Part shown: positions 1 through 64,000 of the stretch, piece by piece
Numbering within the stretch: position 1 is the stretch's first letter
Layout: each line of letters starts with the position of its first letter
Assembly (NCBI GenBank): GCA_035995165.1
Contig: DASYKU010000005.1
Coordinates: 1-64,000, forward strand
Direction: 5' to 3'
DNA from: Mycobacteriales bacterium
GTDB lineage: Bacteria; Actinomycetota; Actinomycetes; Mycobacteriales; CADCTP01
DNA: 64,000 bases
Translations under genes and position numbers: made by a program
Notes under the pieces: model-generated
The model's input: only the letters and a program-made list of their open reading frames with translations
Database searches by the model: none
Told to the model about the DNA's origin: nothing

Positions 1-1136
1 CCGCCCTTGGTCTCGATGCCGAGGGACAGCGGGGTGACGTCGAGCAGCAGGACGTCCTTGACCTCGCCCTTGAGCACGCCGGCCTGCAGGGCCGCGCCGA
101 CGGCGACGACCTCGTCCGGGTTGACGCCCTTGTTGGGCTCCCGGCCGCCGGTCAGCTCGCGGACGACGTCGGTGACGGCCGGCATCCGGGTGGAGCCGCC
201 GACCAGCACGACGTGGTCGACCTTGCTGATGTCGATCTTAGAGTCGCGGATGACCTGCTGGAACGGGCCCTTGGTCCGGTCGAGCAGGGACTGGGTCAGC
301 CGCTGGAACTCCGAGCGCGACAGCGTCACGTCCAGGTGCAGCGGGCCGTCCGCACCCGCGGTGATGTACGGCAGGTTGATGCTCGTCGACTGCGCGCCGG
401 ACAGCTCGATCTTCGCCTTCTCCGCGGCCTCCTGCAGCCGCTGCATCGCCATCTTGTCCTTGGACAGGTCGATGCCGTTCTGCGCGTTGAACTTCTGCAC
501 CAGCCAGGCCACGACGGCCTGGTCCCAGTCGTCGCCGCCGAGGTGGTTGTCACCCGCGGTCGCCCGGACCTGGATCAGGCCCTCCTCGATCTCCAGCAGG
601 GACACGTCGAAGGTGCCGCCACCGAGGTCGAAGACCAGGATGGTCTGCTCCTTGTCGCCCTTGTCCAGCCCGTACGCCAGGGCGGCGGCGGTCGGCTCGT
701 TGATGATCCGCAGCACGTTGAGGCCCGCGATCGCGCCGGCCTCCTTGGTGGCCTGCCGCTGGGCGTCCTCGAAGTACGCCGGGACGGTGACCACCGCGTC
801 GGTGACCTCCTCGCCCAGGTACGCCTCCGCGTCCCGCTTGAGCTTCTGCAGCACGCGGGCGCTGATCTCCTGCGGGGTGTAGTTCTTGCCGTCGATCTCC
901 TGCTTCCAGTCGGTGCCGATGTGGCGCTTGACCGACCGGACGGTCCGATCCACGTTCGTGACAGCCTGGCGCTTGGCGACCTCGCCGACCAGGATCTCAC
1001 CGTTCTTGGCGAAGGCGACCACGGACGGCGTGGTCCGCGAGCCCTCCGCGTTGGCGATGACCGTGGGCTCGCCGCCCTCCAGGACGGCCACCACCGAGTT
1101 CGTGGTGCCGAGGTCGATGCCGACCGCTCGTGCCAT
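1..1136 (-). CDS. dnaK: Molecular chaperone DnaK (Hsp70), N-terminal part
   Basis: ATP-dependent cytosolic chaperone that folds and protects proteins together with DnaJ and GrpE. The gene runs off the left edge, so only about 378 of the usual ~620 residues are visible: the whole actin-like ATPase domain up to the start of the linker. Visible Hsp70 signatures are [11 protein letters not shown] at residue 6 onward, the phosphate-2 loop [12 protein letters not shown], and the adenosine motif [12 protein letters not shown], ending at SLGIETKGG. The ATG at 1136 follows a GGAAGGGA ribosome site. A HAIR-like element (1175-1195) lies upstream, so heat-shock control by HspR is likely. In actinomycetes dnaK is usually followed by grpE, dnaJ and hspR; those would lie outside the window. 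Confidence 0.98.
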
Positions 1137-1174
1137 TATTGGTCCCTTCCCGATGTACGTAGTGGAGCAGCAGA

Positions 1175-1195
1175 GCTGAGCGTACCCAACTCAAG
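1175..1195 (-). promoter_or_regulatory. HAIR-like HspR operator upstream of dnaK
   Basis: On the minus strand the site reads CTTGAGT, seven bases, then GCTCAGC, 39 bases upstream of the dnaK ATG. The known HAIR consensus is CTTGAGT-N7-ACTCAAG. The left half is perfect, the spacer has the right length, and the right half matches 4 of 7. This is the expected position for an HspR repressor site; the degenerate half makes the call moderate. Confidence 0.6.
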
Positions 1196-1257
1196 CTTTC
1201 TGCTCACACCAACGGGGACCCCCTATTGGATGTTCCCCGGCCGGGACCCTTTCCGGG

Positions 1258-2610
1258 CTAGCCGACCGGCGGAAGGACCAAGGAACCTTCTGGGGCCGGG
1301 ATCCGCAGCACGAACCGCGCCCCGGCCGCCGCGTCCTCGCAGGTCAGATCGCCACCGTGGGCGCGGGCGACGGCCCGGGCGATCGGCAGCCCGAGCCCGT
1401 TGCCGCCCGGCCCGGTCTCCAGCCGGACGAACCGCTCGAAGACCCGGTCCCGGTCGGCCGGCGGCACGCCGGGGCCGTCGTCGGTGACCTCGACCCAGAC
1501 CTGACCGGCCTCCCGCCGTACGGACAGCAGGACGTGGGTGCCCTCCCGGCGGGCGTTGTCGGCCAGGTTGGTCAGCACCCGGGTCAGCTGTTCGGCGTCC
1601 CCGGTGACCGGCGCCGGACCGGCCGCCCAGGTCCGCACGTCCGCCCCGAGCAGCCGCTGCGAACCGGCCACGTCGGCGGCCAGCGCCGTCAGGTCGACCG
1701 GCTGCCGGCGCAGCTCGGCGGCCGGGTCGGTGCCGTCGAGCCGGGCCATCAGCAGCAGGTCGTCGACCAGCCGGCCGGCCCGGCGGGCCTCCCGCACCAT
1801 CGCCACCAGCCGGCGCTCCCGCTCGGCCCGGCCCGGGTCGTCGCGCAGCAGCGAGTCCGCGGTCGCGATCACCCCGGCCACCGGCGTCCGGAGGTCGTGC
1901 GAGGCGTCCGCGACGAACGCGCGCATCCGCAGCTCCGAGGCCTCCAGCGCGTCCAGCATCCCGTCCAGGGCGACCGCCGTCCGGCCCAGGTCGGTGCCCG
2001 CCCGGGTCGGGCGCAGCCGCTCGCCGCGGCTGCCGGCGGCGATCCGGCCGGCCACCGCGGCCATCCGGGTCAGCGGGGCCAGCGCGCCCGAGACCACCTT
2101 GGTCAGCAGCAGCCCGGTGACCGCGAGCATCCCGGCCCCGGCGATCCACTCGACCGTCCGGAGCTGGCCGAGCGTGTGCACGATCTCGCCGTCGTCGGCC
2201 GACAGCGTGAGCGTGCCCGGGGTCAGCGGCAGCGTCGCGGTCAGCACGCCGTTCTGGGTCGTCACCGCCACGGCCGAGGTGTCGGTCCCGGGCCGGGGTG
2301 GGCGCGGGCCCGGGCGGCCGCCGCCACCACCGAACGGCGGGAAGTTGCGGCCGTACACCTCGGCGCTGCCGTCCCGGACCACCGCGGTGATGCCCTGGCC
2401 GGTGAGCCGGTCGGCCAGGTCCTGGTCGGTGTAGCCGCGGCCGGCCAGCAGCTGGGCGAAGCCGGCCCGCTCGGTCAGCCGGTCCCGCAGGTCGGCGTGC
2501 AGCCGGGCCGCCAGCACGGCGTTGACCAGCAGCCCGAGCCCGACCAGGGCGACGGTCATCAGCCCCAGCACCGCGACGACCACCCGCAACCGCAGCGACG
2601 GGGTCCTCAT
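1258..2610 (-). CDS. Two-component sensor histidine kinase (HisKA/HATPase_c)
   Basis: Membrane sensor kinase, 450 residues. A transmembrane helix lies near residues 9-33, followed by an extracytoplasmic sensor of about 110 residues that holds a Gly/Pro-rich stretch (FGGGGGRPGPRPPRPG), a second helix near 153-173, a HAMP-like linker, the dimerisation/phosphoacceptor box DASHDLRTP with His238, and an ATPase domain with N box (NLADNARR), G1 box DDGPGVP and G2 box GNGLGLPIA. The ATG at 2610 overlaps the stop of the upstream response regulator by four bases (ATGA), so the two are translationally coupled. The signal sensed is unknown. The divergent secreted protein at 3352 is a plausible target or partner. 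Confidence 0.94.
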   Translation of the reverse strand: MRTPSLRLRVVVAVLGLMTVALVGLGLLVNAVLAARLHADLRDRLTERAGFAQLLAGRGYTDQDLADRLTGQGITAVVRDGSAEVYGRNFPPFGGGGGRPGPRPPRPGTDTSAVAVTTQNGVLTATLPLTPGTLTLSADDGEIVHTLGQLRTVEWIAGAGMLAVTGLLLTKVVSGALAPLTRMAAVAGRIAAGSRGERLRPTRAGTDLGRTAVALDGMLDALEASELRMRAFVADASHDLRTPVAGVIATADSLLRDDPGRAERERRLVAMVREARRAGRLVDDLLLMARLDGTDPAAELRRQPVDLTALAADVAGSQRLLGADVRTWAAGPAPVTGDAEQLTRVLTNLADNARREGTHVLLSVRREAGQVWVEVTDDGPGVPPADRDRVFERFVRLETGPGGNGLGLPIARAVARAHGGDLTCEDAAAGARFVLRIPAPEGSLVLPPVG

Positions 2611-3281
2611 GCTCTTGCCTCGACCCGGTAGCCGACGCCGCGGACGGTGTGGACCAGGCGGGGTCCGTGCGCCTCCAGCTTGCGGCGCAGCGCGCTGACG
2701 TGCGCCTCGACCAGGTTGGGGTCGAACTCGTCGTACCCCCAGACCTGGGTCAGGATCTGCGTCTTGGACAGCACCCGCCCCCGGTTGCGGACCAGGTACG
2801 ACAGCAGCCGCAGCTCGGTCGCGGTCAGCGGCACCACCTCGCCGGCCACCGCGACCCGGCCCGCGTCCTCGTCCAGCACGAGCGGCCCCACCTCCACCGT
2901 CGGCGACACCAGCCGGCCGGTCCGCCGCAGCACCGCCCGCAGCCGGGCCACCAGCTCGGCCAGCACGAACGGCTTGACCAGGTAGTCGTCCGCGCCGACG
3001 GCGAAGCCGGCCAGCCGGTCGGCGACCGCGTCCCGCGCGGTCACGAACAGCACCGCCGCCTCGCCGAGCTCGCGCAGCCGCCGGGCCAGCGCGAGCCCGT
3101 CCGGGCCGGGCAGGCTGATGTCCAGGACCGCCGCGTCCGGCCGGAACCGGGCCACCGCGGCGTCCAGGTCACGGCCGTCGGCGGCGGCGAGCACGACGAA
3201 GCCGGCCGCTTCCAGGGCGGCCGCGACCGCGTCCCGGAGGGCCGGTTCGTCCTCGACGACCAGGACGCGGGCAGCGGTCAC
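2607..3281 (-). CDS. OmpR/PhoB-family response regulator
   Basis: 224 residues. The receiver domain (about 1-115) has the acidic pocket VEDEP near residue 9, phosphoacceptor Asp54 in the motif VLDISLPG, the conserved Thr in FVTARD and Lys in YLVKPF. The C-terminal winged helix (about 125-224) has the OmpR signature LTATELRLLSYLVRNRGRV followed by the recognition region VEAHVSALRRKLE. It is the partner of the overlapping kinase gene downstream. It is divergent from the DUF5666-like gene at 3352, with about 70 bases between the two starts, so it may control that promoter. Confidence 0.95.
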   Translation of the reverse strand: MTAARVLVVEDEPALRDAVAAALEAAGFVVLAAADGRDLDAAVARFRPDAAVLDISLPGPDGLALARRLRELGEAAVLFVTARDAVADRLAGFAVGADDYLVKPFVLAELVARLRAVLRRTGRLVSPTVEVGPLVLDEDAGRVAVAGEVVPLTATELRLLSYLVRNRGRVLSKTQILTQVWGYDEFDPNLVEAHVSALRRKLEAHGPRLVHTVRGVGYRVEARA

Positions 3282-3351
3282 CCTTCGGAGTGTCCGGCCG
3301 GTGGCTGTGGGTTTGCTGAACTTCAGCCCGTCTTCAGGTAGGAGGCGCAGC

Positions 3352-3969
3352 GTGGACCGCGTGAACCCAGAAAACCCTGACTACGTCTCCGGCCCCGCCG
3401 GACCACCGTACGGATCCCCGCCGCCGCGCCGGACCGGGCGGCGGCTGGCGCTGGCGGGCGTCGCGGCCGTGGTGCTCGCGGTCGGCGGCGTCGCCGTGGC
3501 CCAGGCCGCCACCTCCAGCGCGCCGTCCCCGTCCGCGAGCCCGTCACCCGGCTCGTCGGCCTCGCCCGGTGCGCCGGAGCGCGGTCCGCGCGACCGCTCC
3601 CCGTTCCTGGCCGGCACGGTCGTGTCGGCGTCCGGCGGCACGATCACGGTCACCGACTTCCAGGGCTTCCAGCGGACCATCCACACCTCGTCCTCGACCA
3701 CGTACTCCGACGGGCTGACCGCGACCCCGGCCGCCGGCACCAAGATCGTCGCCGAGGGCACGGTCGACTCGGACAAGACATCGCTCGAGGCGACCAAGGT
3801 CGGCAAGCTGCCGGACCGGGCCGAGGGCGGCCCCGGCCGCGGCTTCCCGGGCGGCCCCCGCGGGCGGCACCACGACGGCGACAAGGACGGCCCGTCCGGC
3901 TCGGCCACCCCGTCGCCGGGCACGCCGTCGCCCAGCAGCCCCTCGCCGAGCCCGAGCGCGACGAGCTGA
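3352..3969 (+). CDS. Membrane-anchored or secreted DUF5666-like protein
   Basis: 205 residues starting at GTG 3352, chosen because AGGAGG sits six bases upstream. After a short cytoplasmic Pro-rich head there is one hydrophobic segment (about residues 30-50), then a Ser/Pro/Ala linker, a compact beta-rich core (about 80-150, pattern GTVVSASGGTITVTDFQG ... VAEGTVDSDKTSLEATKV) like the OB-like DUF5666 fold, and a disordered Gly/Arg/His then Ser/Pro tail. Function unknown; DUF5666 proteins are usually exported. It is divergent from an OmpR-type two-component system, a common arrangement for a regulated exported protein. A smaller relative in style lies at 62233. Confidence 0.75.
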   Translation: MDRVNPENPDYVSGPAGPPYGSPPPRRTGRRLALAGVAAVVLAVGGVAVAQAATSSAPSPSASPSPGSSASPGAPERGPRDRSPFLAGTVVSASGGTITVTDFQGFQRTIHTSSSTTYSDGLTATPAAGTKIVAEGTVDSDKTSLEATKVGKLPDRAEGGPGRGFPGGPRGRHHDGDKDGPSGSATPSPGTPSPSSPSPSPSATS

Positions 3970-3986
3970 CCCTTCTCCGCCCGAGG

Positions 3987-4022
3987 CCGCGGCGTCTCCA
4001 CCCCAGGGTGGAGACGCCGCGG
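3987..4022. terminator. Perfect 17-bp inverted repeat, probable terminator
   Basis: Two 17-base arms (3987-4003 and 4006-4022) are perfectly complementary with only CA between them. It lies 18 bases after the stop of the DUF5666-like gene and 59 bases before the next start. There is no T-run, as is usual for actinomycete hairpins. A transcription terminator is the simplest reading; an operator for the gene at 4081 is also possible. Confidence 0.65.
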
Positions 4023-4080
4023 TCGCACGTTCCACCTCTCACCCGATTCGCGTCGTCGTCCGCGACGGCACCGTCGGAGC

Positions 4081-4590
4081 ATGACCACGAACGAGTACCT
4101 CCTCAACGTCGCGCTCCTCGTCTGGATCCTCTGGTCCAACCTGGGCACGCACCGGCTGACCCCGCGCCGGGTGCTGCTGCCGATGGCGATCGCCGCCGTC
4201 GTCGGCGGGTCGTACCTGCGCGGCACCCCGACCGGCGGCAACGACCTGGCGCTGGAGCTGGTGGGCCTCGGCGCCGGCGCCGCGCTCGGCATCGTGGCCG
4301 CGCTGCTGGTCCGGGTCCGCCGGACCACCGAGGGCGTGCTGACCACGGCGGGCGCCCCGTTCGCGCTGCTCTGGATCGTCGTGATCGGCGGCCGGATGCT
4401 GTTCGCGTACGGCAGTGACCACTGGTTCGGCGACGCGATCGTCCGGTTCTCCCTCGACCACCGGATCACCGCCGCCGGCGCCTGGACCGCGGCGTTCGTA
4501 CTGATGGCGCTGGCCATGATCGTGACCCGGGTGGCGATCACCGGGGTGGCCGCCGCCCGCGCGCGCAGCGAGCTCGCCCTCGCGGCGTAA
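4081..4590 (+). CDS. Small integral membrane protein, upstream of a two-component system
   Basis: 169 residues with four to five predicted transmembrane helices (about 7-22, 30-47, 55-77, 95-115 and 130-158) and short charged loops; ends with an Ala/Arg-rich tail. I do not recognise a named family with certainty; the architecture resembles the DUF1453/CcdC-like group. Its stop is followed nine bases later by the histidine kinase GTG at 4600, so it is very likely co-transcribed with, and may provide sensory input for, the kinase/regulator pair. Confidence 0.8.
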   Translation: MTTNEYLLNVALLVWILWSNLGTHRLTPRRVLLPMAIAAVVGGSYLRGTPTGGNDLALELVGLGAGAALGIVAALLVRVRRTTEGVLTTAGAPFALLWIVVIGGRMLFAYGSDHWFGDAIVRFSLDHRITAAGAWTAAFVLMALAMIVTRVAITGVAAARARSELALAA

Positions 4591-4599
4591 GGAAATACA

Positions 4600-5745
4600 G
4601 TGCCGGTCATGCGGACGAGGTCGGTCGACCCCCAGCAGCTGCTGGTGGTCGCCGGCCTGGTCGCGGCGGTCGCGATCGTCGTCTCGTCGCTGTTCGCCGG
4701 CCTGCCGTCCGGCACCACCCGGGCCACCGCGACCGTCGCGCTGACCGTCCTCGGGCTCGGGCTGTGGGCGGTGGTGCTCCGGCGCCGGGTCCGCGCCGTC
4801 CCGATCCGGGCCGCCTGCCTGGTCGGCACCGGGCTGTGCGGCGCCGCCCTCGACCTGCTCCGGCCGGCCGGGCCCGGCTTCATCCTGGCGTACATGGCGG
4901 TGGCCGCGGTCGCCGTCGCGCTGCCCCGCCGGGTCGCGCTCGGCTGCGGGGCGGTGGTGCTGACCGCGGCCGCGAGCGCGGAGGCGTACGAGTCGGACCA
5001 TCCGGTCGGCGCGGCGCTGACGCTGGTCTCCGGCGGCGCCTTCTTCTTCGTCTGCGCGACGCTGGCCGCGATCAGCCGGGACGCCCGGGCCCAGGCCGAG
5101 GCGCTGGTCGCGCAGGAGGCCGCCACCCGCGGCGCCCGGGAGGAGGCGGCCCGGCTGGCCGAGCGCGGCCGGCTGGCCCGGGAGCTGCACGACGTGCTCG
5201 CGCACACGCTGTCCGGGCTGGCCGTCCAGCTCGAGGGCGCCCGCCTGCTGGCCGCGAAGACGGACGCCGACCCGCGGCTGACCGCGCAGATCGACGGCGC
5301 CGGCAAGCTCGCCCGCGACGGCATGGCCAGTGCCCGCAACGCCATCGACACCCTGCGCGGCCAGCTGCTGCCCGGGCCGGCGGACCTGCCGGCGCTGATC
5401 GAGCAGGCCGGCCTCCCGGTCCGGTACGAGGTGACCGGCGAGCCCCGCCCACTGCCGGCCGACGCCGCGCTGGCGGTCTACCGGACCGTGCAGGAAGCGC
5501 TGACCAACGCGACCAGGTACGGCGGGACCGGGGTCAAGGCGACCGTCGCCCTGCGCTGGTCCCCGTCCGAGGTCGTCGCCGAGGTCGTCGACGCCGGCGG
5601 CGACCGGGTGCCGGCCGACCTGCCCTCCGGCGGGTACGGCCTGGCCGGGCTGGCCGAGCGGGCCGCGCTGGCCGGCGGCCGGGTCGACGCCGGCCCGACC
5701 GCCGACGGCTGGCGCGTCACCATCACCCTGCCGGTGCCGGCGTGA
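4600..5745 (+). CDS. NarL-type sensor histidine kinase (HisKA_3)
   Basis: 381 residues from GTG 4600, which has AAGGA six bases upstream (ATG 4609 is an alternative). The first ~150 residues are five or six hydrophobic helices; a coiled region follows (about 160-185, Ala/Glu/Arg-rich), then the HisKA_3 box RELHDVLAHTLSG with His197, then an ATPase domain with N box VQEALTNATRYG and G box GYGLAGLAERA. The family phosphorylates a LuxR/NarL-type regulator, here the one at 5840. The C-terminus (LPVPA, TGA at 5743-5745) lies inside the first copy of a tandem repeat that has pushed the regulator start about 98 bases downstream. Confidence 0.93.
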   Translation: MPVMRTRSVDPQQLLVVAGLVAAVAIVVSSLFAGLPSGTTRATATVALTVLGLGLWAVVLRRRVRAVPIRAACLVGTGLCGAALDLLRPAGPGFILAYMAVAAVAVALPRRVALGCGAVVLTAAASAEAYESDHPVGAALTLVSGGAFFFVCATLAAISRDARAQAEALVAQEAATRGAREEAARLAERGRLARELHDVLAHTLSGLAVQLEGARLLAAKTDADPRLTAQIDGAGKLARDGMASARNAIDTLRGQLLPGPADLPALIEQAGLPVRYEVTGEPRPLPADAALAVYRTVQEALTNATRYGGTGVKATVALRWSPSEVVAEVVDAGGDRVPADLPSGGYGLAGLAERAALAGGRVDAGPTADGWRVTITLPVPA

Positions 5746-5867
5746 TCCGGGTACCGGTCGCCGACGACCGTCGCCGCACCGTCGCCCCCGCCGGTGCCCG
5801 CGTGATCCGGGCCCGGGTCGCCGACCTGCCGGTGCCGGCGTGATCCGGGTCCTGGTCGCCGACGACC
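5728..5867 (+). repeat. Triplicated kinase-stop/regulator-start junction
   Basis: Three direct copies of a ~42-base unit that spans the end of the histidine kinase and the start of the response regulator: copy A 5728-5769, copy B about 5788-5829 (more diverged), copy C 5826-5867. A and C differ at only two of 42 positions. Each contains the overlapping stop/start GTGATCCGGG. Collapsing A onto C would restore a simple four-base GTGA overlap between kinase and regulator, so the repeat is an insertion by tandem duplication. Confidence 0.9.
5742..5843 (+). CDS. 33-codon relay ORF created by the junction repeat
   Basis: Opens at GTG 5742, whose last two bases begin the kinase stop (TGA 5743-5745), and closes with TGA 5841-5843, which overlaps the regulator start GTG 5840. 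The peptide begins like the regulator (MIRVPVADD versus MIRVLVADD) and ends like the kinase (LPVPA), as expected of a duplicated junction. It probably has no function of its own but would carry ribosomes across the inserted 98 bases and keep the two real genes translationally coupled. Whether it is translated is unknown. Confidence 0.35.
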   Translation: MIRVPVADDRRRTVAPAGARVIRARVADLPVPA

Positions 5868-6487
5868 AGAAGGTCGTACGGGACGGGCTGGCGCTGATGC
5901 TCGGCCTGCTCGACGGCATCGAGGTGATCGGCACCGCGATCGACGGCGCCGACGCCGTCCGGCAGGCCGTCGCCGCGGACCCGGACGTGGTGCTGATGGA
6001 CCTCAACATGCCGACGATGGACGGCGTGGAGGCGACCCGGGCGCTGGCGGCGAAGGGGGTCCGGGCCCGGGTCGTGGTGCTCACGACGTACTCCGACGAC
6101 GACTGGGTGTTCCGGGCCCTGCAGGCCGGCGCCCGCGGCTTCCTCACCAAGGACGCCGGCGCGGAGGAGATCCGGCAGGCGATCGCGGCGGTCGCGGCCG
6201 GCGACGCCCAGCTCGACCCGTCCGTGCAGCGCCGGCTGCTGGACGCGCTGACCGCCGGCGCCCGCATCGGCGTGCCGGACCGACCGGCGGACGGCCTCAC
6301 CGCCCGCGAGGAGGAGGTCCTGGCCGTGGTGGCCGAGGGCCTGTCCAACGCCGAGGTCGCCGCCCGCCTGCACGTCTCCGAGGCCACCGTGAAGACCCAC
6401 GTCCACCACCTGCTGACCAAGACCGGCGCCCGCGACCGCGCCGCCCTCGTCACCTACGCCTTCCGCACCGGCCGTGCGGGAGGATGA
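5840..6487 (+). CDS. NarL/LuxR-family response regulator
   Basis: 215 residues. Receiver domain with VADDQ near residue 5, phosphoacceptor Asp54 in VVLMDLNMP, Thr in VVLTTYSDD and Lys in FLTKDAG; C-terminal LuxR helix-turn-helix with LTAREEEVLAVVAEGLSN and ATVKTHVHHLLTKTG (about 150-205). Output partner of the kinase at 4600. The GTG at 5840 overlaps the stop of the relay ORF. Targets are not evident; autoregulation and control of the membrane protein at 4081 are the usual possibilities. Confidence 0.95.
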   Translation: MIRVLVADDQKVVRDGLALMLGLLDGIEVIGTAIDGADAVRQAVAADPDVVLMDLNMPTMDGVEATRALAAKGVRARVVVLTTYSDDDWVFRALQAGARGFLTKDAGAEEIRQAIAAVAAGDAQLDPSVQRRLLDALTAGARIGVPDRPADGLTAREEEVLAVVAEGLSNAEVAARLHVSEATVKTHVHHLLTKTGARDRAALVTYAFRTGRAGG

Positions 6488-6518
6488 CCCTGTCTTTGCC
6501 GAGGGAGGGAGACCCCAG

Positions 6519-7205
6519 GTGCAGGTCCAGGTACGACATCAGCCGTCGTTCGCGGTCGCCCGGTGCCTGCTCGCGCCGGGGGAGCCGGTCCGGGTCGAAT
6601 CGGGGGCGATGCTCGCGACCTCCTGGGGCGTGCAGCTCGAGGCGTCGATGCAGGGCGGCATGTTCGGCGGGCTCAAGCGGGCCGCCCTCGGTGGGGAGTC
6701 GCTGTTCGTCACCACGTACACGGCCCCGCAGGGCGGCGGCTGGGTCGATGTCGCGGCCAACCTGCCCGGCGACGTCGTCACGGTGAGCGTGACCCCGGAG
6801 CGGCCGTTCTTCATCACCCGCGGCTGCTGGATCGCCAACTCGCACGGCGTGGAGATCCAGACCCGCTGGGGCGGCGCGCAGAACCTGTTCGGCGGCGAGG
6901 GCGGCTTCGTCATCCAGGCCACCGGGCAGGGCGACGTCGTGCTCGGCGCGTACGGCGCGGTCGACACGCTCGACCTCGCGCCCGGCGAGGCCGTCACGGT
7001 CGACTCCGGCCACGTGGTCGCGTACGACGCGGGCGTCCAAACCCGGCTCCGCCGCGCAGTCGAGGGCCGCTCGATCCAGTCGCTGACGTCCGGCGAGGGC
7101 TTCGTCTTCGACTTCGCCGGCCCGGGCCGCGTCATGATCCAGGCCCGCAACCCCCGCGCCCTGGTCGAGTGGCTGACGAACGAGCTCCCGTTCTCCCGCA
7201 ACTAA
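6519..7205 (+). CDS. AIM24-family (TIGR00266-like) protein
   Basis: 228 residues from GTG 6519, chosen because a GAGGGAGGGAG ribosome site (6501-6511) lies just upstream and the family N-terminus (VQVRHQPSFAVARCLL) begins there; the longer reading from 6474 would overlap the regulator gene. The protein is a beta-rich AIM24 fold with the repeated Gly pattern SGAMLATSW, QGGMFGGLKRAALGGES, and GTGDVVLGAYGAV-like motif. Bacterial members are soluble, of unknown role; yeast AIM24 is mitochondrial. No signal peptide or membrane helix is seen. It starts 31 bases after the response regulator and may be in the same transcript. Confidence 0.85.
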   Translation: MQVQVRHQPSFAVARCLLAPGEPVRVESGAMLATSWGVQLEASMQGGMFGGLKRAALGGESLFVTTYTAPQGGGWVDVAANLPGDVVTVSVTPERPFFITRGCWIANSHGVEIQTRWGGAQNLFGGEGGFVIQATGQGDVVLGAYGAVDTLDLAPGEAVTVDSGHVVAYDAGVQTRLRRAVEGRSIQSLTSGEGFVFDFAGPGRVMIQARNPRALVEWLTNELPFSRN

Positions 7206-7215
7206 TGTGGCAGGC

Positions 7216-8067
7216 ATGGACATCGGTATCGGACTGCCCACACCCCTGCGGGTCGACGGACCGGCGGTCGCCGCCTGGGCCCGCCGGGCCGAGGAGCGCG
7301 GCTTCAGCGCGCTCGCCACGATCGATCGGCTCGTCTACCCGAACTACGACTCGCTGACGGCGCTGGCCGCGGCGGCCGGGGCGACGAGCCGGATCGGCCT
7401 GTTCACCGACATCCTGCTGGCCCCGGCGTACCAGCCGATGTGGCTGACCAAGGTGACCGGCAGCCTGCATGCGCTCTCCGGCGGCCGGCTCACCCTCGGC
7501 CTCGGCGTCGGCGGGCGGGAGGACGACTTCGTCGCCGCCGACCGGCCGTACGAGGAACGTGGCCGGTTGATGGACGAGACGCTGGAGATCCTGCACCGGG
7601 GCTGGGCCGGCGAGCCGGTCGCGGGCGGCGAGTTCGCGATCACCCCGGAGGTCCCGGGCGGGCGGGTGCCGATCCTGGTCGGCGGCAACGGCAAGGCCGC
7701 GATCCGGCGCACGCTCCGCTGGGGCGCGGGCTGGACCATCGGCGGGGCGTCGCCGCAGCAGGCGGCCGAGCCCGCGGCGGCGATCCGGCAGGCCTGGAAG
7801 GAGGCCGGCCGGGACGGCGAGCCGCGGCTGGCGGCGCTGACCTACTTCGGGTTCGGCGACGACGAGGCCCTCGCCACCGCGCTCCGCACCTACTACGGCT
7901 TCCTCGGCGACGTGGCCGAGTACGTCGTGCAGAACGCCGTCCGGACACCGGCCGAGGCCAAGCAGCGGGCCCGGGACTTCGCCGACGCCGGCTTCACCGA
8001 GCTCATGTTCGACCCGACCCTGGCCGACCCGGACCAGGTCGACCGGCTCGCGGACGCGGTCCTCTAG
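7216..8067 (+). CDS. LLM-class flavin-dependent oxidoreductase
   Basis: 283 residues from ATG 7216 (GTG 7207 is an in-frame alternative; there is no clear ribosome site for either). Bacterial luciferase-like TIM barrel: N-terminal MDIGIGLPTP, WARRAEERGFSALATIDRL, then LTLGLGVGGREDDF and the conserved VPILVGGNGKAAIRRTLRWG. Members use FMN or cofactor F420 to oxidise or reduce small organic molecules; substrate cannot be told here. It begins ten bases after the AIM24 gene and is probably co-transcribed. Confidence 0.88.
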   Translation: MDIGIGLPTPLRVDGPAVAAWARRAEERGFSALATIDRLVYPNYDSLTALAAAAGATSRIGLFTDILLAPAYQPMWLTKVTGSLHALSGGRLTLGLGVGGREDDFVAADRPYEERGRLMDETLEILHRGWAGEPVAGGEFAITPEVPGGRVPILVGGNGKAAIRRTLRWGAGWTIGGASPQQAAEPAAAIRQAWKEAGRDGEPRLAALTYFGFGDDEALATALRTYYGFLGDVAEYVVQNAVRTPAEAKQRARDFADAGFTELMFDPTLADPDQVDRLADAVL

Positions 8068-8197
8068 CCCGGTGTGATGCGGGACGCTGCCTACGCCGGG
8101 GCGGCGCTCCGACGTGGGAGGCTCCGGCGGAGGCCCGTCAGGCGAAGCAAGTTACTCGCCGGTAGAGTCGGGCTTCCCCAGGTTGGAGGAGGGGTCC

Positions 8198-10465
8198 GTG
8201 ATTGTTCGCCTGGTCCTCGGGCTGCTGTTCACCGTGGTCGCGTTCGCGGTGGCCGGTCGCCGGGTCTGGTGGCTGAGCCGGCTGATCCGGCTCGGTCAGC
8301 CCGCGCCCGGACGGATGGACGGGGTCCCGGCCCGGTTGCGGGTCGAGGTCGCGGAGGTCTTCGGCCAGCGCAAGCTGCTGAAGTGGTCCGTCCCCGGGAT
8401 CGCGCACTTCTTCACGTTCTGGGGCTTCATCGTCCTGATCCTGACGATCATCGAGGCCTGGGGCGGGCTGTTCGAGCGCGACTTCCACATCCCGCTGGTC
8501 GGCCGCTGGCGTGCGGTCGGCTTCCTGGAGGACTTCTTCGCCGTCGCCGTACTGGCCGGCATCGTCACGTTCGCGATCCTGCGGGTCCGCAACGCGCCGG
8601 CCCGGCAGGAGCGGCGCTCCCGGTTCTACGGCTCCCACACCCGGGCCGCCTGGGTCATCCTCGGGATGATCTCGCTGGTCGTGATCACGCTGCTGCTCTA
8701 CCGGGGCGCGCAGGTCAACACCGGCAACTTCCCGTTCGGGACCTCGAAATGGGCGTTCGCCTCGTGGGCGGTCGGCAAGGCGCTGCACCCGCTCGGCACC
8801 GACGCGAACGACGTGATCGAGACGGTGTTCCTGCTCGGCAACGTCGCGGTGATCCTCGGGTTCCTGGTCATCGTCGTGTACTCCAAGCACCTGCACATCG
8901 CGCTCGCGCCGCTGAACGTCGGCGCCAAGCGGGTCCCGGACGGGCTCGGCCCGCTGCTGCCGGTCACCGACAACACCGGCAAGCCGATCGACTTCTCCGA
9001 CGCCGAGAATCTCGACGAGGACCAGGTGTTCGGTCGCGGCAAGGTCGAGGACTTCACCTGGAAGGGCATGCTCGACTTCGCGACCTGCACCGAGTGCGGG
9101 CGCTGCCAGTCGCAGTGCCCGGCCTGGAACACCGGCAAGCCGCTGTCGCCCAAGCTCGTGATCATGGACCTGCGCGACCACCTCTTCGCCAAGGCGCCCT
9201 ATCTCCTCGCCACCAACGCGGATGGCGCGGCCACCGGCGCGGCCCCGGCCTCCGGCGCGGTCTCGGGTGCCGGGGGCAAGGCCGCGACCGGGATCGACGA
9301 GGGCGGACCGGAGTCGGCCGAGCACGGCGCCTCCCACGGCGGCGTACCCGAGTCGGGGTTCGGTCGGCTGAGCACCCCGGGCGCGCCGCAGGCGGAGCGC
9401 CCGCTGGTCGGCACCGCCGAGGAGTTCGGCGTGATCGACCCGGACGTCCTGTGGTCCTGTACGACCTGTGGCGCCTGCGTCGAGCAGTGCCCGGTCGACA
9501 TCGAGCACGTCGACCACATCGTCGACATGCGCCGCTACCAGGTCCTGGTCGAGTCCTCGTTCCCGTCCGAGGCCGGCGTGATGCTGCGCAACATCGAGAA
9601 CAAGGGCAATCCCTGGGGCCTGTCCGAGCGGTCCCGCGAGGAGTGGACCGACGGCCTGGACTTCGAGGTACGCCGGGTCGAGGCCGGACAGGCGATCCCG
9701 GACGAGGTCGAGTACCTGTTCTGGGTCGGCTGCGCCGGCGCCCTGGAGGACCGGTCGAAGAAGGTCACCCGCGCGTTCGCGGAGCTGCTGAACATCGCCG
9801 GGGTCGAGTTCGCGATCCTCGGCGCCGGCGAGACCTGCACCGGCGACCCGGCCCGGCGGCTCGGCAACGAGTTCCTGTTCCAGATGCAGGCCACGCAGAA
9901 CGTCGAGACGCTCAACTCGATCGGCGCCAGGAAGATCGTCGCGACCTGCCCGCACTGCTTCAACACGCTGGCCAACGAATACCCGCAGAACGACGGGAAC
10001 TACGAGGTCGTGCACCACACGCAGCTGCTGAGCACGCTGGTCGCCGAGGGCCGGCTGACCCCGGTCAAGCCGCTGGACCAGCTCGTCACGTACCACGACC
10101 CCTGCTACCTCGGCCGGCACAACAAGGTCTACACGCCGCCGCGCGAGGTCCTGTCCACCGTCCCCGGCCTGCGCCAGCAGGAGATGCACCGGTGCAAGGA
10201 GCGCGGCTTCTGCTGCGGCGCCGGCGGCGCCCGGATGTGGATGGAGGAGAAGATCGGCAAGCGGATCAACGTCGAGCGGATCGACGAGGCGCTGGCCCTG
10301 GACCCGGACGTGGTGTCGACCGCCTGCCCGTACTGCATGGTCATGCTGACCGACGCGGTCACGGCCAAGCAGCAGGCCGGCGAGGCCCGCGAGGACGTCG
10401 AGGTGCTCGACGTCGCCCAGATCCTGCGCCGTTCCCTGGCGGCGCCCGCGCCCGTGGCCGAGTAG
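8198..10465 (+). CDS. etfD: Membrane-bound Fe-S oxidoreductase, EtfD (Rv0338c) type
   Basis: 755 residues from GTG 8198, preceded by GGAGGAGGGG. Domain order: five or six transmembrane helices with a NarI-like haem b or quinone module (about 1-230), two 4Fe-4S motifs (Cys297/300/303/307 in CTECGRCQSQCP and Cys421/424/427/431 in CTTCGACVEQCP), and two CCG domains (cysteines in CTGDPARRLGNE, CPHCFNT, CCGAGGARMW, CPYCMVM) that bind a non-cubane cluster. The family includes mycobacterial EtfD, which passes electrons from EtfBA and acyl-CoA dehydrogenases to menaquinone. An Ala/Gly-rich linker of about 60 residues separates the two ferredoxin motifs. The FadE5-type enzyme in this window would be an electron source. 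The symbol is by family resemblance. Confidence 0.82.
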   Translation: MIVRLVLGLLFTVVAFAVAGRRVWWLSRLIRLGQPAPGRMDGVPARLRVEVAEVFGQRKLLKWSVPGIAHFFTFWGFIVLILTIIEAWGGLFERDFHIPLVGRWRAVGFLEDFFAVAVLAGIVTFAILRVRNAPARQERRSRFYGSHTRAAWVILGMISLVVITLLLYRGAQVNTGNFPFGTSKWAFASWAVGKALHPLGTDANDVIETVFLLGNVAVILGFLVIVVYSKHLHIALAPLNVGAKRVPDGLGPLLPVTDNTGKPIDFSDAENLDEDQVFGRGKVEDFTWKGMLDFATCTECGRCQSQCPAWNTGKPLSPKLVIMDLRDHLFAKAPYLLATNADGAATGAAPASGAVSGAGGKAATGIDEGGPESAEHGASHGGVPESGFGRLSTPGAPQAERPLVGTAEEFGVIDPDVLWSCTTCGACVEQCPVDIEHVDHIVDMRRYQVLVESSFPSEAGVMLRNIENKGNPWGLSERSREEWTDGLDFEVRRVEAGQAIPDEVEYLFWVGCAGALEDRSKKVTRAFAELLNIAGVEFAILGAGETCTGDPARRLGNEFLFQMQATQNVETLNSIGARKIVATCPHCFNTLANEYPQNDGNYEVVHHTQLLSTLVAEGRLTPVKPLDQLVTYHDPCYLGRHNKVYTPPREVLSTVPGLRQQEMHRCKERGFCCGAGGARMWMEEKIGKRINVERIDEALALDPDVVSTACPYCMVMLTDAVTAKQQAGEAREDVEVLDVAQILRRSLAAPAPVAE

Positions 10466-10495
10466 GCAGAACGGTGGGGGTGGCACACTGACGCC

Positions 10496-11056
10496 ATGGT
10501 CCTGCTGCCACCGGACGGCACCGGGCGCCACGATCCCGGCAAGGAGGAGGCGGCCCGCCGCCAGCGCGCCCGCTTCGCCCGGGACATCGGCGACGAGGAG
10601 GGCCAGGCCTGGGCCCACCAGCCCAAGCGCAAGCGCAGCAAGCTGACCATCGGCACCACCATCGTCTTCCTGGTCTTCATCGTGGGCGGCGCGCTCCCGC
10701 TGCTGCTGCACCAGGGCGACGGGCAGCTCCTGCAGGCCAACTGCGACACGGCCGCGGTGGAGGCCGGCCCGACCCGGACCAAGCTCGGCACCGACTTCGC
10801 CTGGCAGGTCGCCGGCCCCCGCACCGGTCCGTACGCGGTGGTGCTGGACGCCTCCACCGTGACCGGTCCGGCCACCGGCCCGCTGACCATCGACACCGGC
10901 CGGATCCTGGCCGGGCCGATCGACCTGCCGGACTGCCGTTCGGCCCAGACGGTCACCGACGGCCCGGGCACGGCGGGCGATCACGTGGTGACACTCTTCA
11001 GACGTTCGGGCACCGGCTGGGAACGCGTAGCCGTCACGTCGCTGAATGTGTCTTAG
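10496..11056 (+). CDS. Membrane-anchored hypothetical protein
   Basis: 186 residues. An acidic/basic cytoplasmic head of about 50 residues (rich in Arg, Lys, Glu) ends in PKRKRSK, then one transmembrane helix (about 53-73), then an extracytoplasmic beta-rich domain with two cysteines (LQANCDTA and DLPDCRSA) that may form a disulfide. Family not recognised. It begins 30 bases after the Fe-S oxidoreductase and may be co-transcribed; similar one-helix proteins are common in actinomycetes and lack known roles. Confidence 0.8.
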   Translation: MVLLPPDGTGRHDPGKEEAARRQRARFARDIGDEEGQAWAHQPKRKRSKLTIGTTIVFLVFIVGGALPLLLHQGDGQLLQANCDTAAVEAGPTRTKLGTDFAWQVAGPRTGPYAVVLDASTVTGPATGPLTIDTGRILAGPIDLPDCRSAQTVTDGPGTAGDHVVTLFRRSGTGWERVAVTSLNVS

Positions 11057-11077
11057 CAGGTCATGGTCGGGTTGACG

Positions 11078-11097
11078 GTCTTGCGCAGATGCAAGAC
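11078..11097. promoter_or_regulatory. Inverted repeat in the exoprotease leader/promoter
   Basis: GTCTTGC (11078-11084), six bases, GCAAGAC (11091-11097): perfect seven-base arms. A TTGACG hexamer resembling a -35 box ends one base before it (11072-11077). It sits 48 bases ahead of the exoprotease start, a good position for an operator, though a short leader hairpin is equally possible. Confidence 0.4.
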
Positions 11098-11144
11098 GAA
11101 TGCGAGGGTGACCCCCACTCCCAAGTCCCCGTCAAGGAGCGTTC

Positions 11145-14100
11145 ATGCCCTCACGCACGAGGAAGGCGAAGCTGCTCGGCCTCGCCTTCGGTGCGGCGGC
11201 GCTGCCCGGCCTGGTCCTGGCGACCGCCGGTAGCGCCGTTGCCGCACCAGGGTCGCCCAGTGGTGCGCGACCGCAGCCCGTCCCCGCCGCGCTGAAGTCC
11301 GTGGACACCGCGGGCTCGCTCGCCCCCGCGCTGAAGAACGCGAAGGGCACCGTCACGGTGTCGGTCGCGCTCTCCCAGAAGGCCGTCGGCGCCACGGTCG
11401 CCGAGGACTCGCTGAAGACGGGCGGCCTCCCCACGAAGGCCGCCCAGCAGTCCCAGAGCTCGGCCGTGAAGTCGCAGCAGGACCAGGTCATCGGCAAGGC
11501 CAAGGGCCTGGGCGCCAAGACGCTCGGCCGGGCCGGCAAGGCCGCCAACGTGGTCGCGATGTCGATCCCGGCCGGCAAGCTGGCCGACCTGAGCAAGATC
11601 GCCGGCGTCGTGTCGGTGAAGCCGGTCGCGAAGTACGAGGTGCACGAGGACCCGGGCGGCTCCGGCAGCCTGGCCCAGGCCGCGGACTACCTGCAGGCCA
11701 CCTCCGTACGTGACCAGGGCATCGACGGGACCGGGGTGAAGGTCGGCGTCATCGACTCCGGCATCGACTACACCCACGCGAACCTCGGCGGCCCCGGTAC
11801 GGCGGACGCCTACAACACCTGCGAGGCCGGCAACACCGCCGCGCCGACCGGGCTCTGCGCGACCCTCTTCGGGCCGACGGCGCCCAAGGTCAAGGGCGGC
11901 ACCGACTTCATCGGTGAGAACTGGCCGAACACCGACCTGCAGCCCGACCCGAACCCGCTCGATGCCGAGGGTCACGGCACGCACGTCTCCGACATCATCG
12001 GCGGCCGCAGCGCGGACGGCACCCACAAGGGCATCGCCCCGGGCGTCGACCTGTACGCGTTGAAGGTCTGCTCCTCGGTCTCGACCTCGTGCTCCGGGGT
12101 CGGCATCCTCGAGGCGATCGACTGGGCGATGGACCCCAACGGCGACGGCGACATCTCCGACGCCCTGGACATCATCAACCTGTCCCTGGGCAGCTCGTAC
12201 GGCCAGGAGCAGGACGACTCCACCGTCGCGATCGACAACGCGGTCCGCGCCGGCATCGTCGCGGTCATCTCCGCGGGCAACGAGGCGGACCGGCCGTTCA
12301 TCGTCGGCTCCCCGTCCACCGCCGCCCGGGCGATCAGCGTGGCCCAGACCGCGCTGCCGGACGACAAGCTGCAGACGATCGCCACCGACAAGGGCATCAC
12401 GGTCCGCAACTCCAAGCTGCAGACCTGGTCCCCGTCGCCGACGGCGACGATCACCGCCCCGCTGGCCACGCCGAGCGACCCGATCGGGTGCGCGGCGGCC
12501 GACTTCGCCGACTTCCCGGACGGCGCGGTGGCGCTGATCGCCCGCGGCACCTGCAACGCCTCGCTGAAGGCGCAGAACGCGCAGGACGCCGGTGCGTCCG
12601 CGGTGATCATCTACAACAACGTGCCGGGTGACCCGCCGGACTTCTCGTTCGGTGGCGGCGACCCGGTGACCATCCCGACGTACACGACCTCGCAGGCTGA
12701 CGGCCAGGCCCTGGCCGCCGCCGTCGCGGCCGGTGCCGTCACGGTCACCATCGACCCGGCGAACACCACGTCGCTGACCAACACGGTCGTCGGCACCTCC
12801 AGCCGTGGCCCGGCCATCTCCGGCATCCGCGCCAAGCCCGACATCGGCGCCCCCGGCGCCTGGCTGTCGGCCGAGGTCGGCACCGGCGACGGCATGACCA
12901 ACTTCGGCGGTACGTCGGGTGCGGCTCCGGTCGTCTCCGGCGCGGCGGCGCTGATCCTCGACAAGTTCCCGCAGACCACGCCCGCGATCGTCAAGGCGCG
13001 GCTGCTCAACGGGGCCAGCACCGAGAACCGGACGCCGGACGCGCAGGCGAACCTCTATCCGACCCCGGTCACCCGGGTCGGCGCCGGTGAGGTCCGCATC
13101 GCCCCCGCGGTCAACGCGACCGGCGTGCTGCTGAACAAGGCGCTCGGGTCCGGCAACGTGGGCCTCGGCCTGCCGCACCTGACCAAGACGACGTCGTTCA
13201 CCGCGGCGCTGTCGATCCGGAACACCGGCACGACGGCGAAGAAGTACGACCTCACGCCGACCTTCCGGGACCCGGCCGAGGCCAACACCGCGGTCAAGGT
13301 CGACGCTCCGAACTCGGTCACCGTGCCGGCCAAGGGCGTCACCGCGTTCACCGTCAAGGTCGAGATCGACCCGAAGAAGCTGGCGGAGTGGCCGTTCACG
13401 CACGCGGCCGGCTTCACCGGTGACGGCTCCGAGCTCAACGCCCCGGAGTTCGACGGTCTGATCAAGGCCGTGTCGGGCGCCGAGACGCTGCACCTGGGCT
13501 GGACGGTGCTGCCGGAGCGTTCGGCCGACGTGTCCACCACGGGCTCGGTCAAGGCCGGCCAGAAGCTCACGCTGACCAACGCCTCCCAGGCGCTGGACGG
13601 CGCCGCACAGGTCTTCGGCCTCACGGGCACCAGCCCGAAGATGCCGACGCCGGCTCCGGGGACCCCGGGCTCGCCCGGCTCGAACCAGGCCGTGATCGAC
13701 CTGCAGGCCGCCGGCGTGCGGGACGACGTGAACACCGACGTCGTCCAGTTCGCGGTGGCGGGCTGGCAGCGGCAGACCGTGCCGCTGTACCCGGCCGGCT
13801 ACGAGATCGACCTCGACACCAACCGCGACGGCACCGCCGACTTCGCGGTGTTCCAGCAGGAGGCGGTCGGCTTCGGCTCCTCCGGCCAGAGCATCGTCGT
13901 CGTCACCAACATCGCGACCGGTGACTCGTCGTCGTTCTTCTTCACCGACGCGAACTTCGACTCCGCGACCCAGGTCCTCTCCGCGCCGCTGTCGGCGCTG
14001 GGCCTGACCCGCGGCTCGACGTTCGACTTCTCGGTGCTGGCGTTCGACAACTACTTCTCCGGCGTCGTCTCCGACGTGATCGACGGTCAGACCTGGACCG

Positions 14101-14279
14101 TCGGGTCGAAGAAGTTCGCGCTGCAGGGCGGGGCCGACGAGGTGTCGGTGCCGGCCGGTGGCAAGACCGCACTGACGGTGTCCCGCAACGCCACGGCGGG
14201 CGAGACCACGTCCACCGGTCTGCTGTTCCTGTACGACAACGCCGCGACCCGCGACGCGCAGGCCGTGCGCGTGAGCTAG
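11145..14279 (+). CDS. Secreted subtilisin-family serine protease (S8)
   Basis: 1044 residues with AAGGAG six bases ahead of the ATG. Order: signal peptide (about 1-33, cleavage after AVAA), an inhibitor I9-like propeptide (about 60-160), and the catalytic domain with Asp204 (GVIDSGIDYTH), His277 (GHGTHVSDIIGG) and Ser591 (GTSGAAPVVSGAAAL). A PA domain is inserted near 430-520 (AADFADFPDGAVALIARGTC). Beyond about 640 are Fn-III/CARDB-like beta modules and a C-terminal region with Asn/Asp-rich strands. Extracellular degradation of proteins is the expected role. Length and layout match the large PA-containing S8 proteases of actinomycetes. It is followed by a strong terminator. Confidence 0.95.
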   Translation: MPSRTRKAKLLGLAFGAAALPGLVLATAGSAVAAPGSPSGARPQPVPAALKSVDTAGSLAPALKNAKGTVTVSVALSQKAVGATVAEDSLKTGGLPTKAAQQSQSSAVKSQQDQVIGKAKGLGAKTLGRAGKAANVVAMSIPAGKLADLSKIAGVVSVKPVAKYEVHEDPGGSGSLAQAADYLQATSVRDQGIDGTGVKVGVIDSGIDYTHANLGGPGTADAYNTCEAGNTAAPTGLCATLFGPTAPKVKGGTDFIGENWPNTDLQPDPNPLDAEGHGTHVSDIIGGRSADGTHKGIAPGVDLYALKVCSSVSTSCSGVGILEAIDWAMDPNGDGDISDALDIINLSLGSSYGQEQDDSTVAIDNAVRAGIVAVISAGNEADRPFIVGSPSTAARAISVAQTALPDDKLQTIATDKGITVRNSKLQTWSPSPTATITAPLATPSDPIGCAAADFADFPDGAVALIARGTCNASLKAQNAQDAGASAVIIYNNVPGDPPDFSFGGGDPVTIPTYTTSQADGQALAAAVAAGAVTVTIDPANTTSLTNTVVGTSSRGPAISGIRAKPDIGAPGAWLSAEVGTGDGMTNFGGTSGAAPVVSGAAALILDKFPQTTPAIVKARLLNGASTENRTPDAQANLYPTPVTRVGAGEVRIAPAVNATGVLLNKALGSGNVGLGLPHLTKTTSFTAALSIRNTGTTAKKYDLTPTFRDPAEANTAVKVDAPNSVTVPAKGVTAFTVKVEIDPKKLAEWPFTHAAGFTGDGSELNAPEFDGLIKAVSGAETLHLGWTVLPERSADVSTTGSVKAGQKLTLTNASQALDGAAQVFGLTGTSPKMPTPAPGTPGSPGSNQAVIDLQAAGVRDDVNTDVVQFAVAGWQRQTVPLYPAGYEIDLDTNRDGTADFAVFQQEAVGFGSSGQSIVVVTNIATGDSSSFFFTDANFDSATQVLSAPLSALGLTRGSTFDFSVLAFDNYFSGVVSDVIDGQTWTVGSKKFALQGGADEVSVPAGGKTALTVSRNATAGETTSTGLLFLYDNAATRDAQAVRVS

Positions 14280-14297
14280 TCGCTGAAGTTCCACTGA

Positions 14298-14336
14298 GGG
14301 GCCCGGACCGGTCACGGTCCGGGCCCCTCTCTTTCT
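14298..14336 (+). terminator. Intrinsic terminator after the S8 protease
   Basis: A perfect 13-bp GC stem (14298-14310 with 14315-14327) around the tetraloop GTCA, followed by TCTCTTTCT. It begins 19 bases after the protease stop and ends just before the ribosome site of the next gene, so it separates the two transcripts or attenuates read-through. Confidence 0.85.
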
Positions 14337-14345
14337 GGAGGTTCC

Positions 14346-14690
14346 GTGCGCTTCGCGCTGCTGATGTACGCCGACCCGGACCGCACCCTGGCCATGACCG
14401 CGTCCGAGCTGGAGACGGTCATGGCCAAGCACACGACGCTGGGCGAGGAGCTGATCGCCTCGGGCGAGCTGGTCGGCGGCGACGGGCTCGCGCTCCCGGC
14501 GGACACGGTGACGCTGCGGGAAGAGGGCTCGTCCGTCGGCCCGCTCGTGCCCGGCGTCGAGCACCTGACGGCGTACTACCTCGTGGAGTGCGCCGACCAG
14601 GATCGGGCCGTGGCGATCGGGGACCAGCTGCTGGACTTCCACGTGACCGCGGTCGAGGTCCGCGGCATCCACGACACCGTGTCCTCCTAG
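14346..14690 (+). CDS. YCII/DGPF-domain small protein
   Basis: 114 residues from GTG 14346, with TGGAGG upstream. The fold is the alpha/beta dimeric YCII type: N-terminal strand MRFALLMYADP, helix with conserved acidic residues, and a hydrophobic strand AYYLVECADQDRAVAIG. Proteins of this type are often partners of ECF sigma factors, but here it stands alone, unlike the DGPF gene at 41486 next to its sigma factor. Catalytic function unproven. It converges on dcd. Confidence 0.75.
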   Translation: MRFALLMYADPDRTLAMTASELETVMAKHTTLGEELIASGELVGGDGLALPADTVTLREEGSSVGPLVPGVEHLTAYYLVECADQDRAVAIGDQLLDFHVTAVEVRGIHDTVSS

Positions 14691-14696
14691 CCGCTT

Positions 14697-15272
14697 TTAC
14701 GTGGGCCAGCGCTGGAAGTTGACCCAGGAGCGGGACGGGGTCGGCCCGCGCTGCCCCTGGTAGCGCGACCCGTACGCGGCCGACCCGTACGGCTGCTCGG
14801 CCGGGCTGGAGAGCGCGAACAGGCAGAGCTGCCCGATCTTCATCCCCGGGTGCAGGATGATCGGCAGGGTCGCCACGTTGGACAGCTCCAGCGTGATGTG
14901 CCCGGTGAAGCCGGGGTCGATGAAGCCGGCGGTGCTGTGGGTCAGCAGCCCGAGCCGGCCCAGAGAGCTCTTGCCTTCCAGCCGGCCCGCGAGGTCGTCC
15001 GGCAGCGTGACCACCTCGAGCGTCGACCCGAGCACGAACTCCCCGGGATGCAGCACGAACGGGTCGTCGCCCTTCGGCTCGACCAGCGTGGTCAGGTCGT
15101 CCTGCTGCTGCGCCGGGTCGATGTGCGTGTACTGCTGGTTGTTGAACACCCGGAACCACCGGTCCAGCCGCACGTCGATGCTCGAGGGCTGCAACAGGCT
15201 CGGCTCGTACGGCGCGACCCCCAGCCGCCCCGCCGCCACCTGCGCCTTGATGTCCCGATCCGAGAGCAGCAC
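14697..15272 (-). CDS. dcd: dCTP deaminase
   Basis: 191 residues from GTG 15272, with GGAGG seven bases upstream. It deaminates dCTP (in mycobacteria the enzyme also splits off pyrophosphate, giving dUMP) for thymidylate synthesis. Family motifs: [32 protein letters not shown], the core [14 protein letters not shown], and [19 protein letters not shown] with the catalytic Glu, then [11 protein letters not shown]. Length matches the family (about 190). Its position beside tRNA-Gly is the same as in mycobacteria. It is transcribed divergently from that tRNA. Confidence 0.97.
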
Positions 15273-15365
15273 TCAGGCCTCCAGGGGCCGGTCGTCGGCG
15301 ACGTACATCCTCGGGTGCGGCACCCGGCCACCCTACGACGCTGGTAGTCTCGTCACCGCATCGCT

Positions 15366-15436
15366 GCGGGTGTAGTTCAATGGCAGAACATCAGCTTCCC
15401 AAGCTGACAGTGAGGGTTCGATTCCCTTCACCCGCT
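15366..15436 (+). tRNA. tRNA-Gly (anticodon CCC)
   Basis: 71 bases form a full cloverleaf: acceptor GCGGGTG pairs with CACCCGC, discriminator T; anticodon stem TCAGC/GCTGA holds loop TTCCCAA giving anticodon CCC; T arm GAGGG TTCGATT CCCTT. The CCA end is not encoded. It reads GGG codons. The genes just downstream are decayed, as is common next to tRNA genes, but I saw no duplicated tRNA 3' end that would mark an integrated element. Confidence 0.97.
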
Positions 15437-15454
15437 CTCCATTTCCCGCCCAGG

Positions 15455-15762
15455 TCAGCCCTTCTGAGGCGCGCGGTCGGGGGCGACTCCGGTGCGGAGG
15501 GCGTCGAAGAGCTCCTCGAAGCGCGCGCGGTGGTCGTCCACGACGGCGTCCGGTGACTCGCCGGCGATGAGACGGCGGGCCGTTGCGACCATCACGGTGG
15601 CGTAGCCGGCGATGAAGAAGGCCGCGAGCAGCGGCCCGTCGCCGATGAAGGCGGGGTCGCGGTCGAGTTCCTCGGCGAGCGCCTGCTGGAGGGTGAAGGC
15701 GATCTCGCGGGCCCCGGCGAGGAGCGCGGGCGACGCGGCGACGGTCTGGAAGAACGGGAGGG
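15455..15762 (-). pseudogene. TetR-family regulator, C-terminal remnant
   Basis: The minus strand encodes about 100 residues of a typical TetR ligand-binding C-terminus (FFQTVAASPALLAGAREIAF ... FFIAGYATVMVATARRLIAG ... ARFEELFDALRTGV) ending at TGA 15455. Its helix-turn-helix half is missing: upstream of about 15762 the frame runs into the antisense of a transporter. This is half of a broken divergent regulator/transporter pair, see the adjoining entry. No start or ribosome site fits, so it is unlikely to be functional. Confidence 0.8.
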
Positions 15763-15771
15763 ACCGCGGGT

Positions 15772-16337
15772 CGGCGCTGCAGCTCGACCGGGGCTGGTCG
15801 CCCGGGCTCGCCGCCATCGGGATGCTGCCGCAGGTCGTCGTCCTCATCGCGGGTGGCGCGTTCGTCAGCCCGTTCGTGCGGCGGGTCGGTCTCGAGCGGG
15901 CCGCCTGGCTCAGCTCGCTGGCGGTCGTGGCCGGGCTCGCCGTCTACGGCCTGCTCAACCGTTTCGGGTACGTCTGGGTCGCGCTCGCGCTCGTGCTGGT
16001 CGCCGCCGGGTTGCGCGTGGTCGGCGTCGTCGCCGGGACCAACGTGCTGCGCGGTCTGCCGGAGAACCGGACCACGATCGGCGCCGCGCTGGTCGACACG
16101 GCCTCCGAGGTCACCTCCGGCGTCGGCATCGCGGTCACCGGGACCATCCTCGCGGCGCTGTTCACCGGCACCATCGCGTCGTCGGACTGGACCACGCAGC
16201 AGACCGCGCAGTTCGAATCGGCGATCACCATCGCCGGCCTCACGTTGACGGTCCTCGCCGGAGCGCTCGTCGCGTACGGATTCCTCCGCTCGCGCCGCCT
16301 CGCCCCGGCCCCCGTCGAGGAGCCGATCCCCGCCTAG
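15772..16337 (+). pseudogene. MFS drug transporter (DHA2 type), C-terminal remnant
   Basis: The plus strand from about 15772 encodes the last ~185 residues of a 14-helix DHA2-type efflux pump: RGWSPGLAAIGMLPQ, then helices with GGAFVSPFVRRVG, VVAGTNVLRGLPENRTTIG, and the final helices ending SRRLAPAPVEEPIPA. The N-terminal ~300 residues and the start are absent. The open frame continues leftward only as the antisense of the tetR remnant. The geometry (tetR C-end, then MFS C-end, on opposite strands) is what a single deletion across a shared promoter would leave. Confidence 0.82.
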
Positions 16338-16397
16338 CTCCGGCGGCGGGGACGGCGTACGTCTCGCGCCGACGGCGCGGTCAGTCACACTAGAAAG

Positions 16398-16565
16398 ATG
16401 GCCAAGCCTCTGATCCGGCAGCCGGCGTACGTGGCGGCGTGGGTGTTGCTGATCGTCGGCTTCGGGTTCGCGATCGTCAATCTGTACGCCGTCGCGGCGG
16501 TGCTGTTCATCCTCGTGGTGTTCTTCTTCGTCATGTCCGTGAAGCAGGCCCGCGAGGGACGCTGA
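16398..16565 (+). CDS. Small two-helix membrane protein
   Basis: 55 residues from ATG 16398 with a weak GAAAG upstream. After a short basic head (MAKPLIRQPAY) there are two hydrophobic helices (about 11-29 and 31-47, rich in Val, Phe, Leu) and a basic tail KQAREGR. The hydrophobic pattern, positive-inside ends and codon use suggest a real gene rather than chance. Family not recognised. It lies intact between two decayed genes. Confidence 0.65.
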   Translation: MAKPLIRQPAYVAAWVLLIVGFGFAIVNLYAVAAVLFILVVFFFVMSVKQAREGR

Positions 16566-16602
16566 GCAGAGAGACGCCGGACACGAGGGCGCACACGCCG
16601 TC

Positions 16603-17014
16603 TCACATCTCGAGGAACGCGCGGACCTCGGTGACGAAACGCACCGGGAGCTCGACGTTGATCAGGTGCCCCGAGCCAGCAAGGACGCTGAGAGACGCGC
16701 GGGGGATGCCGTCGGCCAACGCTCGGGCGTCGGACAGGGGCACCAACCGGTCCTCGTCGCCGGCGAGCACGAGCGTCGGAGCAGCAATCCTCGCCAGCTC
16801 CGCGCGCCCGTCGAAGTTCCGCTGAGCCTGGTACGCCGCCAACCAGCCGGCCGGCGGCTCCTCGTCCTCCGAAGGAGGCGTCTCCGACCAACCCGAGTTC
16901 GCCGGATCGGACAGGAACCCGACGGAGAACAGCACCGCCCAGACCGTGCAGCAACACGACCGCCGGACCGGAACCCTCGCTGCTCCAAAGCACCGGATCC
17001 CGACGAAGAGGCAC
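16603..17014 (-). pseudogene. Alpha/beta hydrolase with its centre deleted and frame shifted
   Basis: From GTG 17014 the frame reads the start of an alpha/beta hydrolase, LWSSEGSGPAVVLLHGLGG (oxyanion HG motif). About 70 bases later the family continues only in another frame, with SVGFLSDPANSGW, then APTLVLAGDEDRLVPLSDA (acid residue strand) and GSGHLINVELP (catalytic His) to ATGA 16603. The nucleophile elbow (GxSxG) and roughly 100 residues between are missing. The junction is near 16940-16950. Inactive remnant. Confidence 0.8.
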
Positions 17015-17129
17015 AGTGGGAGCCTAAGGTCCGGAAAGCTCAGGCAACGGCGTTCCCAAAGCCAGGTCAGGTCCCGCAGGTAGTCTCCGCTCGGCGTCTG
17101 GACGCCAACACTCGTGGGGGGAGATACCA

Positions 17130-18227
17130 ATGAAGCTGTCCCGTCGCAGGTTCGTGGCCATCCTGGCCGCCGGCTGTGCCGTCACCGCCGCCACCGTCGC
17201 CTCGCCCGCCGGAGCCGTGACCGGCTGCGTCCCGCCTCCGGGCGACTTCGAGCACTCGATCGTCGGCCCGATCGCCGGCTCGGCGGCCACGCCGACGTCG
17301 TTCGACAGCGTCATGTACGCGGGCATCGGCGGGGACCGGAAGGTCTACGTCGCCGACACCACGGTCGAGCAGCCGGACATCCTGGTGAACCCGCTGCAGT
17401 GCCTCGGCGGTGGCGCCATCGACGCCCCGGCGATCACTGACTACGGCACCGGCCAGGCCCTGTACGTGCTCGCCCCGACCGGGCGGATCTACGAGAGCTA
17501 CCTGCCCGACACGGGGGTGAAGACGTCCTGGACCCCGGTCCCCGGCGCGCCGGCCAGCAACAGCGCACCGGCGGTGGCGGTCACTCCCGGCACCGCCACG
17601 ATCGACCTGTTCGTCCGCGGCCGGGACAACCAGGTCTGGCACGCCACCCGCGCCGGTGACGCGGGCGCTCTCGGCACCACCTGGTCGGCCTGGGAGAACC
17701 TCGGCGGCGGCATCACCGGGGTCGCGGCGGCGAACGTGCAGACCACCAGCTCCAGCCTCGTCGTCGTGGGCCGCGCACCCACCGGCGTGCTCTACCAGAA
17801 GTCCGGCGCCACCGGGCACTGGGGCGGCTGGGTCAAGCTGACCGGCACCACGTCGGCCACCCCGGCCCTCGCGACCGGCTTCGGCGCCGGGCGGCTGGAC
17901 CTGTTCGTCACCGGGACCTCGACCGGCGGCCTCTACCAGTCGACGATGCTCTCCGGCGCGACGAAGTTCACCACCTTCAAGAAGGTCGACCCCGACCTGC
18001 CGCCGGGCTCGAAGCTCGGAGCGGCCGGCAAGAACGGCCGCATGATGGTCTACGCGACGGTCCGGGACGGTGCGGACACGGTCGTCGGCTTCGACCAGTA
18101 CGTGCCGCGGCTGGGCTGGTCCGGCTTCAGCCTCGCCCCGTACACCTGCGACACCTGCCTCCCGACCGCTGCTGCCGCGGCGGCCAGGACGGCCAAGCGG
18201 CCCGTGCAGACCAAGCCTCTCGGCTGA
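17130..18227 (+). CDS. Secreted beta-propeller-like (lectin-like) protein
   Basis: 365 residues; ATG follows GGGGGGAGAT. A Tat-like signal peptide (MKLSRRRFVAILAAGCAV, cleavage near AGA 29) is followed by repeated blocks of about 45-50 residues with the pattern LDLFVRGRDNQVWHA ... W..WENLGG, typical of PLL/tachylectin-like propellers that bind sugars. Four cysteines flank the ends (GCVPPP, QCLGG, TCDTCLP). The substrate or ligand is unknown. Ends in a Lys/Ala tail. Followed by a hairpin. The Arg pair before the hydrophobic run suggests export by Tat. Confidence 0.8.
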   Translation: MKLSRRRFVAILAAGCAVTAATVASPAGAVTGCVPPPGDFEHSIVGPIAGSAATPTSFDSVMYAGIGGDRKVYVADTTVEQPDILVNPLQCLGGGAIDAPAITDYGTGQALYVLAPTGRIYESYLPDTGVKTSWTPVPGAPASNSAPAVAVTPGTATIDLFVRGRDNQVWHATRAGDAGALGTTWSAWENLGGGITGVAAANVQTTSSSLVVVGRAPTGVLYQKSGATGHWGGWVKLTGTTSATPALATGFGAGRLDLFVTGTSTGGLYQSTMLSGATKFTTFKKVDPDLPPGSKLGAAGKNGRMMVYATVRDGADTVVGFDQYVPRLGWSGFSLAPYTCDTCLPTAAAAAARTAKRPVQTKPLG

Positions 18228-18242
18228 TCCGGCGCCACCCTG

Positions 18243-18274
18243 GGGCCCGGTCGGCGATCACGCCGGCCGGGCCC
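18243..18274 (+). terminator. Hairpin after the propeller gene
   Basis: Arms 18243-18256 and 18261-18274 pair over 14 positions with one G-T pair, loop ATCA, 15 bases after the stop. No T-run. Probable terminator. Confidence 0.7.
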
Positions 18275-18347
18275 TGGCATGTCCGATCCGTACAAGCCGG
18301 GGCCGGTGCGGGTGGCCCAGACTGGTCGGCGACGAAAGGGGAGTGAC

Positions 18348-18755
18348 GTGCGGGTCCAGTTCATTGCCAGCTTCGCGGTCATCACCGAGCGGCCGCAGGA
18401 GAGCCGCAAGCTGTACGTCGACGCACTGGGGTTGCCGCTCGAAGGCGACGACGACTACGTCCACAGCGAGGCGATCGACGGCAGCAAGCACTTCGGGGTC
18501 TGGCCGCTCGCGCAGGCCGCGCAGGCCTGCTTCGGGACGGCGGAGTGGCCGGCCGACCGGACAGTGCCGCAGGCGAGCGTCGAGTTCGAGGTCGAGGACG
18601 AGGCGGCGGTCGCGGCAGCCGCGAAAGAGCTGCAGGACAAGGGTTATCCGCTCCTGCACGAGGCGCGGACCGAGCCTTGGGGTCAGACCGTGGCGCGGCT
18701 GCTGAGCCCGGAGAACCTGATCATCGGCCTCTCGTACGCGCCGCACCTGCACTGA
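18348..18755 (+). CDS. VOC-fold (glyoxalase/bleomycin resistance-like) protein
   Basis: 135 residues from GTG 18348; AAAGGGGAG five bases before decides this start over the upstream in-frame ATG at 18279. One VOC module with paired beta-alpha-beta-beta units: FIASFAVITERPQESRKLYVDALGLPL and VEFEVEDEAAVAAAAKELQDKG, ending LLSPENLIIGLSYAPHLH. Members bind metals or small ligands; catalytic role cannot be assigned. A hairpin follows. Confidence 0.8.
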   Translation: MRVQFIASFAVITERPQESRKLYVDALGLPLEGDDDYVHSEAIDGSKHFGVWPLAQAAQACFGTAEWPADRTVPQASVEFEVEDEAAVAAAAKELQDKGYPLLHEARTEPWGQTVARLLSPENLIIGLSYAPHLH

Positions 18756-18761
18756 GGAGTG

Positions 18762-18787
18762 GGGGCCCGGCCCTCGCGGCCGGCCCC
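18762..18787 (+). terminator. Hairpin after the VOC gene
   Basis: GGGGCCCGGCC (18762-18772) pairs with GGCCGGCCCC (18778-18787) with one bulged base and a five-base loop, six bases after the stop. The next ~195 bases to 18983 hold no gene that I can support. Confidence 0.6.
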
Positions 18788-18983
18788 TGCTCGCTCAATT
18801 CCCGGATCCCGGCCGAAGAACGTGACAACGCCTGGAAGCGGTAGTGCCAGCCGGGCCGCCGGTCGTCGGGCGAGGCGACCGCGTCAGCGTGGATCAGCGC
18901 CGACGGTCCGCCGGTGAACGTTCGTAGTCGCACTCGCGCAGCCGGGCGGTCGTCGTCGCGTGGGGTCCCGAGGGTGAGTGTCC

Positions 18984-19283
18984 TCAGTGGACTTCGTAGT
19001 GGGTGACGGTGTCCTCGTGGGCGATGAGGTAACCCTCGTCCTCGGGGTAGTACTTGGCGGCGGTGAGGTCGTCGCCGGCGAAGGCCCGGATGCTTTCCAG
19101 GGACTCCCACCAGCTCATCGTCACCACCTCGGTACGGCCGTCGCCGAGGTCGCGGGTGAGCATCTGCGCGTTCACGTTGCCCGGCGTCTGCCGGTACTCG
19201 GCCATGCCGGTACCCATGATGTAGTCGACGTACTCGGCGGCCTGGTCCGTCCGCACCCAGCCGCGCCAGATCCGTGCTATCAA
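18984..19283 (-). CDS. Antibiotic biosynthesis monooxygenase (ABM)-like protein
   Basis: 99 residues from TTG 19283, which has GGGAGG four bases upstream; longer in-frame starts would run into the inverted repeat at 19307. The sequence IARIWRGWVRTDQAAEYVDY ... VVTMSWWESLESIRAFAG is a dimeric ferredoxin-like ABM fold; members include small monooxygenases and stress proteins. It lies 64 bases downstream of the alcohol dehydrogenase on the same strand and may be co-transcribed. Confidence 0.75.
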   Translation of the reverse strand: MIARIWRGWVRTDQAAEYVDYIMGTGMAEYRQTPGNVNAQMLTRDLGDGRTEVVTMSWWESLESIRAFAGDDLTAAKYYPEDEGYLIAHEDTVTHYEVH

Positions 19284-19306
19284 CGGGCCTCCCGGCCCGG
19301 TCGCGT

Positions 19307-19333
19307 GTGGACCGTCCACTGGGGACGGTCCAC
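19307..19333. promoter_or_regulatory. Hairpin made of two near-palindromes between adh and the ABM gene
   Basis: GTGGACCGTCC (19307-19317) and GGACGGTCCAC (19323-19333) form a perfect 11-bp stem with a five-base loop. Each half is itself nearly palindromic (GTGGAC-N-GTCCAC, the second with one mismatch). It can be a terminator for adh, an attenuator, or a paired operator for the ABM gene. Confidence 0.55.
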
Positions 19334-19347
19334 TCCGCGAGCGGGAG

Positions 19348-20460
19348 TCAGTGGTCCAGGACGATGACGCCGCGGACGTTCTTGCCGGCCTCCAGGTCCT
19401 CGTAGCCCTGGTTGACCTCCTCCAGCGAGTACGTCCGGGTGACGAGCTCGTCGAGCTTGATCCGGCCGGCCTTGTAGAGCCCGAGGATCTTCGGGATGTC
19501 GTACGTCGGGTTCGCGTCGCCGAACAGGGTGCCCTTGACGGTCTTCTTGTAGAGCGCCATCACCGTGCTCGGCAGCTGGATCGTCGTCTCGGACAGGCTG
19601 CCCATGCCGGTGATGACGACCATCCCGCCCTTGCTGACCGCGTTGAACGCGGCGGTGATCTCGGGCTCCTTGACCACGCCGACGGTGATGATCGCCTTGT
19701 CGGCGCCGACGCCGCGGGTCAGGTCCTGGGCCAGCTGGTGGGCCTCGTCGTTGTTCGCCGCGGTGTGGGTGGCGCCGAGCTCGGACGCCTTGGCCCGCTT
19801 GTTCTCCAGCGGGTCGACGGCGATCACATTCGTCGCGCCGGCGTGGGCCGCGCCCTGCACCGCGTTGATCCCGATGCCGCCGACGCCGTAGATGATCACG
19901 GTGTCGCCGGGGCGGACGTCCGCCGCGTACACGGCCGAGGCCCAGCCGGTGGTGACGCCGCAGCCGACCAGGACGGCCTTGTCCAGCGGCAGGTCGTCGT
20001 CGACCTTGACCACCGAGTTCTCGTGGACCGTGCCGTACTGGGAGAACGTGCCGATCGTGCACATCGCGCCGTAGTCGCCGCGCGCGCCGGTCAGCGGGAA
20101 CCGCGGCCCGGGCAGGTAACCCTCGAGGATCGTCGCACCCCAGTCGCAGATCGCCTGCTGCCCGGTGGCGCACCACCGGCAGTGGCCGCAGTTCGGGATG
20201 AACGAGCAGACGACGTGGTCGCCCGGCGCCACCCGGGTCACGCCCGGGCCGACGTCCTCGACGATGCCGGCGCCCTCGTGGCCGCCGACCATCGGCAGCC
20301 GGGCCGGGAAGTCACCGTTCATCACGTGCAGATCGGAGTGGCAGAGCCCGGCGTGCGTGTAGCGGACCAGCACCTCACCGGACCGGGGGCCGTCCAGGTC
20401 GAGCTCCTCGATCTCGAAGGGCTTGCCGGGCTCGACGATCACAGCGGCCTTGGTCTTCAC
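19348..20460 (-). CDS. NDMA-dependent-type zinc alcohol dehydrogenase
   Basis: 370 residues. Zinc-binding MDR alcohol dehydrogenase with catalytic zinc motif GGHEGAGIVEDVGPGV, structural zinc cysteines NCGHCRWC ... AICDWG, and Rossmann motif IYGVGGIGINAVQGA. The overall pattern (MKTKAAVIVEPGKPFEIEELDLD at the start, GVIVLDH at the end) matches the actinobacterial NDMA-dependent family, which keeps NAD tightly bound and uses an external electron acceptor. Substrate unknown. GGAGGC precedes the ATG and a TGTTGTAACA palindrome (20491-20500) lies 31 bases upstream, a candidate operator. Confidence 0.9.
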   Translation of the reverse strand: MKTKAAVIVEPGKPFEIEELDLDGPRSGEVLVRYTHAGLCHSDLHVMNGDFPARLPMVGGHEGAGIVEDVGPGVTRVAPGDHVVCSFIPNCGHCRWCATGQQAICDWGATILEGYLPGPRFPLTGARGDYGAMCTIGTFSQYGTVHENSVVKVDDDLPLDKAVLVGCGVTTGWASAVYAADVRPGDTVIIYGVGGIGINAVQGAAHAGATNVIAVDPLENKRAKASELGATHTAANNDEAHQLAQDLTRGVGADKAIITVGVVKEPEITAAFNAVSKGGMVVITGMGSLSETTIQLPSTVMALYKKTVKGTLFGDANPTYDIPKILGLYKAGRIKLDELVTRTYSLEEVNQGYEDLEAGKNVRGVIVLDH

Positions 20461-20532
20461 GACGCCTCCCCGTGCTGGGTTCCGGTGCCCTGTTGTAACA
20501 CGGTCGGCCCGCGACCGTAACCCGACGGACGG

Positions 20533-21321
20533 TCAGGCCCGGCGGGCGCGCGCGTAGCGGGTGGGGGTCGTGCCCAGCAGGCGTACGAAGTGCCGGGTCA
20601 GGTGGGACTGGTCGTAGAAGCCCGATTCGGTCGCCACCGCGGCCGGCGGCTGTCCGTCCAGCAGCAGCCGCCGGGCCAGGTCGAGCCGGCGGCCGGTGAG
20701 ATAGCGGTGCGGCGGCAGGCCGTACTCGCGGGTGAAGGCGCGGACCAGGTACGGCTCGGAGACGCCGATCCGGGCGGCCGCGTCCGCCAGCGACAGTCCA
20801 CTCGGGACGGACGCGTCGAGCAGGTCGCGCAGCTGGGCCGCGACGCCGGGATCGTGCACGTCGGCCGGAGCCGGGACCCGGCGGCCGAGGTGCTGGCGCA
20901 GCCGGTCCTCGACCAGCGCCAGCCGCGACTCCGCCTGCAGCGCCTCGCCCGGGGCCGACAACGCCGCGTGCAGCCGGGAGATCCGGTCCCGCAGTGCCGG
21001 GTCCCGGACGCCCGGCTCGTCCACGGCCCGGCCGACCAGACCGGCGTCGAAGACCTCGGCGTCGAGGTAGAGCACCCGCTTGCGGAACCCGGCCGGCGTC
21101 GCGGCCCGGCCGTCATGCGGCACGTGCGGCGGCAGCAGCGTCACCAGCGAGGGCATCGCGCCGTGTTCCTGGCGGTCGAGGTCGAAGCGCACCAGCCCGT
21201 CGTCGACGATCAGCAACGTCCAGGTGTCGTGGGTGTGCGACGGGTACGCATGGTCGGCGAACCGGGCGTGGAAGACCTCGGCGACGCCCGGCACGGCCGG
21301 CCGCCAGGCGGTGCACTCCAC
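20533..21321 (-). CDS. AraC-family transcriptional regulator
   Basis: 262 residues from GTG 21321. N-terminal cupin-like arm (FHARFADHAYPSHTHDTWTLL ... LLPPHVPHDG) and C-terminal double helix-turn-helix with SLADAAARIGVSEPYLVRAF and the AraC signature FYDQSHLTRHFVRLLGTTPTRYA. It is divergent from the DUF2000 gene with a 49-base gap, an arrangement seen repeatedly for this pair, so it probably controls that gene. No obvious RBS; a start a few codons upstream cannot be excluded. Confidence 0.9.
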   Translation of the reverse strand: MECTAWRPAVPGVAEVFHARFADHAYPSHTHDTWTLLIVDDGLVRFDLDRQEHGAMPSLVTLLPPHVPHDGRAATPAGFRKRVLYLDAEVFDAGLVGRAVDEPGVRDPALRDRISRLHAALSAPGEALQAESRLALVEDRLRQHLGRRVPAPADVHDPGVAAQLRDLLDASVPSGLSLADAAARIGVSEPYLVRAFTREYGLPPHRYLTGRRLDLARRLLLDGQPPAAVATESGFYDQSHLTRHFVRLLGTTPTRYARARRA

Positions 21322-21370
21322 GTCAAGAACGTACAAGACCGGGGGTGCGGCGGCGGGCGATCGTGGACCC

Positions 21371-21781
21371 GTGCGCTTCGACACCAAGATCGCCGTACTG
21401 CTCCGGGACGACCTGCTGACCTGGCAGCGGCTCAACGTGACCGCGTTCCTCGTCAGCGGGATCACCGCGGCTCATCCCGACCTGGTCGGGGAGCCGTACG
21501 CCGACGCCGACGGGACGCCGTACCTCGCGATGCTCGGCCAGCCGGTGCTCGTGCTGGAGGGGTCGAAGGAGATCCTGACCGCGGCCCACCAGCGGGCGCT
21601 CGGACGGGAGCTGCCGCTGGCGATCTTCACCGCCGACCTGTTCTCGACCGGGTTCGACGCGGCCAACCGGGCCGCGGTCGCGGCGGTGCCGCGGGACTCC
21701 CTCGACCTGGTCGGGCTCGCGGTCCTCGGGCCGAAGAACGGGGTGGACAAGGTGCTCAAAGGCGGCCAGATGCACCAGTAA
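21371..21781 (+). CDS. DUF2000-family protein
   Basis: 136 residues from GTG 21371. Family pattern: RFDTKIAVLLRDDLLTWQRLNVTAFLVSG at the start, PVLVLEGSKEIL in the middle, and DSLDLVGLAVLGPKNGVDKVLKG at the end. Small alpha/beta protein of unknown chemistry, related in fold to peptidyl-tRNA hydrolase II-like proteins. Divergent from the AraC regulator. No ribosome site is evident and the transcript may be leaderless. Confidence 0.85.
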   Translation: MRFDTKIAVLLRDDLLTWQRLNVTAFLVSGITAAHPDLVGEPYADADGTPYLAMLGQPVLVLEGSKEILTAAHQRALGRELPLAIFTADLFSTGFDAANRAAVAAVPRDSLDLVGLAVLGPKNGVDKVLKGGQMHQ

Positions 21782-21961
21782 GTGCTACTCCGTTCAGGCG
21801 TTAGGCTTGACCCCATTGGCGTCCTGGTCGACTCTCTACGCGAGCCGGCGGTCATGCTGGTGGCGAGGCGGGACGGTCGCGGACCGTCGGTGACGGTCCC
21901 AGGGGACCGGCCGATCGTTCCATTTCCCGTCGCCGGCACGACGGCCGGTCGTGACAGGGGC

Positions 21962-21986
21962 GGCCGGGTGATCACGTCACCCGGCC
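21962..21986. terminator. Hairpin in the 21782-22161 gap
   Basis: GGCCGGGTGA (21962-21971) pairs perfectly with TCACCCGGCC (21977-21986) around five bases. It is about 180 bases after the DUF2000 stop. The rest of this 380-base gap contains repeated GGACGGTC-like words but no gene I can support; the open frame 21782-22018 lacks a ribosome site and a protein-like composition. Confidence 0.5.
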
Positions 21987-22161
21987 GTCCCTTCGCCGCT
22001 CGGCGGGCCGGGACCTGACCGCGCGCAGGACGTCGGCCGAGCCGTACGTCGCGTACACGGCCGACTGTGCGGAGCCGGCGGTCATGCCGGGGAACGGTCC
22101 GCTCGGCGCAACGACGCCGCACGGCCTGACAGCGCGGGGATCCAGGTGCGAAGCTCGGGGC

Positions 22162-22557
22162 GTGACCGAACGCAACGTCCTCGGCGGGGACCTGGAGGAG
22201 TGCGGCACGGACCCGCTCACCGGCTTCTACCGGGACGGCTGCTGCACCTCCGGCCCGGAGGACCTCGGCAACCACACGGTCTGCGCGGTGGTCACGACCG
22301 AGTTCCTGGAGTTCCAGCGGCAGGTCGGCAACGACCTGGTGACGCCCCGGCCGGAGTACGGCTTCGACGGGCTGACCCCGGGCGACCGGTGGTGCGTGGT
22401 CGCGGTCCGGTGGCTGCAGGCGTACCAGGCCGGGGTGGCCTCGCCGGTGGTGCTGGCGGCGACGAACGCGCGGGCGATGGAGGTCGTCCCGCTGGAGGCG
22501 CTGCGGGAGCACGCCGTCGACGTGCCCGCCGACCCCGGCTCACTGACCGGCGACTGA
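22162..22557 (+). CDS. DUF2237-family protein
   Basis: 131 residues from GTG 22162, where the family N-terminus (RNVLGGDLEECGTDPLTGFYRDGCC) begins. Conserved features: TGFYRDGCC, HTVCAVVTTEFLEF, PRPEYGFDGLTPGDRWC and VASPVVLAATNARA. The several conserved cysteines hint at metal binding; the function of the family is unknown. It converges on the AfsR-like gene, with only 16 bases between stops. Confidence 0.92.
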   Translation: MTERNVLGGDLEECGTDPLTGFYRDGCCTSGPEDLGNHTVCAVVTTEFLEFQRQVGNDLVTPRPEYGFDGLTPGDRWCVVAVRWLQAYQAGVASPVVLAATNARAMEVVPLEALREHAVDVPADPGSLTGD

Positions 22558-22573
22558 AGCCCACCGACCGAGC

Positions 22574-25282
22574 TCACTTGCCGGCGACCGAGGCGAGCCT
22601 GTCCCGGACCTTCTCGACCTCGGGCCGTTCCAGCTGGATGAAGACCTGCTCGGCGTGCGCCCAGACCGACCGGGCCGCGGCCGGGTCGCCCGAGGCGACC
22701 AGGGTGTCGCCGAGGTTGAGCTCGACCAGCGCCACGCCGTACTCGTCGCCGTACTCGCGCAGCGGTCCCAGCGCCTCCAGGTAGCTGGCCGCGGCCCGGT
22801 CCAGGTCGCCGAGATGGTGGTACGCGTAGCCGAGGCGGTCCAGCGTCGCCGCGGTGTAGTACGTCTGTCCCAGCTCCCGTTGCAGCTCCAGGGCCAGCCC
22901 GCAGGCCTCGACCGCCGCCGCGTACTCACCGAGCAGCGCCCGGCTCCACCCGGCCATGTTCAGCGCGAGGGCCAGCCCGGCCCGGTCGTCGGCGGCCCGG
23001 TAGAGCTCGATGGCCCGCTCGCTGTGCCGCAGCGACTCCCGGTAGTCCTCGCGCAGCTCCCAGGACAGCGCGAGGTGCCGCTCCAGGTGGGCCTCGGTGA
23101 CCGGGTCCCCCAGCTCCCGCAGCAGCGCCAGCCCGGCGGCCGCGTGCCGGTCGACGGCGTCGAAGGCGCGGGCCCGGGTCTGGTCGAAGACGAGGTGCCG
23201 GTGCAGCGAGGCGATCGCGGTCCGGTCGCCGTCCCGTTCGGCCGCGGCCAGGCCGGCCTCGAGCACGGGGGCGACCTCCCGGGACGACCGGCGCAGGCTC
23301 AGGTACGGCTCCGTCGCCAGCGCCAGCCGCCAGACGTACGCGTCCGAGTCCGCCCGTTGCAACGCCGCCAGCACGGCCGGGTGCTGCACGGCCGCCCACT
23401 CCAGCGCCGCCGTGTGGTCGGCCGGCCGTTCCGGCACCACCCCGGACCGGGGCGGGTCCAGCGGCAGCGGGGCCCGGGACGTGCTGAGCAGCTGGGCCCC
23501 GGCCTCGGCGCTGTGCAGGTAGTGGTCCAGCAGCCGGCCGACCGCGGCCTCATCGGACCCGGCCAGCTCGGCCGCGTACGCCCGGACCAGGTCGTGCAGC
23601 ACCCACCGGTCCGGCGCCGGCTCGGTCATCAGCTGCGCGTCGGCCAGCTCGGCCAGCAACGGCCGCAGCTCGGCCGCGGGCAGCCCGGTCAGACTGGCCG
23701 CGGCCGCGCTCGACACGTCCGGACCCAGGTGCAGGCCGAGCAGCCGGAACACCCCGGCGGCGGCCGGGCTGAGGGCCGCGTACGACCAGGAGAACACCGC
23801 GCGCAGGTCGCTGGCCGGCTCGTCCCCGCTGAACGAGTCCAGCCCGGCGACGAGGCCGGCCAGCGGGGCCGACGGGCGGGTCACCGCCTGCGCGGCGACG
23901 ATCGCCAGGGCCAGCGGCAGCCCGCCGCAGGCGGCCAGGATCTCGGCCACCGCGCCCGGTTCGGCCCCGGTCCGGTCCCGGCCCAGCCGCCGGTCCAGGA
24001 AGTCGCGGGCCTCGGCCGGGGGCAGCAGGTCCAGCGGCAGCGGGACGGCGCCGTCGACCGCGACCAGGCCGGTCAGCCGGTCCCGGCTGGTGACCAGGAC
24101 CAGGCAACCGGAGCCACCCGGCAGCAGCGGACGGACCTGGGCGGTGTCGCGGGCGTTGTCCAGCAGCACCAGCAGCCGCCGGTCGGCCACGATGCTGCGG
24201 AACAGCGCGGTCCGCGCGCCCAGTCCGGCCGGCACCCGGCCCGGCGGCACGCCGAGCGTGTCCAGGAAGCCGAGGACGGCGTCGGCCGGGTCGACCGCCG
24301 GCTCGCCGGTCGGCTCGAAGCCGCGCAGGTTGACGTACAGCTGGCCGTCGGGGAAGCGGTCCGCGATCCGGTGCGCCCAGTGCACCGCGAGCGCGGTCTT
24401 GCCGATGCCGGCCATTCCGCCGACCGCGGTGACCACCACCGTCCCGGGCCGGTCCGGCAGCAGCGCCGCGGCCCGGGCCAGCTCCGCCTGCCGGCCGGTG
24501 AAGGTGGGCAGGTCCGGCGGCAGCTGGGCCGGCCGCACGTACGGCTCGGCCGGGGCCACCGGCCGCAACACCGACTCGTACGCGGCCCGCAGCTCCGGTC
24601 CGGGGTCGACGCCGAGCTCGCCGGCCAGCCGGTCCCGCGCCTCCCCGTACGCCTCCAGCGCGGCCGCCTGCCGCCCGGCCGCGGCCAGCATCCGCACCAG
24701 CCGGGCCTGCAGCGGCTCGTCCAGCGGGTCGGCGGCGACGGCCCGGCGCAACCCCGGCAGCACCGCGTCCGGCGACCCGGCCCGCAGCGCCGCGTCCACC
24801 GCGTCGGCCACCGCGTCCCGCCGCTCCCGGTCCAGCTCGGTGAACACCGGGTGGTCGACGCCGGCCGCGGCCGGGCCCGACCACAGCTCCAGCGCCTCCA
24901 GCAGCAGGCCGGCGGCGGCCTCCGGCTCCCGCCGGGAGCGCTCCCGCAGGGTCCGGAACCGCAACAGGTCCACGGCGTCGGGCGGCACGTCCAGCCGGTA
25001 GCCACCGGCCGCGCGGACCAGCCACCGGCCGGGTTCGCGGGTCGCCAGCGACGGCTCCAGCAGCCGGCGCAGCAGGCCGACGTGCCGGTGCACCACGTTC
25101 ACCGCGCTGGCCGGCGGGTCCTCGCCCCAGAGGACGTCGACGATCTCCGCCAGCGGCACCGGCTGCCCGGCCCGCACCAGCAGCAGGGCCAGGAGGGCCT
25201 GCTGGGTCGGTGGTCCGAGCCGCAGCTCGACACCGTCCCGCCAGGCCCGGACCGGTCCGAGCACGGCGAAACGGAGCTCCAC
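22574..25282 (-). CDS. AfsR/SARP-family regulator with NB-ARC and TPR domains
   Basis: 902 residues from GTG 25282 (family start ELRFAVLGPVRAW). Domains: OmpR-like winged helix (about 1-95, QQALLALLLVRAGQPV ... HVGLLRRLL), BTAD (about 100-245), NB-ARC P-loop GMAGIGKTALAVHW with Lys295, ARC helices, and TPR-rich C-terminus (about 640-900, LALNMAGWSRALLGEYAAA, YAYHHLGDLDRAAASYLEAL). AfsR-type regulators integrate ATP and activate secondary metabolism or stress genes from direct repeats in promoters. It is divergent, with 87 bases between, from a secreted hydrolase at 25370, a likely direct target. It is not in a recognisable biosynthetic cluster. Confidence 0.94.
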   Translation of the reverse strand: MELRFAVLGPVRAWRDGVELRLGPPTQQALLALLLVRAGQPVPLAEIVDVLWGEDPPASAVNVVHRHVGLLRRLLEPSLATREPGRWLVRAAGGYRLDVPPDAVDLLRFRTLRERSRREPEAAAGLLLEALELWSGPAAAGVDHPVFTELDRERRDAVADAVDAALRAGSPDAVLPGLRRAVAADPLDEPLQARLVRMLAAAGRQAAALEAYGEARDRLAGELGVDPGPELRAAYESVLRPVAPAEPYVRPAQLPPDLPTFTGRQAELARAAALLPDRPGTVVVTAVGGMAGIGKTALAVHWAHRIADRFPDGQLYVNLRGFEPTGEPAVDPADAVLGFLDTLGVPPGRVPAGLGARTALFRSIVADRRLLVLLDNARDTAQVRPLLPGGSGCLVLVTSRDRLTGLVAVDGAVPLPLDLLPPAEARDFLDRRLGRDRTGAEPGAVAEILAACGGLPLALAIVAAQAVTRPSAPLAGLVAGLDSFSGDEPASDLRAVFSWSYAALSPAAAGVFRLLGLHLGPDVSSAAAASLTGLPAAELRPLLAELADAQLMTEPAPDRWVLHDLVRAYAAELAGSDEAAVGRLLDHYLHSAEAGAQLLSTSRAPLPLDPPRSGVVPERPADHTAALEWAAVQHPAVLAALQRADSDAYVWRLALATEPYLSLRRSSREVAPVLEAGLAAAERDGDRTAIASLHRHLVFDQTRARAFDAVDRHAAAGLALLRELGDPVTEAHLERHLALSWELREDYRESLRHSERAIELYRAADDRAGLALALNMAGWSRALLGEYAAAVEACGLALELQRELGQTYYTAATLDRLGYAYHHLGDLDRAAASYLEALGPLREYGDEYGVALVELNLGDTLVASGDPAAARSVWAHAEQVFIQLERPEVEKVRDRLASVAGK

Positions 25283-25369
25283 ACCGGACAGCTTCTCGCG
25301 ATAGGCACTCTTTCGGCACACCCGGTTGCCAGCATCCACAGTGATGAAGTCCGTACGAAGGGGAACTGG

Positions 25370-26233
25370 ATGAGTCTGCTCAGCCGTCGCCGGGTGCTGC
25401 CCGCGCTGCTCGCCACCGCCACCGTCGCGATCGGGCTGATCGGACTCGGCCCGGCCGCCGCCGCGCCCGCCGGCCGTGCTCCCGCCGCGGTCGCCGCAGC
25501 CGCGTCGCACCCGAGCGGCACCAAGCCGACCGTCGTGCTGGTGCACGGCGCCTGGGCCGACTCCTCCAGCTGGACCGACGTGATCATCAAGCTGCAGCAT
25601 GACGGCTACACCGTGCTGGCCGCGCCGAACCCGCTGCGCAGCCTGTCCGGCGACGCCGCCACCGTGCGCGACTTCCTGGCCACGGTGCCCGGCCCGATCA
25701 TCCTGGTCGGCCACTCGTACGGCGGGGCGGTCATCACCAACGCCGCCACCGGCAACCCCGACGTCAAGGCGCTGGTGTACATCGACGCGTTCGCCCCGGC
25801 GCAAGGCGAGACGATCTTCCCGCTCTCCGGCGCCGACTCGGCGCTGGCCGTCGACCCGGCCACCGTCTTCGACTTCCGGCCCTACCCGGGTGCCCCGGCC
25901 GGCGACGTCGACCTGTACCTGAAGCCGGCCGTGGTCGCGCGGTCCTTCGCCCAGGACGTCGGGCGGCAGAAGGCGGCCGTGCTCGCCGCGACCCAGCGCC
26001 CGCTCGCCCTCAGCGCCGGCAACGAGCCCTCCGGCGTACCGGCCTGGAAGACGATCCCGTCCTGGTACCTGCTCGGCACTCAGGACAAGATCATCACGCC
26101 GACCGCGCAACGGTTCATGGCCGAGCGCGCGCACTCGCACATCACGCTCGTCCGGTCGTCGCACGTGTCGCTGATCTCGCACCCGGCCGCGGTCGAGTCG
26201 CTGGTGGTCAAGGCCGCCCGCGCCACCGCCTGA
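25370..26233 (+). CDS. Secreted alpha/beta hydrolase
   Basis: 287 residues; ATG 25370 has GAAGGGGA upstream. Signal peptide about 1-32 (MSLLSRRRVLPALLATATVA, twin Arg, AAAA cleavage). Catalytic core: VVLVHGAWADSSSW (oxyanion), nucleophile GHSYGG, DAFAPAQGE, acid strand WYLLGTQDKIITP, His in RSSHVSLISHP. It resembles exported esterases of the EstC/salicylate esterase group. Twenty bases upstream of a second, cytosolic hydrolase; probably one transcript under the divergent AfsR-like regulator. Confidence 0.88.
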   Translation: MSLLSRRRVLPALLATATVAIGLIGLGPAAAAPAGRAPAAVAAAASHPSGTKPTVVLVHGAWADSSSWTDVIIKLQHDGYTVLAAPNPLRSLSGDAATVRDFLATVPGPIILVGHSYGGAVITNAATGNPDVKALVYIDAFAPAQGETIFPLSGADSALAVDPATVFDFRPYPGAPAGDVDLYLKPAVVARSFAQDVGRQKAAVLAATQRPLALSAGNEPSGVPAWKTIPSWYLLGTQDKIITPTAQRFMAERAHSHITLVRSSHVSLISHPAAVESLVVKAARATA

Positions 26234-26253
26234 CCCCCCAGAGAGAGAACCGC

Positions 26254-27057
26254 ATGACCGAATCCCCCACCCCCGTCGTCTTCATCCACGGCCTGTGGCT
26301 GCACCACACCAGCTGGGGCCCCTGGCAGGAGCTCTTCGCCGAGAACGGGTACGCCCCCATCGCCCCGGGCTGGCCCGGCGAGGAGGCCACCGTGGCCGCC
26401 ACCCGGGCCAACCCGGCGCCGATGGCCGGCTACGGCGTCGTCGAGGTCGCCAACCACTACGCCGAGGTGATCACCGCACTGCCGCAGCGGCCGATCGTCA
26501 TCGGCCACTCCTTCGGCGGGCTGGTCGCGCAGATCCTGCTCGGCCGCGGGCTGGCCGACGCCGCGGTCGCGATCGACCCGGCGCCGATCAAGGGCGTGCA
26601 GGTGCTGCCGATCTCGGCCCTGCGGGTCGCCTCGATCGCGCTGCGCAACCCGGCCAACAGCGGGAAGACGGTCGGGCTGAGCCTGGAGGAGTTCACCTAC
26701 GGCTTCGCCAACAACCGCACCCCGGCCGAGGCCTCGTCCCTGTACGACTCCTGGGCCATGCCGTCCCCGGGCAAGCCGCTGTTCCAGGCCGCGTCGGCCA
26801 ACTTCAACCTGCACGCGGCGACAACGGTGGACCTGCACAACTCGCACCGCGGTCCGCTGCTGATCACGCTGGGCGGCAAGGACCACACGGTGCCGCCGGC
26901 GATCTCGAAGTCGACGTACAAGCTGCACCACAGGAAGTCGTCGGCGGTGACCGAGCTGATCGAGTTCCCGGACGCCGACCACTCGCTGACCGTCGACTCG
27001 GACTGGCGCAAGATCGCCGACGCCGCCCTGGGCTGGCTGAAGAAGCAGAACCGCTAG
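26254..27057 (+). CDS. Cytosolic alpha/beta hydrolase
   Basis: 267 residues; AGAGAGA precedes the ATG. Motifs: PVVFIHGLWLHHTSW, nucleophile elbow GHSFGGLVAQ, acid LGGKDHTVPP, catalytic His DADHSLTVD. No signal peptide. It follows the secreted hydrolase by 20 bases; both could act in sequence on one substrate outside and inside the cell, but this is inference. A hairpin follows. Confidence 0.88.
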   Translation: MTESPTPVVFIHGLWLHHTSWGPWQELFAENGYAPIAPGWPGEEATVAATRANPAPMAGYGVVEVANHYAEVITALPQRPIVIGHSFGGLVAQILLGRGLADAAVAIDPAPIKGVQVLPISALRVASIALRNPANSGKTVGLSLEEFTYGFANNRTPAEASSLYDSWAMPSPGKPLFQAASANFNLHAATTVDLHNSHRGPLLITLGGKDHTVPPAISKSTYKLHHRKSSAVTELIEFPDADHSLTVDSDWRKIADAALGWLKKQNR

Positions 27058-27068
27058 GACTCCTGGCC

Positions 27069-27096
27069 CCGGGGCGGACAACGACGTCCGCCCCGG
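27069..27096. terminator. Bidirectional terminator between convergent genes
   Basis: CCGGGGCGGAC (27069-27079) pairs with GTCCGCCCCGG (27086-27096), loop of six. It fills the 40-base space between the hydrolase stop (27057) and the stop of the glycosyltransferase on the other strand (27098). Confidence 0.8.
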
Positions 27097-27097
27097 C

Positions 27098-28603
27098 TCA
27101 GAGGCCCGCCGGGTTCACGTTGCCCGGCAGGCGGTCGAAGACCGTCAGGAACGCGAACATCCGGGCCCGGTACGGGATGTGCCGCCGGTCCAGCGCGGCC
27201 CGGAACGCCGCGGTGGTCCCGTCCGCGTCGCTGCCGACGTACACGGGTGAGGCCGCCTGCTCGACCTCGCGCTGCGCGGCCGGGAACCGCGCCAGGCCGC
27301 CGGCGGTGGCGACGACCAGCCGGTCGCCGGCGACGTACTGCAGCGGCATCGCGGTCCAGTAGCCGGCGTACACGTCCCGGTGGCCCTCGCCGGCCAGCAC
27401 GGTGGTCACCTCGCGCAGCGCGCGGTCCCGGGCCGCTGTGCTGCCCGCGATGCCGGGGTAGAAGCCGTAGCTCAGCACCGCGCAGATCGCGACCACCGCG
27501 ACCGGTACGGCCCAGCGGCGGACCGGCACCAGCGCGGCCAGCCCGATCGCCAGCAGCTGGTACGTCCCGGCCAGATAGCGCGGCGTGCCGGTGTACCAGG
27601 TCGCGTCCGAGGCGGCCCAGAGCACCACCACGACCGGCGGCACCGCCAGCAGCAGGTCGCCCGGCCGGCGCCGGTCGGCCCGCAGGAAGTCGGCCAGCCC
27701 GCGCCGCCGCGCCAGCGCGACCCCGTACGCGGCCACCAGCCCGGCGACGACCGCGATCTGCACCGGCAGCCAGAGCCCGCCGTCGGCGTGGCTGTAGGTG
27801 ACGCCGGCGTACTGGCGCAGGATCGGCCCGAACAGGTTGCCGACCCGCTGCCAGACCGTGGTCTGCTCGGCCGGCGTCGAGGGCACCGGCAGCGTCCGGT
27901 GCACCGCGAGCGCGCCGAACAGCGGGGCCGCCCCGAGCACGAACCCGCCGGCGATCGCGGCCCAGCGGCGCAGGTCCCGGCCCAGCACCGGCAGCAGCCA
28001 CCCGAGGACCGGGATCAGCACGTAGAGCGCGGTGACCGCGGTCCAGACGCCGAGGCCGGCGACCAGGCCGGTCGCGAGGAGCCAGCGCGGACCCCGGGAC
28101 GCCCGCAGCGCGCACCAGAGCGCGGCGATGGTCAGGGTCTGCCCGGCCGCGTAGAAGCCGAGCGAGGTGACCGGGCCGATGATGTTGAACCAGGGCGAGA
28201 CCGCGTAGAGCGCGGCGGCCACGAGCGCCCGGGCCGGGTCGCCGAGCACGTCCCGGCCGACGACGTAGACCAGCGCGGCGGTGGCCATGCACAGCACGAC
28301 CAGCGGCAGCCGCAGGGTCAGCGCGTTCTGCGGGAGCCGGAGCACGGCGTACATCGCCGCCTCCAGGTACTGCTCCAGCGCGCCGCCGTAGTCCTGGCCG
28401 GCGTAGAACACGTACCCGTGGCCGGCCAGGATCCGGCGGACCATGATCCCGGTGGTGGCCTCGTCCGCGTTGAACTGCACGACCGGGCTGAGCAGGTACG
28501 CCAGCCGCGCCGCGCCCGCCGCGGCGACCACGAGCGCGACCGGCAGCGCCGTCCGGGACCGGGTCCGCGGCGGCCCGGCGGCCGTGTCCGCGGGCCTGCT
28601 CAC
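27098..28603 (-). CDS. GT39-like polytopic glycosyltransferase/mannosyltransferase
   Basis: 501 residues from GTG 28603, which overlaps the stop of the DUF3037 gene (GTGA). Ten to twelve transmembrane helices. The first extracytoplasmic loop carries VVQFNADEATTGIMVRRIL, where the Asp-Glu pair is the catalytic signature of GT-C dolichyl/polyprenyl-phosphate mannose transferases; another loop has GQDYGGALEQYLEAAMY. The C-terminal ~100 residues are soluble (DVYAGYWTAMPLQYVAG ... FLTVFDRLPGNVNP). Expected to use a lipid-linked sugar on the outer membrane face. Its coupling to a HipA-like kinase and DUF3037 is unusual. Confidence 0.82.
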   Translation of the reverse strand: MSRPADTAAGPPRTRSRTALPVALVVAAAGAARLAYLLSPVVQFNADEATTGIMVRRILAGHGYVFYAGQDYGGALEQYLEAAMYAVLRLPQNALTLRLPLVVLCMATAALVYVVGRDVLGDPARALVAAALYAVSPWFNIIGPVTSLGFYAAGQTLTIAALWCALRASRGPRWLLATGLVAGLGVWTAVTALYVLIPVLGWLLPVLGRDLRRWAAIAGGFVLGAAPLFGALAVHRTLPVPSTPAEQTTVWQRVGNLFGPILRQYAGVTYSHADGGLWLPVQIAVVAGLVAAYGVALARRRGLADFLRADRRRPGDLLLAVPPVVVVLWAASDATWYTGTPRYLAGTYQLLAIGLAALVPVRRWAVPVAVVAICAVLSYGFYPGIAGSTAARDRALREVTTVLAGEGHRDVYAGYWTAMPLQYVAGDRLVVATAGGLARFPAAQREVEQAASPVYVGSDADGTTAAFRAALDRRHIPYRARMFAFLTVFDRLPGNVNPAGL

Positions 28604-28989
28604 CGGACCGGTAACACCAGCGTGCGCAGCAGCCGGTCGGCGTCGGTGTCCGGGTCGTCGGTCAGCCCGGTGTGCACCGGGCCGGGCTGGACGACCGTGC
28701 TGCGCGGTGCGGTCAGCCAGCGGAACCGCTTGCCCCGGTCCTCCCGGGCCGGCGGTCCCGCGTCCGGCGACCCGCCGCAGATGTCGGCCGCGGCCTGCAA
28801 CGCGCGGCGGACCTGCGCCGGATCGGCGTCCGGGTCGAGCGCGCGCAGCCGGTCGTCGTCGAGCCAGACCCGGGAGCCGAGGTAGTCCAGCCGCTGGCAG
28901 TAGAGCAGCACGCCGGCGTTCATCGTCTCGCCGCGCTCGACCCGCGGGACCACCCGCAGCACCGCGTACTCGAACAGCTGCCGGGTCAC
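28600..28989 (-). CDS. DUF3037-family protein
   Basis: 129 residues from GTG 28989, which overlaps the stop of the HipA-like gene (GTGA). Family signature near the start: FEYAVLRVVPRVERGETMNAGVLLYCQ, then DYLGSRVWLDDDRLRALDPDAD and the Arg-rich KRFRWLTAPRSTVVQPG. DUF3037 genes are repeatedly found beside HipA-like kinase genes, in this order. Function unknown. Its own stop is overlapped by the glycosyltransferase start. Confidence 0.9.
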   Translation of the reverse strand: MTRQLFEYAVLRVVPRVERGETMNAGVLLYCQRLDYLGSRVWLDDDRLRALDPDADPAQVRRALQAAADICGGSPDAGPPAREDRGKRFRWLTAPRSTVVQPGPVHTGLTDDPDTDADRLLRTLVLPVR

Positions 28990-29789
28990 GAGGGACCGCC
29001 CAGCCAGCGCGGCCGGGAACCGCGCACCGGCGTCCGCTCGCCGGCCCCGGCCGCCGCGGCCTCGACCAGCCCGGGCACCCATTCACTCCTGGCCGCGATC
29101 CGTTCCAGCAGCCGGTCCACATAGGACTCCGGGCCGACGGTCAACCAGTCGGCCGGGACGTCCGCGACCGCCGCTGCGACCACCTCGCGGGTCACCACCG
29201 GCGCCAGCGCCGCGTCGGCGGCGGCCACGTCCGGGTCGCAGCCGATCAGCACGTGGTCAGCGGCCGCATACGGCCGGGCGGGCCAGCCGCCCGCGGTCGG
29301 CCAGTTGTGCTGGAACGTCAGCGTCGCCCCGTGGTCGATCAGGTACGGCCTCCCGTGCCAGTGCAGCAGGTTCGGGTTCCGCCAGGACCGGTCGACGTTG
29401 CCGACCAGCGCGTCGAACCAGAGCACCCGGCCGGCGAGGGACGGCTCCACCCGGAACGCGGCCGGGTCCAGGTCGAACGCGCCGGGCAGGTAGTCCATCC
29501 CGAGGTTGCGCCCGCCGCTGGCCCGCAGCAGCTCCTGCACCTCCTGGTCGGGCTCGCCGGCGGCCAGACCCGGGTCCACCTCGACGGTGACCAGGTCCGG
29601 CACCGGCAGGCCGAGCGCCCGGGCCAGCTGCCCGCTGACCACCTCGGCGACCAGCGTCGCGATGCCCTGCCCGGCGCCGCGGAACTTCACCACGTACGTC
29701 CCGAGGTCGTCGGCCTCCATCAGGCCGGGCAGAGACCCGCCCTCGCGCAGCGGCACCACGTACCGCGTCGCGCTTACCTCGCTCAGCAC
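28986..29789 (-). CDS. HipA-like (HipA_2) kinase-fold protein
   Basis: 267 residues from GTG 29789. Kinase-fold features are complete: N-lobe Lys in YVVKFRGAGQG, catalytic Asp133 and Asn138 in GNVDRSWRNPNLL, and metal-binding Asp152 in LIDHGATL. It lacks the HipB-like partner and the N-subdomain-1 of classical HipA toxins, so it is not a HipBA toxin-antitoxin pair. The target is unknown. It heads a three-gene series joined by GTGA overlaps (kinase, DUF3037, glycosyltransferase). Confidence 0.85.
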   Translation of the reverse strand: MLSEVSATRYVVPLREGGSLPGLMEADDLGTYVVKFRGAGQGIATLVAEVVSGQLARALGLPVPDLVTVEVDPGLAAGEPDQEVQELLRASGGRNLGMDYLPGAFDLDPAAFRVEPSLAGRVLWFDALVGNVDRSWRNPNLLHWHGRPYLIDHGATLTFQHNWPTAGGWPARPYAAADHVLIGCDPDVAAADAALAPVVTREVVAAAVADVPADWLTVGPESYVDRLLERIAARSEWVPGLVEAAAAGAGERTPVRGSRPRWLGGPS

Positions 29790-29811
29790 GCTTGCAGGGT
29801 AGGGCTCAGGC

Positions 29812-29991
29812 TCACTCCTGCTCGGAGTCGTCCTCGGGCGCGGCGTGGTCCGGCACGCCCGGGGTGGGGTCGCGGGCCAGGTCGATGAGCGGGCGGTCGC
29901 CGGCGTCGTCGGGCGCGAGGTGACGCGGCTCGGCGGTGTCGGCGATCGAGCCGGGCGTGCTGTTCGGCACGGCCGTCTCCGGGTCCGTCAC
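29812..29991 (-). CDS. Small acidic protein
   Basis: 59 residues from GTG 29991 with GGAGGA three bases upstream. Acidic and Pro-rich (MTDPETAVPNS ... APEDDSEQE), no hydrophobic segment, probably disordered. Lies 40 bases after the VWA gene and 22 bases before the HipA-like gene, on the same strand. Good ribosome site and position support it; function unknown. Confidence 0.6.
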   Translation of the reverse strand: MTDPETAVPNSTPGSIADTAEPRHLAPDDAGDRPLIDLARDPTPGVPDHAAPEDDSEQE

Positions 29992-30031
29992 GGGTCCTCC
30001 AGCGGGTCGGGGTCGCGAAAGACCTTACAGC

Positions 30032-31810
30032 TCACCGATTTACCATCGCCGCGAGGAAGACCTTGCCGATGTCGGTCGGCTGCTGGGCCCAGTACGTCCG
30101 GCCCCTGACCGCGGTCGCGGCCTGGTTCAGCGCGGTGACGTCCGCGTCCGCCCCGTACGCGATGAAGATCGCCGTGATCGGCTTCTTCGGGTTCGCGTGC
30201 GCGCGCAGCGAGGAGACCAGCTGCGGCAGGGCCAGCCCGGCGGCGTCCTCGTTCTTGCCGTCGGTCATCACGACCAGGATGTTCTGCTGGTCGGCCCGCC
30301 AGGTCCGCTGCACCTCGCGGTAGCCGGCGTCGATCGTGTCGTACAGGCCGGTGCTGCCGACGGCGTGCATCTGGTCGGCCGCGCCGATGATCAGCGCGCG
30401 CTGGTCGACCGGACCGACCCGGGTGCCCAGCGGCCGGCCGGGGACCAGCTGCTTGTAGTCGCGCGGCCCGTCCAGCAGCGAGGAGAACTCCCACAGCGCC
30501 AGCCGGGACCGTGCGTTGAACAGCCGCACCGACCCGGCCGCGGCCTTCTGGAACACCGCCAGCTTGGTCACCGGCAGGCCCGGGGCGAGCTCGGCCATCG
30601 AGCCCGAGGTGTCGATCGCGGCCAGCACGTTCGCCGGCCGGCGCAGCGCCCGCCAGCGCACCAGCGCCTGCGCGGTCTGGGCCGCGGCCGGCAGCGTCCG
30701 GGTCCGGTACGCCGGGGCCACCGTCCCGTTGCCCGCGGTCGCCGCCGGGATCGCCGCGGCCTTGTCCCGGAAACCGGCCTTCCCGTACGCGGCCCGGCCC
30801 TCGGGACCGAGCACGTAGTCGGCGAAGGCCTGCGCGACCTGCTTCTTCGGCCCGGTCACCCAGGTCCCGCGCAGCGTCAGGTACGGGTGGTCGGCGGCCG
30901 CGACGCCGTCCGCCGGGTAGACCGGCACCAGCTGGGCGACCTCGCCGCCCGCGTTGTGCTCCAGGACCTGCTGCTCGGTCGCGGGGAAGGCCGAGACCGG
31001 GCCCTTGCCGCCGGTGCGCTCGGCCAGCTGGGCGTCCGTCGCGTACAGCCCGACCGAGCGCTCCAGGGCCAGCTCGTTGGGGATCTCCTCCGGCTCGACC
31101 GCGCCGTCCCGGTCCACGTCGGTGACCGCGAGCAGGGTGTGCAGCGCGGCGGTCGAGCGGGTCGGGTCGCCCATGCCGATCACGAACGGGCCCCAGTTCC
31201 GGTGCCCGTACCGCCCCCAGGTCGGGTCCTGGGCCATCCCGGCCAGCACCGCCTGCCAGGACAGCTTCTGGGCCGGCCAGCCCAGCGCCCTGGCCCGGTC
31301 CCGCGCCACGGCCATGACCACCGGCGTGGTGGCCAGGCTCGGCCCGGTCCGGGGCAGCGCGGCGGCGGCCTCCGGACGGGGCGCGGCCAGCCCGGCCCAG
31401 ACCGCGGACTCCGGGGCCCAGACGTCCGGCTTGCCGCTGGGGGCGTCGGTGCCGAGGGTGGAGGCGACCGCCGCCGACTCGGCCGCGACCACCGCGACCG
31501 AGGCGCAGGCGGCGCCGACCCGGGGCTCGGTCAGCGACCACAGCGCCGCGAGCCGTTGCAGCACCGGGGCCTGGTCCGGGGACGCGGCCACCGTGGCGGT
31601 GGTCCGGGGGCCGGCACACCCGGTGTGCCCGGCCAGCTTCGCCGGGACGAACGAGCTGCCGATCAGCAGCGCGCCGACGACCAGCAGGATCGAGCCGGTG
31701 CCGACGGCGGCGGGGCCGATCCAGCCGGGCCGGCGGCCGACCACGCGCCGCGATTCGTACCAGGGCACTTCCTCGCCCGTGTCGCGACGGTGCCGGCCCG
31801 GATTCACCAC
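30032..31810 (-). CDS. Substrate-binding/VWA domain protein, membrane anchored
   Basis: 592 residues (GTG 31810; a second GTG follows). One transmembrane helix (about 36-56) with a charged cytoplasmic head (HRRDTGEEVPWYESRR), an extracytoplasmic substrate-binding-like region (about 75-370), then a von Willebrand A domain with MIDAS motif DTSGS (Asp400, Ser402, Ser404), the Thr site GSTGLYD and Asp site VVMTDGKNED. A perfect EF-hand-like loop DVDRDGAVEPEE occupies residues 231-242 in the binding region, which relatives I know do not have. The family is widespread in actinomycetes with unproven role. Confidence 0.85.
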   Translation of the reverse strand: MVNPGRHRRDTGEEVPWYESRRVVGRRPGWIGPAAVGTGSILLVVGALLIGSSFVPAKLAGHTGCAGPRTTATVAASPDQAPVLQRLAALWSLTEPRVGAACASVAVVAAESAAVASTLGTDAPSGKPDVWAPESAVWAGLAAPRPEAAAALPRTGPSLATTPVVMAVARDRARALGWPAQKLSWQAVLAGMAQDPTWGRYGHRNWGPFVIGMGDPTRSTAALHTLLAVTDVDRDGAVEPEEIPNELALERSVGLYATDAQLAERTGGKGPVSAFPATEQQVLEHNAGGEVAQLVPVYPADGVAAADHPYLTLRGTWVTGPKKQVAQAFADYVLGPEGRAAYGKAGFRDKAAAIPAATAGNGTVAPAYRTRTLPAAAQTAQALVRWRALRRPANVLAAIDTSGSMAELAPGLPVTKLAVFQKAAAGSVRLFNARSRLALWEFSSLLDGPRDYKQLVPGRPLGTRVGPVDQRALIIGAADQMHAVGSTGLYDTIDAGYREVQRTWRADQQNILVVMTDGKNEDAAGLALPQLVSSLRAHANPKKPITAIFIAYGADADVTALNQAATAVRGRTYWAQQPTDIGKVFLAAMVNR

Positions 31811-32084
31811 GCTGGCAGCTCCCTTCGAGGCTGGTTGAGTCGCCCGCTCGGAACGCCAGGCGCGGGCGTACTCGACCCCGAAGACACACTGCGCACATGC
31901 CGCAAGCAGGCCGTGACAGGTTACATCGCGTTCTCGCAGGTCTCAGCTATGAGTAAGGGTGACAAAATGCACCCGTTAGGGTGGCGCGGTCTACCTCACC
32001 GATGACTCAGGGTGTTGGTCCGTCGCGAGGCGGACGGCGTTCATCGCCGGCCGACGGCGTGCGTCCCCGGCTTGCAGACGAGCT

Positions 32085-32642
32085 CTAGCGGACCGACTCG
32101 ATGATCGTGTGCGAGATGGACCGGTCGAGCAGGCCGAGCACGTCCTCGCGGGACCGCTGCGGCTCGTCGTTCCAGTGGGCGAGCTCGCGGACCCGGGCGG
32201 CCCGGGCCGCGGGGTGGGCGGTGTCCGGCGGGCCGGCCGCGCCGGTGTCCTCGGCCAGCGCCTGCCAGAGCGTGTCGACCGCGAGCGCGGCCTGGCTGCG
32301 CCGGTCCTGCCGGTCGACGGTGGCGGAGGCGTGCGCGACGGCGCCGACCAGGCAGGCCCCGACCACGTCGGAGCGGGTGAGCAGGAGCAGCCCGAACGGG
32401 CTGACCGGCTTCGTCTCCCCGGTGCGGCCGCGGACCACGTAGAACGAGTCCTGGACCCAGCCGTCCGCGACCATGGCGCGGGCCCGCTCCAGCAACGCGG
32501 TGGTGCCCTCCAGCCGGCGGATCCGGTCCAGCTCGGCGTCCCGCTCGGGGCGGCGCAACCGCTCCCGTACCGCGGCCAGCCGGCCGGGCCGGCTCCTCCG
32601 GTCATCCGTCCGGACGGGCGGGTCGACGAGTCCGATGGCCAT
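32085..32642 (-). CDS. Hypothetical protein, possibly DUF6197 family
   Basis: 185 residues from ATG 32642, chosen because GGGGAGG lies five bases upstream; the longer reading from 32696 has no ribosome site. Soluble. The C-terminal stretch [26 protein letters not shown] resembles the WND-containing end of DUF6197 proteins, and [13 protein letters not shown] resembles their central CALGAL segment. Function unknown. Divergent from pgm with 99 bases between. The 274 bases downstream (to 31811) hold the VWA gene promoter, including an AT-richer stretch near 31915-31975. Confidence 0.6.
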
Positions 32643-32741
32643 GGCGGCCTCCCCGGGAGTGCGCTGAGGTTCCAGCAGAGCGTACGCCCGCGCCATGTCG
32701 GTAGGGTTTCGGTGACCAGCCACCGTCCGCGGAGGTCCGCG

Positions 32742-34382
32742 ATGCCGCCGTCCGATCGCGCCGGCCAGCCGGCGAGCCCCGCCGACCTCGTCGACGTCCC
32801 CAAGCTCGTCACGGCGTACTACGCCGAGCACCCGGACGTGAACCAGGTCGACCAGCGGGTCGCCTTCGGCACCTCCGGGCACCGGGGCTCGGCGTTGAGC
32901 CTGTCGTTCAACTCCGACCACATCGTCGCCACCAGCCAGGCGATCTGCGACTACCGGATGCGGGCCGGCACCGACGGGCCGCTGTTCCTCGGCCGGGACA
33001 CGCACGCGCTGTCCGAGCCGGCGTTCGTGGACGCGCTGGAGGTGTTCGCGGCCAACGACGTGCGGGTGCTGATCGACTCGCAGGACACGTACACGCCGAC
33101 GCCGGCGGTGTCGCACGCGATCCTCACCTACAACCGCGGCCGGACCGACGGGCTGGCCGACGGCGTGGTCGTCACGCCGTCCCACAACCCGCCCCGGGAC
33201 GGCGGCTTCAAGTACAACCCGCCCAACGGCGGGCCGGCCGACACCGACGCGACGAAGTGGATCCAGGACCGGGCCAACGAGCTGCTCGGTGACGGGCTCA
33301 AGGGCGTCCGCCGGGTCACGTACGCGCAGGCCCGCGCCGCCTCCACCACCGGCACCTTCGACTACGTCGATTCCTACGTCGGCGACCTCGGCGCCGCGCT
33401 CGACCTGGACGCGGTCCGCTCGGCCGGGATCCGGATCGGGGCCGACCCGCTCGGCGGCGCCTCGGTGCCGTACTGGGGGGAGATCGGCTCCCGCTACGGC
33501 CTGGACCTCACCGTGGTGAACCCGCTCGTGGACCCGACCTGGCGGTTCATGACGCTGGACTGGGACGGCAAGATCCGGATGGACTGCTCCTCGCCGTACG
33601 CGATGGCGTCGCTGATCCAGAACAAGGACCGCTACCAGATCGCCACCGGCAACGACGCGGACGCCGACCGGCACGGCATCGTCACCCCGGACGCCGGGCT
33701 GCTCAACCCGAACCACTACCTCGCGGTCGCGATCTCGTACCTGTTCGCGCACCGGGACGGCTGGCCGTCGAGCGCGGCGATCGGCAAGACCATCGTGTCC
33801 TCGCGGATGATCGACCGGGTCGCGGCCGACCTCGGCCGGCAGCTGATCGAGGTGCCGGTCGGGTTCAAGTGGTTCGTGCCGGGGCTGCTGGACTCCTCGG
33901 TCGGCTTCGGCGGTGAGGAGAGCGCCGGGGCGTCGTTCCTGCGCCGCGACGGCGCCACCTGGACGACCGACAAGGACGGCATCCTGCTGGCGCTGCTGGC
34001 CTCGGAGATCACCGCCGTCACCGGCCGGACGCCGGGCGAGCACTACGCGGACCTGGTCTCCCGCTTCGGCGACCCGGCGTACGCGCGGGTGGACGAGCCG
34101 GCGTCGCGGGAGCAGAAGGCCGCGCTGGCCGCACTCTCGCCCGAGCAGGTGAGCGCGACCGAGCTGGCCGGCGACCCGATCACCGAGAAGCTCACGTCCG
34201 CGCCGGGCAACGGCGCGGCCATCGGCGGGCTCGTGGTCCGCACCGAGCAGGCCTGGTTCGCGGCCCGCCCGTCCGGCACCGAGGACGTCTACAAGGTCTA
34301 CGCCGAGTCCTTCCGCGGCCCCGACCACCTCGCCAAGGTCCAGGAAGAAGCCCGCGCAGTCGTGAACGCCGCCCTCGGGTGA
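32742..34382 (+). CDS. pgm: Alpha-D-glucose phosphate-specific phosphoglucomutase
   Basis: 546 residues from ATG 32742, with GGAGG six bases upstream; this is exactly the length of E. coli Pgm. Interconverts glucose-1-phosphate and glucose-6-phosphate for glycogen, trehalose and cell-wall sugar synthesis. Motifs: [11 protein letters not shown], active-site Ser147 in [12 protein letters not shown], metal loop NDADADRHG, sugar loop [10 protein letters not shown], and phosphate-binding [15 protein letters not shown]. Confidence 0.97.
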
Positions 34383-34388
34383 GCGCCA

Positions 34389-34437
34389 TCGGGTCTCCGG
34401 GGTGATGGCCTCGGCGGGCTCGGTGGAGGAGACCCGA
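34389..34437. terminator. Long-loop hairpin between convergent pgm and DUF3152 genes
   Basis: TCGGGTCTCC (34389-34398) pairs perfectly with GGAGACCCGA (34428-34437), loop of 29. It lies between the two convergent stops, so it may end both transcripts. Confidence 0.55.
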
Positions 34438-34440
34438 CGG

Positions 34441-35235
34441 CTAATAGGCGACCGAGGGCCAGGGGTTCGCCTTGCAGCCGTAGAGGGATTTCGACTGCTG
34501 GACCATCACTGGAGCGGGGGCACCCGGCGCCGGGCAGGTCTTGTGGCCGTGGCCGAGCCGGTGCCCGACCTCGTGGTTGACGAGGTACTCGCGGTAGAGG
34601 TCGAGGTGTCCGCCGTACCAGGGCACCGCGTCGACCCAGCGCTTGGCGTTGAGGATCACCCTGTTGCCGTTGCGGCAGGAGAGCTCGCCGACCGTGTCGA
34701 GCGGGTAGCAGAGCTTGTCGACCAGCGTGGGCGACGCGAGGATCAGCTGGAACGACGCGTTCTGCGCGGTCCGGGTGAACGCGACGTGCTCGATCGGCTC
34801 CCAGCCGCGCGGGTCGGTCAGCGTGCGCTGGATCTGCGCCGCGATCGCCGGCCCGTCCAGCGGCAGCCCGGCCTCGATCTCCAGCGTGTAGCTCAGCGGG
34901 GTGCCGCGGCCGTCCGGCGCGACCTCACCCGGGACCACGGCCAGCCGGCCGGACGCGCTGTTCGGGATCGGCGCCTGGGTCGTCGGCGGCGGCGTGGCCG
35001 GCCGGGCTGTGGTCGGCTCCGGAGTGGGACCGGCCGTTGCCGGCGGGCTCGGCGCCGGCGTCGAGGCGACCGGCGTCGAGGCGGCCGCCGTCGTCGCGGC
35101 CGCGGCCCGCACCGTGTCGTCCCGGCCGCGCCCGAACGCCGGGCGGATCAGGACGGCCAGCGCGACGAGCGCGAGCACCGCGACCGGCACCGCCCAGCGG
35201 AGGGGATGACGCGACCCGCGGTGGTGAGACGGCAC
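34441..35235 (-). CDS. DUF3152 metzincin-like exported protein
   Basis: 264 residues. A basic head, one hydrophobic helix (about 13-33), a Thr/Ala/Pro-rich linker (about 40-90), then the DUF3152 domain. It contains HEVGHRLGHGH (His221, Glu222, His225, then two more His), an extended HExxHxxGHxH zinc motif typical of metzincin peptidases, plus four cysteines that could pair. The family is usually annotated only as DUF3152; a cell-surface protease role is inference. Confidence 0.85.
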   Translation of the reverse strand: MPSHHRGSRHPLRWAVPVAVLALVALAVLIRPAFGRGRDDTVRAAAATTAAASTPVASTPAPSPPATAGPTPEPTTARPATPPPTTQAPIPNSASGRLAVVPGEVAPDGRGTPLSYTLEIEAGLPLDGPAIAAQIQRTLTDPRGWEPIEHVAFTRTAQNASFQLILASPTLVDKLCYPLDTVGELSCRNGNRVILNAKRWVDAVPWYGGHLDLYREYLVNHEVGHRLGHGHKTCPAPGAPAPVMVQQSKSLYGCKANPWPSVAY

Positions 35236-35267
35236 GAGCGCCGAGCGTACGTGGTGTCAGACCTGAT

Positions 35268-36158
35268 CTAGGCTCCGTCGAGGCCTTCGAGCGTGTCCGG
35301 GACCTGCAGGCCCTGGCGACGCCAGAGCGGCACCCCGGCCTGCAGGAAGTGCGAGACCGCGTCGTACACCTCGTCGTCGTGGACGTCCGCGACGTGCACC
35401 TCGCAGCACTCGTCGGATGCGTCGTTCACGGCGTCGGCGACGGTCTGCGCGATCTCCATGCCCTGCGCCCCCGCGTCGACCAGGACGAGCAGGATCCGCC
35501 AGGTCCGGCCGCCGGGTTCCTCCAGCCGCCGGAAGATCCGGACGACCTCCAGCACCTCGGGCACCTCGAACAACGCCAGCACGACCGCGCAGTCGACCTG
35601 GTCGGGCACGGCCGGGCCGGGGAAGTCCGAGAAGGCATCATCGGGACCGATCTCGTACGCCTCGTCGACCTCCAGTCCGGCCGCAAGATCCGCCACTGTG
35701 GAGATGTCCGTCGGGTCGAGGGGGAAGCCCAACTCGCCGCCTCCGTTCAGCCAGGCATCGACATCCGGCGGCCACTTCTCGAACAACGTGCCCACCGGAA
35801 CCTCTGTCCACGGTGCGTCATCCGGCAGGCTGTGCGCGAGCGCCATCTGGCGGTACGAGGTGTAGACCAAGGCGTGTCTGCCTTCGGAATCCGTGACGCA
35901 CGGTAGGTGCACCTCACCGGCTGCAGCCGCACCCAGACCGGCAGCCTCGAAGGGGCCGTGATCAGGCTTTTCAGTCAGGACCGGTACGCACAGGGTGGAG
36001 CGGGCCAGGGCGCGCAGGAGGGTCGCCCGGGCTCCGGAGAGCACAGAGCGGATCAGGATTCCTTCGAGGTCGTTGACCGGCCGGAAGCCGAGCTCCGCCC
36101 CGGGGTCGTCCGGGTCGGGCTCCGCTCCGGAGTGGTCGTTCGGTGCCTCGGTCGGCAC
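35268..36158 (-). CDS. SseB-family protein
   Basis: 296 residues. The N-terminal SseB module (about 28-135: ILIRSVLSGARATLLRALARSTLCVPVL ... RHALVYTSYRQMALA) is followed by a C-terminal enhanced-serine-sensitivity-like region with LDPTDISTVADLAA and a hydrophobic strand. Actinobacterial SseB proteins cluster with type VII secretion genes. It lies 48 bases after the T7SS-type substrate gene on the same strand; a second SseB-like gene sits at the other end of the same group. Confidence 0.85.
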   Translation of the reverse strand: MPTEAPNDHSGAEPDPDDPGAELGFRPVNDLEGILIRSVLSGARATLLRALARSTLCVPVLTEKPDHGPFEAAGLGAAAAGEVHLPCVTDSEGRHALVYTSYRQMALAHSLPDDAPWTEVPVGTLFEKWPPDVDAWLNGGGELGFPLDPTDISTVADLAAGLEVDEAYEIGPDDAFSDFPGPAVPDQVDCAVVLALFEVPEVLEVVRIFRRLEEPGGRTWRILLVLVDAGAQGMEIAQTVADAVNDASDECCEVHVADVHDDEVYDAVSHFLQAGVPLWRRQGLQVPDTLEGLDGA

Positions 36159-36206
36159 TGTCAGGCCCCCAGCTGCTGGCGCGAACGTCGGCGGATCGGA
36201 CGCGGC

Positions 36207-37286
36207 TCACGAAGCTTCGGTCGCCGGACGCCCGACGCGCAGGACCGCTCCTCTCACGTCTCGATCGATCGGCCCGGAACGATCGAGCACGCTGGCGCGC
36301 GGGACCCGACCGGCACCGGAACCGGTCCAGTGCTGGACCGTACCCGGCGGACGGGTGATCGACGCAAGACGTGTGCGCCAGGCGTCGGGTGCCCCCAGCC
36401 GAGCGGCCCGGCCGGCGGGGCCCAGCGTGGAGTCGCGATGACGGGCGCCGCCGAACTCCTCGCGACGCCGCCGCAGCTCGGCTTCGTCCAGTCCTACCAG
36501 GCCCAACGCGGTCCGGTCGCGGCGCCGGCCGATGACCGTGACGGCCGCCACCGCGGCTCCCGCGGCCACCACCGTGCCGACCTCGACCACCCCGACCCCG
36601 CGTCCGGAACCGGACGCGACCCAGCCCTGCCAGCCGGCCTCGCCGGTGCCGCCGCCGGGGGCGGACTCGCCACCCAACGCGCCGGCGAACGGCACGTCGT
36701 GCGGGGAGGTGTAGCGCATCTCGGCGACCGAGCCGCTCCAGTCGCCGGGCCGGGACACGTACTGCCCCGGGTCGTCGACCTGGTGCTCGGAGCCGATCCG
36801 CAGCGCGAGCTCGCCGCCGCTGCCGGGCGGCGGCAGGGTCGGCGCGTCGGCCTGGGCCCGGGCCAGCCGCTCGACCGCGATCCGGCCGGCGGTGTCGACC
36901 TCGTCGGTCGCCCGCGCCAGCAGGGCGTCGGCCGACTGCTGGTCCGCGGCGGCCGTCTCGGGGGTCGACCGCTCGACCATCCGGACGGCGTTGGCCGCTG
37001 TCGCCTGGGCGTCGCGCAGGGTGCGCGCATAGTCCCGCAGCGCCTGCGCAGCCGTCCCGAACGCGGTGGCCGCGCCCGTGAGCCGGCTCGGCACGTCGCC
37101 GATCGCCCCCCGGTAGAGCTCTGCCGCGGCGCCGGACCAGACGTCGGCGTCGAGCATCTCGAGCTTGCCGGCGGCGTCGCTCGCGCTGGCCGCGACCCTG
37201 GTCAATCGCATCGCGACCTGGTCGACCTGGTCCGGGTCGCCCGGGATCAGGTCGGCCGGGTTCACCCCGGGCGTCACCGAGCTCAT
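36207..37286 (-). CDS. Putative type VII secretion substrate, PPE/WXG-like
   Basis: 359 residues from ATG 37286, which overlaps the preceding gene's stop (ATGA). The N-terminal ~190 residues are a long alpha-helical hairpin region with a WSG turn (LDADVWSGAAAELYRGAI), the pattern of WXG/LXG-type T7SS substrates. Then a Gly-rich linker, a hydrophobic helix (about 255-275, VGTVVAAGAAVAAVTVIG) and an Arg-rich cytoplasm-like tail. No toxin domain is recognised. The helix suggests a membrane protein rather than a released effector. No EccC or EccD genes are in the window. Confidence 0.75.
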   Translation of the reverse strand: MSSVTPGVNPADLIPGDPDQVDQVAMRLTRVAASASDAAGKLEMLDADVWSGAAAELYRGAIGDVPSRLTGAATAFGTAAQALRDYARTLRDAQATAANAVRMVERSTPETAAADQQSADALLARATDEVDTAGRIAVERLARAQADAPTLPPPGSGGELALRIGSEHQVDDPGQYVSRPGDWSGSVAEMRYTSPHDVPFAGALGGESAPGGGTGEAGWQGWVASGSGRGVGVVEVGTVVAAGAAVAAVTVIGRRRDRTALGLVGLDEAELRRRREEFGGARHRDSTLGPAGRAARLGAPDAWRTRLASITRPPGTVQHWTGSGAGRVPRASVLDRSGPIDRDVRGAVLRVGRPATEAS

Positions 37287-37591
37287 GCCCCGCCACCGTC
37301 CGGGCCGCCGCTGCCGAGATGCCCGCGGAGCTGGTGCTCGGCCTGCTCGTACTCCGCGGAGGCGTGCTGCAGGGCGCCGCCGAGCTGCTGGACCCGCTCG
37401 GCCACCCCGCGCAGCCCGAGACCCCAGGCATCGAGGAAGGCCTCGGCCGACCGGCCGACCGCGTCCGAGCCCGACCGGCTGAGCCGGTCGGAGATCTCCC
37501 CGCGGGACGCGTCCAGCGAGTGGGACACGTCGGAGACGTCCTTGAGCGCACGGGTGCTGGTGCGGAGCATGTCGGGCTGGACCCGGAACAT
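37283..37591 (-). CDS. WXG100-like small helical protein
   Basis: 102 residues from ATG 37591; its start overlaps the upstream stop (TGATG) and its own stop overlaps the next start (ATGA). Two amphipathic helices, MFRVQPDMLRTSTRALKDV ... and RSAEAFLDAWGLGLRGVAERV, joined near DAWG, as in ESAT-6/WXG100 partners. It ends GGPDGGGA. Likely the helical partner of the larger substrate encoded next to it. Confidence 0.78.
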   Translation of the reverse strand: MFRVQPDMLRTSTRALKDVSDVSHSLDASRGEISDRLSRSGSDAVGRSAEAFLDAWGLGLRGVAERVQQLGGALQHASAEYEQAEHQLRGHLGSGGPDGGGA

Positions 37592-37953
37592 CAGCCCACC
37601 GCCCCGAGGGAGACCGTCGCGTGGACGCCCATCGCATCGGTGTGCAACCGCAGCGGCTGCGGGCCGGCGATGTCCAGCACGAGGTCGTAACCGGCCGGCA
37701 GCTGGGCCAGCAGGTCGGCGCCGCTCATCGAGAACCAGCCGACGGTGCCGCGGGCGAGGGCGAGCTGTTCGACCGAACTGAAGACGGGAACGACCCCGGC
37801 GTGCGGAACGCCGAGCGCCCGGAACCCCGGGTCGGCACCCCGCTCGCAGTAGATCGTGGCCGCGAGGAAGACCTCGTGCAGCCGGGCAGAGTCGGCGACA
37901 CCGGACGCGACGTCGCGCGCGGTGTCGGCAAGACTCGGTGCATGTGCAAGCAC
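37591..37953 (-). CDS. SseB-like domain protein (short)
   Basis: 120 residues from GTG 37953. Single SseB-N-like domain: SARLHEVFLAATIYCERGA, PVFSSVEQLALARGTVGWFSMSGADLLAQLP and GYDLVLDIAGPQPLRL. It opens the four-gene group SseB-like, WXG100-like, T7SS substrate, SseB, all overlapping or nearly so. Start is uncertain; upstream in-frame alternatives run into the divergent chelatase promoter. Confidence 0.75.
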   Translation of the reverse strand: MLAHAPSLADTARDVASGVADSARLHEVFLAATIYCERGADPGFRALGVPHAGVVPVFSSVEQLALARGTVGWFSMSGADLLAQLPAGYDLVLDIAGPQPLRLHTDAMGVHATVSLGAVG

Positions 37954-38015
37954 GTGTCCAGCATAGGGGGTGGGACATAAAAAGCAAAGGGGGCAGAGCG
38001 TACGAATGGGACGTC

Positions 38016-38705
38016 TTGCTCGCCGTGGTCCACGGAACCCGGAACCCGGCTGGCGTTCACTCGGTGTTGCAGATTGTTGACGCTCTGCGCACAAGATGTC
38101 CAGCCCTGGATGTTCGACCGGCGTTCATCGAGCTGGCTGAGCCGGACGTCCGGACCGCGCTCGCAGCCATCCCAACGCACCGGCGGGCGGTGTTGGTGCC
38201 ACTGCTGCTCGCCTCCGGTTACCACGATCGGGTGGATCTGCCCGCGGCGATCGCGGCCGGCCGCCCCGGGACGGCCCACGCCGCCGTCCTCGGACCCGAC
38301 CCGCTGCTCGCGGTCGCGCTGGCCGACCGGCTGGACGAGGCCGGCCACCGACCCGGCGACACGGTGGTGCTCGCCGCCGCCGGCTCCTCCGACCCGGCCG
38401 CCGTCGCGTCCGTCCACGAGCAGGGCCGCCTCCTGTCCATCGAACTGACCCGACGCTCGGGAGTACGGACAGAGGTGACCACGGGGTTCGGTTCGACCGC
38501 ACAACCGGACGTGGCCGAAGCGGTCGCGGCGGCGCGCCGGGCGGCCGACAGCTCCCGGGTTGCGATCGCGACCTATCTCCTGGCGCCGGGCACCTTCGCC
38601 GACCGGCTGGCCACGGCCGGCGCGGACGTGGTCGCGGCGCCACTGGTCGCCCACCCCGCGGTCCTGGAGCTGATCCTGCGCCGCGCCTCGTCAACCAAAG
38701 GTTGA
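38016..38705 (+). CDS. Sirohydrochlorin chelatase-like (CbiX) protein
   Basis: 229 residues from TTG 38016 (the family N-terminus LLAVVHGTRNPAG begins here; start uncertain, no good ribosome site). Two half-domains of the CbiX/SirB type: VVHGTRNPAGV with the metal His, VRPAFIELAEPD, VLVPLLLASGYHDRVDLP with the second metal His, and VAIATYLLAPGTFADRL. Such enzymes insert Co or Fe/Ni into sirohydrochlorin for B12 or sirohaem. Its stop codon lies inside the first operator palindrome of the next gene. Confidence 0.82.
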   Translation: MLAVVHGTRNPAGVHSVLQIVDALRTRCPALDVRPAFIELAEPDVRTALAAIPTHRRAVLVPLLLASGYHDRVDLPAAIAAGRPGTAHAAVLGPDPLLAVALADRLDEAGHRPGDTVVLAAAGSSDPAAVASVHEQGRLLSIELTRRSGVRTEVTTGFGSTAQPDVAEAVAAARRAADSSRVAIATYLLAPGTFADRLATAGADVVAAPLVAHPAVLELILRRASSTKG

Positions 38706-38735
38706 CGGCCGGCGGATCGTCAACCTAACGTTGAC
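38690..38735. promoter_or_regulatory. Two palindromic operators GTCAAC-N5-GTTGAC
   Basis: First site 38690-38706 (GTCAACCAAAGGTTGAC, fully palindromic apart from the centre) overlaps the stop of the chelatase gene; second site 38719-38735 (GTCAACCTAACGTTGAC) ends three bases before the ATG of the Clp_N-HTH gene. Centres are 29 bases apart, nearly three helical turns, so dimers would bind the same face. I infer autoregulation by the downstream helix-turn-helix protein. Confidence 0.8.
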
Positions 38736-38738
38736 CGC

Positions 38739-39461
38739 ATGACGGACCCCGCCCCCGTACGGCTCGACGACCTCATCGCGGTCGTCCGGGCTCAGCATCC
38801 CGACGGCGACCCGCTCGCCTCCCTCTCCGACGCGGTGCTCGTCGCCGACCAGCTCGGCGACGTGGCCGACCACCTCGTCGGCCACTTCGTCGACCAGGCC
38901 CGCCGGGCCGGCGCCTCCTGGACCGACATCGGCCGCAGCATGGGCGTGACCAAGCAGGCCGCGCAGAAGCGGTTCGTGCCGCGCAGCTCGGACGTGGTGC
39001 CGGAGCTGGGCAACTGGGCCCGCTTCACCGACCGGGCCCGCAAGGCCGTGGCCGACACCGCCGGCCTGGCCCGGCAGACCGGGCACGACCAGGTCGAGCC
39101 CGGGCACCTGCTGCTCGGCCTGCTCGCCGACCCCCACAGCCTGGCCACCCGCACCGTCGCGGCCCAGGTGCCGGTGGCGGACCTGCGGGGCAGGACGCTC
39201 ACCGTGCTCGGCGAGGGCGGCGGCAGCCCCGACGGGCACATCCCGTTCTCGGCCGACACGCGCCGGCTGCTCGCCCTCACCCTGCGGGAGGCGCTCCGGC
39301 TCGGCCACAACTATGTCGGCACCGAGCACATCCTGCTCGGGCTGCTCACCGACGAGGGCGCGCTCGGCGCGATGCTGAGCGAGGCGGGGGTCACCCACGC
39401 CCGGACCGAGGAGCTGACCCTGGCGGCGCTGGCCGAGATCAAGCGCCGCCTGGAGGAGTAA
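38739..39461 (+). CDS. Clp_N repeat protein with helix-turn-helix
   Basis: 240 residues. The N-terminal ~80 residues hold a small helix-turn-helix, [20 protein letters not shown], preceded by a helical bundle. The remainder is two Clp N-terminal repeats ([22 protein letters not shown] ... and [20 protein letters not shown] with [10 protein letters not shown]), as in ClpC/ClpA substrate-binding domains. There is no AAA ATPase module. It may bind unfolded or phospho-Arg proteins and DNA, coupling protein stress to transcription. Two palindromes immediately upstream are likely its own operators. Confidence 0.88.
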
Positions 39462-39501
39462 CGCCTCTCACCATGCCCGGTCGGACGAATCGGCTTGCAT
39501 A

Positions 39502-39533
39502 GGTTACCAGCCGGTAATACCGTGGAGGTTACC
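39502..39533. promoter_or_regulatory. TTACC-N4-GGTAA operator-like site before fadE5
   Basis: GGTTACCAGCCGGTAATACC (39502-39521) contains the inverted repeat TTACC/GGTAA, and a second GGTTACC follows at 39527-39533. The site is in lower-GC sequence 38-69 bases ahead of the fadE5 ATG, where a TetR-type fatty-acid regulator would bind. The regulator is not identified. Confidence 0.55.
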
Positions 39534-39570
39534 GACGAGTAGCCGTACGGTCGAACGGAGTCACCCGGCG

Positions 39571-41403
39571 ATGGGCCACTACAAGAGCAACGTGCGGGAC
39601 ACCGAATTCACGCTCTTCGAGCTGCTGCGGATCCAGGACCGGCTCGGTCAGGGACCGTTCGAGGAGGTGGACGAGGAGACCGCGCGCGGGATCCTGTCCG
39701 AGGTCGAGCGGCTCGCCGTCGGCCCGGTCGCGGAGTCGCTGCTCGACTCCGACCGCCACCCGCCGGTCTTCGACCCGGAGACCCACTCGGCCACGCTGCC
39801 GGAGGCGTTCAAGAAGTCGTGGCGGGCCTACATGGACGCCGAGTGGTGGCGGATGCAGGTCCCGGCCGGGCTCGGCGGCACCGTGGTGCCGGCCTCGCTG
39901 CGGTGGGGCGCGGAAGAGATGATCCTCGGCGCCAACCCGGCCGTGCACATGTACTCGTCGGGCATGTCCTTCTCCACCCTGCTCTGGCGGATCGGCACCG
40001 AGGACCAGAAGAAGTGGGCCCGGTGGATGGTCGACAAGCGGTGGGGCTCCACGATGGTGCTCACCGAGCCCGACGCGGGTTCCGACGTCGGTGCGGGCCG
40101 GACCAAGGCGATCGCGCAGCCGGACGGGTCGTGGCACCTCGAGGGCGTGAAGCGGTTCATCACCTCGGGCGACCAGGACCTGACCGAGAACATCGTGCAC
40201 TACGTGCTGGCCCGCCCCGAGGGCGCCGGCCCCGGCACCAAGGGCCTGTCGATGTTCGTGGTGCCGAAGTTCCACGTCGACCTCGAGACCGGTGAGCTGG
40301 GCGAGCGCAACGGCGTCTACGTCACCAACCTCGAGAAGAAGATGGGCCTGAAGGTCTCCACCACCTGCGAGCTGACCTTCGGCGAGCGGGAGCCGGCCGT
40401 GGGCTGGCTGATCGGCGACAAGCACGACGGCATCCGGCAGATGTTCAACGTCATCGAGAGCGCCCGGATGATGGTCGGCACCAAGGCGATCGCGACGCTG
40501 TCCACGGGCTACCTCAACGCGCTGGACTACGCCAAGACCCGGGTGCAGAGCGCCGACCTCACGCAGATGACGGACAAGACCGCGCCGCGGGTGACGATCA
40601 TCCACCACCCGGACGTGCGGCGCATGCTCATGCTGCAGAAGTCGTACGCGGAGGGCATGCGGGCGCTCATGCTCTACACCGCGACCCAGCAGGACGCGGT
40701 GATCGTGGCCGATTCCCGGGGCGAGAAGGACGACGCCGCCGCCCGGCTCAACGACCTGCTGCTGCCACTGGTCAAGGGCCTCGGCTCGGAGCGGTCCTAC
40801 GAGCTGCTGGCCCAGTCACTGCAGGTCTACGGCGGCTCCGGCTACCTGCAGGACTACCCGATCGAGCAGTACATCCGGGACGCCAAGATCGACAGCGTCT
40901 ACGAGGGCACCACCTCGATCCAGGGTCTCGACCTGTTCTTCCGCAAGATCGTGCGGGACAAGGGGGCGGCGCTGACCGCGCTGGCCACCGAGATCGGCAC
41001 GTTCGCCGCGAGCGAGGACGGCAACGGGCGGCTGAAGGAGGAGCGGGCGGCACTGGCGACCGCGCTGGCCGACGTGCAGGCGATGGTCGGGTCGATGGTC
41101 GGCTACCTGATGGCCGGGCAGCAGGACGTCACCGAGGTCTACAAGGTCGGGCAGAACACCACCCGGCTGCTGCTGTCGCTCGGCGACCTGGTCGTCGGCT
41201 GGCTGCTCGTCCGCAGCGCCGCGGTCGCGGTGGCCGCGCTGGACAGCGGCACGGCCTCGGCCCGGGACCGGGCGTTCTACGAGGGCAAGGTGGCCTCGGC
41301 CCGGTTCTTCGCCACCACCGTGCTGCCGGAGCTGACCGCGCGCCGCAAGGTCGTCGAGAGCACCGACAACGCGCTGATGGACCTGCCGGAGGAGAGCTTC
41401 TAG
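39571..41403 (+). CDS. fadE5: Acyl-CoA dehydrogenase, FadE5 type
   Basis: 610 residues, the length of mycobacterial FadE5 (611), and nearly the same signature at both ends (GHYKSNVRD ... at the start, [12 protein letters not shown] at the end). It introduces the alpha,beta double bond of acyl-CoA in beta-oxidation. Visible: [19 protein letters not shown]-like FAD motif ([17 protein letters not shown]), [12 protein letters not shown], catalytic Glu445 in YEGTTSIQ. The C-terminal extra domain of the long FadE subgroup is present. Electrons should pass to EtfBA and on to a membrane oxidoreductase such as that at 8198. An operator-like site lies upstream. Confidence 0.95.
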
Positions 41404-41485
41404 TTTTCTTCTCGCCCGATGTCGAGAACTCCGTGGTCCCTACGACGCGTTGACGAACGACACCGACGACGCGAGGAGAAGGACG

Positions 41486-41839
41486 ATGCGGGTTCTCACC
41501 CTGCTGAAGATGGGCGAGCAGGTCGGCGAGGCGCCGGCGGAGCTCTACCCGGCCATGGACGCGGTCATCAAGGAGATCGACGCGAGCCTGAAGCTGATCG
41601 ACACCAACGGGCTGGTGCCGAGCGCGACGGCCGGCGCCCGGATCCGGACGACCGCGGGGAGGACCACGATCCTGGACGGGCCGTTCGCGGAAACCAGGGA
41701 GCTGGTCGGCGGCTACGCGATCGTCGAGGTCGACACGTTCGCCGAGGCCGTCGAGGCCGCCCGCAAGATCGTGCAGGTGCACGCGGACCACTGGCCGTCC
41801 TGGGAGGGCGAGGCCGAGGTCCGTCAGATCGAGGGCTGA
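41486..41839 (+). CDS. DGPF/YCII-domain protein paired with ECF42 sigma factor
   Basis: 117 residues from ATG 41486 with GAGGAGAAGG upstream. YCII/DGPF motif LDGPFAETRELVGGYAIVEVD. Such proteins regularly sit directly before ECF42-type sigma genes and are their likely targets or modulators. One base separates its TGA from the sigma TTG, so they are coupled. Confidence 0.88.
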   Translation: MRVLTLLKMGEQVGEAPAELYPAMDAVIKEIDASLKLIDTNGLVPSATAGARIRTTAGRTTILDGPFAETRELVGGYAIVEVDTFAEAVEAARKIVQVHADHWPSWEGEAEVRQIEG

Positions 41840-41840
41840 C

Positions 41841-43094
41841 TTGCCGGGGTCGTCGCCGCCCGATCTGATCGGGCTCGTGACGGCACCCGAGGTGGTCAGC
41901 ACGGTCTGGAGGGCCGAGGCGGCGCGGCTCGTCGCCGGGCTGGCGCGGATGACGTACGACCTCGGCCTGGCCGAGGATCTCGCCCAGGACGCGCTCGTCG
42001 CCGCCCTGGAGCAGTGGCCGGAGTCGGGCGTCCCGGACAACCCGGGCGCCTGGCTCATGGCCGTGTCCAAGCGCCGCGCGATCGACCACTTCCGCCGGGC
42101 CGCGCGACTGCGCGCGCTCACCCCGGCGGTCGTGCCGGAGCCGGTCATGCCTGATCTGGATGCCGCCGTCGACCACATCGAGGACGACGTACTGCGGCTG
42201 ATGTTCATGTCCTGCCACCCCGTGCTCACCACCGAGTCGCGGGTGGCGCTCACGCTGCGGCTCGTCGGCGGGCTGTCGACCCGCGAGATCGCCCGCGCAT
42301 TCCTGGCCTCCGAGGCCACGGTCGCGCAGCGGATCAGCCGGGCCAAGCGGACGCTGGCTTCGGCGGGCGTGCCGTTCGAGGTGCCGTCCGGGCCGGAGCG
42401 GCCGGAGCGGCTGGCGTCCGTGCTGGAGGTCGTCTACCTGGTCTTCAACGAGGGGTACGCGGCCACCGCCGGCGACGACTGGCTCCGCCCGGCCCTCTGT
42501 GACGAGGCGCTGCGGCTCGGGCGGCTGCTGGCCTCGGTCGCGCCGCGGGAGCCGGAGGTGCACGGGCTGCTCGCGCTGATGCTGCTGCAGGCCTCCCGGT
42601 CGGCGGCCCGGGTCGGGCCGTCCGGCGAGCCGGTGCTGCTGCGGGACCAGGACCGGACCACGTGGGACGCCGGCCAGATCGCGGCCGGGCTGGTGGCGCT
42701 GGAGCGGGCCGGCTCGACCGGGATGTACGCGATGCAGGCGGCGATCGCCGCCTGTCACGCGGTCGCGCCGTCGGTCGCCGCGACGGACTGGGTCCGGATC
42801 GCCGCGCTGTACGGGCAGCTCGCGGCGGCGACCGGGTCGCCGGTGGTCGAGCTGAACCGGGCCGTCGCGGTCGCGGAGGCGTACGGGCCGGCGGCGGGGT
42901 TGGCGATCGTGGACGCGCTGGGCGGGACGCCGGCGCTGCGGGACTACCACCTGCTGCCGAGCGTGCAGGGGGACCTGCTGGTGCGGCTCGGGCGACGGAC
43001 CGAGGCGGCGGCCGCGTTCGGGCGGGCCGCCGCGCTCGCCACCAACGAGCAGGAACGCTCCCTCCTCCTCCGCCGCGCCCAAACTCAGACCTGA
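41841..43094 (+). CDS. ECF42-type RNA polymerase sigma factor with C-terminal TPR-like extension
   Basis: 417 residues (TTG 41841; GTG 41878 is in another position downstream). Sigma2 region (LGLAEDLAQDALVAALEQWP ... PGAWLMAVSKRRAIDHFRR), sigma4 region with STREIARAFLASEATVAQRISRAKRTLA, and a ~230-residue C-terminal extension of helical repeats (LASVLEVVYLVFNEGYAAT ... VVELNRAVAVAEAYG) characteristic of ECF42. The extension is thought to be needed for activity. No anti-sigma gene is present, as usual for ECF42; the partner is the DGPF gene. Confidence 0.92.
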   Translation: MPGSSPPDLIGLVTAPEVVSTVWRAEAARLVAGLARMTYDLGLAEDLAQDALVAALEQWPESGVPDNPGAWLMAVSKRRAIDHFRRAARLRALTPAVVPEPVMPDLDAAVDHIEDDVLRLMFMSCHPVLTTESRVALTLRLVGGLSTREIARAFLASEATVAQRISRAKRTLASAGVPFEVPSGPERPERLASVLEVVYLVFNEGYAATAGDDWLRPALCDEALRLGRLLASVAPREPEVHGLLALMLLQASRSAARVGPSGEPVLLRDQDRTTWDAGQIAAGLVALERAGSTGMYAMQAAIAACHAVAPSVAATDWVRIAALYGQLAAATGSPVVELNRAVAVAEAYGPAAGLAIVDALGGTPALRDYHLLPSVQGDLLVRLGRRTEAAAAFGRAAALATNEQERSLLLRRAQTQT

Positions 43095-43101
43095 CCCGGA
43101 C

Positions 43102-43115
43102 CCCCGCCGGCGGGG
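43102..43115. terminator. GC palindrome between convergent genes
   Basis: CCCCGCCGGCGGGG is a 14-base perfect palindrome eight bases after the sigma stop. The 105-base gap to the convergent barstar-like gene has several further GC hairpins, likely ending transcription from both sides. Confidence 0.5.
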
Positions 43116-43199
43116 TACAGGCCGCCCCGGGCCGGAGTGCGGGGCCGCCGCGGGGCGGAGCCGCCGCGCGCCGGGCGGCTCGGGGCTGCCGGCGCCGGC

Positions 43200-45662
43200 T
43201 CAGCCGGTACCAGGCCAGAGGCGGGTGCTGCCGACGGCGAGGTCGAGGTGGAAGGCGGAGATCGCGCCGGCCGGCTGGAACGCCTCGAGCGCGGCCCGCC
43301 CCAGCCCGGCCCGCCCCGCCGCCAGCGCCATCTCCCGCCGCATCCCCTCCGGGTCCACGGTCTCCGCGACCGCGAGGCAGTAGACCTTCAGCTGCTCCTC
43401 GGTCACGCTCCGCAGCAGCGCGACCGCCCCGGACGCGGACCTGGCCCACTCGACCAGCGCGGCGTCGTACGCGTCCGGCTCGGGGTCGCCCTTGGCCACC
43501 GCGGTGTCGCGGTCGATGCCGACCAGCGTGAACCCGTCGACGACGGTGTCGCCGCGCTCCTCGTCGGTGTCCCGGACCGGCGGCGGCCCGAGGTTGGTCA
43601 CGGACGGCGGGGTGGGCCGGGCCAGCGTGCCGTCGGTGGCGGCGGCCGGTGCCGGCGCGGCCCGCTCGGCCCGGCGGGTCCAGACCCGGGTCGAGGAGCG
43701 GGTCAGCCGCAGGTGCACCGGGGACAGGCCGCGGGCCGGCGCGAACGGCTCGACCGGGCTCGGCGCGCTCGCCCGGACCTCCTCCGGGTCGGCCTCGCCG
43801 GTCAGCGCGGCGCCGACCACCAGCCGGCCCTCCGCGTACGCGGTGACGAGGCCGACGACGCCGGCCCGGTCGGCGGCCCAGTCGGCCAGCGCGGTCAGCG
43901 CCGGTCCGTGCTCCGGGTCGTCCAGCCCGGGTCCCGGGGTGAACGTCGCGTCGTCGGGCAGGACGAATCGCTCCGGCGGGGCCGGCCACAGCGGGCGGCA
44001 GCGGGCTTCGAGCCAGCGGTGCGCCTCGGAGACGTCGTTCGCGGCCAGCACCTCGACGCAGCAGCGGGCCGCGCCGGACCCCTGCAGGGTGTCCACCAGC
44101 GCGGTCCGCTCGGACTCGACGTCGGCGATCGAGCTGCGGTTGACGTACCCGAGCACGACCCGGACCCAGCTGCCGTCCGGGTCCTGGACCCAGGTCCGGA
44201 ACAACGCCGCGGTCCGCCCGCTGCCGGCCGCGTGCGCGAGCAGGGCGGCGTCGACGGGGTCGTTGTCGTCCGAGCCGGTGTCGAACGGCCATTGCAGGTT
44301 GGCCGCGATCAGCTCGAACGGGGCGCCGGGGCGATCGTGCGGGCCGGGTTCCGGTTCCGGTGCGGGTCGCTGGGCCGGGATCTCGACCGTCGGCGGCGAC
44401 TCGACCGCCGGAATGATCTCGGTCGCCGCCGCCTCCGGAACCGGCACCTCCGGAACCGGCACCTCCGGAACCGACACCTCCGGAACCGACACCTCCGGAA
44501 CCGCCGCCTCGGGAACCGCCGCGTCCCCGGCCGCCGCCTCTCGCGTCGCCGCCTCTCGCGTCGCCGCCTCCCGGGCCGCCGCGTCCCCGGCCGCCGTCTC
44601 CCGGGCCGCCGTCTCCCGGACTGCCGCCTCCCGGGCCGGCGCGTCCCGGGCCGGCGCGTCACGGGCCGGCGCGTCACGGGCCGGCGCCGCCTGGGTCTCG
44701 AGCGGTGGCGCGACCGGCGCGGTCGCCATCGGGAGGCCGATTGCGGCCGGCGTCTCGGGCTCCGCGACCGCCGCATGCTCCGGTCCGGGGCCCGGGCTGG
44801 GCCAGACCTCCGTCGCCGCCGCGGCGAGCGCCCGCTGCCGCGCGTCGGCCGACGACGCCTCTTCCGGCACCGGGACGACCACGCACGACTCCCCGGCCGC
44901 CGCGACCGTTCCGGCCAGCGCCGCCACCACCGCGGCCAGGTCGACGGGTCCCGCCAGCACCGGGACGTACACCCGGACCCGGCCGGACGACCCGCCGCGG
45001 AACTCCTCCCAGACCCGGCCGAGCCTCCGCACACCGTCCACAGTGGACGCGACCGTGCCCGCCGCCGCGTCGACCGCGTCGGCCGGCCCGCCGGACAAGG
45101 TCGACCGGGCCGAGACGGAGGTCGCCGCGGACGGCTCCTCGGCGTCCCAGCCGACCAGCTCGGCGTACCGCGCGCCGGCCGCGTCGAGCCGGGCCCGCAG
45201 CGCCGCCAGCCCGATCGTGTCGTCCTGCAGCACGAGATGGAACGGGAGCGGCTCGCCCTCCTCGGCCCGGGCCCGGGCGACGTCGCGGACCACGTCGACC
45301 AGCCCGCGCAGCGCGTCCAGCCGCTCGGCCGCGAGCAGCAGCGCCGCCCGGGTCACCACCAGGACGTGTCCCTCGCCCGGCAGCCAGGACAGGTCGGTGA
45401 GCAGCGCGGTCAGCCCGGCCCAGTCCTCGGCCGGGTCGCCCGGCAGCTGCAGCGCCGCACCGATCTCGTCCAGCAGCCCGTACGTGGAGCGGCCGCAGTG
45501 CCCGCGCAGCTGCCGGACCACGATGCCGTCCTGCCCGAGCAGCCAACCGAGCTGCCGGGCGTCGGCCGGCGCCGCGTCGAGCAGGTGCAGCCACGGGCCG
45601 GTCGGCCGGGACAGCCGGGCCAACTCGGCCTCCGGCCCGGATACGGAGGGAACGACTCTCAC
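43200..45662 (-). CDS. Large barstar-like protein with pentapeptide repeat linker
   Basis: 820 residues from GTG 45662. The first ~105 residues resemble barstar (LHLLDAAPADARQLGWLLG, LLDEIGAALQLPGDPAEDWAGL, TDLSWLPGEGHVLVVTRAA), the inhibitor fold of barnase-type RNases. Then a region of unknown fold to about residue 325, a linker of exactly 17 pentapeptides (residues about 327-411, Ala/Arg/Glu/Val/Pro), and two further unrecognised alpha/beta modules up to the end. The repeat region has RE/RD then VPEV units and would be an extended, charged stalk. No barnase-like toxin gene lies adjacent. The frame is open further upstream through the 36-bp repeats, so the true start could be earlier, at about 45776. 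Confidence 0.75.
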   Translation of the reverse strand: MRVVPSVSGPEAELARLSRPTGPWLHLLDAAPADARQLGWLLGQDGIVVRQLRGHCGRSTYGLLDEIGAALQLPGDPAEDWAGLTALLTDLSWLPGEGHVLVVTRAALLLAAERLDALRGLVDVVRDVARARAEEGEPLPFHLVLQDDTIGLAALRARLDAAGARYAELVGWDAEEPSAATSVSARSTLSGGPADAVDAAAGTVASTVDGVRRLGRVWEEFRGGSSGRVRVYVPVLAGPVDLAAVVAALAGTVAAAGESCVVVPVPEEASSADARQRALAAAATEVWPSPGPGPEHAAVAEPETPAAIGLPMATAPVAPPLETQAAPARDAPARDAPARDAPAREAAVRETAARETAAGDAAAREAATREAATREAAAGDAAVPEAAVPEVSVPEVSVPEVPVPEVPVPEAAATEIIPAVESPPTVEIPAQRPAPEPEPGPHDRPGAPFELIAANLQWPFDTGSDDNDPVDAALLAHAAGSGRTAALFRTWVQDPDGSWVRVVLGYVNRSSIADVESERTALVDTLQGSGAARCCVEVLAANDVSEAHRWLEARCRPLWPAPPERFVLPDDATFTPGPGLDDPEHGPALTALADWAADRAGVVGLVTAYAEGRLVVGAALTGEADPEEVRASAPSPVEPFAPARGLSPVHLRLTRSSTRVWTRRAERAAPAPAAATDGTLARPTPPSVTNLGPPPVRDTDEERGDTVVDGFTLVGIDRDTAVAKGDPEPDAYDAALVEWARSASGAVALLRSVTEEQLKVYCLAVAETVDPEGMRREMALAAGRAGLGRAALEAFQPAGAISAFHLDLAVGSTRLWPGTG
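44430..44684 (-). repeat. 17 x 15-bp coding repeat (pentapeptides)
   Basis: 255 bases equal 17 units of 15 bases encoding PARDA (x3), then PAREA/AVRET/AAREA/ATREA/AAGDA variants, ending in AVPEV/SVPEV/PVPEV/PVPEA variants. The period of five residues is kept without exception. Two phases are visible: Arg/Glu-Asp units first, then Val-Pro-Glu units. Confidence 0.92.
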
Positions 45663-45678
45663 CGGGCGATTCTCACTG

Positions 45679-45786
45679 TGCCAGCTAACCGGCGGGACGA
45701 CCAAGAACTCGTAATGCCAGCCAACCGACCGGACGACCAAGAACTCGTAGTGCCAGCCAACCGGCGGGACGACCAAGGACTCATAG
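45679..45786. repeat. Three exact-period 36-bp repeats at the end of sthA
   Basis: Units start at 45679, 45715 and 45751, each 36 bases, with only a few substitutions. The third unit includes the sthA stop codon and last Leu codon (45781-45786). Being a multiple of three, it keeps both strands open: on the minus strand it reads as the 12-residue unit GWHYEFLVV(PP/RS)V just upstream of the barstar-like gene. Confidence 0.93.
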
Positions 45787-47193
45787 CAGCGACATCCGGG
45801 CCACCGCCCGCATCTTGTTCATCGCGTCCAGCGCCGCCACCTTGTACGACTCGGCCAGCGTCGGGTAGTTGAACACCGCGTCGACCAGGTAGTCGATCGT
45901 GCCGCCGCAGCCCATCACCGTCTGTCCGATGTGGACGAGCTCGGTCGCGCCGGTGCCGAAGACATGGACGCCGAGCAGCGTGCGGTCCTCGGAGTGCACC
46001 AGCAGCTTCAGCATCCCGTACGAGTCGCCGAGGATCGCGCCGCGGGCCAGCTCCCGGTAGCGGGAGATGCCGACCTCGAACGGGATCGACTCCTCGGTCA
46101 GCTCGTCCTCGGTCTTCCCGACGTAGGAGATCTCGGGGATCGTGTAGATCCCGATCGGCTGGCAGTCGTTCATCGGCGTGCTGACCGGCTCGCCGCAGGC
46201 GTGGTAGGCCGCCCGCCGGCCCTGTTCCATCGAGGTCGCGGCCAGCGCCGGGAAGCCGATGACGTCGCCCACCGCGTACACGTGCGGGGCGGAGGTGCGG
46301 TAGTCGTCGTCGACCTTGATCCGGCCGCGGGCGTCGGCCTCCAGGCCGGCCTTCTCCAGGTCGAGCGGGTCGGTGACGCCCTGCCGGCCGGCCGAATACA
46401 TGACGGTGTCGGCCGGGATCCGCTTGCCGCTCTCCAGGAACGTCAGCGTGCCGCCTTCATGCCGCTCGACCCGGGCGACCGTCTCCCGGAACCGGAACGT
46501 CACGGCCAGGTCCCGCAGCTGGTACTTCAGCGCCTCGATGATCTCCAGGTCGCAGAACTCCAGCATCCGGTCGCGGCGCTCGACCACGGTGACCTTGGTG
46601 CCGAGCGCGGCGAACATCGATGCGTACTCGATGCCGATCACACCCGCGCCGACCACCACCATCGACGGCGGCACGTGGTCCATGTCGAGGATCTGGTCGG
46701 AGTCGACCACGGTCCGCCCGTCGAAGTCCACAGTGGACGGACGGGCCGGCTTGGTGCCGACCGCGATGACGAACTTCTCCGAGGTCGCCTGGCGCTCGGT
46801 GCCGTCGGCGGCGGTGACCACGACCGAGTTCGGCCCGGTGAAGCGGGCCATGCCGACCAGCAGCTGCACGTGGTTGCGGGCCAGCTGGCTGCGGATGACG
46901 TCGATCTCCCGGCCGATGACGTGCTGCGTCCGTGAGGTCAGGTCGCTGACAGTGACGTCGTCCTTCAGCCGGTACGACTGGCCGTAGAACTCGCGCTGGG
47001 CCAGCCCAGTGACGTACAGGACCGCCTCGCGCAGGGTCTTGGACGGGATCGTGCCAGTGTTGATGCACACCCCGCCGATCATGTGCTTGCGCTCGACGAT
47101 TCCGACGCGGCGGCCGAGCTTCGCGCCCGCGATCGCGGCCTTCTGTCCTCCTGGTCCGGATCCGAGCACGAGCAGATCGAAGTCGTACGCCAT
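45781..47193 (-). CDS. sthA: Soluble pyridine nucleotide transhydrogenase
   Basis: 470 residues from ATG 47193 with GGGAGG five bases upstream. FAD-dependent flavoprotein that exchanges hydride between NADPH and NAD+. N-terminal FAD motif [14 protein letters not shown]; the single-cysteine [18 protein letters not shown] marks SthA rather than lipoamide dehydrogenase, which has CxxxxC; NAD(P) motif [19 protein letters not shown] motif [22 protein letters not shown]-terminal dimer domain. The end lies in a tandem repeat. Confidence 0.95.
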
Positions 47194-47227
47194 CACGGCC
47201 TCCCGAGGTCGTCGGGCCAATCCTCGC

Positions 47228-47246
47228 GCGCCCGGGGCCCGGGCGC
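47228..47246 (-). terminator. Hairpin between the GH3 gene and sthA
   Basis: GCGCCCGGG (47228-47236) and CCCGGGCGC (47238-47246) are perfect arms one base apart. It lies just after the GH3 stop on the minus strand, likely ending that transcript before sthA. Confidence 0.6.
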
Positions 47247-47251
47247 ACCCC

Positions 47252-49153
47252 TCACACTCCGCGGCGCAGCACGGCGACGTCGAGAACGGGCTGGTCACCG
47301 GCCACGCCGAAGGTCACCGCGGACTGCCCGAGCACGAAGAACTGGTGCGTCGACGGCCGGTAGACGGCCGCGTCCAGCCGCCCGTCGCCGGTGTAGTCGG
47401 CCGGCACGAGCTGGTCGCCGGCCGCGCCGAAGTGCAGCGTGGACCCGCCGCGGATCCACCAGACGTTGGTGCCCGGGCGGTAGACCGTGCGGTCGGCGAC
47501 GCCGTCGCCGGTCCAGTCGCCCGGCACCGGGACGTCGCCGGCCTGACCCCAGGCGACGGTGGCCTGCCCGTCGACGTGCCAGGTGCCGTCGGCCGGGCGG
47601 AACACGGCCCGGTCGGCGACGCCGTTGCCGTCGTAGTCGCCCGGCACCGGGATGTCGCCGGGGCCGCCGAAGGCGACCGCGGCCTGGCCGAAGACGTACC
47701 AGACGTCGGTGGACGGCCGGAACACCGCGCGGTCGACCCGGCCGTCCCCGTCGTAGTCGGCCGGGACCGGGATGTCCCCGTCCTGGCCCCAGGTGATCGC
47801 GGACTGGCCGCGCACGAACCACTGGTGCGTCGAGGGCCGGTAGACCGACAGGTCCGTACGGCCGTCGCCGTTGTAGTCGGCCGGCAGCGGGATGTCGCCG
47901 CGCTGGCCGTAGGTGACCGCGGGCTGGCCGAGGGAGAACCAGGTCCCGGTCGAGGGCCGGAACACCGTCTTCTCGGCCGTTCCGTCGCCGGTGAAGTCAC
48001 CGCGCATCGAGGCCCGGTCGAGCAGGCCGAGCTGCTGCTTGGCGGTGAGGATCCGCAGGGCCGACTGGTTCACCCGGGCCGCGAACGCGGCGTCCGTCCT
48101 GGCCTTGTCGAACAGGGCCAGGAACATCTCCGGCAGCGTCGCGATGTTCACGGTCAGCACCAGGTCGCCACCGGCCTGGACGAAGTCGAGGGCCCGGTTG
48201 CCCGGGGTGAAGCCGCTGACCTGACGGGCGTTGCCGAGGTCGTCGGAGACCACGACGCCGCCGAAGCCGAGATCGCCGCGCAGCATGCCGGTCACCACGG
48301 TCGGCGAGAACGCGGCCGGCCGGCTCGCGTCGATCCGGGAGTAGATCGCGGTCGACATCATCACGAACGGGCTGCCGATGCCGGCGGCGTACCGGAACGG
48401 GGCCAGGAACGGGTCGGTCCGGGTGGTGACCGTGTCGGTGACGCCGCTGGTGGTGTCGGTGTTCGCGGTGACCCGGCCAAGGCCGGGGAAGTGCTTGATC
48501 GTCGGGATGACGCCCGCGCCCTCGAGGCCAGCGGCGAACGCCCCGGCGTGGGTGGCCACCGAGGTCGGGTTGGAGCCGAACTGGCGGTCGAAATTGCCGA
48601 TCGGCGGGTTGTTCGCCCCGGCCGGCACGGTGTCCGCGACCGGCGCGAGGTCGACCCGCACCGCGGCCGCGCGGAGCTGGGCGCCCCAGGTCCGGGCCTG
48701 GGCCTGCAGCGTCGCGGTCGCCTCGGTGCCCTGGCTCAGCGCACTCGGGATCGTGGAGAAGCCCGGGCCCTTGAGGACCTGGACCGCGCCGCCCTCCTGG
48801 TCGGCGCTCACCAGCAGCGGGACGCCGGCGTTGCCGGGGCCGGTCGCCTGGGTCTGCAGCTGGGCCGAGAGGCTGGCGGTCGCGGCGGTGCCGGCGGTGC
48901 CGCGGCCGGTGAGGATCACGCCGCCGACGTGGTAGTGCCCGATCTGCTGCAGGTCCTTGGCGCTCGCACCGGTGGCCGGGACGCCGACCATCAGCAGCTG
49001 GCCGACCCGCTGGTCCAGCGTCATCCGGGCCAGCAGCGCCTGGGCCGAGGCCGGCGCCGCGGCGCTCACCGGCGACGTCGGCAGGACCGCGATCACGGCA
49101 CCGGCGACGACGGCGGCCGCTGTCGCGACGATGACCAGGCTGCGCTTCCGCAC
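47252..49153 (-). CDS. Secreted GH3 beta-N-acetylhexosaminidase with integrin-like repeats
   Basis: 633 residues from GTG 49153. Signal peptide about 1-32 ([18 protein letters not shown] ... SAAA). GH3 catalytic domain (about 38-365): [20 protein letters not shown], the NagZ-type KHFPGLGR, and VVVSDDLG. C-terminal part (about 370-633): six full repeats of about 40 residues plus a partial seventh with DYDGDG-type calcium motifs and (VFRPS/VYRPS)T.. .W..GQ.A..(W/F)G, the FG-GAP/VCBS type of blade that forms a propeller. Expected to trim peptidoglycan or chitin outside the cell, with the propeller for binding. Confidence 0.9.
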
Positions 49154-49212
49154 GCTGTGACGCTACGTCAGGTTGCCGGCCCCGGACGGCCCGCGCGAAT
49201 AGTGTGGAAACG

Positions 49213-50034
49213 ATGACTGCCGAACCGCTCTGGTTGCCGCTCGACGGCACTGCCAACGCCCGGGACCTGGGCGGACTGCCCACGTCGTCGGGCCCCGACA
49301 TCGCGCCGCACCGGCTGTTGCGCTCGGACAACCTGCAGGGTCTGACCCCGGGTGACGTCCGTCTCCTCGTCGGCGAGATCGGCCTCCGTACGGTGGTCGA
49401 CCTGCGGACGACGGTCGAGGTCGAGCTGGAGGGGCCCGGGCCGATGACCCGCGAGCCCTCGGTGTCGATCCGGCACCTCACGCTGTTCCCGGAGGTCGGC
49501 GACCGGACCGACGTGGACGCCGACGCGCTGCTGCCCTGGCAGGAGGAGGGCGAGGACGACCGCCGCGAGTCGGCACTGCCGGCCGGCAACCGGGCCATCG
49601 CGTTCTACCTGGCCTACCTGCGGGACCGGCCCGACAACATCGTCGCCGCGCTGCGGGCGATCGCGACCTCCGACGGGGCGACGCTGGTGCACTGCGCGGC
49701 CGGCAAGGACCGGACCGGCGTGGTCGTCGCGCTCGCGCTGTCCGCGGCCGGGGTGCCGAGGGAGCGGATCGTGGCCGACTACACCGCGACCGCCGACCGG
49801 ATCGAGCCGCTGCTGGCGCGGTTGCGGGCCAGCGAGACGTACCGGGAGGACCTCGACAGCCGGCCGGACGAGGCCCACCTGCCACGGGCGTCGACGATGG
49901 CGGACTTCCTCGCGTACCTGGACTCGGAGTACGGCGGGGCGCTCGCCTGGCTGGCGTCGGCCGGCTTCGGCGACGAGGACGTCGCCCGCCTGCGCGCTCG
50001 CCTCGTCCCCTCCGCCGTCCCCGTCGAGGACTAG
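49213..50034 (+). CDS. Tyrosine/phosphoinositide phosphatase of the PtpB type
   Basis: 273 residues from ATG 49213 (GTG 49204 possible). Starts with the family pattern LPLDGTANARDLGGLPT, then LLRSDNLQGLT, VVDLRTTVEVELEG and the P-loop HCAAGKDRTGVV with Cys161 and Arg167. Resembles mycobacterial PtpB, which dephosphorylates Tyr, Ser/Thr and phosphoinositides. No signal peptide. The last codons lie in a degenerate tandem repeat shared with the end of the convergent gene. Confidence 0.9.
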   Translation: MTAEPLWLPLDGTANARDLGGLPTSSGPDIAPHRLLRSDNLQGLTPGDVRLLVGEIGLRTVVDLRTTVEVELEGPGPMTREPSVSIRHLTLFPEVGDRTDVDADALLPWQEEGEDDRRESALPAGNRAIAFYLAYLRDRPDNIVAALRAIATSDGATLVHCAAGKDRTGVVVALALSAAGVPRERIVADYTATADRIEPLLARLRASETYREDLDSRPDEAHLPRASTMADFLAYLDSEYGGALAWLASAGFGDEDVARLRARLVPSAVPVED

Positions 50035-50190
50035 CCGCCCGCCTCGTCCCCCGTCCCCGTCGAGGACCAGCCGCCCGCCCGATCCGTCGGGGACCGGCCG
50101 CCCGCCTCGTCTCGTCAGGGGCCAGCCCCACCTCGTCCCGCCCGTCCGCCGGGGACCAGTCCCCCCGCCCGTCTCGTCGAGGACTAGGCG
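50000..50190. repeat. Degenerate tandem repeats spanning two convergent gene ends
   Basis: Five to six imperfect units of about 27-41 bases built on GCCTCGTCCC..GTC(G/C)(A/G)GGAC(T/C)AG: unit starts near 50000, 50041, 50077, 50104, 50132 and 50165. The first contains the phosphatase stop (CTAG at 50031-50034) and the last contains a CTAG (50183-50186) that gives the stop of the gene on the opposite strand. The 149-base gap between the genes is filled only by these units. Confidence 0.85.
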
Positions 50191-51911
50191 AGGGTGAGCC
50201 GGAGGTCGGTGGGGCCGCCCGGGGTGACCCGGAGGTCCCAGTCGCGGCGGGCCAGGTGACAGGCCGGGTACTCGCCGTCCTCGTCGCAACTGGCCGCGTA
50301 CGCGCTGACCCGCAGCCGCTGCTCCGTCCCGATGGGGATCGTCCGGACCAGCTCCGGACCCTGGCTCGGGCCGGACTCGAGACCGCTGATCATGAGGCTG
50401 GTGGAGGGCCCGTACCGGTCGTCGAGCTTCTCGCCCGGTGGCGGCACGAACACGACCTCGATCGTGACCTCGCCGGTCCCGACCTCGGCGGTCGCCCGCA
50501 ACGGGATGCGGGTGAGCCGGTGCGCGGCTGACTCGACCACGACCAGCTCGGTGCCGACGACGACCGCGCCGGTCGGCTCGGCCAGCCCGGTCGCGAGCGT
50601 GTCGACCGTCCGGGTCCGCGGGTCGTAGCGCCGGACCGCCCCGTTGTACGTGTCCAGCACGGCGACGTCCCCGTCCGGCAGCAGCGTGATCCCGAGCGGG
50701 TGCTGGAACCGAGCCTGCTCGGCCGGCCCGTCGACCAGGCCGAAGTCGAACAGCCCCTCGCCGACGTGGGTGTGCAGGATGCCGTCCCGCAGCGTGCGCA
50801 GCGAGGAGGTTTCGGCATCGGCGAACCAGAGCGTGTCGCCGTCCGGCGCAAGCGCGCTCGGCTGGGCCAACCACCCGTCCAGTGCCGGCCCGTCCCGCAA
50901 CCCCTCCACCCGCGTCCCCGCCAGCACCGCACCCCGCGGCTCGCGTGCGTCCACCGACAGCAGGAGGTGTACGCCCGCGGCGGCGACCGCGATCCGTCCG
51001 TTCCACCAGGCGACGTCCCAGGGGGAGAAGACGCCCGGGATGGGGCCGGCGATGGTGCCGGCGCCGGCGAGCAGCCGGGGCAGGTCGGCGACGGTGCTGA
51101 CCTCGCCGGTGTCCAGCCGGACGCCGCGGACCAGGTGGTTGGCGGTGTCCGCGACGAGCACGTCGACCCCGTCGAGGGCCCCGGCCGGGAGCACCGCGAC
51201 CCCCTGCGGCCCGGCGAAGCTCGCGACGTCGGCGGCGCCGTCGGCCCGGCCGCGCTCGCCCGACCCGATGCGACGCAGCACGGTCACCCCGTCGGCGGCG
51301 AGCTCGACCAGCGAGTGGTGCCCGGCGTCGGCGACCAGCAGGGTCCCGCTCGGCGTGACCGCGATCCCGCCCGGATACCGCAGGTCGGTGTCGTCCGGGA
51401 TGGCGACGGCTTCGGCCCCGATCACGTCCGCGGTGTCGCCGCGCCGGAGCCGGCTGCCGTACTCCTCGACCAGCTCGCCGACGAGCTCGTCGAGCTCGGC
51501 GGCGTGACCCTCGCCGAGCAGCGTCGCGGCGACGTATCCGTCGGGGTCGACGAGGACGAGCGTGGGCCAGGCGTTCACCGCGTACTGCCGCCAGGTCGCG
51601 AGATCCGGGTCGTCGAGCACCGGATAGCGGACGTCGTAGCGCTGCACGGCGGCGGCGACCGCGGCGTGCTCGGCCTCGTGCGAGAACTTCGGCGAGTGGA
51701 CGCCGATGGTGGTGAGCACGTCGGCGTACGTGGCCTCGAGCGGGCGCAGCTCGTCGATGACGTGCAGGCAGTTGGCGCAGGCCGAGGTCCAGAAGTCCAG
51801 CAGCACGATCCGGCCCCGCAGGCCGGCGAGGCTGACGTCCCGGCCGCCGGTGTTCAGCCAGCCGCCCGCGCCCCGCAGCTCCGGCGCCCGCACCCGTCCC
51901 GTCGTCCGCAC
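50184..51911 (-). CDS. NHLRC2-like thioredoxin/NHL-repeat protein
   Basis: 575 residues. Thioredoxin-like domain (about 1-150) with active site SACANCLHV (CxxC) and VNAWPTLVLVDPDG, then a six-bladed NHL propeller (about 170-480: GIAVTPSGTLLVADAGHH, GVAVLPAGALDGVDVLVADTANH, ITLLPDGDVAVLDTYNG), then a C-terminal beta domain. This layout is that of NHLRC2; bacterial members are cytosolic with unknown partners. It ends in the tandem repeat. Start GTG 51911 lacks a clear ribosome site. Confidence 0.9.
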   Translation of the reverse strand: MRTTGRVRAPELRGAGGWLNTGGRDVSLAGLRGRIVLLDFWTSACANCLHVIDELRPLEATYADVLTTIGVHSPKFSHEAEHAAVAAAVQRYDVRYPVLDDPDLATWRQYAVNAWPTLVLVDPDGYVAATLLGEGHAAELDELVGELVEEYGSRLRRGDTADVIGAEAVAIPDDTDLRYPGGIAVTPSGTLLVADAGHHSLVELAADGVTVLRRIGSGERGRADGAADVASFAGPQGVAVLPAGALDGVDVLVADTANHLVRGVRLDTGEVSTVADLPRLLAGAGTIAGPIPGVFSPWDVAWWNGRIAVAAAGVHLLLSVDAREPRGAVLAGTRVEGLRDGPALDGWLAQPSALAPDGDTLWFADAETSSLRTLRDGILHTHVGEGLFDFGLVDGPAEQARFQHPLGITLLPDGDVAVLDTYNGAVRRYDPRTRTVDTLATGLAEPTGAVVVGTELVVVESAAHRLTRIPLRATAEVGTGEVTIEVVFVPPPGEKLDDRYGPSTSLMISGLESGPSQGPELVRTIPIGTEQRLRVSAYAASCDEDGEYPACHLARRDWDLRVTPGGPTDLRLTLA

Positions 51912-51974
51912 GCCGTCAAAACTCTCCCGCCACCCTCCGCGTTCCCTGCGGGCAACAGCACCCCGGACGCCAAC

Positions 51975-52007
51975 GGACCCGGCAGGTGGGGCACACCTGC
52001 CGGGTCC
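51975..52007 (-). terminator. Terminator hairpin after the small basic gene
   Basis: Perfect 14-bp stem (51975-51988 with 51994-52007), loop of five, 13 bases after the stop of the small minus-strand gene. On the plus strand it is followed by GGGTTTAG. Confidence 0.7.
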
Positions 52008-52019
52008 GGGTTTAGTTCG

Positions 52020-52160
52020 TCAGCGGTTGGTCTGAGTACGGCTGAACGTCTGCAGTTCGTCCTGCAGAGTCCCCGCCGAGACCGCGTCCATGGCACGCCG
52101 CACACTGCGCACGCGCCGAGCCGCATGCCGCTCGCGCCACTTGTCCATCCGGGACTGCAC
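52020..52160 (-). CDS. Small basic helical protein
   Basis: 46 residues from GTG 52160, or 49 from the in-frame ATG at 52169; GAGGAG (52171-52176) lies ten bases upstream of the GTG but directly abuts the ATG, favouring the GTG. Sequence begins MQSRMDKWRERHAARRVRS and ends QTFSRTQTNR: strongly basic first half, likely one or two helices. Isolated gene followed by its own terminator, which supports expression. Family not recognised; nucleic-acid binding is possible given the charge. Confidence 0.6.
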   Translation of the reverse strand: MQSRMDKWRERHAARRVRSVRRAMDAVSAGTLQDELQTFSRTQTNR

Positions 52161-52286
52161 TGTCCTCATCCTCCTCGTTGGTACGCCGTGTACGACGCTC
52201 AGGAGGACGAAAACATTCCCGATGTTCGGCCCGTAAGCCAGATCACCTTCGATCGTTAGGTTGCGTGGCGCTCGTCCCCTTCGATC

Positions 52287-53705
52287 TCACCCCCAGGCCA
52301 GGGCCAGGCTCGGATCGGCCAGCATCGCCGCCAGGTCGGCCAGGAACTGCGACCCGAGCTGCCCGTCGACGATCCGGTGGTCGAAGGACAGCGACAGCTG
52401 GGTCACCTGCCGGACCGCGAGCTGCCCGTCCACCACCCAGGGCATCTCCCGGACCGAGCCGAGCGCGAGGATCGCGGTCTCACCCGGGTTGAGGATCGGC
52501 GTCCCGCCGTCGACCCCGAACACGCCGACGTTGGTGATCGTGATCGTCCCGCCGGACATGTCGGCCGGGGTGGTCTTGCCCGCCCGCGCCGTGTCGGTCA
52601 GCCCCTTGATCGCCTCGGCCAGCTCCCGCACCGAGAGCCGGGCCGCGTCCTTGATGTTCGGGACGACCAGCCCTCGTGGCGTGGCCGCCGCGATGCCCAG
52701 GTTCACGTACTCCTTGACCACGATCTCCTGCGCCTGCTCGTCCCAGGCGGAATTGATCATCGGGTGCCGCCGGACCGCGAGCAGCAGCGCGCGGGCGACG
52801 AACAGCAGCGGGCTGACCTTGATCCCGACGAAGTCCGGCATCGCGGCGACGCGGTCCCGCAGCCGCATCGTCTCGGTCATGTCGACCGTCATCCACTCCG
52901 TGACGTGCGGAGCGGTGAACGCGCTGGACACCATCGCGGCCGCGGTGTGCTTGCGCACCCCCTTGATCGGGATCCGCTGCTCCCGGGTGCCGTCCCAGAC
53001 GGCGGCCGCCGGCGCCGCGACCGGCTCGGCCGCCGGCTGACCCGTCGACTGGGCGGCCGTCTCGATGTCGGCGCGGGTGATCACGCCGCCACGGCCGGAC
53101 CCGTTCACGGTGGCGAGGTCGACCCCGAGATCCCGGGCCAGCTTGCGCACCGGTGGCTTGGCCAGCACCGCGACCTGGCCGGACCCGTTGGACCGGACCG
53201 GCTCCCGTGGCGCGGGCGGCTCCGGGACGGGCTCTGGCTCTGGCTCTGGGTGAACCGTCGCGACCGGGGCCGGGCTGCTGCCCTTGCGAGCGCGGCGCTT
53301 CGCCACGACGGACCGCGGCCCATACCCGACGAGCACCGCGGTCCGGCCGCCCGGTGCCGGGCTGCCGATGAGCCCGGGCTCGACCGCCTCGTCGGCCGGC
53401 GGCGAGGGCACGAGGTCCTCGGCCGCCTGGGCCTGGGCCGGCACCCCGGGAGCGCCGTCGGGGTCGACGTCCACGGTCACGATCGGCGTCCCGACGTCGA
53501 CCGTCGCGCCCTCCGGGACGAGCAACTCGGTGATCGCGCCGGCGAACGGGCTCGGCAGCTCGACCGCCGCCTTGGCCGTCTCGATCTCCACGATCGTCTG
53601 GTTGACGACGACCAGGTCACCGGGCTTGACGTACCACTTCAGGATCTCGGCCTCGGTGAGCCCCTCCCCGGCGTCGGGGAGCCTGAACTGCTTGAAGGTC
53701 GGCAC
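52287..53705 (-). CDS. bkdC: Dihydrolipoyl acyltransferase (E2) of a 2-oxoacid dehydrogenase
   Basis: 472 residues from GTG 53705, AGGAGA upstream. One lipoyl domain (1-80) with lipoyl Lys45 in EIETAKAAVE, a Pro/Glu-rich linker, an E1/E3-binding domain (VRKLARDLGVDLATVNGSG) and the acyltransferase core ending LSFDHRIVDGQLG, where His and Asp are catalytic. Complexes with the E1 subunits encoded next. Branched-chain 2-oxoacid specificity is favoured by the gene order shared with mycobacterial bkdABC, but pyruvate cannot be excluded. Confidence 0.93.
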   Translation of the reverse strand: MPTFKQFRLPDAGEGLTEAEILKWYVKPGDLVVVNQTIVEIETAKAAVELPSPFAGAITELLVPEGATVDVGTPIVTVDVDPDGAPGVPAQAQAAEDLVPSPPADEAVEPGLIGSPAPGGRTAVLVGYGPRSVVAKRRARKGSSPAPVATVHPEPEPEPVPEPPAPREPVRSNGSGQVAVLAKPPVRKLARDLGVDLATVNGSGRGGVITRADIETAAQSTGQPAAEPVAAPAAAVWDGTREQRIPIKGVRKHTAAAMVSSAFTAPHVTEWMTVDMTETMRLRDRVAAMPDFVGIKVSPLLFVARALLLAVRRHPMINSAWDEQAQEIVVKEYVNLGIAAATPRGLVVPNIKDAARLSVRELAEAIKGLTDTARAGKTTPADMSGGTITITNVGVFGVDGGTPILNPGETAILALGSVREMPWVVDGQLAVRQVTQLSLSFDHRIVDGQLGSQFLADLAAMLADPSLALAWG

Positions 53706-53713
53706 CAGGTCTC

Positions 53714-54688
53714 CTAGAAGGCGAGCGAGCGGTCGACGGCGTCGAGCACCCGGTCGAGGTCGGGCAGGAAGTCCTCCTCCAGCCGGGACGGCGGATAGGG
53801 CGTGTCGAACCCGCCCACCCGCAGCACCGGGGCCTCCAGCGAGTAGAACGCCTGCTCGGTGACGCGGGCGGCGAGCTCGGACCCGAGGCCGAGCGTCACC
53901 GGCGCCTCGTGCACCACCACCAGTCGGCCGGTCCGCCGGACCGAGTCGAGCACGGTGTCGGAGTCCAACGGGGACAGCGAGCGCAGGTCGATCACCTCGA
54001 GCTGGCGCCCGTCCTCCTCGGCCGCGGTCGCGGCGTCGAGGGCCACCTTCACCATCGGCCCGTACGCCGCGATGGTCAGGTCCGTGCCCGGCCGGATGAC
54101 CCGGGCCTGGTGCAGCTGCTGCGGGGTGTCGGACTGGTCGAACTCGGCCTTCTCCCAATAGCGCCGCTTGGGCTCCAGGAAGATCACCGGGTCGTCGGAC
54201 GCGACCGCCTGCTTGATCATGTGGTAGCCGTCGGCCGGGTTCGAGCAGGCCACGACCTTGAGGCCGGCGGTGTGCGCGAAGTAGGCCTCGGGGGACTCGC
54301 TGTGGTGCTCGACCGCACCGATACCGCCGCCGAACGGGATCCGGATCGTGACCGGCAGCGCCACGTTGCCCTTGGACCGGTAGTGCATCTTCGCCAGTTG
54401 GCTGACGATCTGATCGAAGGCCGGGTAGACGAAGCCGTCGAACTGGATCTCGCAGACCGGCCGGTAGCCGCGCATGGCCAGCCCGATCGCGGTGCCGATG
54501 ATCCCGGACTCGGCCAGCGGGGTGTCGATGACCCGGTCTTCGCCGAAGTCCTTCTGCAGGCCGTCGGTGACCCGGAAGACCCCGCCGAGCTTTCCCACAT
54601 CCTCGCCCATGACCAGGACCTTGGGATCCGCATCCATGGCCGCGCGCAACCCGTCGTTCAGCGCCTTGGCCAGCGTGTAGGTCGCCAT
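53714..54688 (-). CDS. bkdB: 2-oxoacid dehydrogenase E1 component, beta subunit
   Basis: 324 residues. Family motifs: KVLVMGEDVGKLGGVFRVT, TPLAESGIIGTAIGLAMRGYRPVCEIQF, FGGGIGAVEHHSESPEAYF, IFLEPKRRYW, RSLSPLDSDTVLDSVRRTGR. Thiamine diphosphate site shared with the alpha subunit. Its start overlaps the alpha stop (TGATG), and only eight bases separate it from the E2 gene, so the three are coupled. Confidence 0.95.
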   Translation of the reverse strand: MATYTLAKALNDGLRAAMDADPKVLVMGEDVGKLGGVFRVTDGLQKDFGEDRVIDTPLAESGIIGTAIGLAMRGYRPVCEIQFDGFVYPAFDQIVSQLAKMHYRSKGNVALPVTIRIPFGGGIGAVEHHSESPEAYFAHTAGLKVVACSNPADGYHMIKQAVASDDPVIFLEPKRRYWEKAEFDQSDTPQQLHQARVIRPGTDLTIAAYGPMVKVALDAATAAEEDGRQLEVIDLRSLSPLDSDTVLDSVRRTGRLVVVHEAPVTLGLGSELAARVTEQAFYSLEAPVLRVGGFDTPYPPSRLEEDFLPDLDRVLDAVDRSLAF

Positions 54689-55803
54689 CAGTGCTGCGCC
54701 TCCTCGAAGGAGTCGAGGTACGCCGCGTAGCCGTCGCGCTGAGCGGTCAGGTGCGGGGTCTGCTCCGCGTACACCTCGCTGAAGATCTCCAGCGGATCCG
54801 GGTCCGGCATGTCCACGCAGGCCGCGCGGACCTGGGCGGCCAGGTCGACCGCCTCCTCCTCGACGGAGTCGAAGAAGCTCGCGTCGGCCTGGCCGGAGCG
54901 GGAGAGGTAGGCCTTCACCCGCTCGATCGGGTCGCGCAGTCGCCAGATCTCCAGCTCACTGGCCAGCCGGTAGCGGGTCGGGTCGTCGGACGTGGTGTGC
55001 GCGCCCATGCGGTAGGTGAAGGCCTCGATCAGCGTCGGCCCCTGCCCCGTGCGGGCCGCGTCCAGCGCCGCCCGCGTCGCCGCCAGACAGGCCAGCACGT
55101 CGTTGCCATCGACCCGGACGCCGGGAAAGCCGAAGCCTCGGGCCCGCTGGTAGAGCGGGATGCGGGACTGCTTCTCGATCGGCTCGGAGATCGCCCACTG
55201 GTTGTTCTGGCAGAAGAACACCACCGGCGCGTTGAACACGCTGGCCCAGACGAACGCCTCGTTGACGTCGCCCTGGCTGGAGGCGCCGTCGCCGAAGTAC
55301 GCGATCACGGCGTCCTCGCCGCCGTCGCGCTGCATGCCCATCGCGTAGCCGGTCGCGTGCAGGGTCTGCGCGCCGATGACGATCGAGTAGAGGGCCAGGT
55401 TGCGCTCGGCCGGGTTCCACCCGCCGAAGTCGTTGCCCCGGTAGAGGCTGAGCAGCTCGCTCGGCTGTACGCCCTTGCACCAGGCCACGCCGTGCTCGCG
55501 GTAGCTCGGGAAAGCCATGTCACCCGGGCGCAGGGCCCGGCCCGACCCGATCTGCGCGGCCTCCTGGCCGAGCAGTGACGCCCAGATGCCCAACTCGCCC
55601 TGCCGCTGCAATGCGGTCGCCTCGACGTCGAGCCGGCGGACGAGGACGAGATCGCGATAGAGCGCGCGTACGTCCTCGGCCGAGATGTCGAGGGGATAGT
55701 CGGGATGCTCGACCCGCTCGCCTTCCGGGGTGAGCAGCTGCACCAGATCAGGCCCGCCGCTGGGTTCAGGAACGACGGGGACTCCGATGTCACCCAAGGT
55801 CAT
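54688..55803 (-). CDS. bkdA: 2-oxoacid dehydrogenase E1 component, alpha subunit
   Basis: 371 residues. Thiamine diphosphate motif GDGASSQGDVNEAFVWASVFNAP with NNQWAIS, and the phosphorylation-loop-like YRMGAHTTSDDPTRYR; early motif LQRQGELGIWASLLGQEAAQIGSGRAL. ATG 55803 follows a GAGGAGAGG ribosome site. First gene of the three-gene operon; oxidative decarboxylation of 2-oxoacids to acyl-CoA. Confidence 0.95.
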   Translation of the reverse strand: MTLGDIGVPVVPEPSGGPDLVQLLTPEGERVEHPDYPLDISAEDVRALYRDLVLVRRLDVEATALQRQGELGIWASLLGQEAAQIGSGRALRPGDMAFPSYREHGVAWCKGVQPSELLSLYRGNDFGGWNPAERNLALYSIVIGAQTLHATGYAMGMQRDGGEDAVIAYFGDGASSQGDVNEAFVWASVFNAPVVFFCQNNQWAISEPIEKQSRIPLYQRARGFGFPGVRVDGNDVLACLAATRAALDAARTGQGPTLIEAFTYRMGAHTTSDDPTRYRLASELEIWRLRDPIERVKAYLSRSGQADASFFDSVEEEAVDLAAQVRAACVDMPDPDPLEIFSEVYAEQTPHLTAQRDGYAAYLDSFEEAQH

Positions 55804-56102
55804 GCGCCTCTCCTCGCTCTAACTCCGCGCGGGATCGCCGCGCGGGGCGGACCGGCGCCGCGGGGCTGTCGCCGGGGGTGTCGACGTGAGCCCGCTGCGC
55901 GCCGGAGCGTGCGGAACGAACGTTAACCCCATCGTTGCAGACATCGCGGACTGCAGGACCCGGCAAGCTTCTGCCTCCGCGACGGCATGGTGCCAGGGCG
56001 AGGTTGCGATCTGTGGACAACGCGCGGCCCTGTGGACGGCGAGATGACACGACGCTGCGGAGGCTGTTACTCCTTTGCGTCATGCATGGTCCGCACCCGC
56101 AC
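55804..56102 (-). promoter_or_regulatory. bkd promoter region, no gene seen
   Basis: About 300 bases between the bkdA start and the helicase stop. A short hairpin CCGCGCGG-N5-CCGCGCGG (55825-55845) lies in the leader just ahead of the bkdA ribosome site. No open frame with a credible start is seen; promoter boxes cannot be set with confidence. Confidence 0.4.
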
Positions 56103-58193
56103 TCAGGCCGCGAGCTCCGGCGGCAGCGGCTGCTCGTGTACGACGACCAACCTGGTCACGGCGCGGGTCAGCACGACGTAGAGCCGGCGCAGCCCGCGTG
56201 GTTCGGCCGCCACGATGGCGGCCGGCTCCACCACCACCACCTGGTCGTACTCAAGACCCTTGGCCAGCGTGGCCGGCACCACCGTGATCCGTGGCGCCGG
56301 CCGCTCCTCCTCGTCATCGTCGCCGAGCGGCTCCGGCTCTGCCTCCGTGCCGAGGACGAGGTGTTCCGCTCCGATCGCGGCCAGCGCGGCCGTGACGGCC
56401 GGCACGTCGGCATCCGCGGCGATCACGCCGATCGAGCCCTCCTCGGCCAGCCCGCGGACCGCCTCGGCTGCGGCCGCGGCGGCCGGGTCCTGCACGCTGA
56501 GCACCTGCAGGCCGCCCGCCGCCTTCCGGACCGAGGTCGCCGGCTCCAGGCCGACCGCGAGGTGCGGCAGCAGCGCGTTGGCGAAGGCGATGACGTCGGC
56601 GGGGACGCGGTAGCCGCGGGTCAGCGGCTCCACCCGGGCGTCCGCCTTGCCCAGGTGCGCGAGCGTGACGTGCCAGTCCGAGGTCGACCAGGGCGTCGTG
56701 CCCTGGGCCAGGTCGCCGAGCACGGTCACCGAGCCGAGCGGGCACCGTCGCGCCACCCCGCGGCACTGCATGGGCGAGAGGTCCTGCGCCTCGTCCAGCA
56801 CCACGTGGCCGTACGACTCGGGTCGGGCCAACAGGCCGGCGACCTCGTCGATCAGCACGGCGTCCGCCGCCGACCAGCGGGCGCTCTTGGCCGAGCGGGG
56901 CGGCTCGGCCCAGATCAGCAGCTCCTGCTCCTCGGGGTCGAGCAGCCCGCGCGCCGCGGCCGCCAGCCGGGCCGGGTCGGTGAACAGCTCGTGCAGCAGG
57001 ACTGCGGGGTCGAGCGCGGGCCAGACGGCGTCGACGAACTCGCGGACCGGCTGCGAGCGGGCGACCCGGGCGGTCTCGGCGTCCGACGGCGCGCCGCCGG
57101 AGGCCTCCCGCATGCGCCGGACGTGCTCGGCGACCTGCAGGCGGAGCCGGTCCCGCGCGGTGACGTACGGGATCTCGCTGCGGCGCAGGTCGTCGACGTA
57201 GCGCCGCAGCCGTTCGGGCGAGATCCGGTATCGCCGGGTGCCGACGATGACGACGACGCCGTCCTCCGGGCGACGTACCCGCCGGACCACGGCCCGGCGG
57301 AGCACCTCGGCCAGCCGGGCGTCACCCTTGAGCGTCGCCACCTCGGGACTGTCCGCGCCGCGGATGGCCACCGGGGCGAGCAGTTCGTCCACGGTGGACT
57401 GCGTCACGCCGATCTCGCCCAGCGCCGGGAGCACCTCGCCGATGTAGCGCAGGAACGCGCGGTTCGGTCCGACCACCAGGACGCCGGACCGGCGCAGCCG
57501 CTCGGGGTAGGTGTAGAGCAGGTAGGCCGCGCGGTGCAGGCCGACCGCGGTCTTGCCGGTCCCCGGTGCACCCTGCACGCAGATGCTGTCGTCCAGCCCG
57601 GCCCGCACGAGGTCGTCCTGGTCCGGCTGGATGGTCGCGACGATGTCCCGCATGGGGCCGACGCGCGGCCGCTCGATCTCCTCCAGCAGGATCCGGCTCT
57701 CGGCCGCGCCGACCTGCGCGCTCGCACCGACCGTCAGCGGCTCGTCCTCGTACGAGGTGAGCGTGCCGGCGGCGAAGCCGAACCGGCGGCGGCGCTGGAC
57801 GCCCATCGGCTCGGCCGGCGTGGCCCGGTAGAACGAGCGCGACATCGGCGCCCGCCAGTCGATGACCAGCGGGTCGCCCGCGTCGTCGCGGATGTGCCGA
57901 CGACCGACGTGGAACATCTCGCCGTCCGGGCGCTCCTCGTCCGGGGACCGGTCGATGCGACCGAAGAACGGCGGCACGCTCGGGTCGTCGGCGAGCGCCT
58001 TGAGCCGACGGGCCCGGGCGGCACCGAGGGACTCGCTGGAGAACGCGTCGCCACCGACGTCGCTCGCGGTGCCGGCGACCACGCGCATCTGGGCGAGGCT
58101 CTCCCGGGACCGGATCAGGTGGTCGCGTTCGAAGGTGAGGACGGGGTCGGCGACGGACGGGATCTCGGGGTCGGCGGGACGGGACGGAGACAC
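56103..58193 (-). CDS. HelD/HelR-type superfamily 1 helicase-like protein
   Basis: 696 residues from GTG 58193, with GGAGGA five bases upstream. UvrD-like: Walker A QGAPGTGKTAVG with Lys214, Walker B VVLDEAQDLSPMQ, motif with LTRGYRVPADVIAFA, and TLAKGLEYDQVVVVE near the end, LYVVLTRAVTRLVVVHE at the C-terminus. The N-terminal arm (FERDHLIRSRESLAQMRV) and the segment PLVIDWRAPMSRSFYR mark the HelD group, which binds RNA polymerase and releases it from DNA; the actinobacterial HelR branch can also protect it from rifamycins. I could not find a rifamycin-associated element upstream. Confidence 0.85.
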   Translation of the reverse strand: MSPSRPADPEIPSVADPVLTFERDHLIRSRESLAQMRVVAGTASDVGGDAFSSESLGAARARRLKALADDPSVPPFFGRIDRSPDEERPDGEMFHVGRRHIRDDAGDPLVIDWRAPMSRSFYRATPAEPMGVQRRRRFGFAAGTLTSYEDEPLTVGASAQVGAAESRILLEEIERPRVGPMRDIVATIQPDQDDLVRAGLDDSICVQGAPGTGKTAVGLHRAAYLLYTYPERLRRSGVLVVGPNRAFLRYIGEVLPALGEIGVTQSTVDELLAPVAIRGADSPEVATLKGDARLAEVLRRAVVRRVRRPEDGVVVIVGTRRYRISPERLRRYVDDLRRSEIPYVTARDRLRLQVAEHVRRMREASGGAPSDAETARVARSQPVREFVDAVWPALDPAVLLHELFTDPARLAAAARGLLDPEEQELLIWAEPPRSAKSARWSAADAVLIDEVAGLLARPESYGHVVLDEAQDLSPMQCRGVARRCPLGSVTVLGDLAQGTTPWSTSDWHVTLAHLGKADARVEPLTRGYRVPADVIAFANALLPHLAVGLEPATSVRKAAGGLQVLSVQDPAAAAAAEAVRGLAEEGSIGVIAADADVPAVTAALAAIGAEHLVLGTEAEPEPLGDDDEEERPAPRITVVPATLAKGLEYDQVVVVEPAAIVAAEPRGLRRLYVVLTRAVTRLVVVHEQPLPPELAA

Positions 58194-58244
58194 TGCGCTC
58201 CTCCGGATCGGCACGTGGTCCGGCCGGCGGGAACGGGCCGCCGA

Positions 58245-58416
58245 CCGGGACGATCCCACTGCCCAAGGCATCGTCCCGGCTCCTCGCGGAGCGGGTCGGG
58301 AGGCCCGGCTACGACGGGGTACGCAACGAGTGCGCACGAGCTGTCCAGCTTAATCCGCCCTCCGGACCTGGTCGAACGGGTTTCCGGTCGCCGTCCGCCG
58401 GGACCGATCGTCCCGG
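58245..58416. promoter_or_regulatory. Inverted repeats CCGGGACGAT upstream of the helicase gene
   Basis: Site 1: CCGGGACGAT (58245-58254), 15 bases, ATCGTCCCGG (58270-58279), perfect ten-base arms. Site 2: CCGGGAC (58398-58404), five bases, GTCCCGG (58410-58416), containing GATCGTCCCGG again. They lie 52-86 and 205-223 bases before the helicase start, in a 372-base gap with no gene. Candidate operators. Confidence 0.5.
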
Positions 58417-58565
58417 CTCAGCGGCGGCTTCTCCAGGCCGAGTCGCTCTCGGCCGGTCCTCATGGCGGCCACCGCGCTCGCTTCGTGACCCCGCCCGACT
58501 CTTTTGCTCAATCTTGGGATCCGCTTCGCCTGAGACGGACGGCGACGGGCCGGGATGACGCGGGA

Positions 58566-59225
58566 TCAGTGCCGGCCGCTGCCGCGCAACCGGTCGCGAT
58601 AGCCCGGTGGGCAGATCGTTGCGGTGTCGCCCAGCGCCAGCGCGGCGTACGTGAGCCGGGCCGCTTCCTCCAGGTTGAGCGCCCGGCGGCAGGCCATCTC
58701 GACCGAGTCGCCGACGACCGAGCAGCCGTGGTGGGACAGGACCACGCAGTCGCACTCGCCGTCCGCGATCAGCGCGGCCGCCTCGGTGGCCAGCTCGGGC
58801 GTGCCGGGATCGCGGAAGGGCGCCACCCGGACCGGCCCGACGTACGCGGCGTGGTCGGTGGTGATCGCCCGGATCGGGTGGCCGAGCGCGGCCAGCAGCA
58901 CCGACGTCTGCGGGTGCACGTGCACGACAGCGGCGGCGTCGGGCCGGACCCGGTAGCACCCGAGGTGCAGCGCGAGCTCGGTCGACGGGTCGGCCGCACC
59001 GCCGACGACCGCGCCGTCGCTGATCCGGACCAGCGCGAAGTCGTCCGGGACCAGCCGGTCCAGCCAGGTGCCGCGCGCGGTGACGAGACAGACGTCGCCG
59101 CCGGGCTCCCGGGCCGACAGGTTGCCGCCGGACGCGAGCACCAGCCCGGCGCTCACCAGCGAGCGGCCGACATCGGCCAGCGCCTCGGCCAGGGCGCTCC
59201 ACTCCGGGTCGTGCGGCGCGGCCAC
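58566..59225 (-). CDS. Class II aldolase of a 5'-deoxy/methylthio-pentose salvage operon
   Basis: 219 residues from GTG 59225. Class II aldolase/adducin fold: LASGGNLSAREPG, zinc histidines in VVHVHPQTSVLLAAL and LSHHGCSVVG, and EMACRRALNLEEAARLTY. With mtnA and a deaminase upstream, the likely substrate is 5-methylthio- or 5-deoxyribulose-1-phosphate, split to dihydroxyacetone phosphate and an aldehyde. MtnB-like dehydratase is the alternative. Gap of three bases to the preceding gene. Confidence 0.85.
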   Translation of the reverse strand: MAAPHDPEWSALAEALADVGRSLVSAGLVLASGGNLSAREPGGDVCLVTARGTWLDRLVPDDFALVRISDGAVVGGAADPSTELALHLGCYRVRPDAAAVVHVHPQTSVLLAALGHPIRAITTDHAAYVGPVRVAPFRDPGTPELATEAAALIADGECDCVVLSHHGCSVVGDSVEMACRRALNLEEAARLTYAALALGDTATICPPGYRDRLRGSGRH

Positions 59226-59228
59226 GGC

Positions 59229-60563
59229 TCAGCCCCCGGCCAGCCGGGTCGCCGCGGCCTGGACCCGGCGGCGGGCCTCCCCGACGTCGATCGTCAGGCA
59301 GTCGCCGTCCCGGACGACCTGCTTGCCGCCGACCCAGACGTCGCGCACCGCGGCGCGCGACGCCGACCAGACCGCGTGCGCGGACAGATCGCCGTCGGTG
59401 AGCACCGGGACGAACCCGGGGTCGTCGAGGTCGAGCCGGATGATGTCGGCCCAGCGTCCGGGCGCGAGCGCGCCGAGGTCCGGCCGGCCGAGCGCGGCCG
59501 CCCCACCGGAGGTCGCCAACGACAGCACCTCCGACGCCGGCAGCACGGTCGGGTCCTGCTCGCGCAGCCGGGCCAGCAGCGCCGCCAGCCGCATCTCCTC
59601 CCAGAGGTCGAGGTCGTTGTTGCTGGCCGGCCCGTCCGTGCCCAGGCCGACCCGGACGCCGGCACGCAGCAGGGCCGGGACCGCCGCGCTGCCGGACGCG
59701 AGCTTGGCGTTGCTGCTCGGGCAGTGCGCCACCCCGACGCCGCTCGAGGCGAGCAGGGCCATGTCCTTCTCGCTCAGCCAGACACCGTGCGCGGCCAGCA
59801 CCCGGTCGACGTCGAACAGCCCGAGATCGGCCAGCACCTGTGGCACCGACGCGCCGCCGTGCCGCTGCGAGACCTCGTCGCCCTCGTGCTCGGTCTCGGC
59901 CAGATGTATGTGCACTGGCGCCCCGGAGGAGCTGGCCGCCTTGCCGATCGCGACCAGCGCCTCGTCCGGCAGCCCGTACGCGGAGTGCGGACCGAAGCCG
60001 ACCTCGATCCGGGCGTGGTCCGCGTACGCCTCCCGCAGCTGGAGCGTCCAGTCGATCCGGTCGGCCCAGGTGCCGAAGCGTTCCCAGCCCGGCGCGACCA
60101 CGATCCCCGGCATGAGCAGGCACCGGCTGCCGGCCGCGTCCACCGCCTGCGCCAGCAGGTCGTCGTGGAAGTACATCTCGACGCTGGTGGTGACCCCGAA
60201 GCGCAGCAGCTCGGCCGCGGCCAGGGTCATGCCCCAGAACACGTCCTCGGCCTCGATCCGGGCCTCCCGCGGCCAGATCACCTCGCGCAGCCAGCGGTCC
60301 AGCGGCAGGCCCTCGCCCTGACCGCGCAGCAACGTCATCGGCGAGTGCGAGTGGGTGTTGACCAGCCCCGGCATGAGCAGCCCGCCGACCCGTCGCACGA
60401 CCCACTCGCCACCGTCCGAAGTGGACTCTGCCGGCGCCACGACCGGTCCGACGTGCGCGATCCGGCCGTCCGGGTCGATGTCGACCACGCCCGGCCGGTG
60501 CACGGCGCCGCTGCCGTCGCAGGGCAGCACGGCGTCGGCGACCAGGCGGATCCCCTTGCTCAC
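59229..60563 (-). CDS. Amidohydrolase, probable MTA/5'-deoxyadenosine/SAH deaminase
   Basis: 444 residues from GTG 60563; GGAGAAA precedes it and the GTG overlaps the mtnA stop (GTGA). Metal-dependent amidohydrolase: LMPGLVNTHSHSPMTLLRG (two metal His), FGPHSAYGL, HIHLAETEHEGDEV, AAHGVWLSEKDM, and VGLGTDGPASNNDLDLW with the metal Asp. The pattern matches adenosine-type deaminases of the MtaD/DadD group, which remove ammonia from 5'-modified adenosines. Confidence 0.88.
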   Translation of the reverse strand: MSKGIRLVADAVLPCDGSGAVHRPGVVDIDPDGRIAHVGPVVAPAESTSDGGEWVVRRVGGLLMPGLVNTHSHSPMTLLRGQGEGLPLDRWLREVIWPREARIEAEDVFWGMTLAAAELLRFGVTTSVEMYFHDDLLAQAVDAAGSRCLLMPGIVVAPGWERFGTWADRIDWTLQLREAYADHARIEVGFGPHSAYGLPDEALVAIGKAASSSGAPVHIHLAETEHEGDEVSQRHGGASVPQVLADLGLFDVDRVLAAHGVWLSEKDMALLASSGVGVAHCPSSNAKLASGSAAVPALLRAGVRVGLGTDGPASNNDLDLWEEMRLAALLARLREQDPTVLPASEVLSLATSGGAAALGRPDLGALAPGRWADIIRLDLDDPGFVPVLTDGDLSAHAVWSASRAAVRDVWVGGKQVVRDGDCLTIDVGEARRRVQAAATRLAGG

Positions 60564-61501
60564 AGGGTTTCTCCTTCGGACGGCCGGACGGTCCGCTGCT
60601 CCGTCACCACGGCGGTGACCAGGTCCGCCGGCGTCACGTCGAACGCCGGGTTGTACGCCGGGCCGTCGAAGACCTCCGCCGGGTCGCGCTCCTCGATCTC
60701 GATCCCCGCCCCCGACAGCATCTCGGGGTCCACAGTGGACTCCGGTGCGGCCACGACGAACGGGATGCCGGCTCGGGCGGCGGCCAGCGCGAGCGAGTAC
60801 GTCCCGACCTTGTTGGCGACGTCGCCGTTCACCGCGATCCGGTCGGCGCCGACGACGACCGCGTCGACCAGGCCGCGGGCGATCAGCGCGGGGGCCGCGC
60901 CGTCCACCACGACCCGGTGGTCGATGCCCAGCGCCGCCAGTTCCCAGGCGGTCAGCCGGGCGCCCTGCAGCAGCGGGCGGGTCTCGTCCGCGTACACGTG
61001 GGCGACCAGGCCGCGCTCGTGCAGGACGGTGACGATGCCGAGCGCCGTCCCCCATTCCACGGTGGCCAGCCAGCCGGTGTTGCAATGCGTGAGCAGCCGG
61101 ACGGGACCGGAGGCGCCGACCAGGTCGGCGCCGCGTTCGCCGATGGCACGGCAGGCCGCGGCCTCCTCCTCGACGACCGCCCGGGCCTCGGACAGCACGG
61201 CCTCGGGACCGGCGGGCAGCGCGGCCAGGGCGCGGTCGACGCCGCGGGCCAGGTTCACCGCCGTCGGCCGGGCCGACCGGATCCGGGCCGCGGCCGCGGG
61301 CACGTCGGCGCGGGAACGGGCCGCGAGCGCCACGCCCAGGGCGCCGGCCGCGCCGAGCGCCGGTGCGCCCCGGACCGCCAGCCGCCGGATCGCGTCCACC
61401 AGCACGTCCGGGTCGGTGATCCGCAGCCAGCGTTCCTCGCCGGGCAGCAACGTCTGGTCGATGAGCACCACCGCGCCGTCCACCCAGTCGATGCTCCGCA
61501 C
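60560..61501 (-). CDS. mtnA: Methylthioribose-1-phosphate isomerase-type enzyme
   Basis: 313 residues from GTG 61501 (family start RSIDWVDGAVVLIDQTLLPG; GTG 61528 is an alternative). Motifs: RGAPALGAAGALGVALAA, catalytic Cys140 in LLTHCNTGWLA, DETRPLLQGARLTAWEL, catalytic Asp220 in VGADRIAVNGDVANKVGTYS. Converts 5-methylthio (or 5-deoxy) ribose-1-phosphate to the ribulose form. First gene of a tight three-gene operon. Confidence 0.94.
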   Translation of the reverse strand: MRSIDWVDGAVVLIDQTLLPGEERWLRITDPDVLVDAIRRLAVRGAPALGAAGALGVALAARSRADVPAAAARIRSARPTAVNLARGVDRALAALPAGPEAVLSEARAVVEEEAAACRAIGERGADLVGASGPVRLLTHCNTGWLATVEWGTALGIVTVLHERGLVAHVYADETRPLLQGARLTAWELAALGIDHRVVVDGAAPALIARGLVDAVVVGADRIAVNGDVANKVGTYSLALAAARAGIPFVVAAPESTVDPEMLSGAGIEIEERDPAEVFDGPAYNPAFDVTPADLVTAVVTEQRTVRPSEGETL

Positions 61502-61556
61502 CGGTCGAGTATCCCGGTCCGGCCGCACTCGCGCCCGGACACCCGAACGGGTGGAA

Positions 61557-62135
61557 TCAGCTCCGCGGTACCCGGCCGAGCAGGTGGAACTCGGGGTTCG
61601 GGCGCAGCGCCATGAGGTGCGCGAGCCGGTTGGACTGCGCGAACAATGCCGCGATCGCGCCGATGTCCCACACGTCGTCGGTGTCGAAGCCGTGCCGCTC
61701 CAGCTCGGCCAGGTGCTCGTCCTCGACCGTGGCCGACGACAGCGCCACCCGCAGTGCGAAGTCGAGCATCGCGCGCTGCCGCGGGGTGATGTCCGCGTGC
61801 CGGTAGTTCGTCGAGACCTGGTCGGCGACCAGCGGGTCCCGGGCCCGGATCCGGAGGATCGCGCCGTGCGCGACCACGCAGTACGTGCAGTCGTTGGCCG
61901 CGCTGGTCGCCACCACGATCATCTCGCGGTCCGCCTTGGACAGCCCCGGCGTCTCCTTGTCCATCAGCGCGTCGTGGTAGGCCACGAACGCGCGGAACTC
62001 GGCCGGCCGCCGGGCCAGCGCCAGGAAGACGTTGGGTACGAAGCCGGTCTTCTCGCCGACCTGCTCGATCCGGCCGCGGACGTCCGCGGGCAGCTCGTCC
62101 AGCGCCGGCACCCCGAACCTGCTGATCGGTCTCAC
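61557..62135 (-). CDS. AhpD-like (carboxymuconolactone decarboxylase fold) peroxidase-related protein
   Basis: 192 residues from GTG 62135 (GTG 62162 also open). AhpD core with redox motif CTYCVVAHG, Cys83 and Cys86, His90; N-terminal ISRFGVPALDELP and C-terminal NRLAHLMALRPNPEFHLLGR typical of the uncharacterised peroxidase-related subgroup. A thiol reductase or peroxidase role is likely. Fifty-five bases upstream of mtnA on the same strand. Confidence 0.88.
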   Translation of the reverse strand: MRPISRFGVPALDELPADVRGRIEQVGEKTGFVPNVFLALARRPAEFRAFVAYHDALMDKETPGLSKADREMIVVATSAANDCTYCVVAHGAILRIRARDPLVADQVSTNYRHADITPRQRAMLDFALRVALSSATVEDEHLAELERHGFDTDDVWDIGAIAALFAQSNRLAHLMALRPNPEFHLLGRVPRS

Positions 62136-62232
62136 CCGTACAGCCTTGCACTCCCCGAACACAAAGCGCAGGACCCGTCAACGCTGCCCCGGCACAGTGG
62201 CACCCGTACGCAGCAGAGCGAGAGGGAGAACG

Positions 62233-62715
62233 ATGATCCTGACCAAGAAGGTCGCACTGGGTGTGGCCGGTGTGGTGGCCGCCGGGGTGCTCGGCACCGC
62301 CGGGGTGGCCGCTGCGACGTCCGACCCCGGCACGCCCACCCCGGCCGCGTCGGCGGCACCGAGCCCGTCCGCGAGCCCGGGCGCCACGACCGGCGACAAG
62401 AAGGACAAGCGCAAGAAGGTCCGCCGCGCCGCGATCGCCCGCGGAATGCACGGCGAGTTCGTCGTGAAGGGCAAGGACGGCAAGCCCGTCACCCTCGAGA
62501 CGATCCGCGGTCAGGTCGCCGCGGTCGGGCCGACGAGCGTGACGGTGAAGGCCGAGGACGGCTTCACCGAGACGTTCACCGCCAACTCGGACACCAAGGT
62601 GAAGGGTGCCGATGTCAGCTCGATGTCCGACGTCAAGGTCGGCGCCAAGGGTGCAATCGTCGGCGTGAAGAGCGGAAACACCATCACCGCCCGCGCGGTC
62701 CTGGTACGGAAGTAG
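62233..62715 (+). CDS. Small secreted DUF5666-like protein
   Basis: 160 residues; GAGAGGGAGA before ATG 62233. Signal peptide about 1-27 (MILTKKVALGVAGVVAAGV), an Ala/Pro/Ser linker, a basic patch (KKDKRKKVRR), and a beta-rich C-terminal domain (about 85-160: GQVAAVGPTSVTVKAEDGF ... KVGAKGAIVGVKSGNTITARAVLV) of OB-like DUF5666 style. Function unknown. Compare the protein at 3352. Confidence 0.8.
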   Translation: MILTKKVALGVAGVVAAGVLGTAGVAAATSDPGTPTPAASAAPSPSASPGATTGDKKDKRKKVRRAAIARGMHGEFVVKGKDGKPVTLETIRGQVAAVGPTSVTVKAEDGFTETFTANSDTKVKGADVSSMSDVKVGAKGAIVGVKSGNTITARAVLVRK

Positions 62716-62718
62716 GCA

Positions 62719-62758
62719 GAAGGGCCCGGCCGTCCCCGAGGGGAGGGCCGGGCCCTTC
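62719..62758 (+). terminator. Terminator between the secreted protein and pckG
   Basis: GAAGGGCCCGGCC (62719-62731) pairs perfectly with GGCCGGGCCCTTC (62746-62758); the loop contains a second small stem, TCCCC/GGGGA. It lies between convergent genes and may serve both. Confidence 0.8.
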
Positions 62759-62795
62759 CTGTCCGTACAGGTCGGCGCGCGAAGGCGCCCGCGGA

Positions 62796-64000
<1,205 letters not shown>

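Follow-up and report, generated by a model that had tools for sequence, protein, structure and literature searches.

The DNA analysed here (hereafter the window) is a 64,000-nucleotide stretch of contig DASYKU010000005.1 from a Mycobacteriales bacterium. It carries a chelatase gene and a gene for a 240-residue protein, with two palindromes, termed operators 1 and 2, upstream of the latter (Table 1). Pfam detects two Clp_N repeats in this protein (PF02861, E = 4.9e-20) and no AAA+ ATPase module. At its N-terminal end it matches the ClpC2 N-domain crystal structure (PDB 8ADA) both by sequence (E = 3.5e-23) and by fold (Foldseek E = 2.5e-5, prob 1.00), and its C-terminal 150 residues form a ClpC1-type N-domain (PDB 3WDB and 8AD9, E about 1e-26). 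The helix-turn-helix (HTH) region falls below the Pfam cut-offs, and in the AlphaFold model helices 61-68 and 72-79 are arranged as an HTH. The protein is thus, as a preliminary description made from the sequence had proposed, an HTH joined to two Clp_N repeats without an ATPase. On the strength of the match to 8ADA in one half and to the ClpC1-type N-domain in the other, the gene is assigned as clpC2, the orthologue of mycobacterial Rv2667; overall, its product shares about 50% identity with most other ClpC2 proteins. Residues D44 and R55 correspond to the D46-R57 dimer salt bridge of the Mycobacterium tuberculosis protein and are invariant in 110 sequences.

Table 1. Features of the clpC2 locus, in window coordinates
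Feature	Position	Strand	Remarks
CbiX-type (sirohydrochlorin-like) chelatase gene	37938..38705	+	PF01903, E 2.5e-22; neighbour outside the system
Operator 1, GTCAACCAAAGGTTGAC	38690..38706	.	Exact palindrome; paired site in 110/110 orthologue loci
Putative -35 element, TTGACG	38702..38707	+	Right arm of operator 1
Operator 2, GTCAACCTAACGTTGAC	38719..38735	.	Exact palindrome; paired site in 110/110 orthologue loci
Putative -10 element, TAACGT	38726..38731	+	Inside operator 2; 18 bp after the -35 element, 7 nt before ATG
clpC2 gene, 240 aa	38739..39461	+	Orthologue of Rv2667
N-terminal dimerisation and HTH domain, residues 9-79	38763..38975	+	Match to 8ADA
Predicted recognition helix, residues 72-79 (KQAAQKRF)	38952..38975	+	AlphaFold helix
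C-terminal ClpC1-NTD-like domain, two Clp_N repeats, ligand-binding part	39012..39458	+	PF02861; matches 8AD9, 3WDC and 6CN8

The two palindromes lie 29 bases apart, and the stop codon of the chelatase gene (TGA, 38703-38705) falls within the first of them, both as initially described. Three nucleotides separate the end of operator 2 from the ATG. When up to two mismatches were allowed, the operator motif matched the window 8 times, compared with 1.6 expected from shuffled sequences (0 of 100 shuffles reached 8), and operators 1 and 2 were the only exact matches. A generic sigma-70 scan gave no match under its consensus rule of 9/12 bases, which is stricter than the TTGACN/TANNNT pattern used for counting promoters in the orthologue loci. 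Since the putative -10 element is so close to the start codon, the clpC2 transcript is probably leaderless.

The published ClpC2 system and its conservation

Mycobacterial ClpC2 has been shown by electrophoretic mobility shift assay to bind its own promoter, and it represses its own gene (Taylor et al. 2023, PMC10030653). The published operator, CGTCAAC-n5-GTTGACG, is located one to two nt ahead of the coding sequence, is often doubled and covers the -35 and -10 elements of a leaderless transcript; in the window, the base following operator 2 is C instead of G. Cyclomarin A hinders DNA binding by ClpC2 and relieves repression, and ClpC2 acts as a sponge that protects ClpC1, which itself binds DNA only weakly and non-specifically (PMC10030653).

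Orthologous loci were selected by protein similarity, independently of the operator, and comprised 29 loci from the GTDB order Mycobacteriales, 80 from named genomes (Streptomyces, Micromonospora, Nocardia, Rhodococcus, Mycobacterium, Kutzneria and others) and the window itself, a few species being present in both sets. All 110 loci contain exactly two operator sites, both of them exact in 91, so that conservation of the palindromes upstream of orthologues, named beforehand as a test of the proposed role, was confirmed; a control with the reversed pattern gave matches in 4/110 loci. The sites are spaced by 28 bp in 76 loci and by 29 bp in 34, and the second site lies 2 nt (83 loci) or 3 nt (27 loci) from the ATG. 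In 108/110 loci, a TANNNT hexamer precedes the start codon by 6-7 nt, and each of these loci has, separated from it by a spacer of 17-18 bp, a -35 element sharing 5 or 6 of the 6 bases of TTGACA. The operator pair is also kept in most of the more distant relatives, with altered sites in loci L125 and L126.

The window locus shares with Rv2667 of M. tuberculosis and with M. smegmatis ClpC2 (PDB 8ADA, 8AD9) the domain order, the dimer salt bridge, tandem operators over the -35 and -10 elements, the leaderless start and both arginines of the C-domain, but has different gene neighbours. The ClpC1 N-terminal domain is like the C-terminal half of the window protein in fold and sequence, whereas ClpC1 as a whole differs by its two AAA+ ATPase modules. 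Because operator, spacing, distance to the ATG and leaderless promoter agree with the published ones, the window gene is very probably a clpC2 working, like its mycobacterial orthologue, as a ligand-released autorepressor and sponge. In the unstressed cell, a ClpC2 dimer would occupy the two operators, covering the -35 element with operator 1 and the -10 element with operator 2, and would block RNA polymerase at its own leaderless promoter. The C-terminal domain, a copy of the ClpC1 domain that binds substrates and drugs, would capture ligands that otherwise reach ClpC1. Ligand-bound ClpC2 (the ligand shown in mycobacteria is cyclomarin A) would then leave the DNA and so turn the gene on, and the surplus ClpC2 would form a sponge shielding ClpC1P. 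By analogy with the mycobacterial protein, window ClpC2 would also be a sponge protecting ClpC1, beyond a role as sensor. An autoregulated repressor under two palindromes, as the preliminary description had inferred, is experimentally established for the mycobacterial orthologue (PMC10030653); its further claim that such a role had not been described is wrong, ClpC2 autorepression having been published in 2023. The main inference is correct and not new: the locus is an ordinary member of an already published system.

The ligand pocket has changed in this lineage. Phe2, Phe80 and Glu89 of ClpC1 are critical for cyclomarin (PMC10030653); at the equivalent positions, window ClpC2 keeps Phe80 (F170) and carries W93 and A179 for Phe2 and Glu89. 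The position equivalent to Glu89 is Glu in 102/110 sequences; Ala is confined to two of them, the window protein and that of the genus-mate (L010), which differ from mycobacterial ClpC2 both in this Ala for the cyclomarin-contact Glu and in Trp for Phe2. Given these two replacements, cyclomarin binding by window ClpC2 should not be assumed, and the inducing ligand in this lineage may differ from cyclomarin. The changed contacts are a feature of ligand specificity and no bar to membership in ClpC2.

Operator recognition and the scope of regulation

In the published account, contact with DNA was assigned to a C-terminal helix bearing R185 and R189, as the double substitution R185A/R189A reduces both DNA binding and repression in mycobacteria, and dimerisation was proposed as the sole role of the N-terminal domain (PMC10030653). 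The equivalent arginines, R183 and R187, are indeed kept in 109/110 and 108/110 loci. However, the N-domain crystal structure 8ADA covers residues 4-72 and hence ends just before the predicted recognition helix (residues 72-79), which is nearly invariant: residues 73, 74 and 76-79 do not vary at all in an alignment of 63 sequences. Moreover, the operator persists where a C-terminal arginine is lost, as in L062 (R183A) and, by hand alignments that are weak in places, in L127 (R187A) and L124 (R183E). Conversely, changed operators accompany changed recognition helices in L125 (SRQAVQKRY), L126 (SRQAAQQRY) and L195 (TRQAVQQRF), a few distant cases whose hand alignments are likewise weak in places. 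The operator layout is also retained in relatives whose HTH polypeptide has no Clp_N domain, with the half-site or spacer varying with the HTH (GTCARG in the type with a ClpX zinc-binding domain, an N4 spacer in the split type, both described below). Because operator changes track changes of the recognition helix and not loss of the C-terminal arginines, the comparison argues that the N-terminal HTH probably reads the operator bases, and recognition by the C-terminal Clp_N domain appears unlikely. The reduced binding of the double mutant indicates that the C-terminal domain contributes in some way to DNA binding.

The preliminary description further held that the repressor reads protein damage. 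This stands in part: heat induces mycobacterial clpC2 about twofold, ClpC2 at high micromolar concentration slows ClpC1-dependent casein degradation (PMC10030653), and a 2026 paper refers to unfolded proteins as inducing ligands, as background to work on cyclomarin (PMC12913811). The demonstrated inducer is nevertheless the antibiotic cyclomarin A, which targets ClpC1; ecumicin and ilamycin bind ClpC2 without triggering its induction (PMC12913811), and release of ClpC2 by phospho-arginine was found in neither of the two papers. A broader possibility, in which damaged or arginine-phosphorylated proteins are the signal and the window protein governs a wider proteostasis regulon, draws on this same heat response and casein effect and on the resemblance of the protein's C-domain to the N-domains through which ClpC binds substrates and phospho-arginine (5HBN is among the fold matches). 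Against it, no second operator before another gene was found in the 5.37 Mb genome, in which every site matching exactly or with one mismatch was examined. The genome holds three exact matches, namely operators 1 and 2 and a third site (C12:14372) inside a transporter-like ORF, and 18 one-mismatch sites, 15 of them inside high-GC3 ORFs; apart from operators 1 and 2, none is a convincing operator. A wider regulon was rejected on this survey, and the damage-sensing regulator of such a regulon is improbable. A heat-shock regulon of the CtsR, HspR or ClgR kind would have several operators; for the clpC2 motif, no second promoter operator was found, and the absence of other intact operators is consistent with pure autoregulation by ClpC2.

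The palindromes might instead serve a different regulator or the chelatase gene (e.g. as a transcription end signal), with clpC2 merely downstream, but this reading is refuted almost beyond doubt: although operator 1 overlaps the chelatase stop codon, a chelatase adjoins clpC2 only in the genus-mate L010 (109 clpC2 loci searched), the two sites track clpC2 in every one of the 110 loci, and a search for a terminator-like site found none. A functional link between chelatase and clpC2 was also rejected, the neighbourhood being kept no further than the genus.

Relatives with other Clp recognition domains

A profile of the ClpC2 HTH was run over genomes of the class, and relatives were found in 267/395 of them. 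One group consists of proteins of ~125 residues, in which a ClpX C4 zinc finger (PF06689, E 6e-16 and 2e-17) is followed by an HTH containing ...QAAWERFSGED or ...RQSAWERFSGEE. The upstream regions of 29 such loci contain 44 exact 6-5-6 palindromes, compared with 1.7 in shuffled sequences (maximum 6), of the form GTCAAG/GTCAGG-N5-CTTGAC/CCTGAC and usually two per locus. The loci bearing QAAWERFSGED mirror clpC2 exactly, with the second site 3 nt before the ATG; in the remaining ones, a greater distance separates the sites from the likely start downstream. The combination of zinc finger and ClpC2-like HTH was seen at L202-L207, L218 and L223-L252, and in L201 (G403:C76) the two domains are swapped, the HTH preceding the ClpX zinc finger, and GACAACCTAATGTTGTC adjoins the start codon.

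In a second, split type, with relatives in 136/297 genomes, an HTH gene of 65-70 codons ends only a few bases ahead of a Clp_N gene (23/28 loci, by a simple motif search). Two sites of the GTCAAY-N4-RTTGAC type, mostly 27-29 bp apart, lie 2-4 nt before the start in 27/28 loci. The genome of the window itself has such a system on the minus strand (C59:59501-58715, loci L253-L255; HTH 59501-59295, Clp_N 59293-58715), with the operators GTCAGGTTTACTTGAC and GTCAACGTACATTGAC and the start codon 3 nt past the second. The same genome also encodes a Clp_N-only protein of ~210 residues without an HTH (L007, contig C3). In L211, L215 and L219, the fusion partner of the same HTH is another cysteine-containing domain (CSCGW[TS]DRRR), and a single site of the GTCAGG...CCTGAC type precedes the start. 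L217 is a stand-alone HTH gene of <80 codons with two palindromic sites (GTCAATACCAGTTGAC, GTCAACCATAGTTGAC) before its start.

The RelI antitoxin (Rv2664, PDB 9SDC) has an HTH homologous to that of the window protein (E 1.9e-5), but it is a stand-alone antitoxin with RelS and lacks a Clp_N domain. Its authors found no inverted repeats upstream of RelI, and its relatives include fusions with DUF3887 and DUF2812, not with Clp domains (PMC13284704). A search of the available literature found no description of the fusion of ClpX zinc finger and HTH or of an autoregulated split HTH/Clp_N operon, which does not prove that there is none; the HTH/operator layout beside other protease recognition domains appears to be undescribed. 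Judging from these shared sequences and layouts, we lean slightly towards the view that ClpC2 may belong, as one branch among several, to a broader class of autorepressors in actinobacteria. In this class, one HTH family would be joined to Clp recognition domains (a fused ClpC N-domain, a separate Clp_N gene next to the HTH gene, or a fused ClpX zinc-binding domain), each under its own palindrome pair at a start-proximal promoter. Such proteins would detect and sequester ligands, toxins or adaptors that target ClpC or ClpX.

The present analysis extends the published ClpC2 work in three respects: the ligand pocket differs in this lineage, the HTH is the probable reader of the DNA, and there are relatives of a ClpX type and of a split type. 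The window gene adds a divergent ClpC2 with an altered drug pocket to the published system of resistance and sensing, and the pairs of operator and recognition helix make the DNA-reading domain of ClpC2 testable. If true, the wider pattern would be a rule by which actinobacteria protect several protease recognition domains with autoregulated decoys; it would predict antibiotics or phage proteins that target ClpX as well as ClpC1, and would make their ligands searchable with simple reporter strains.
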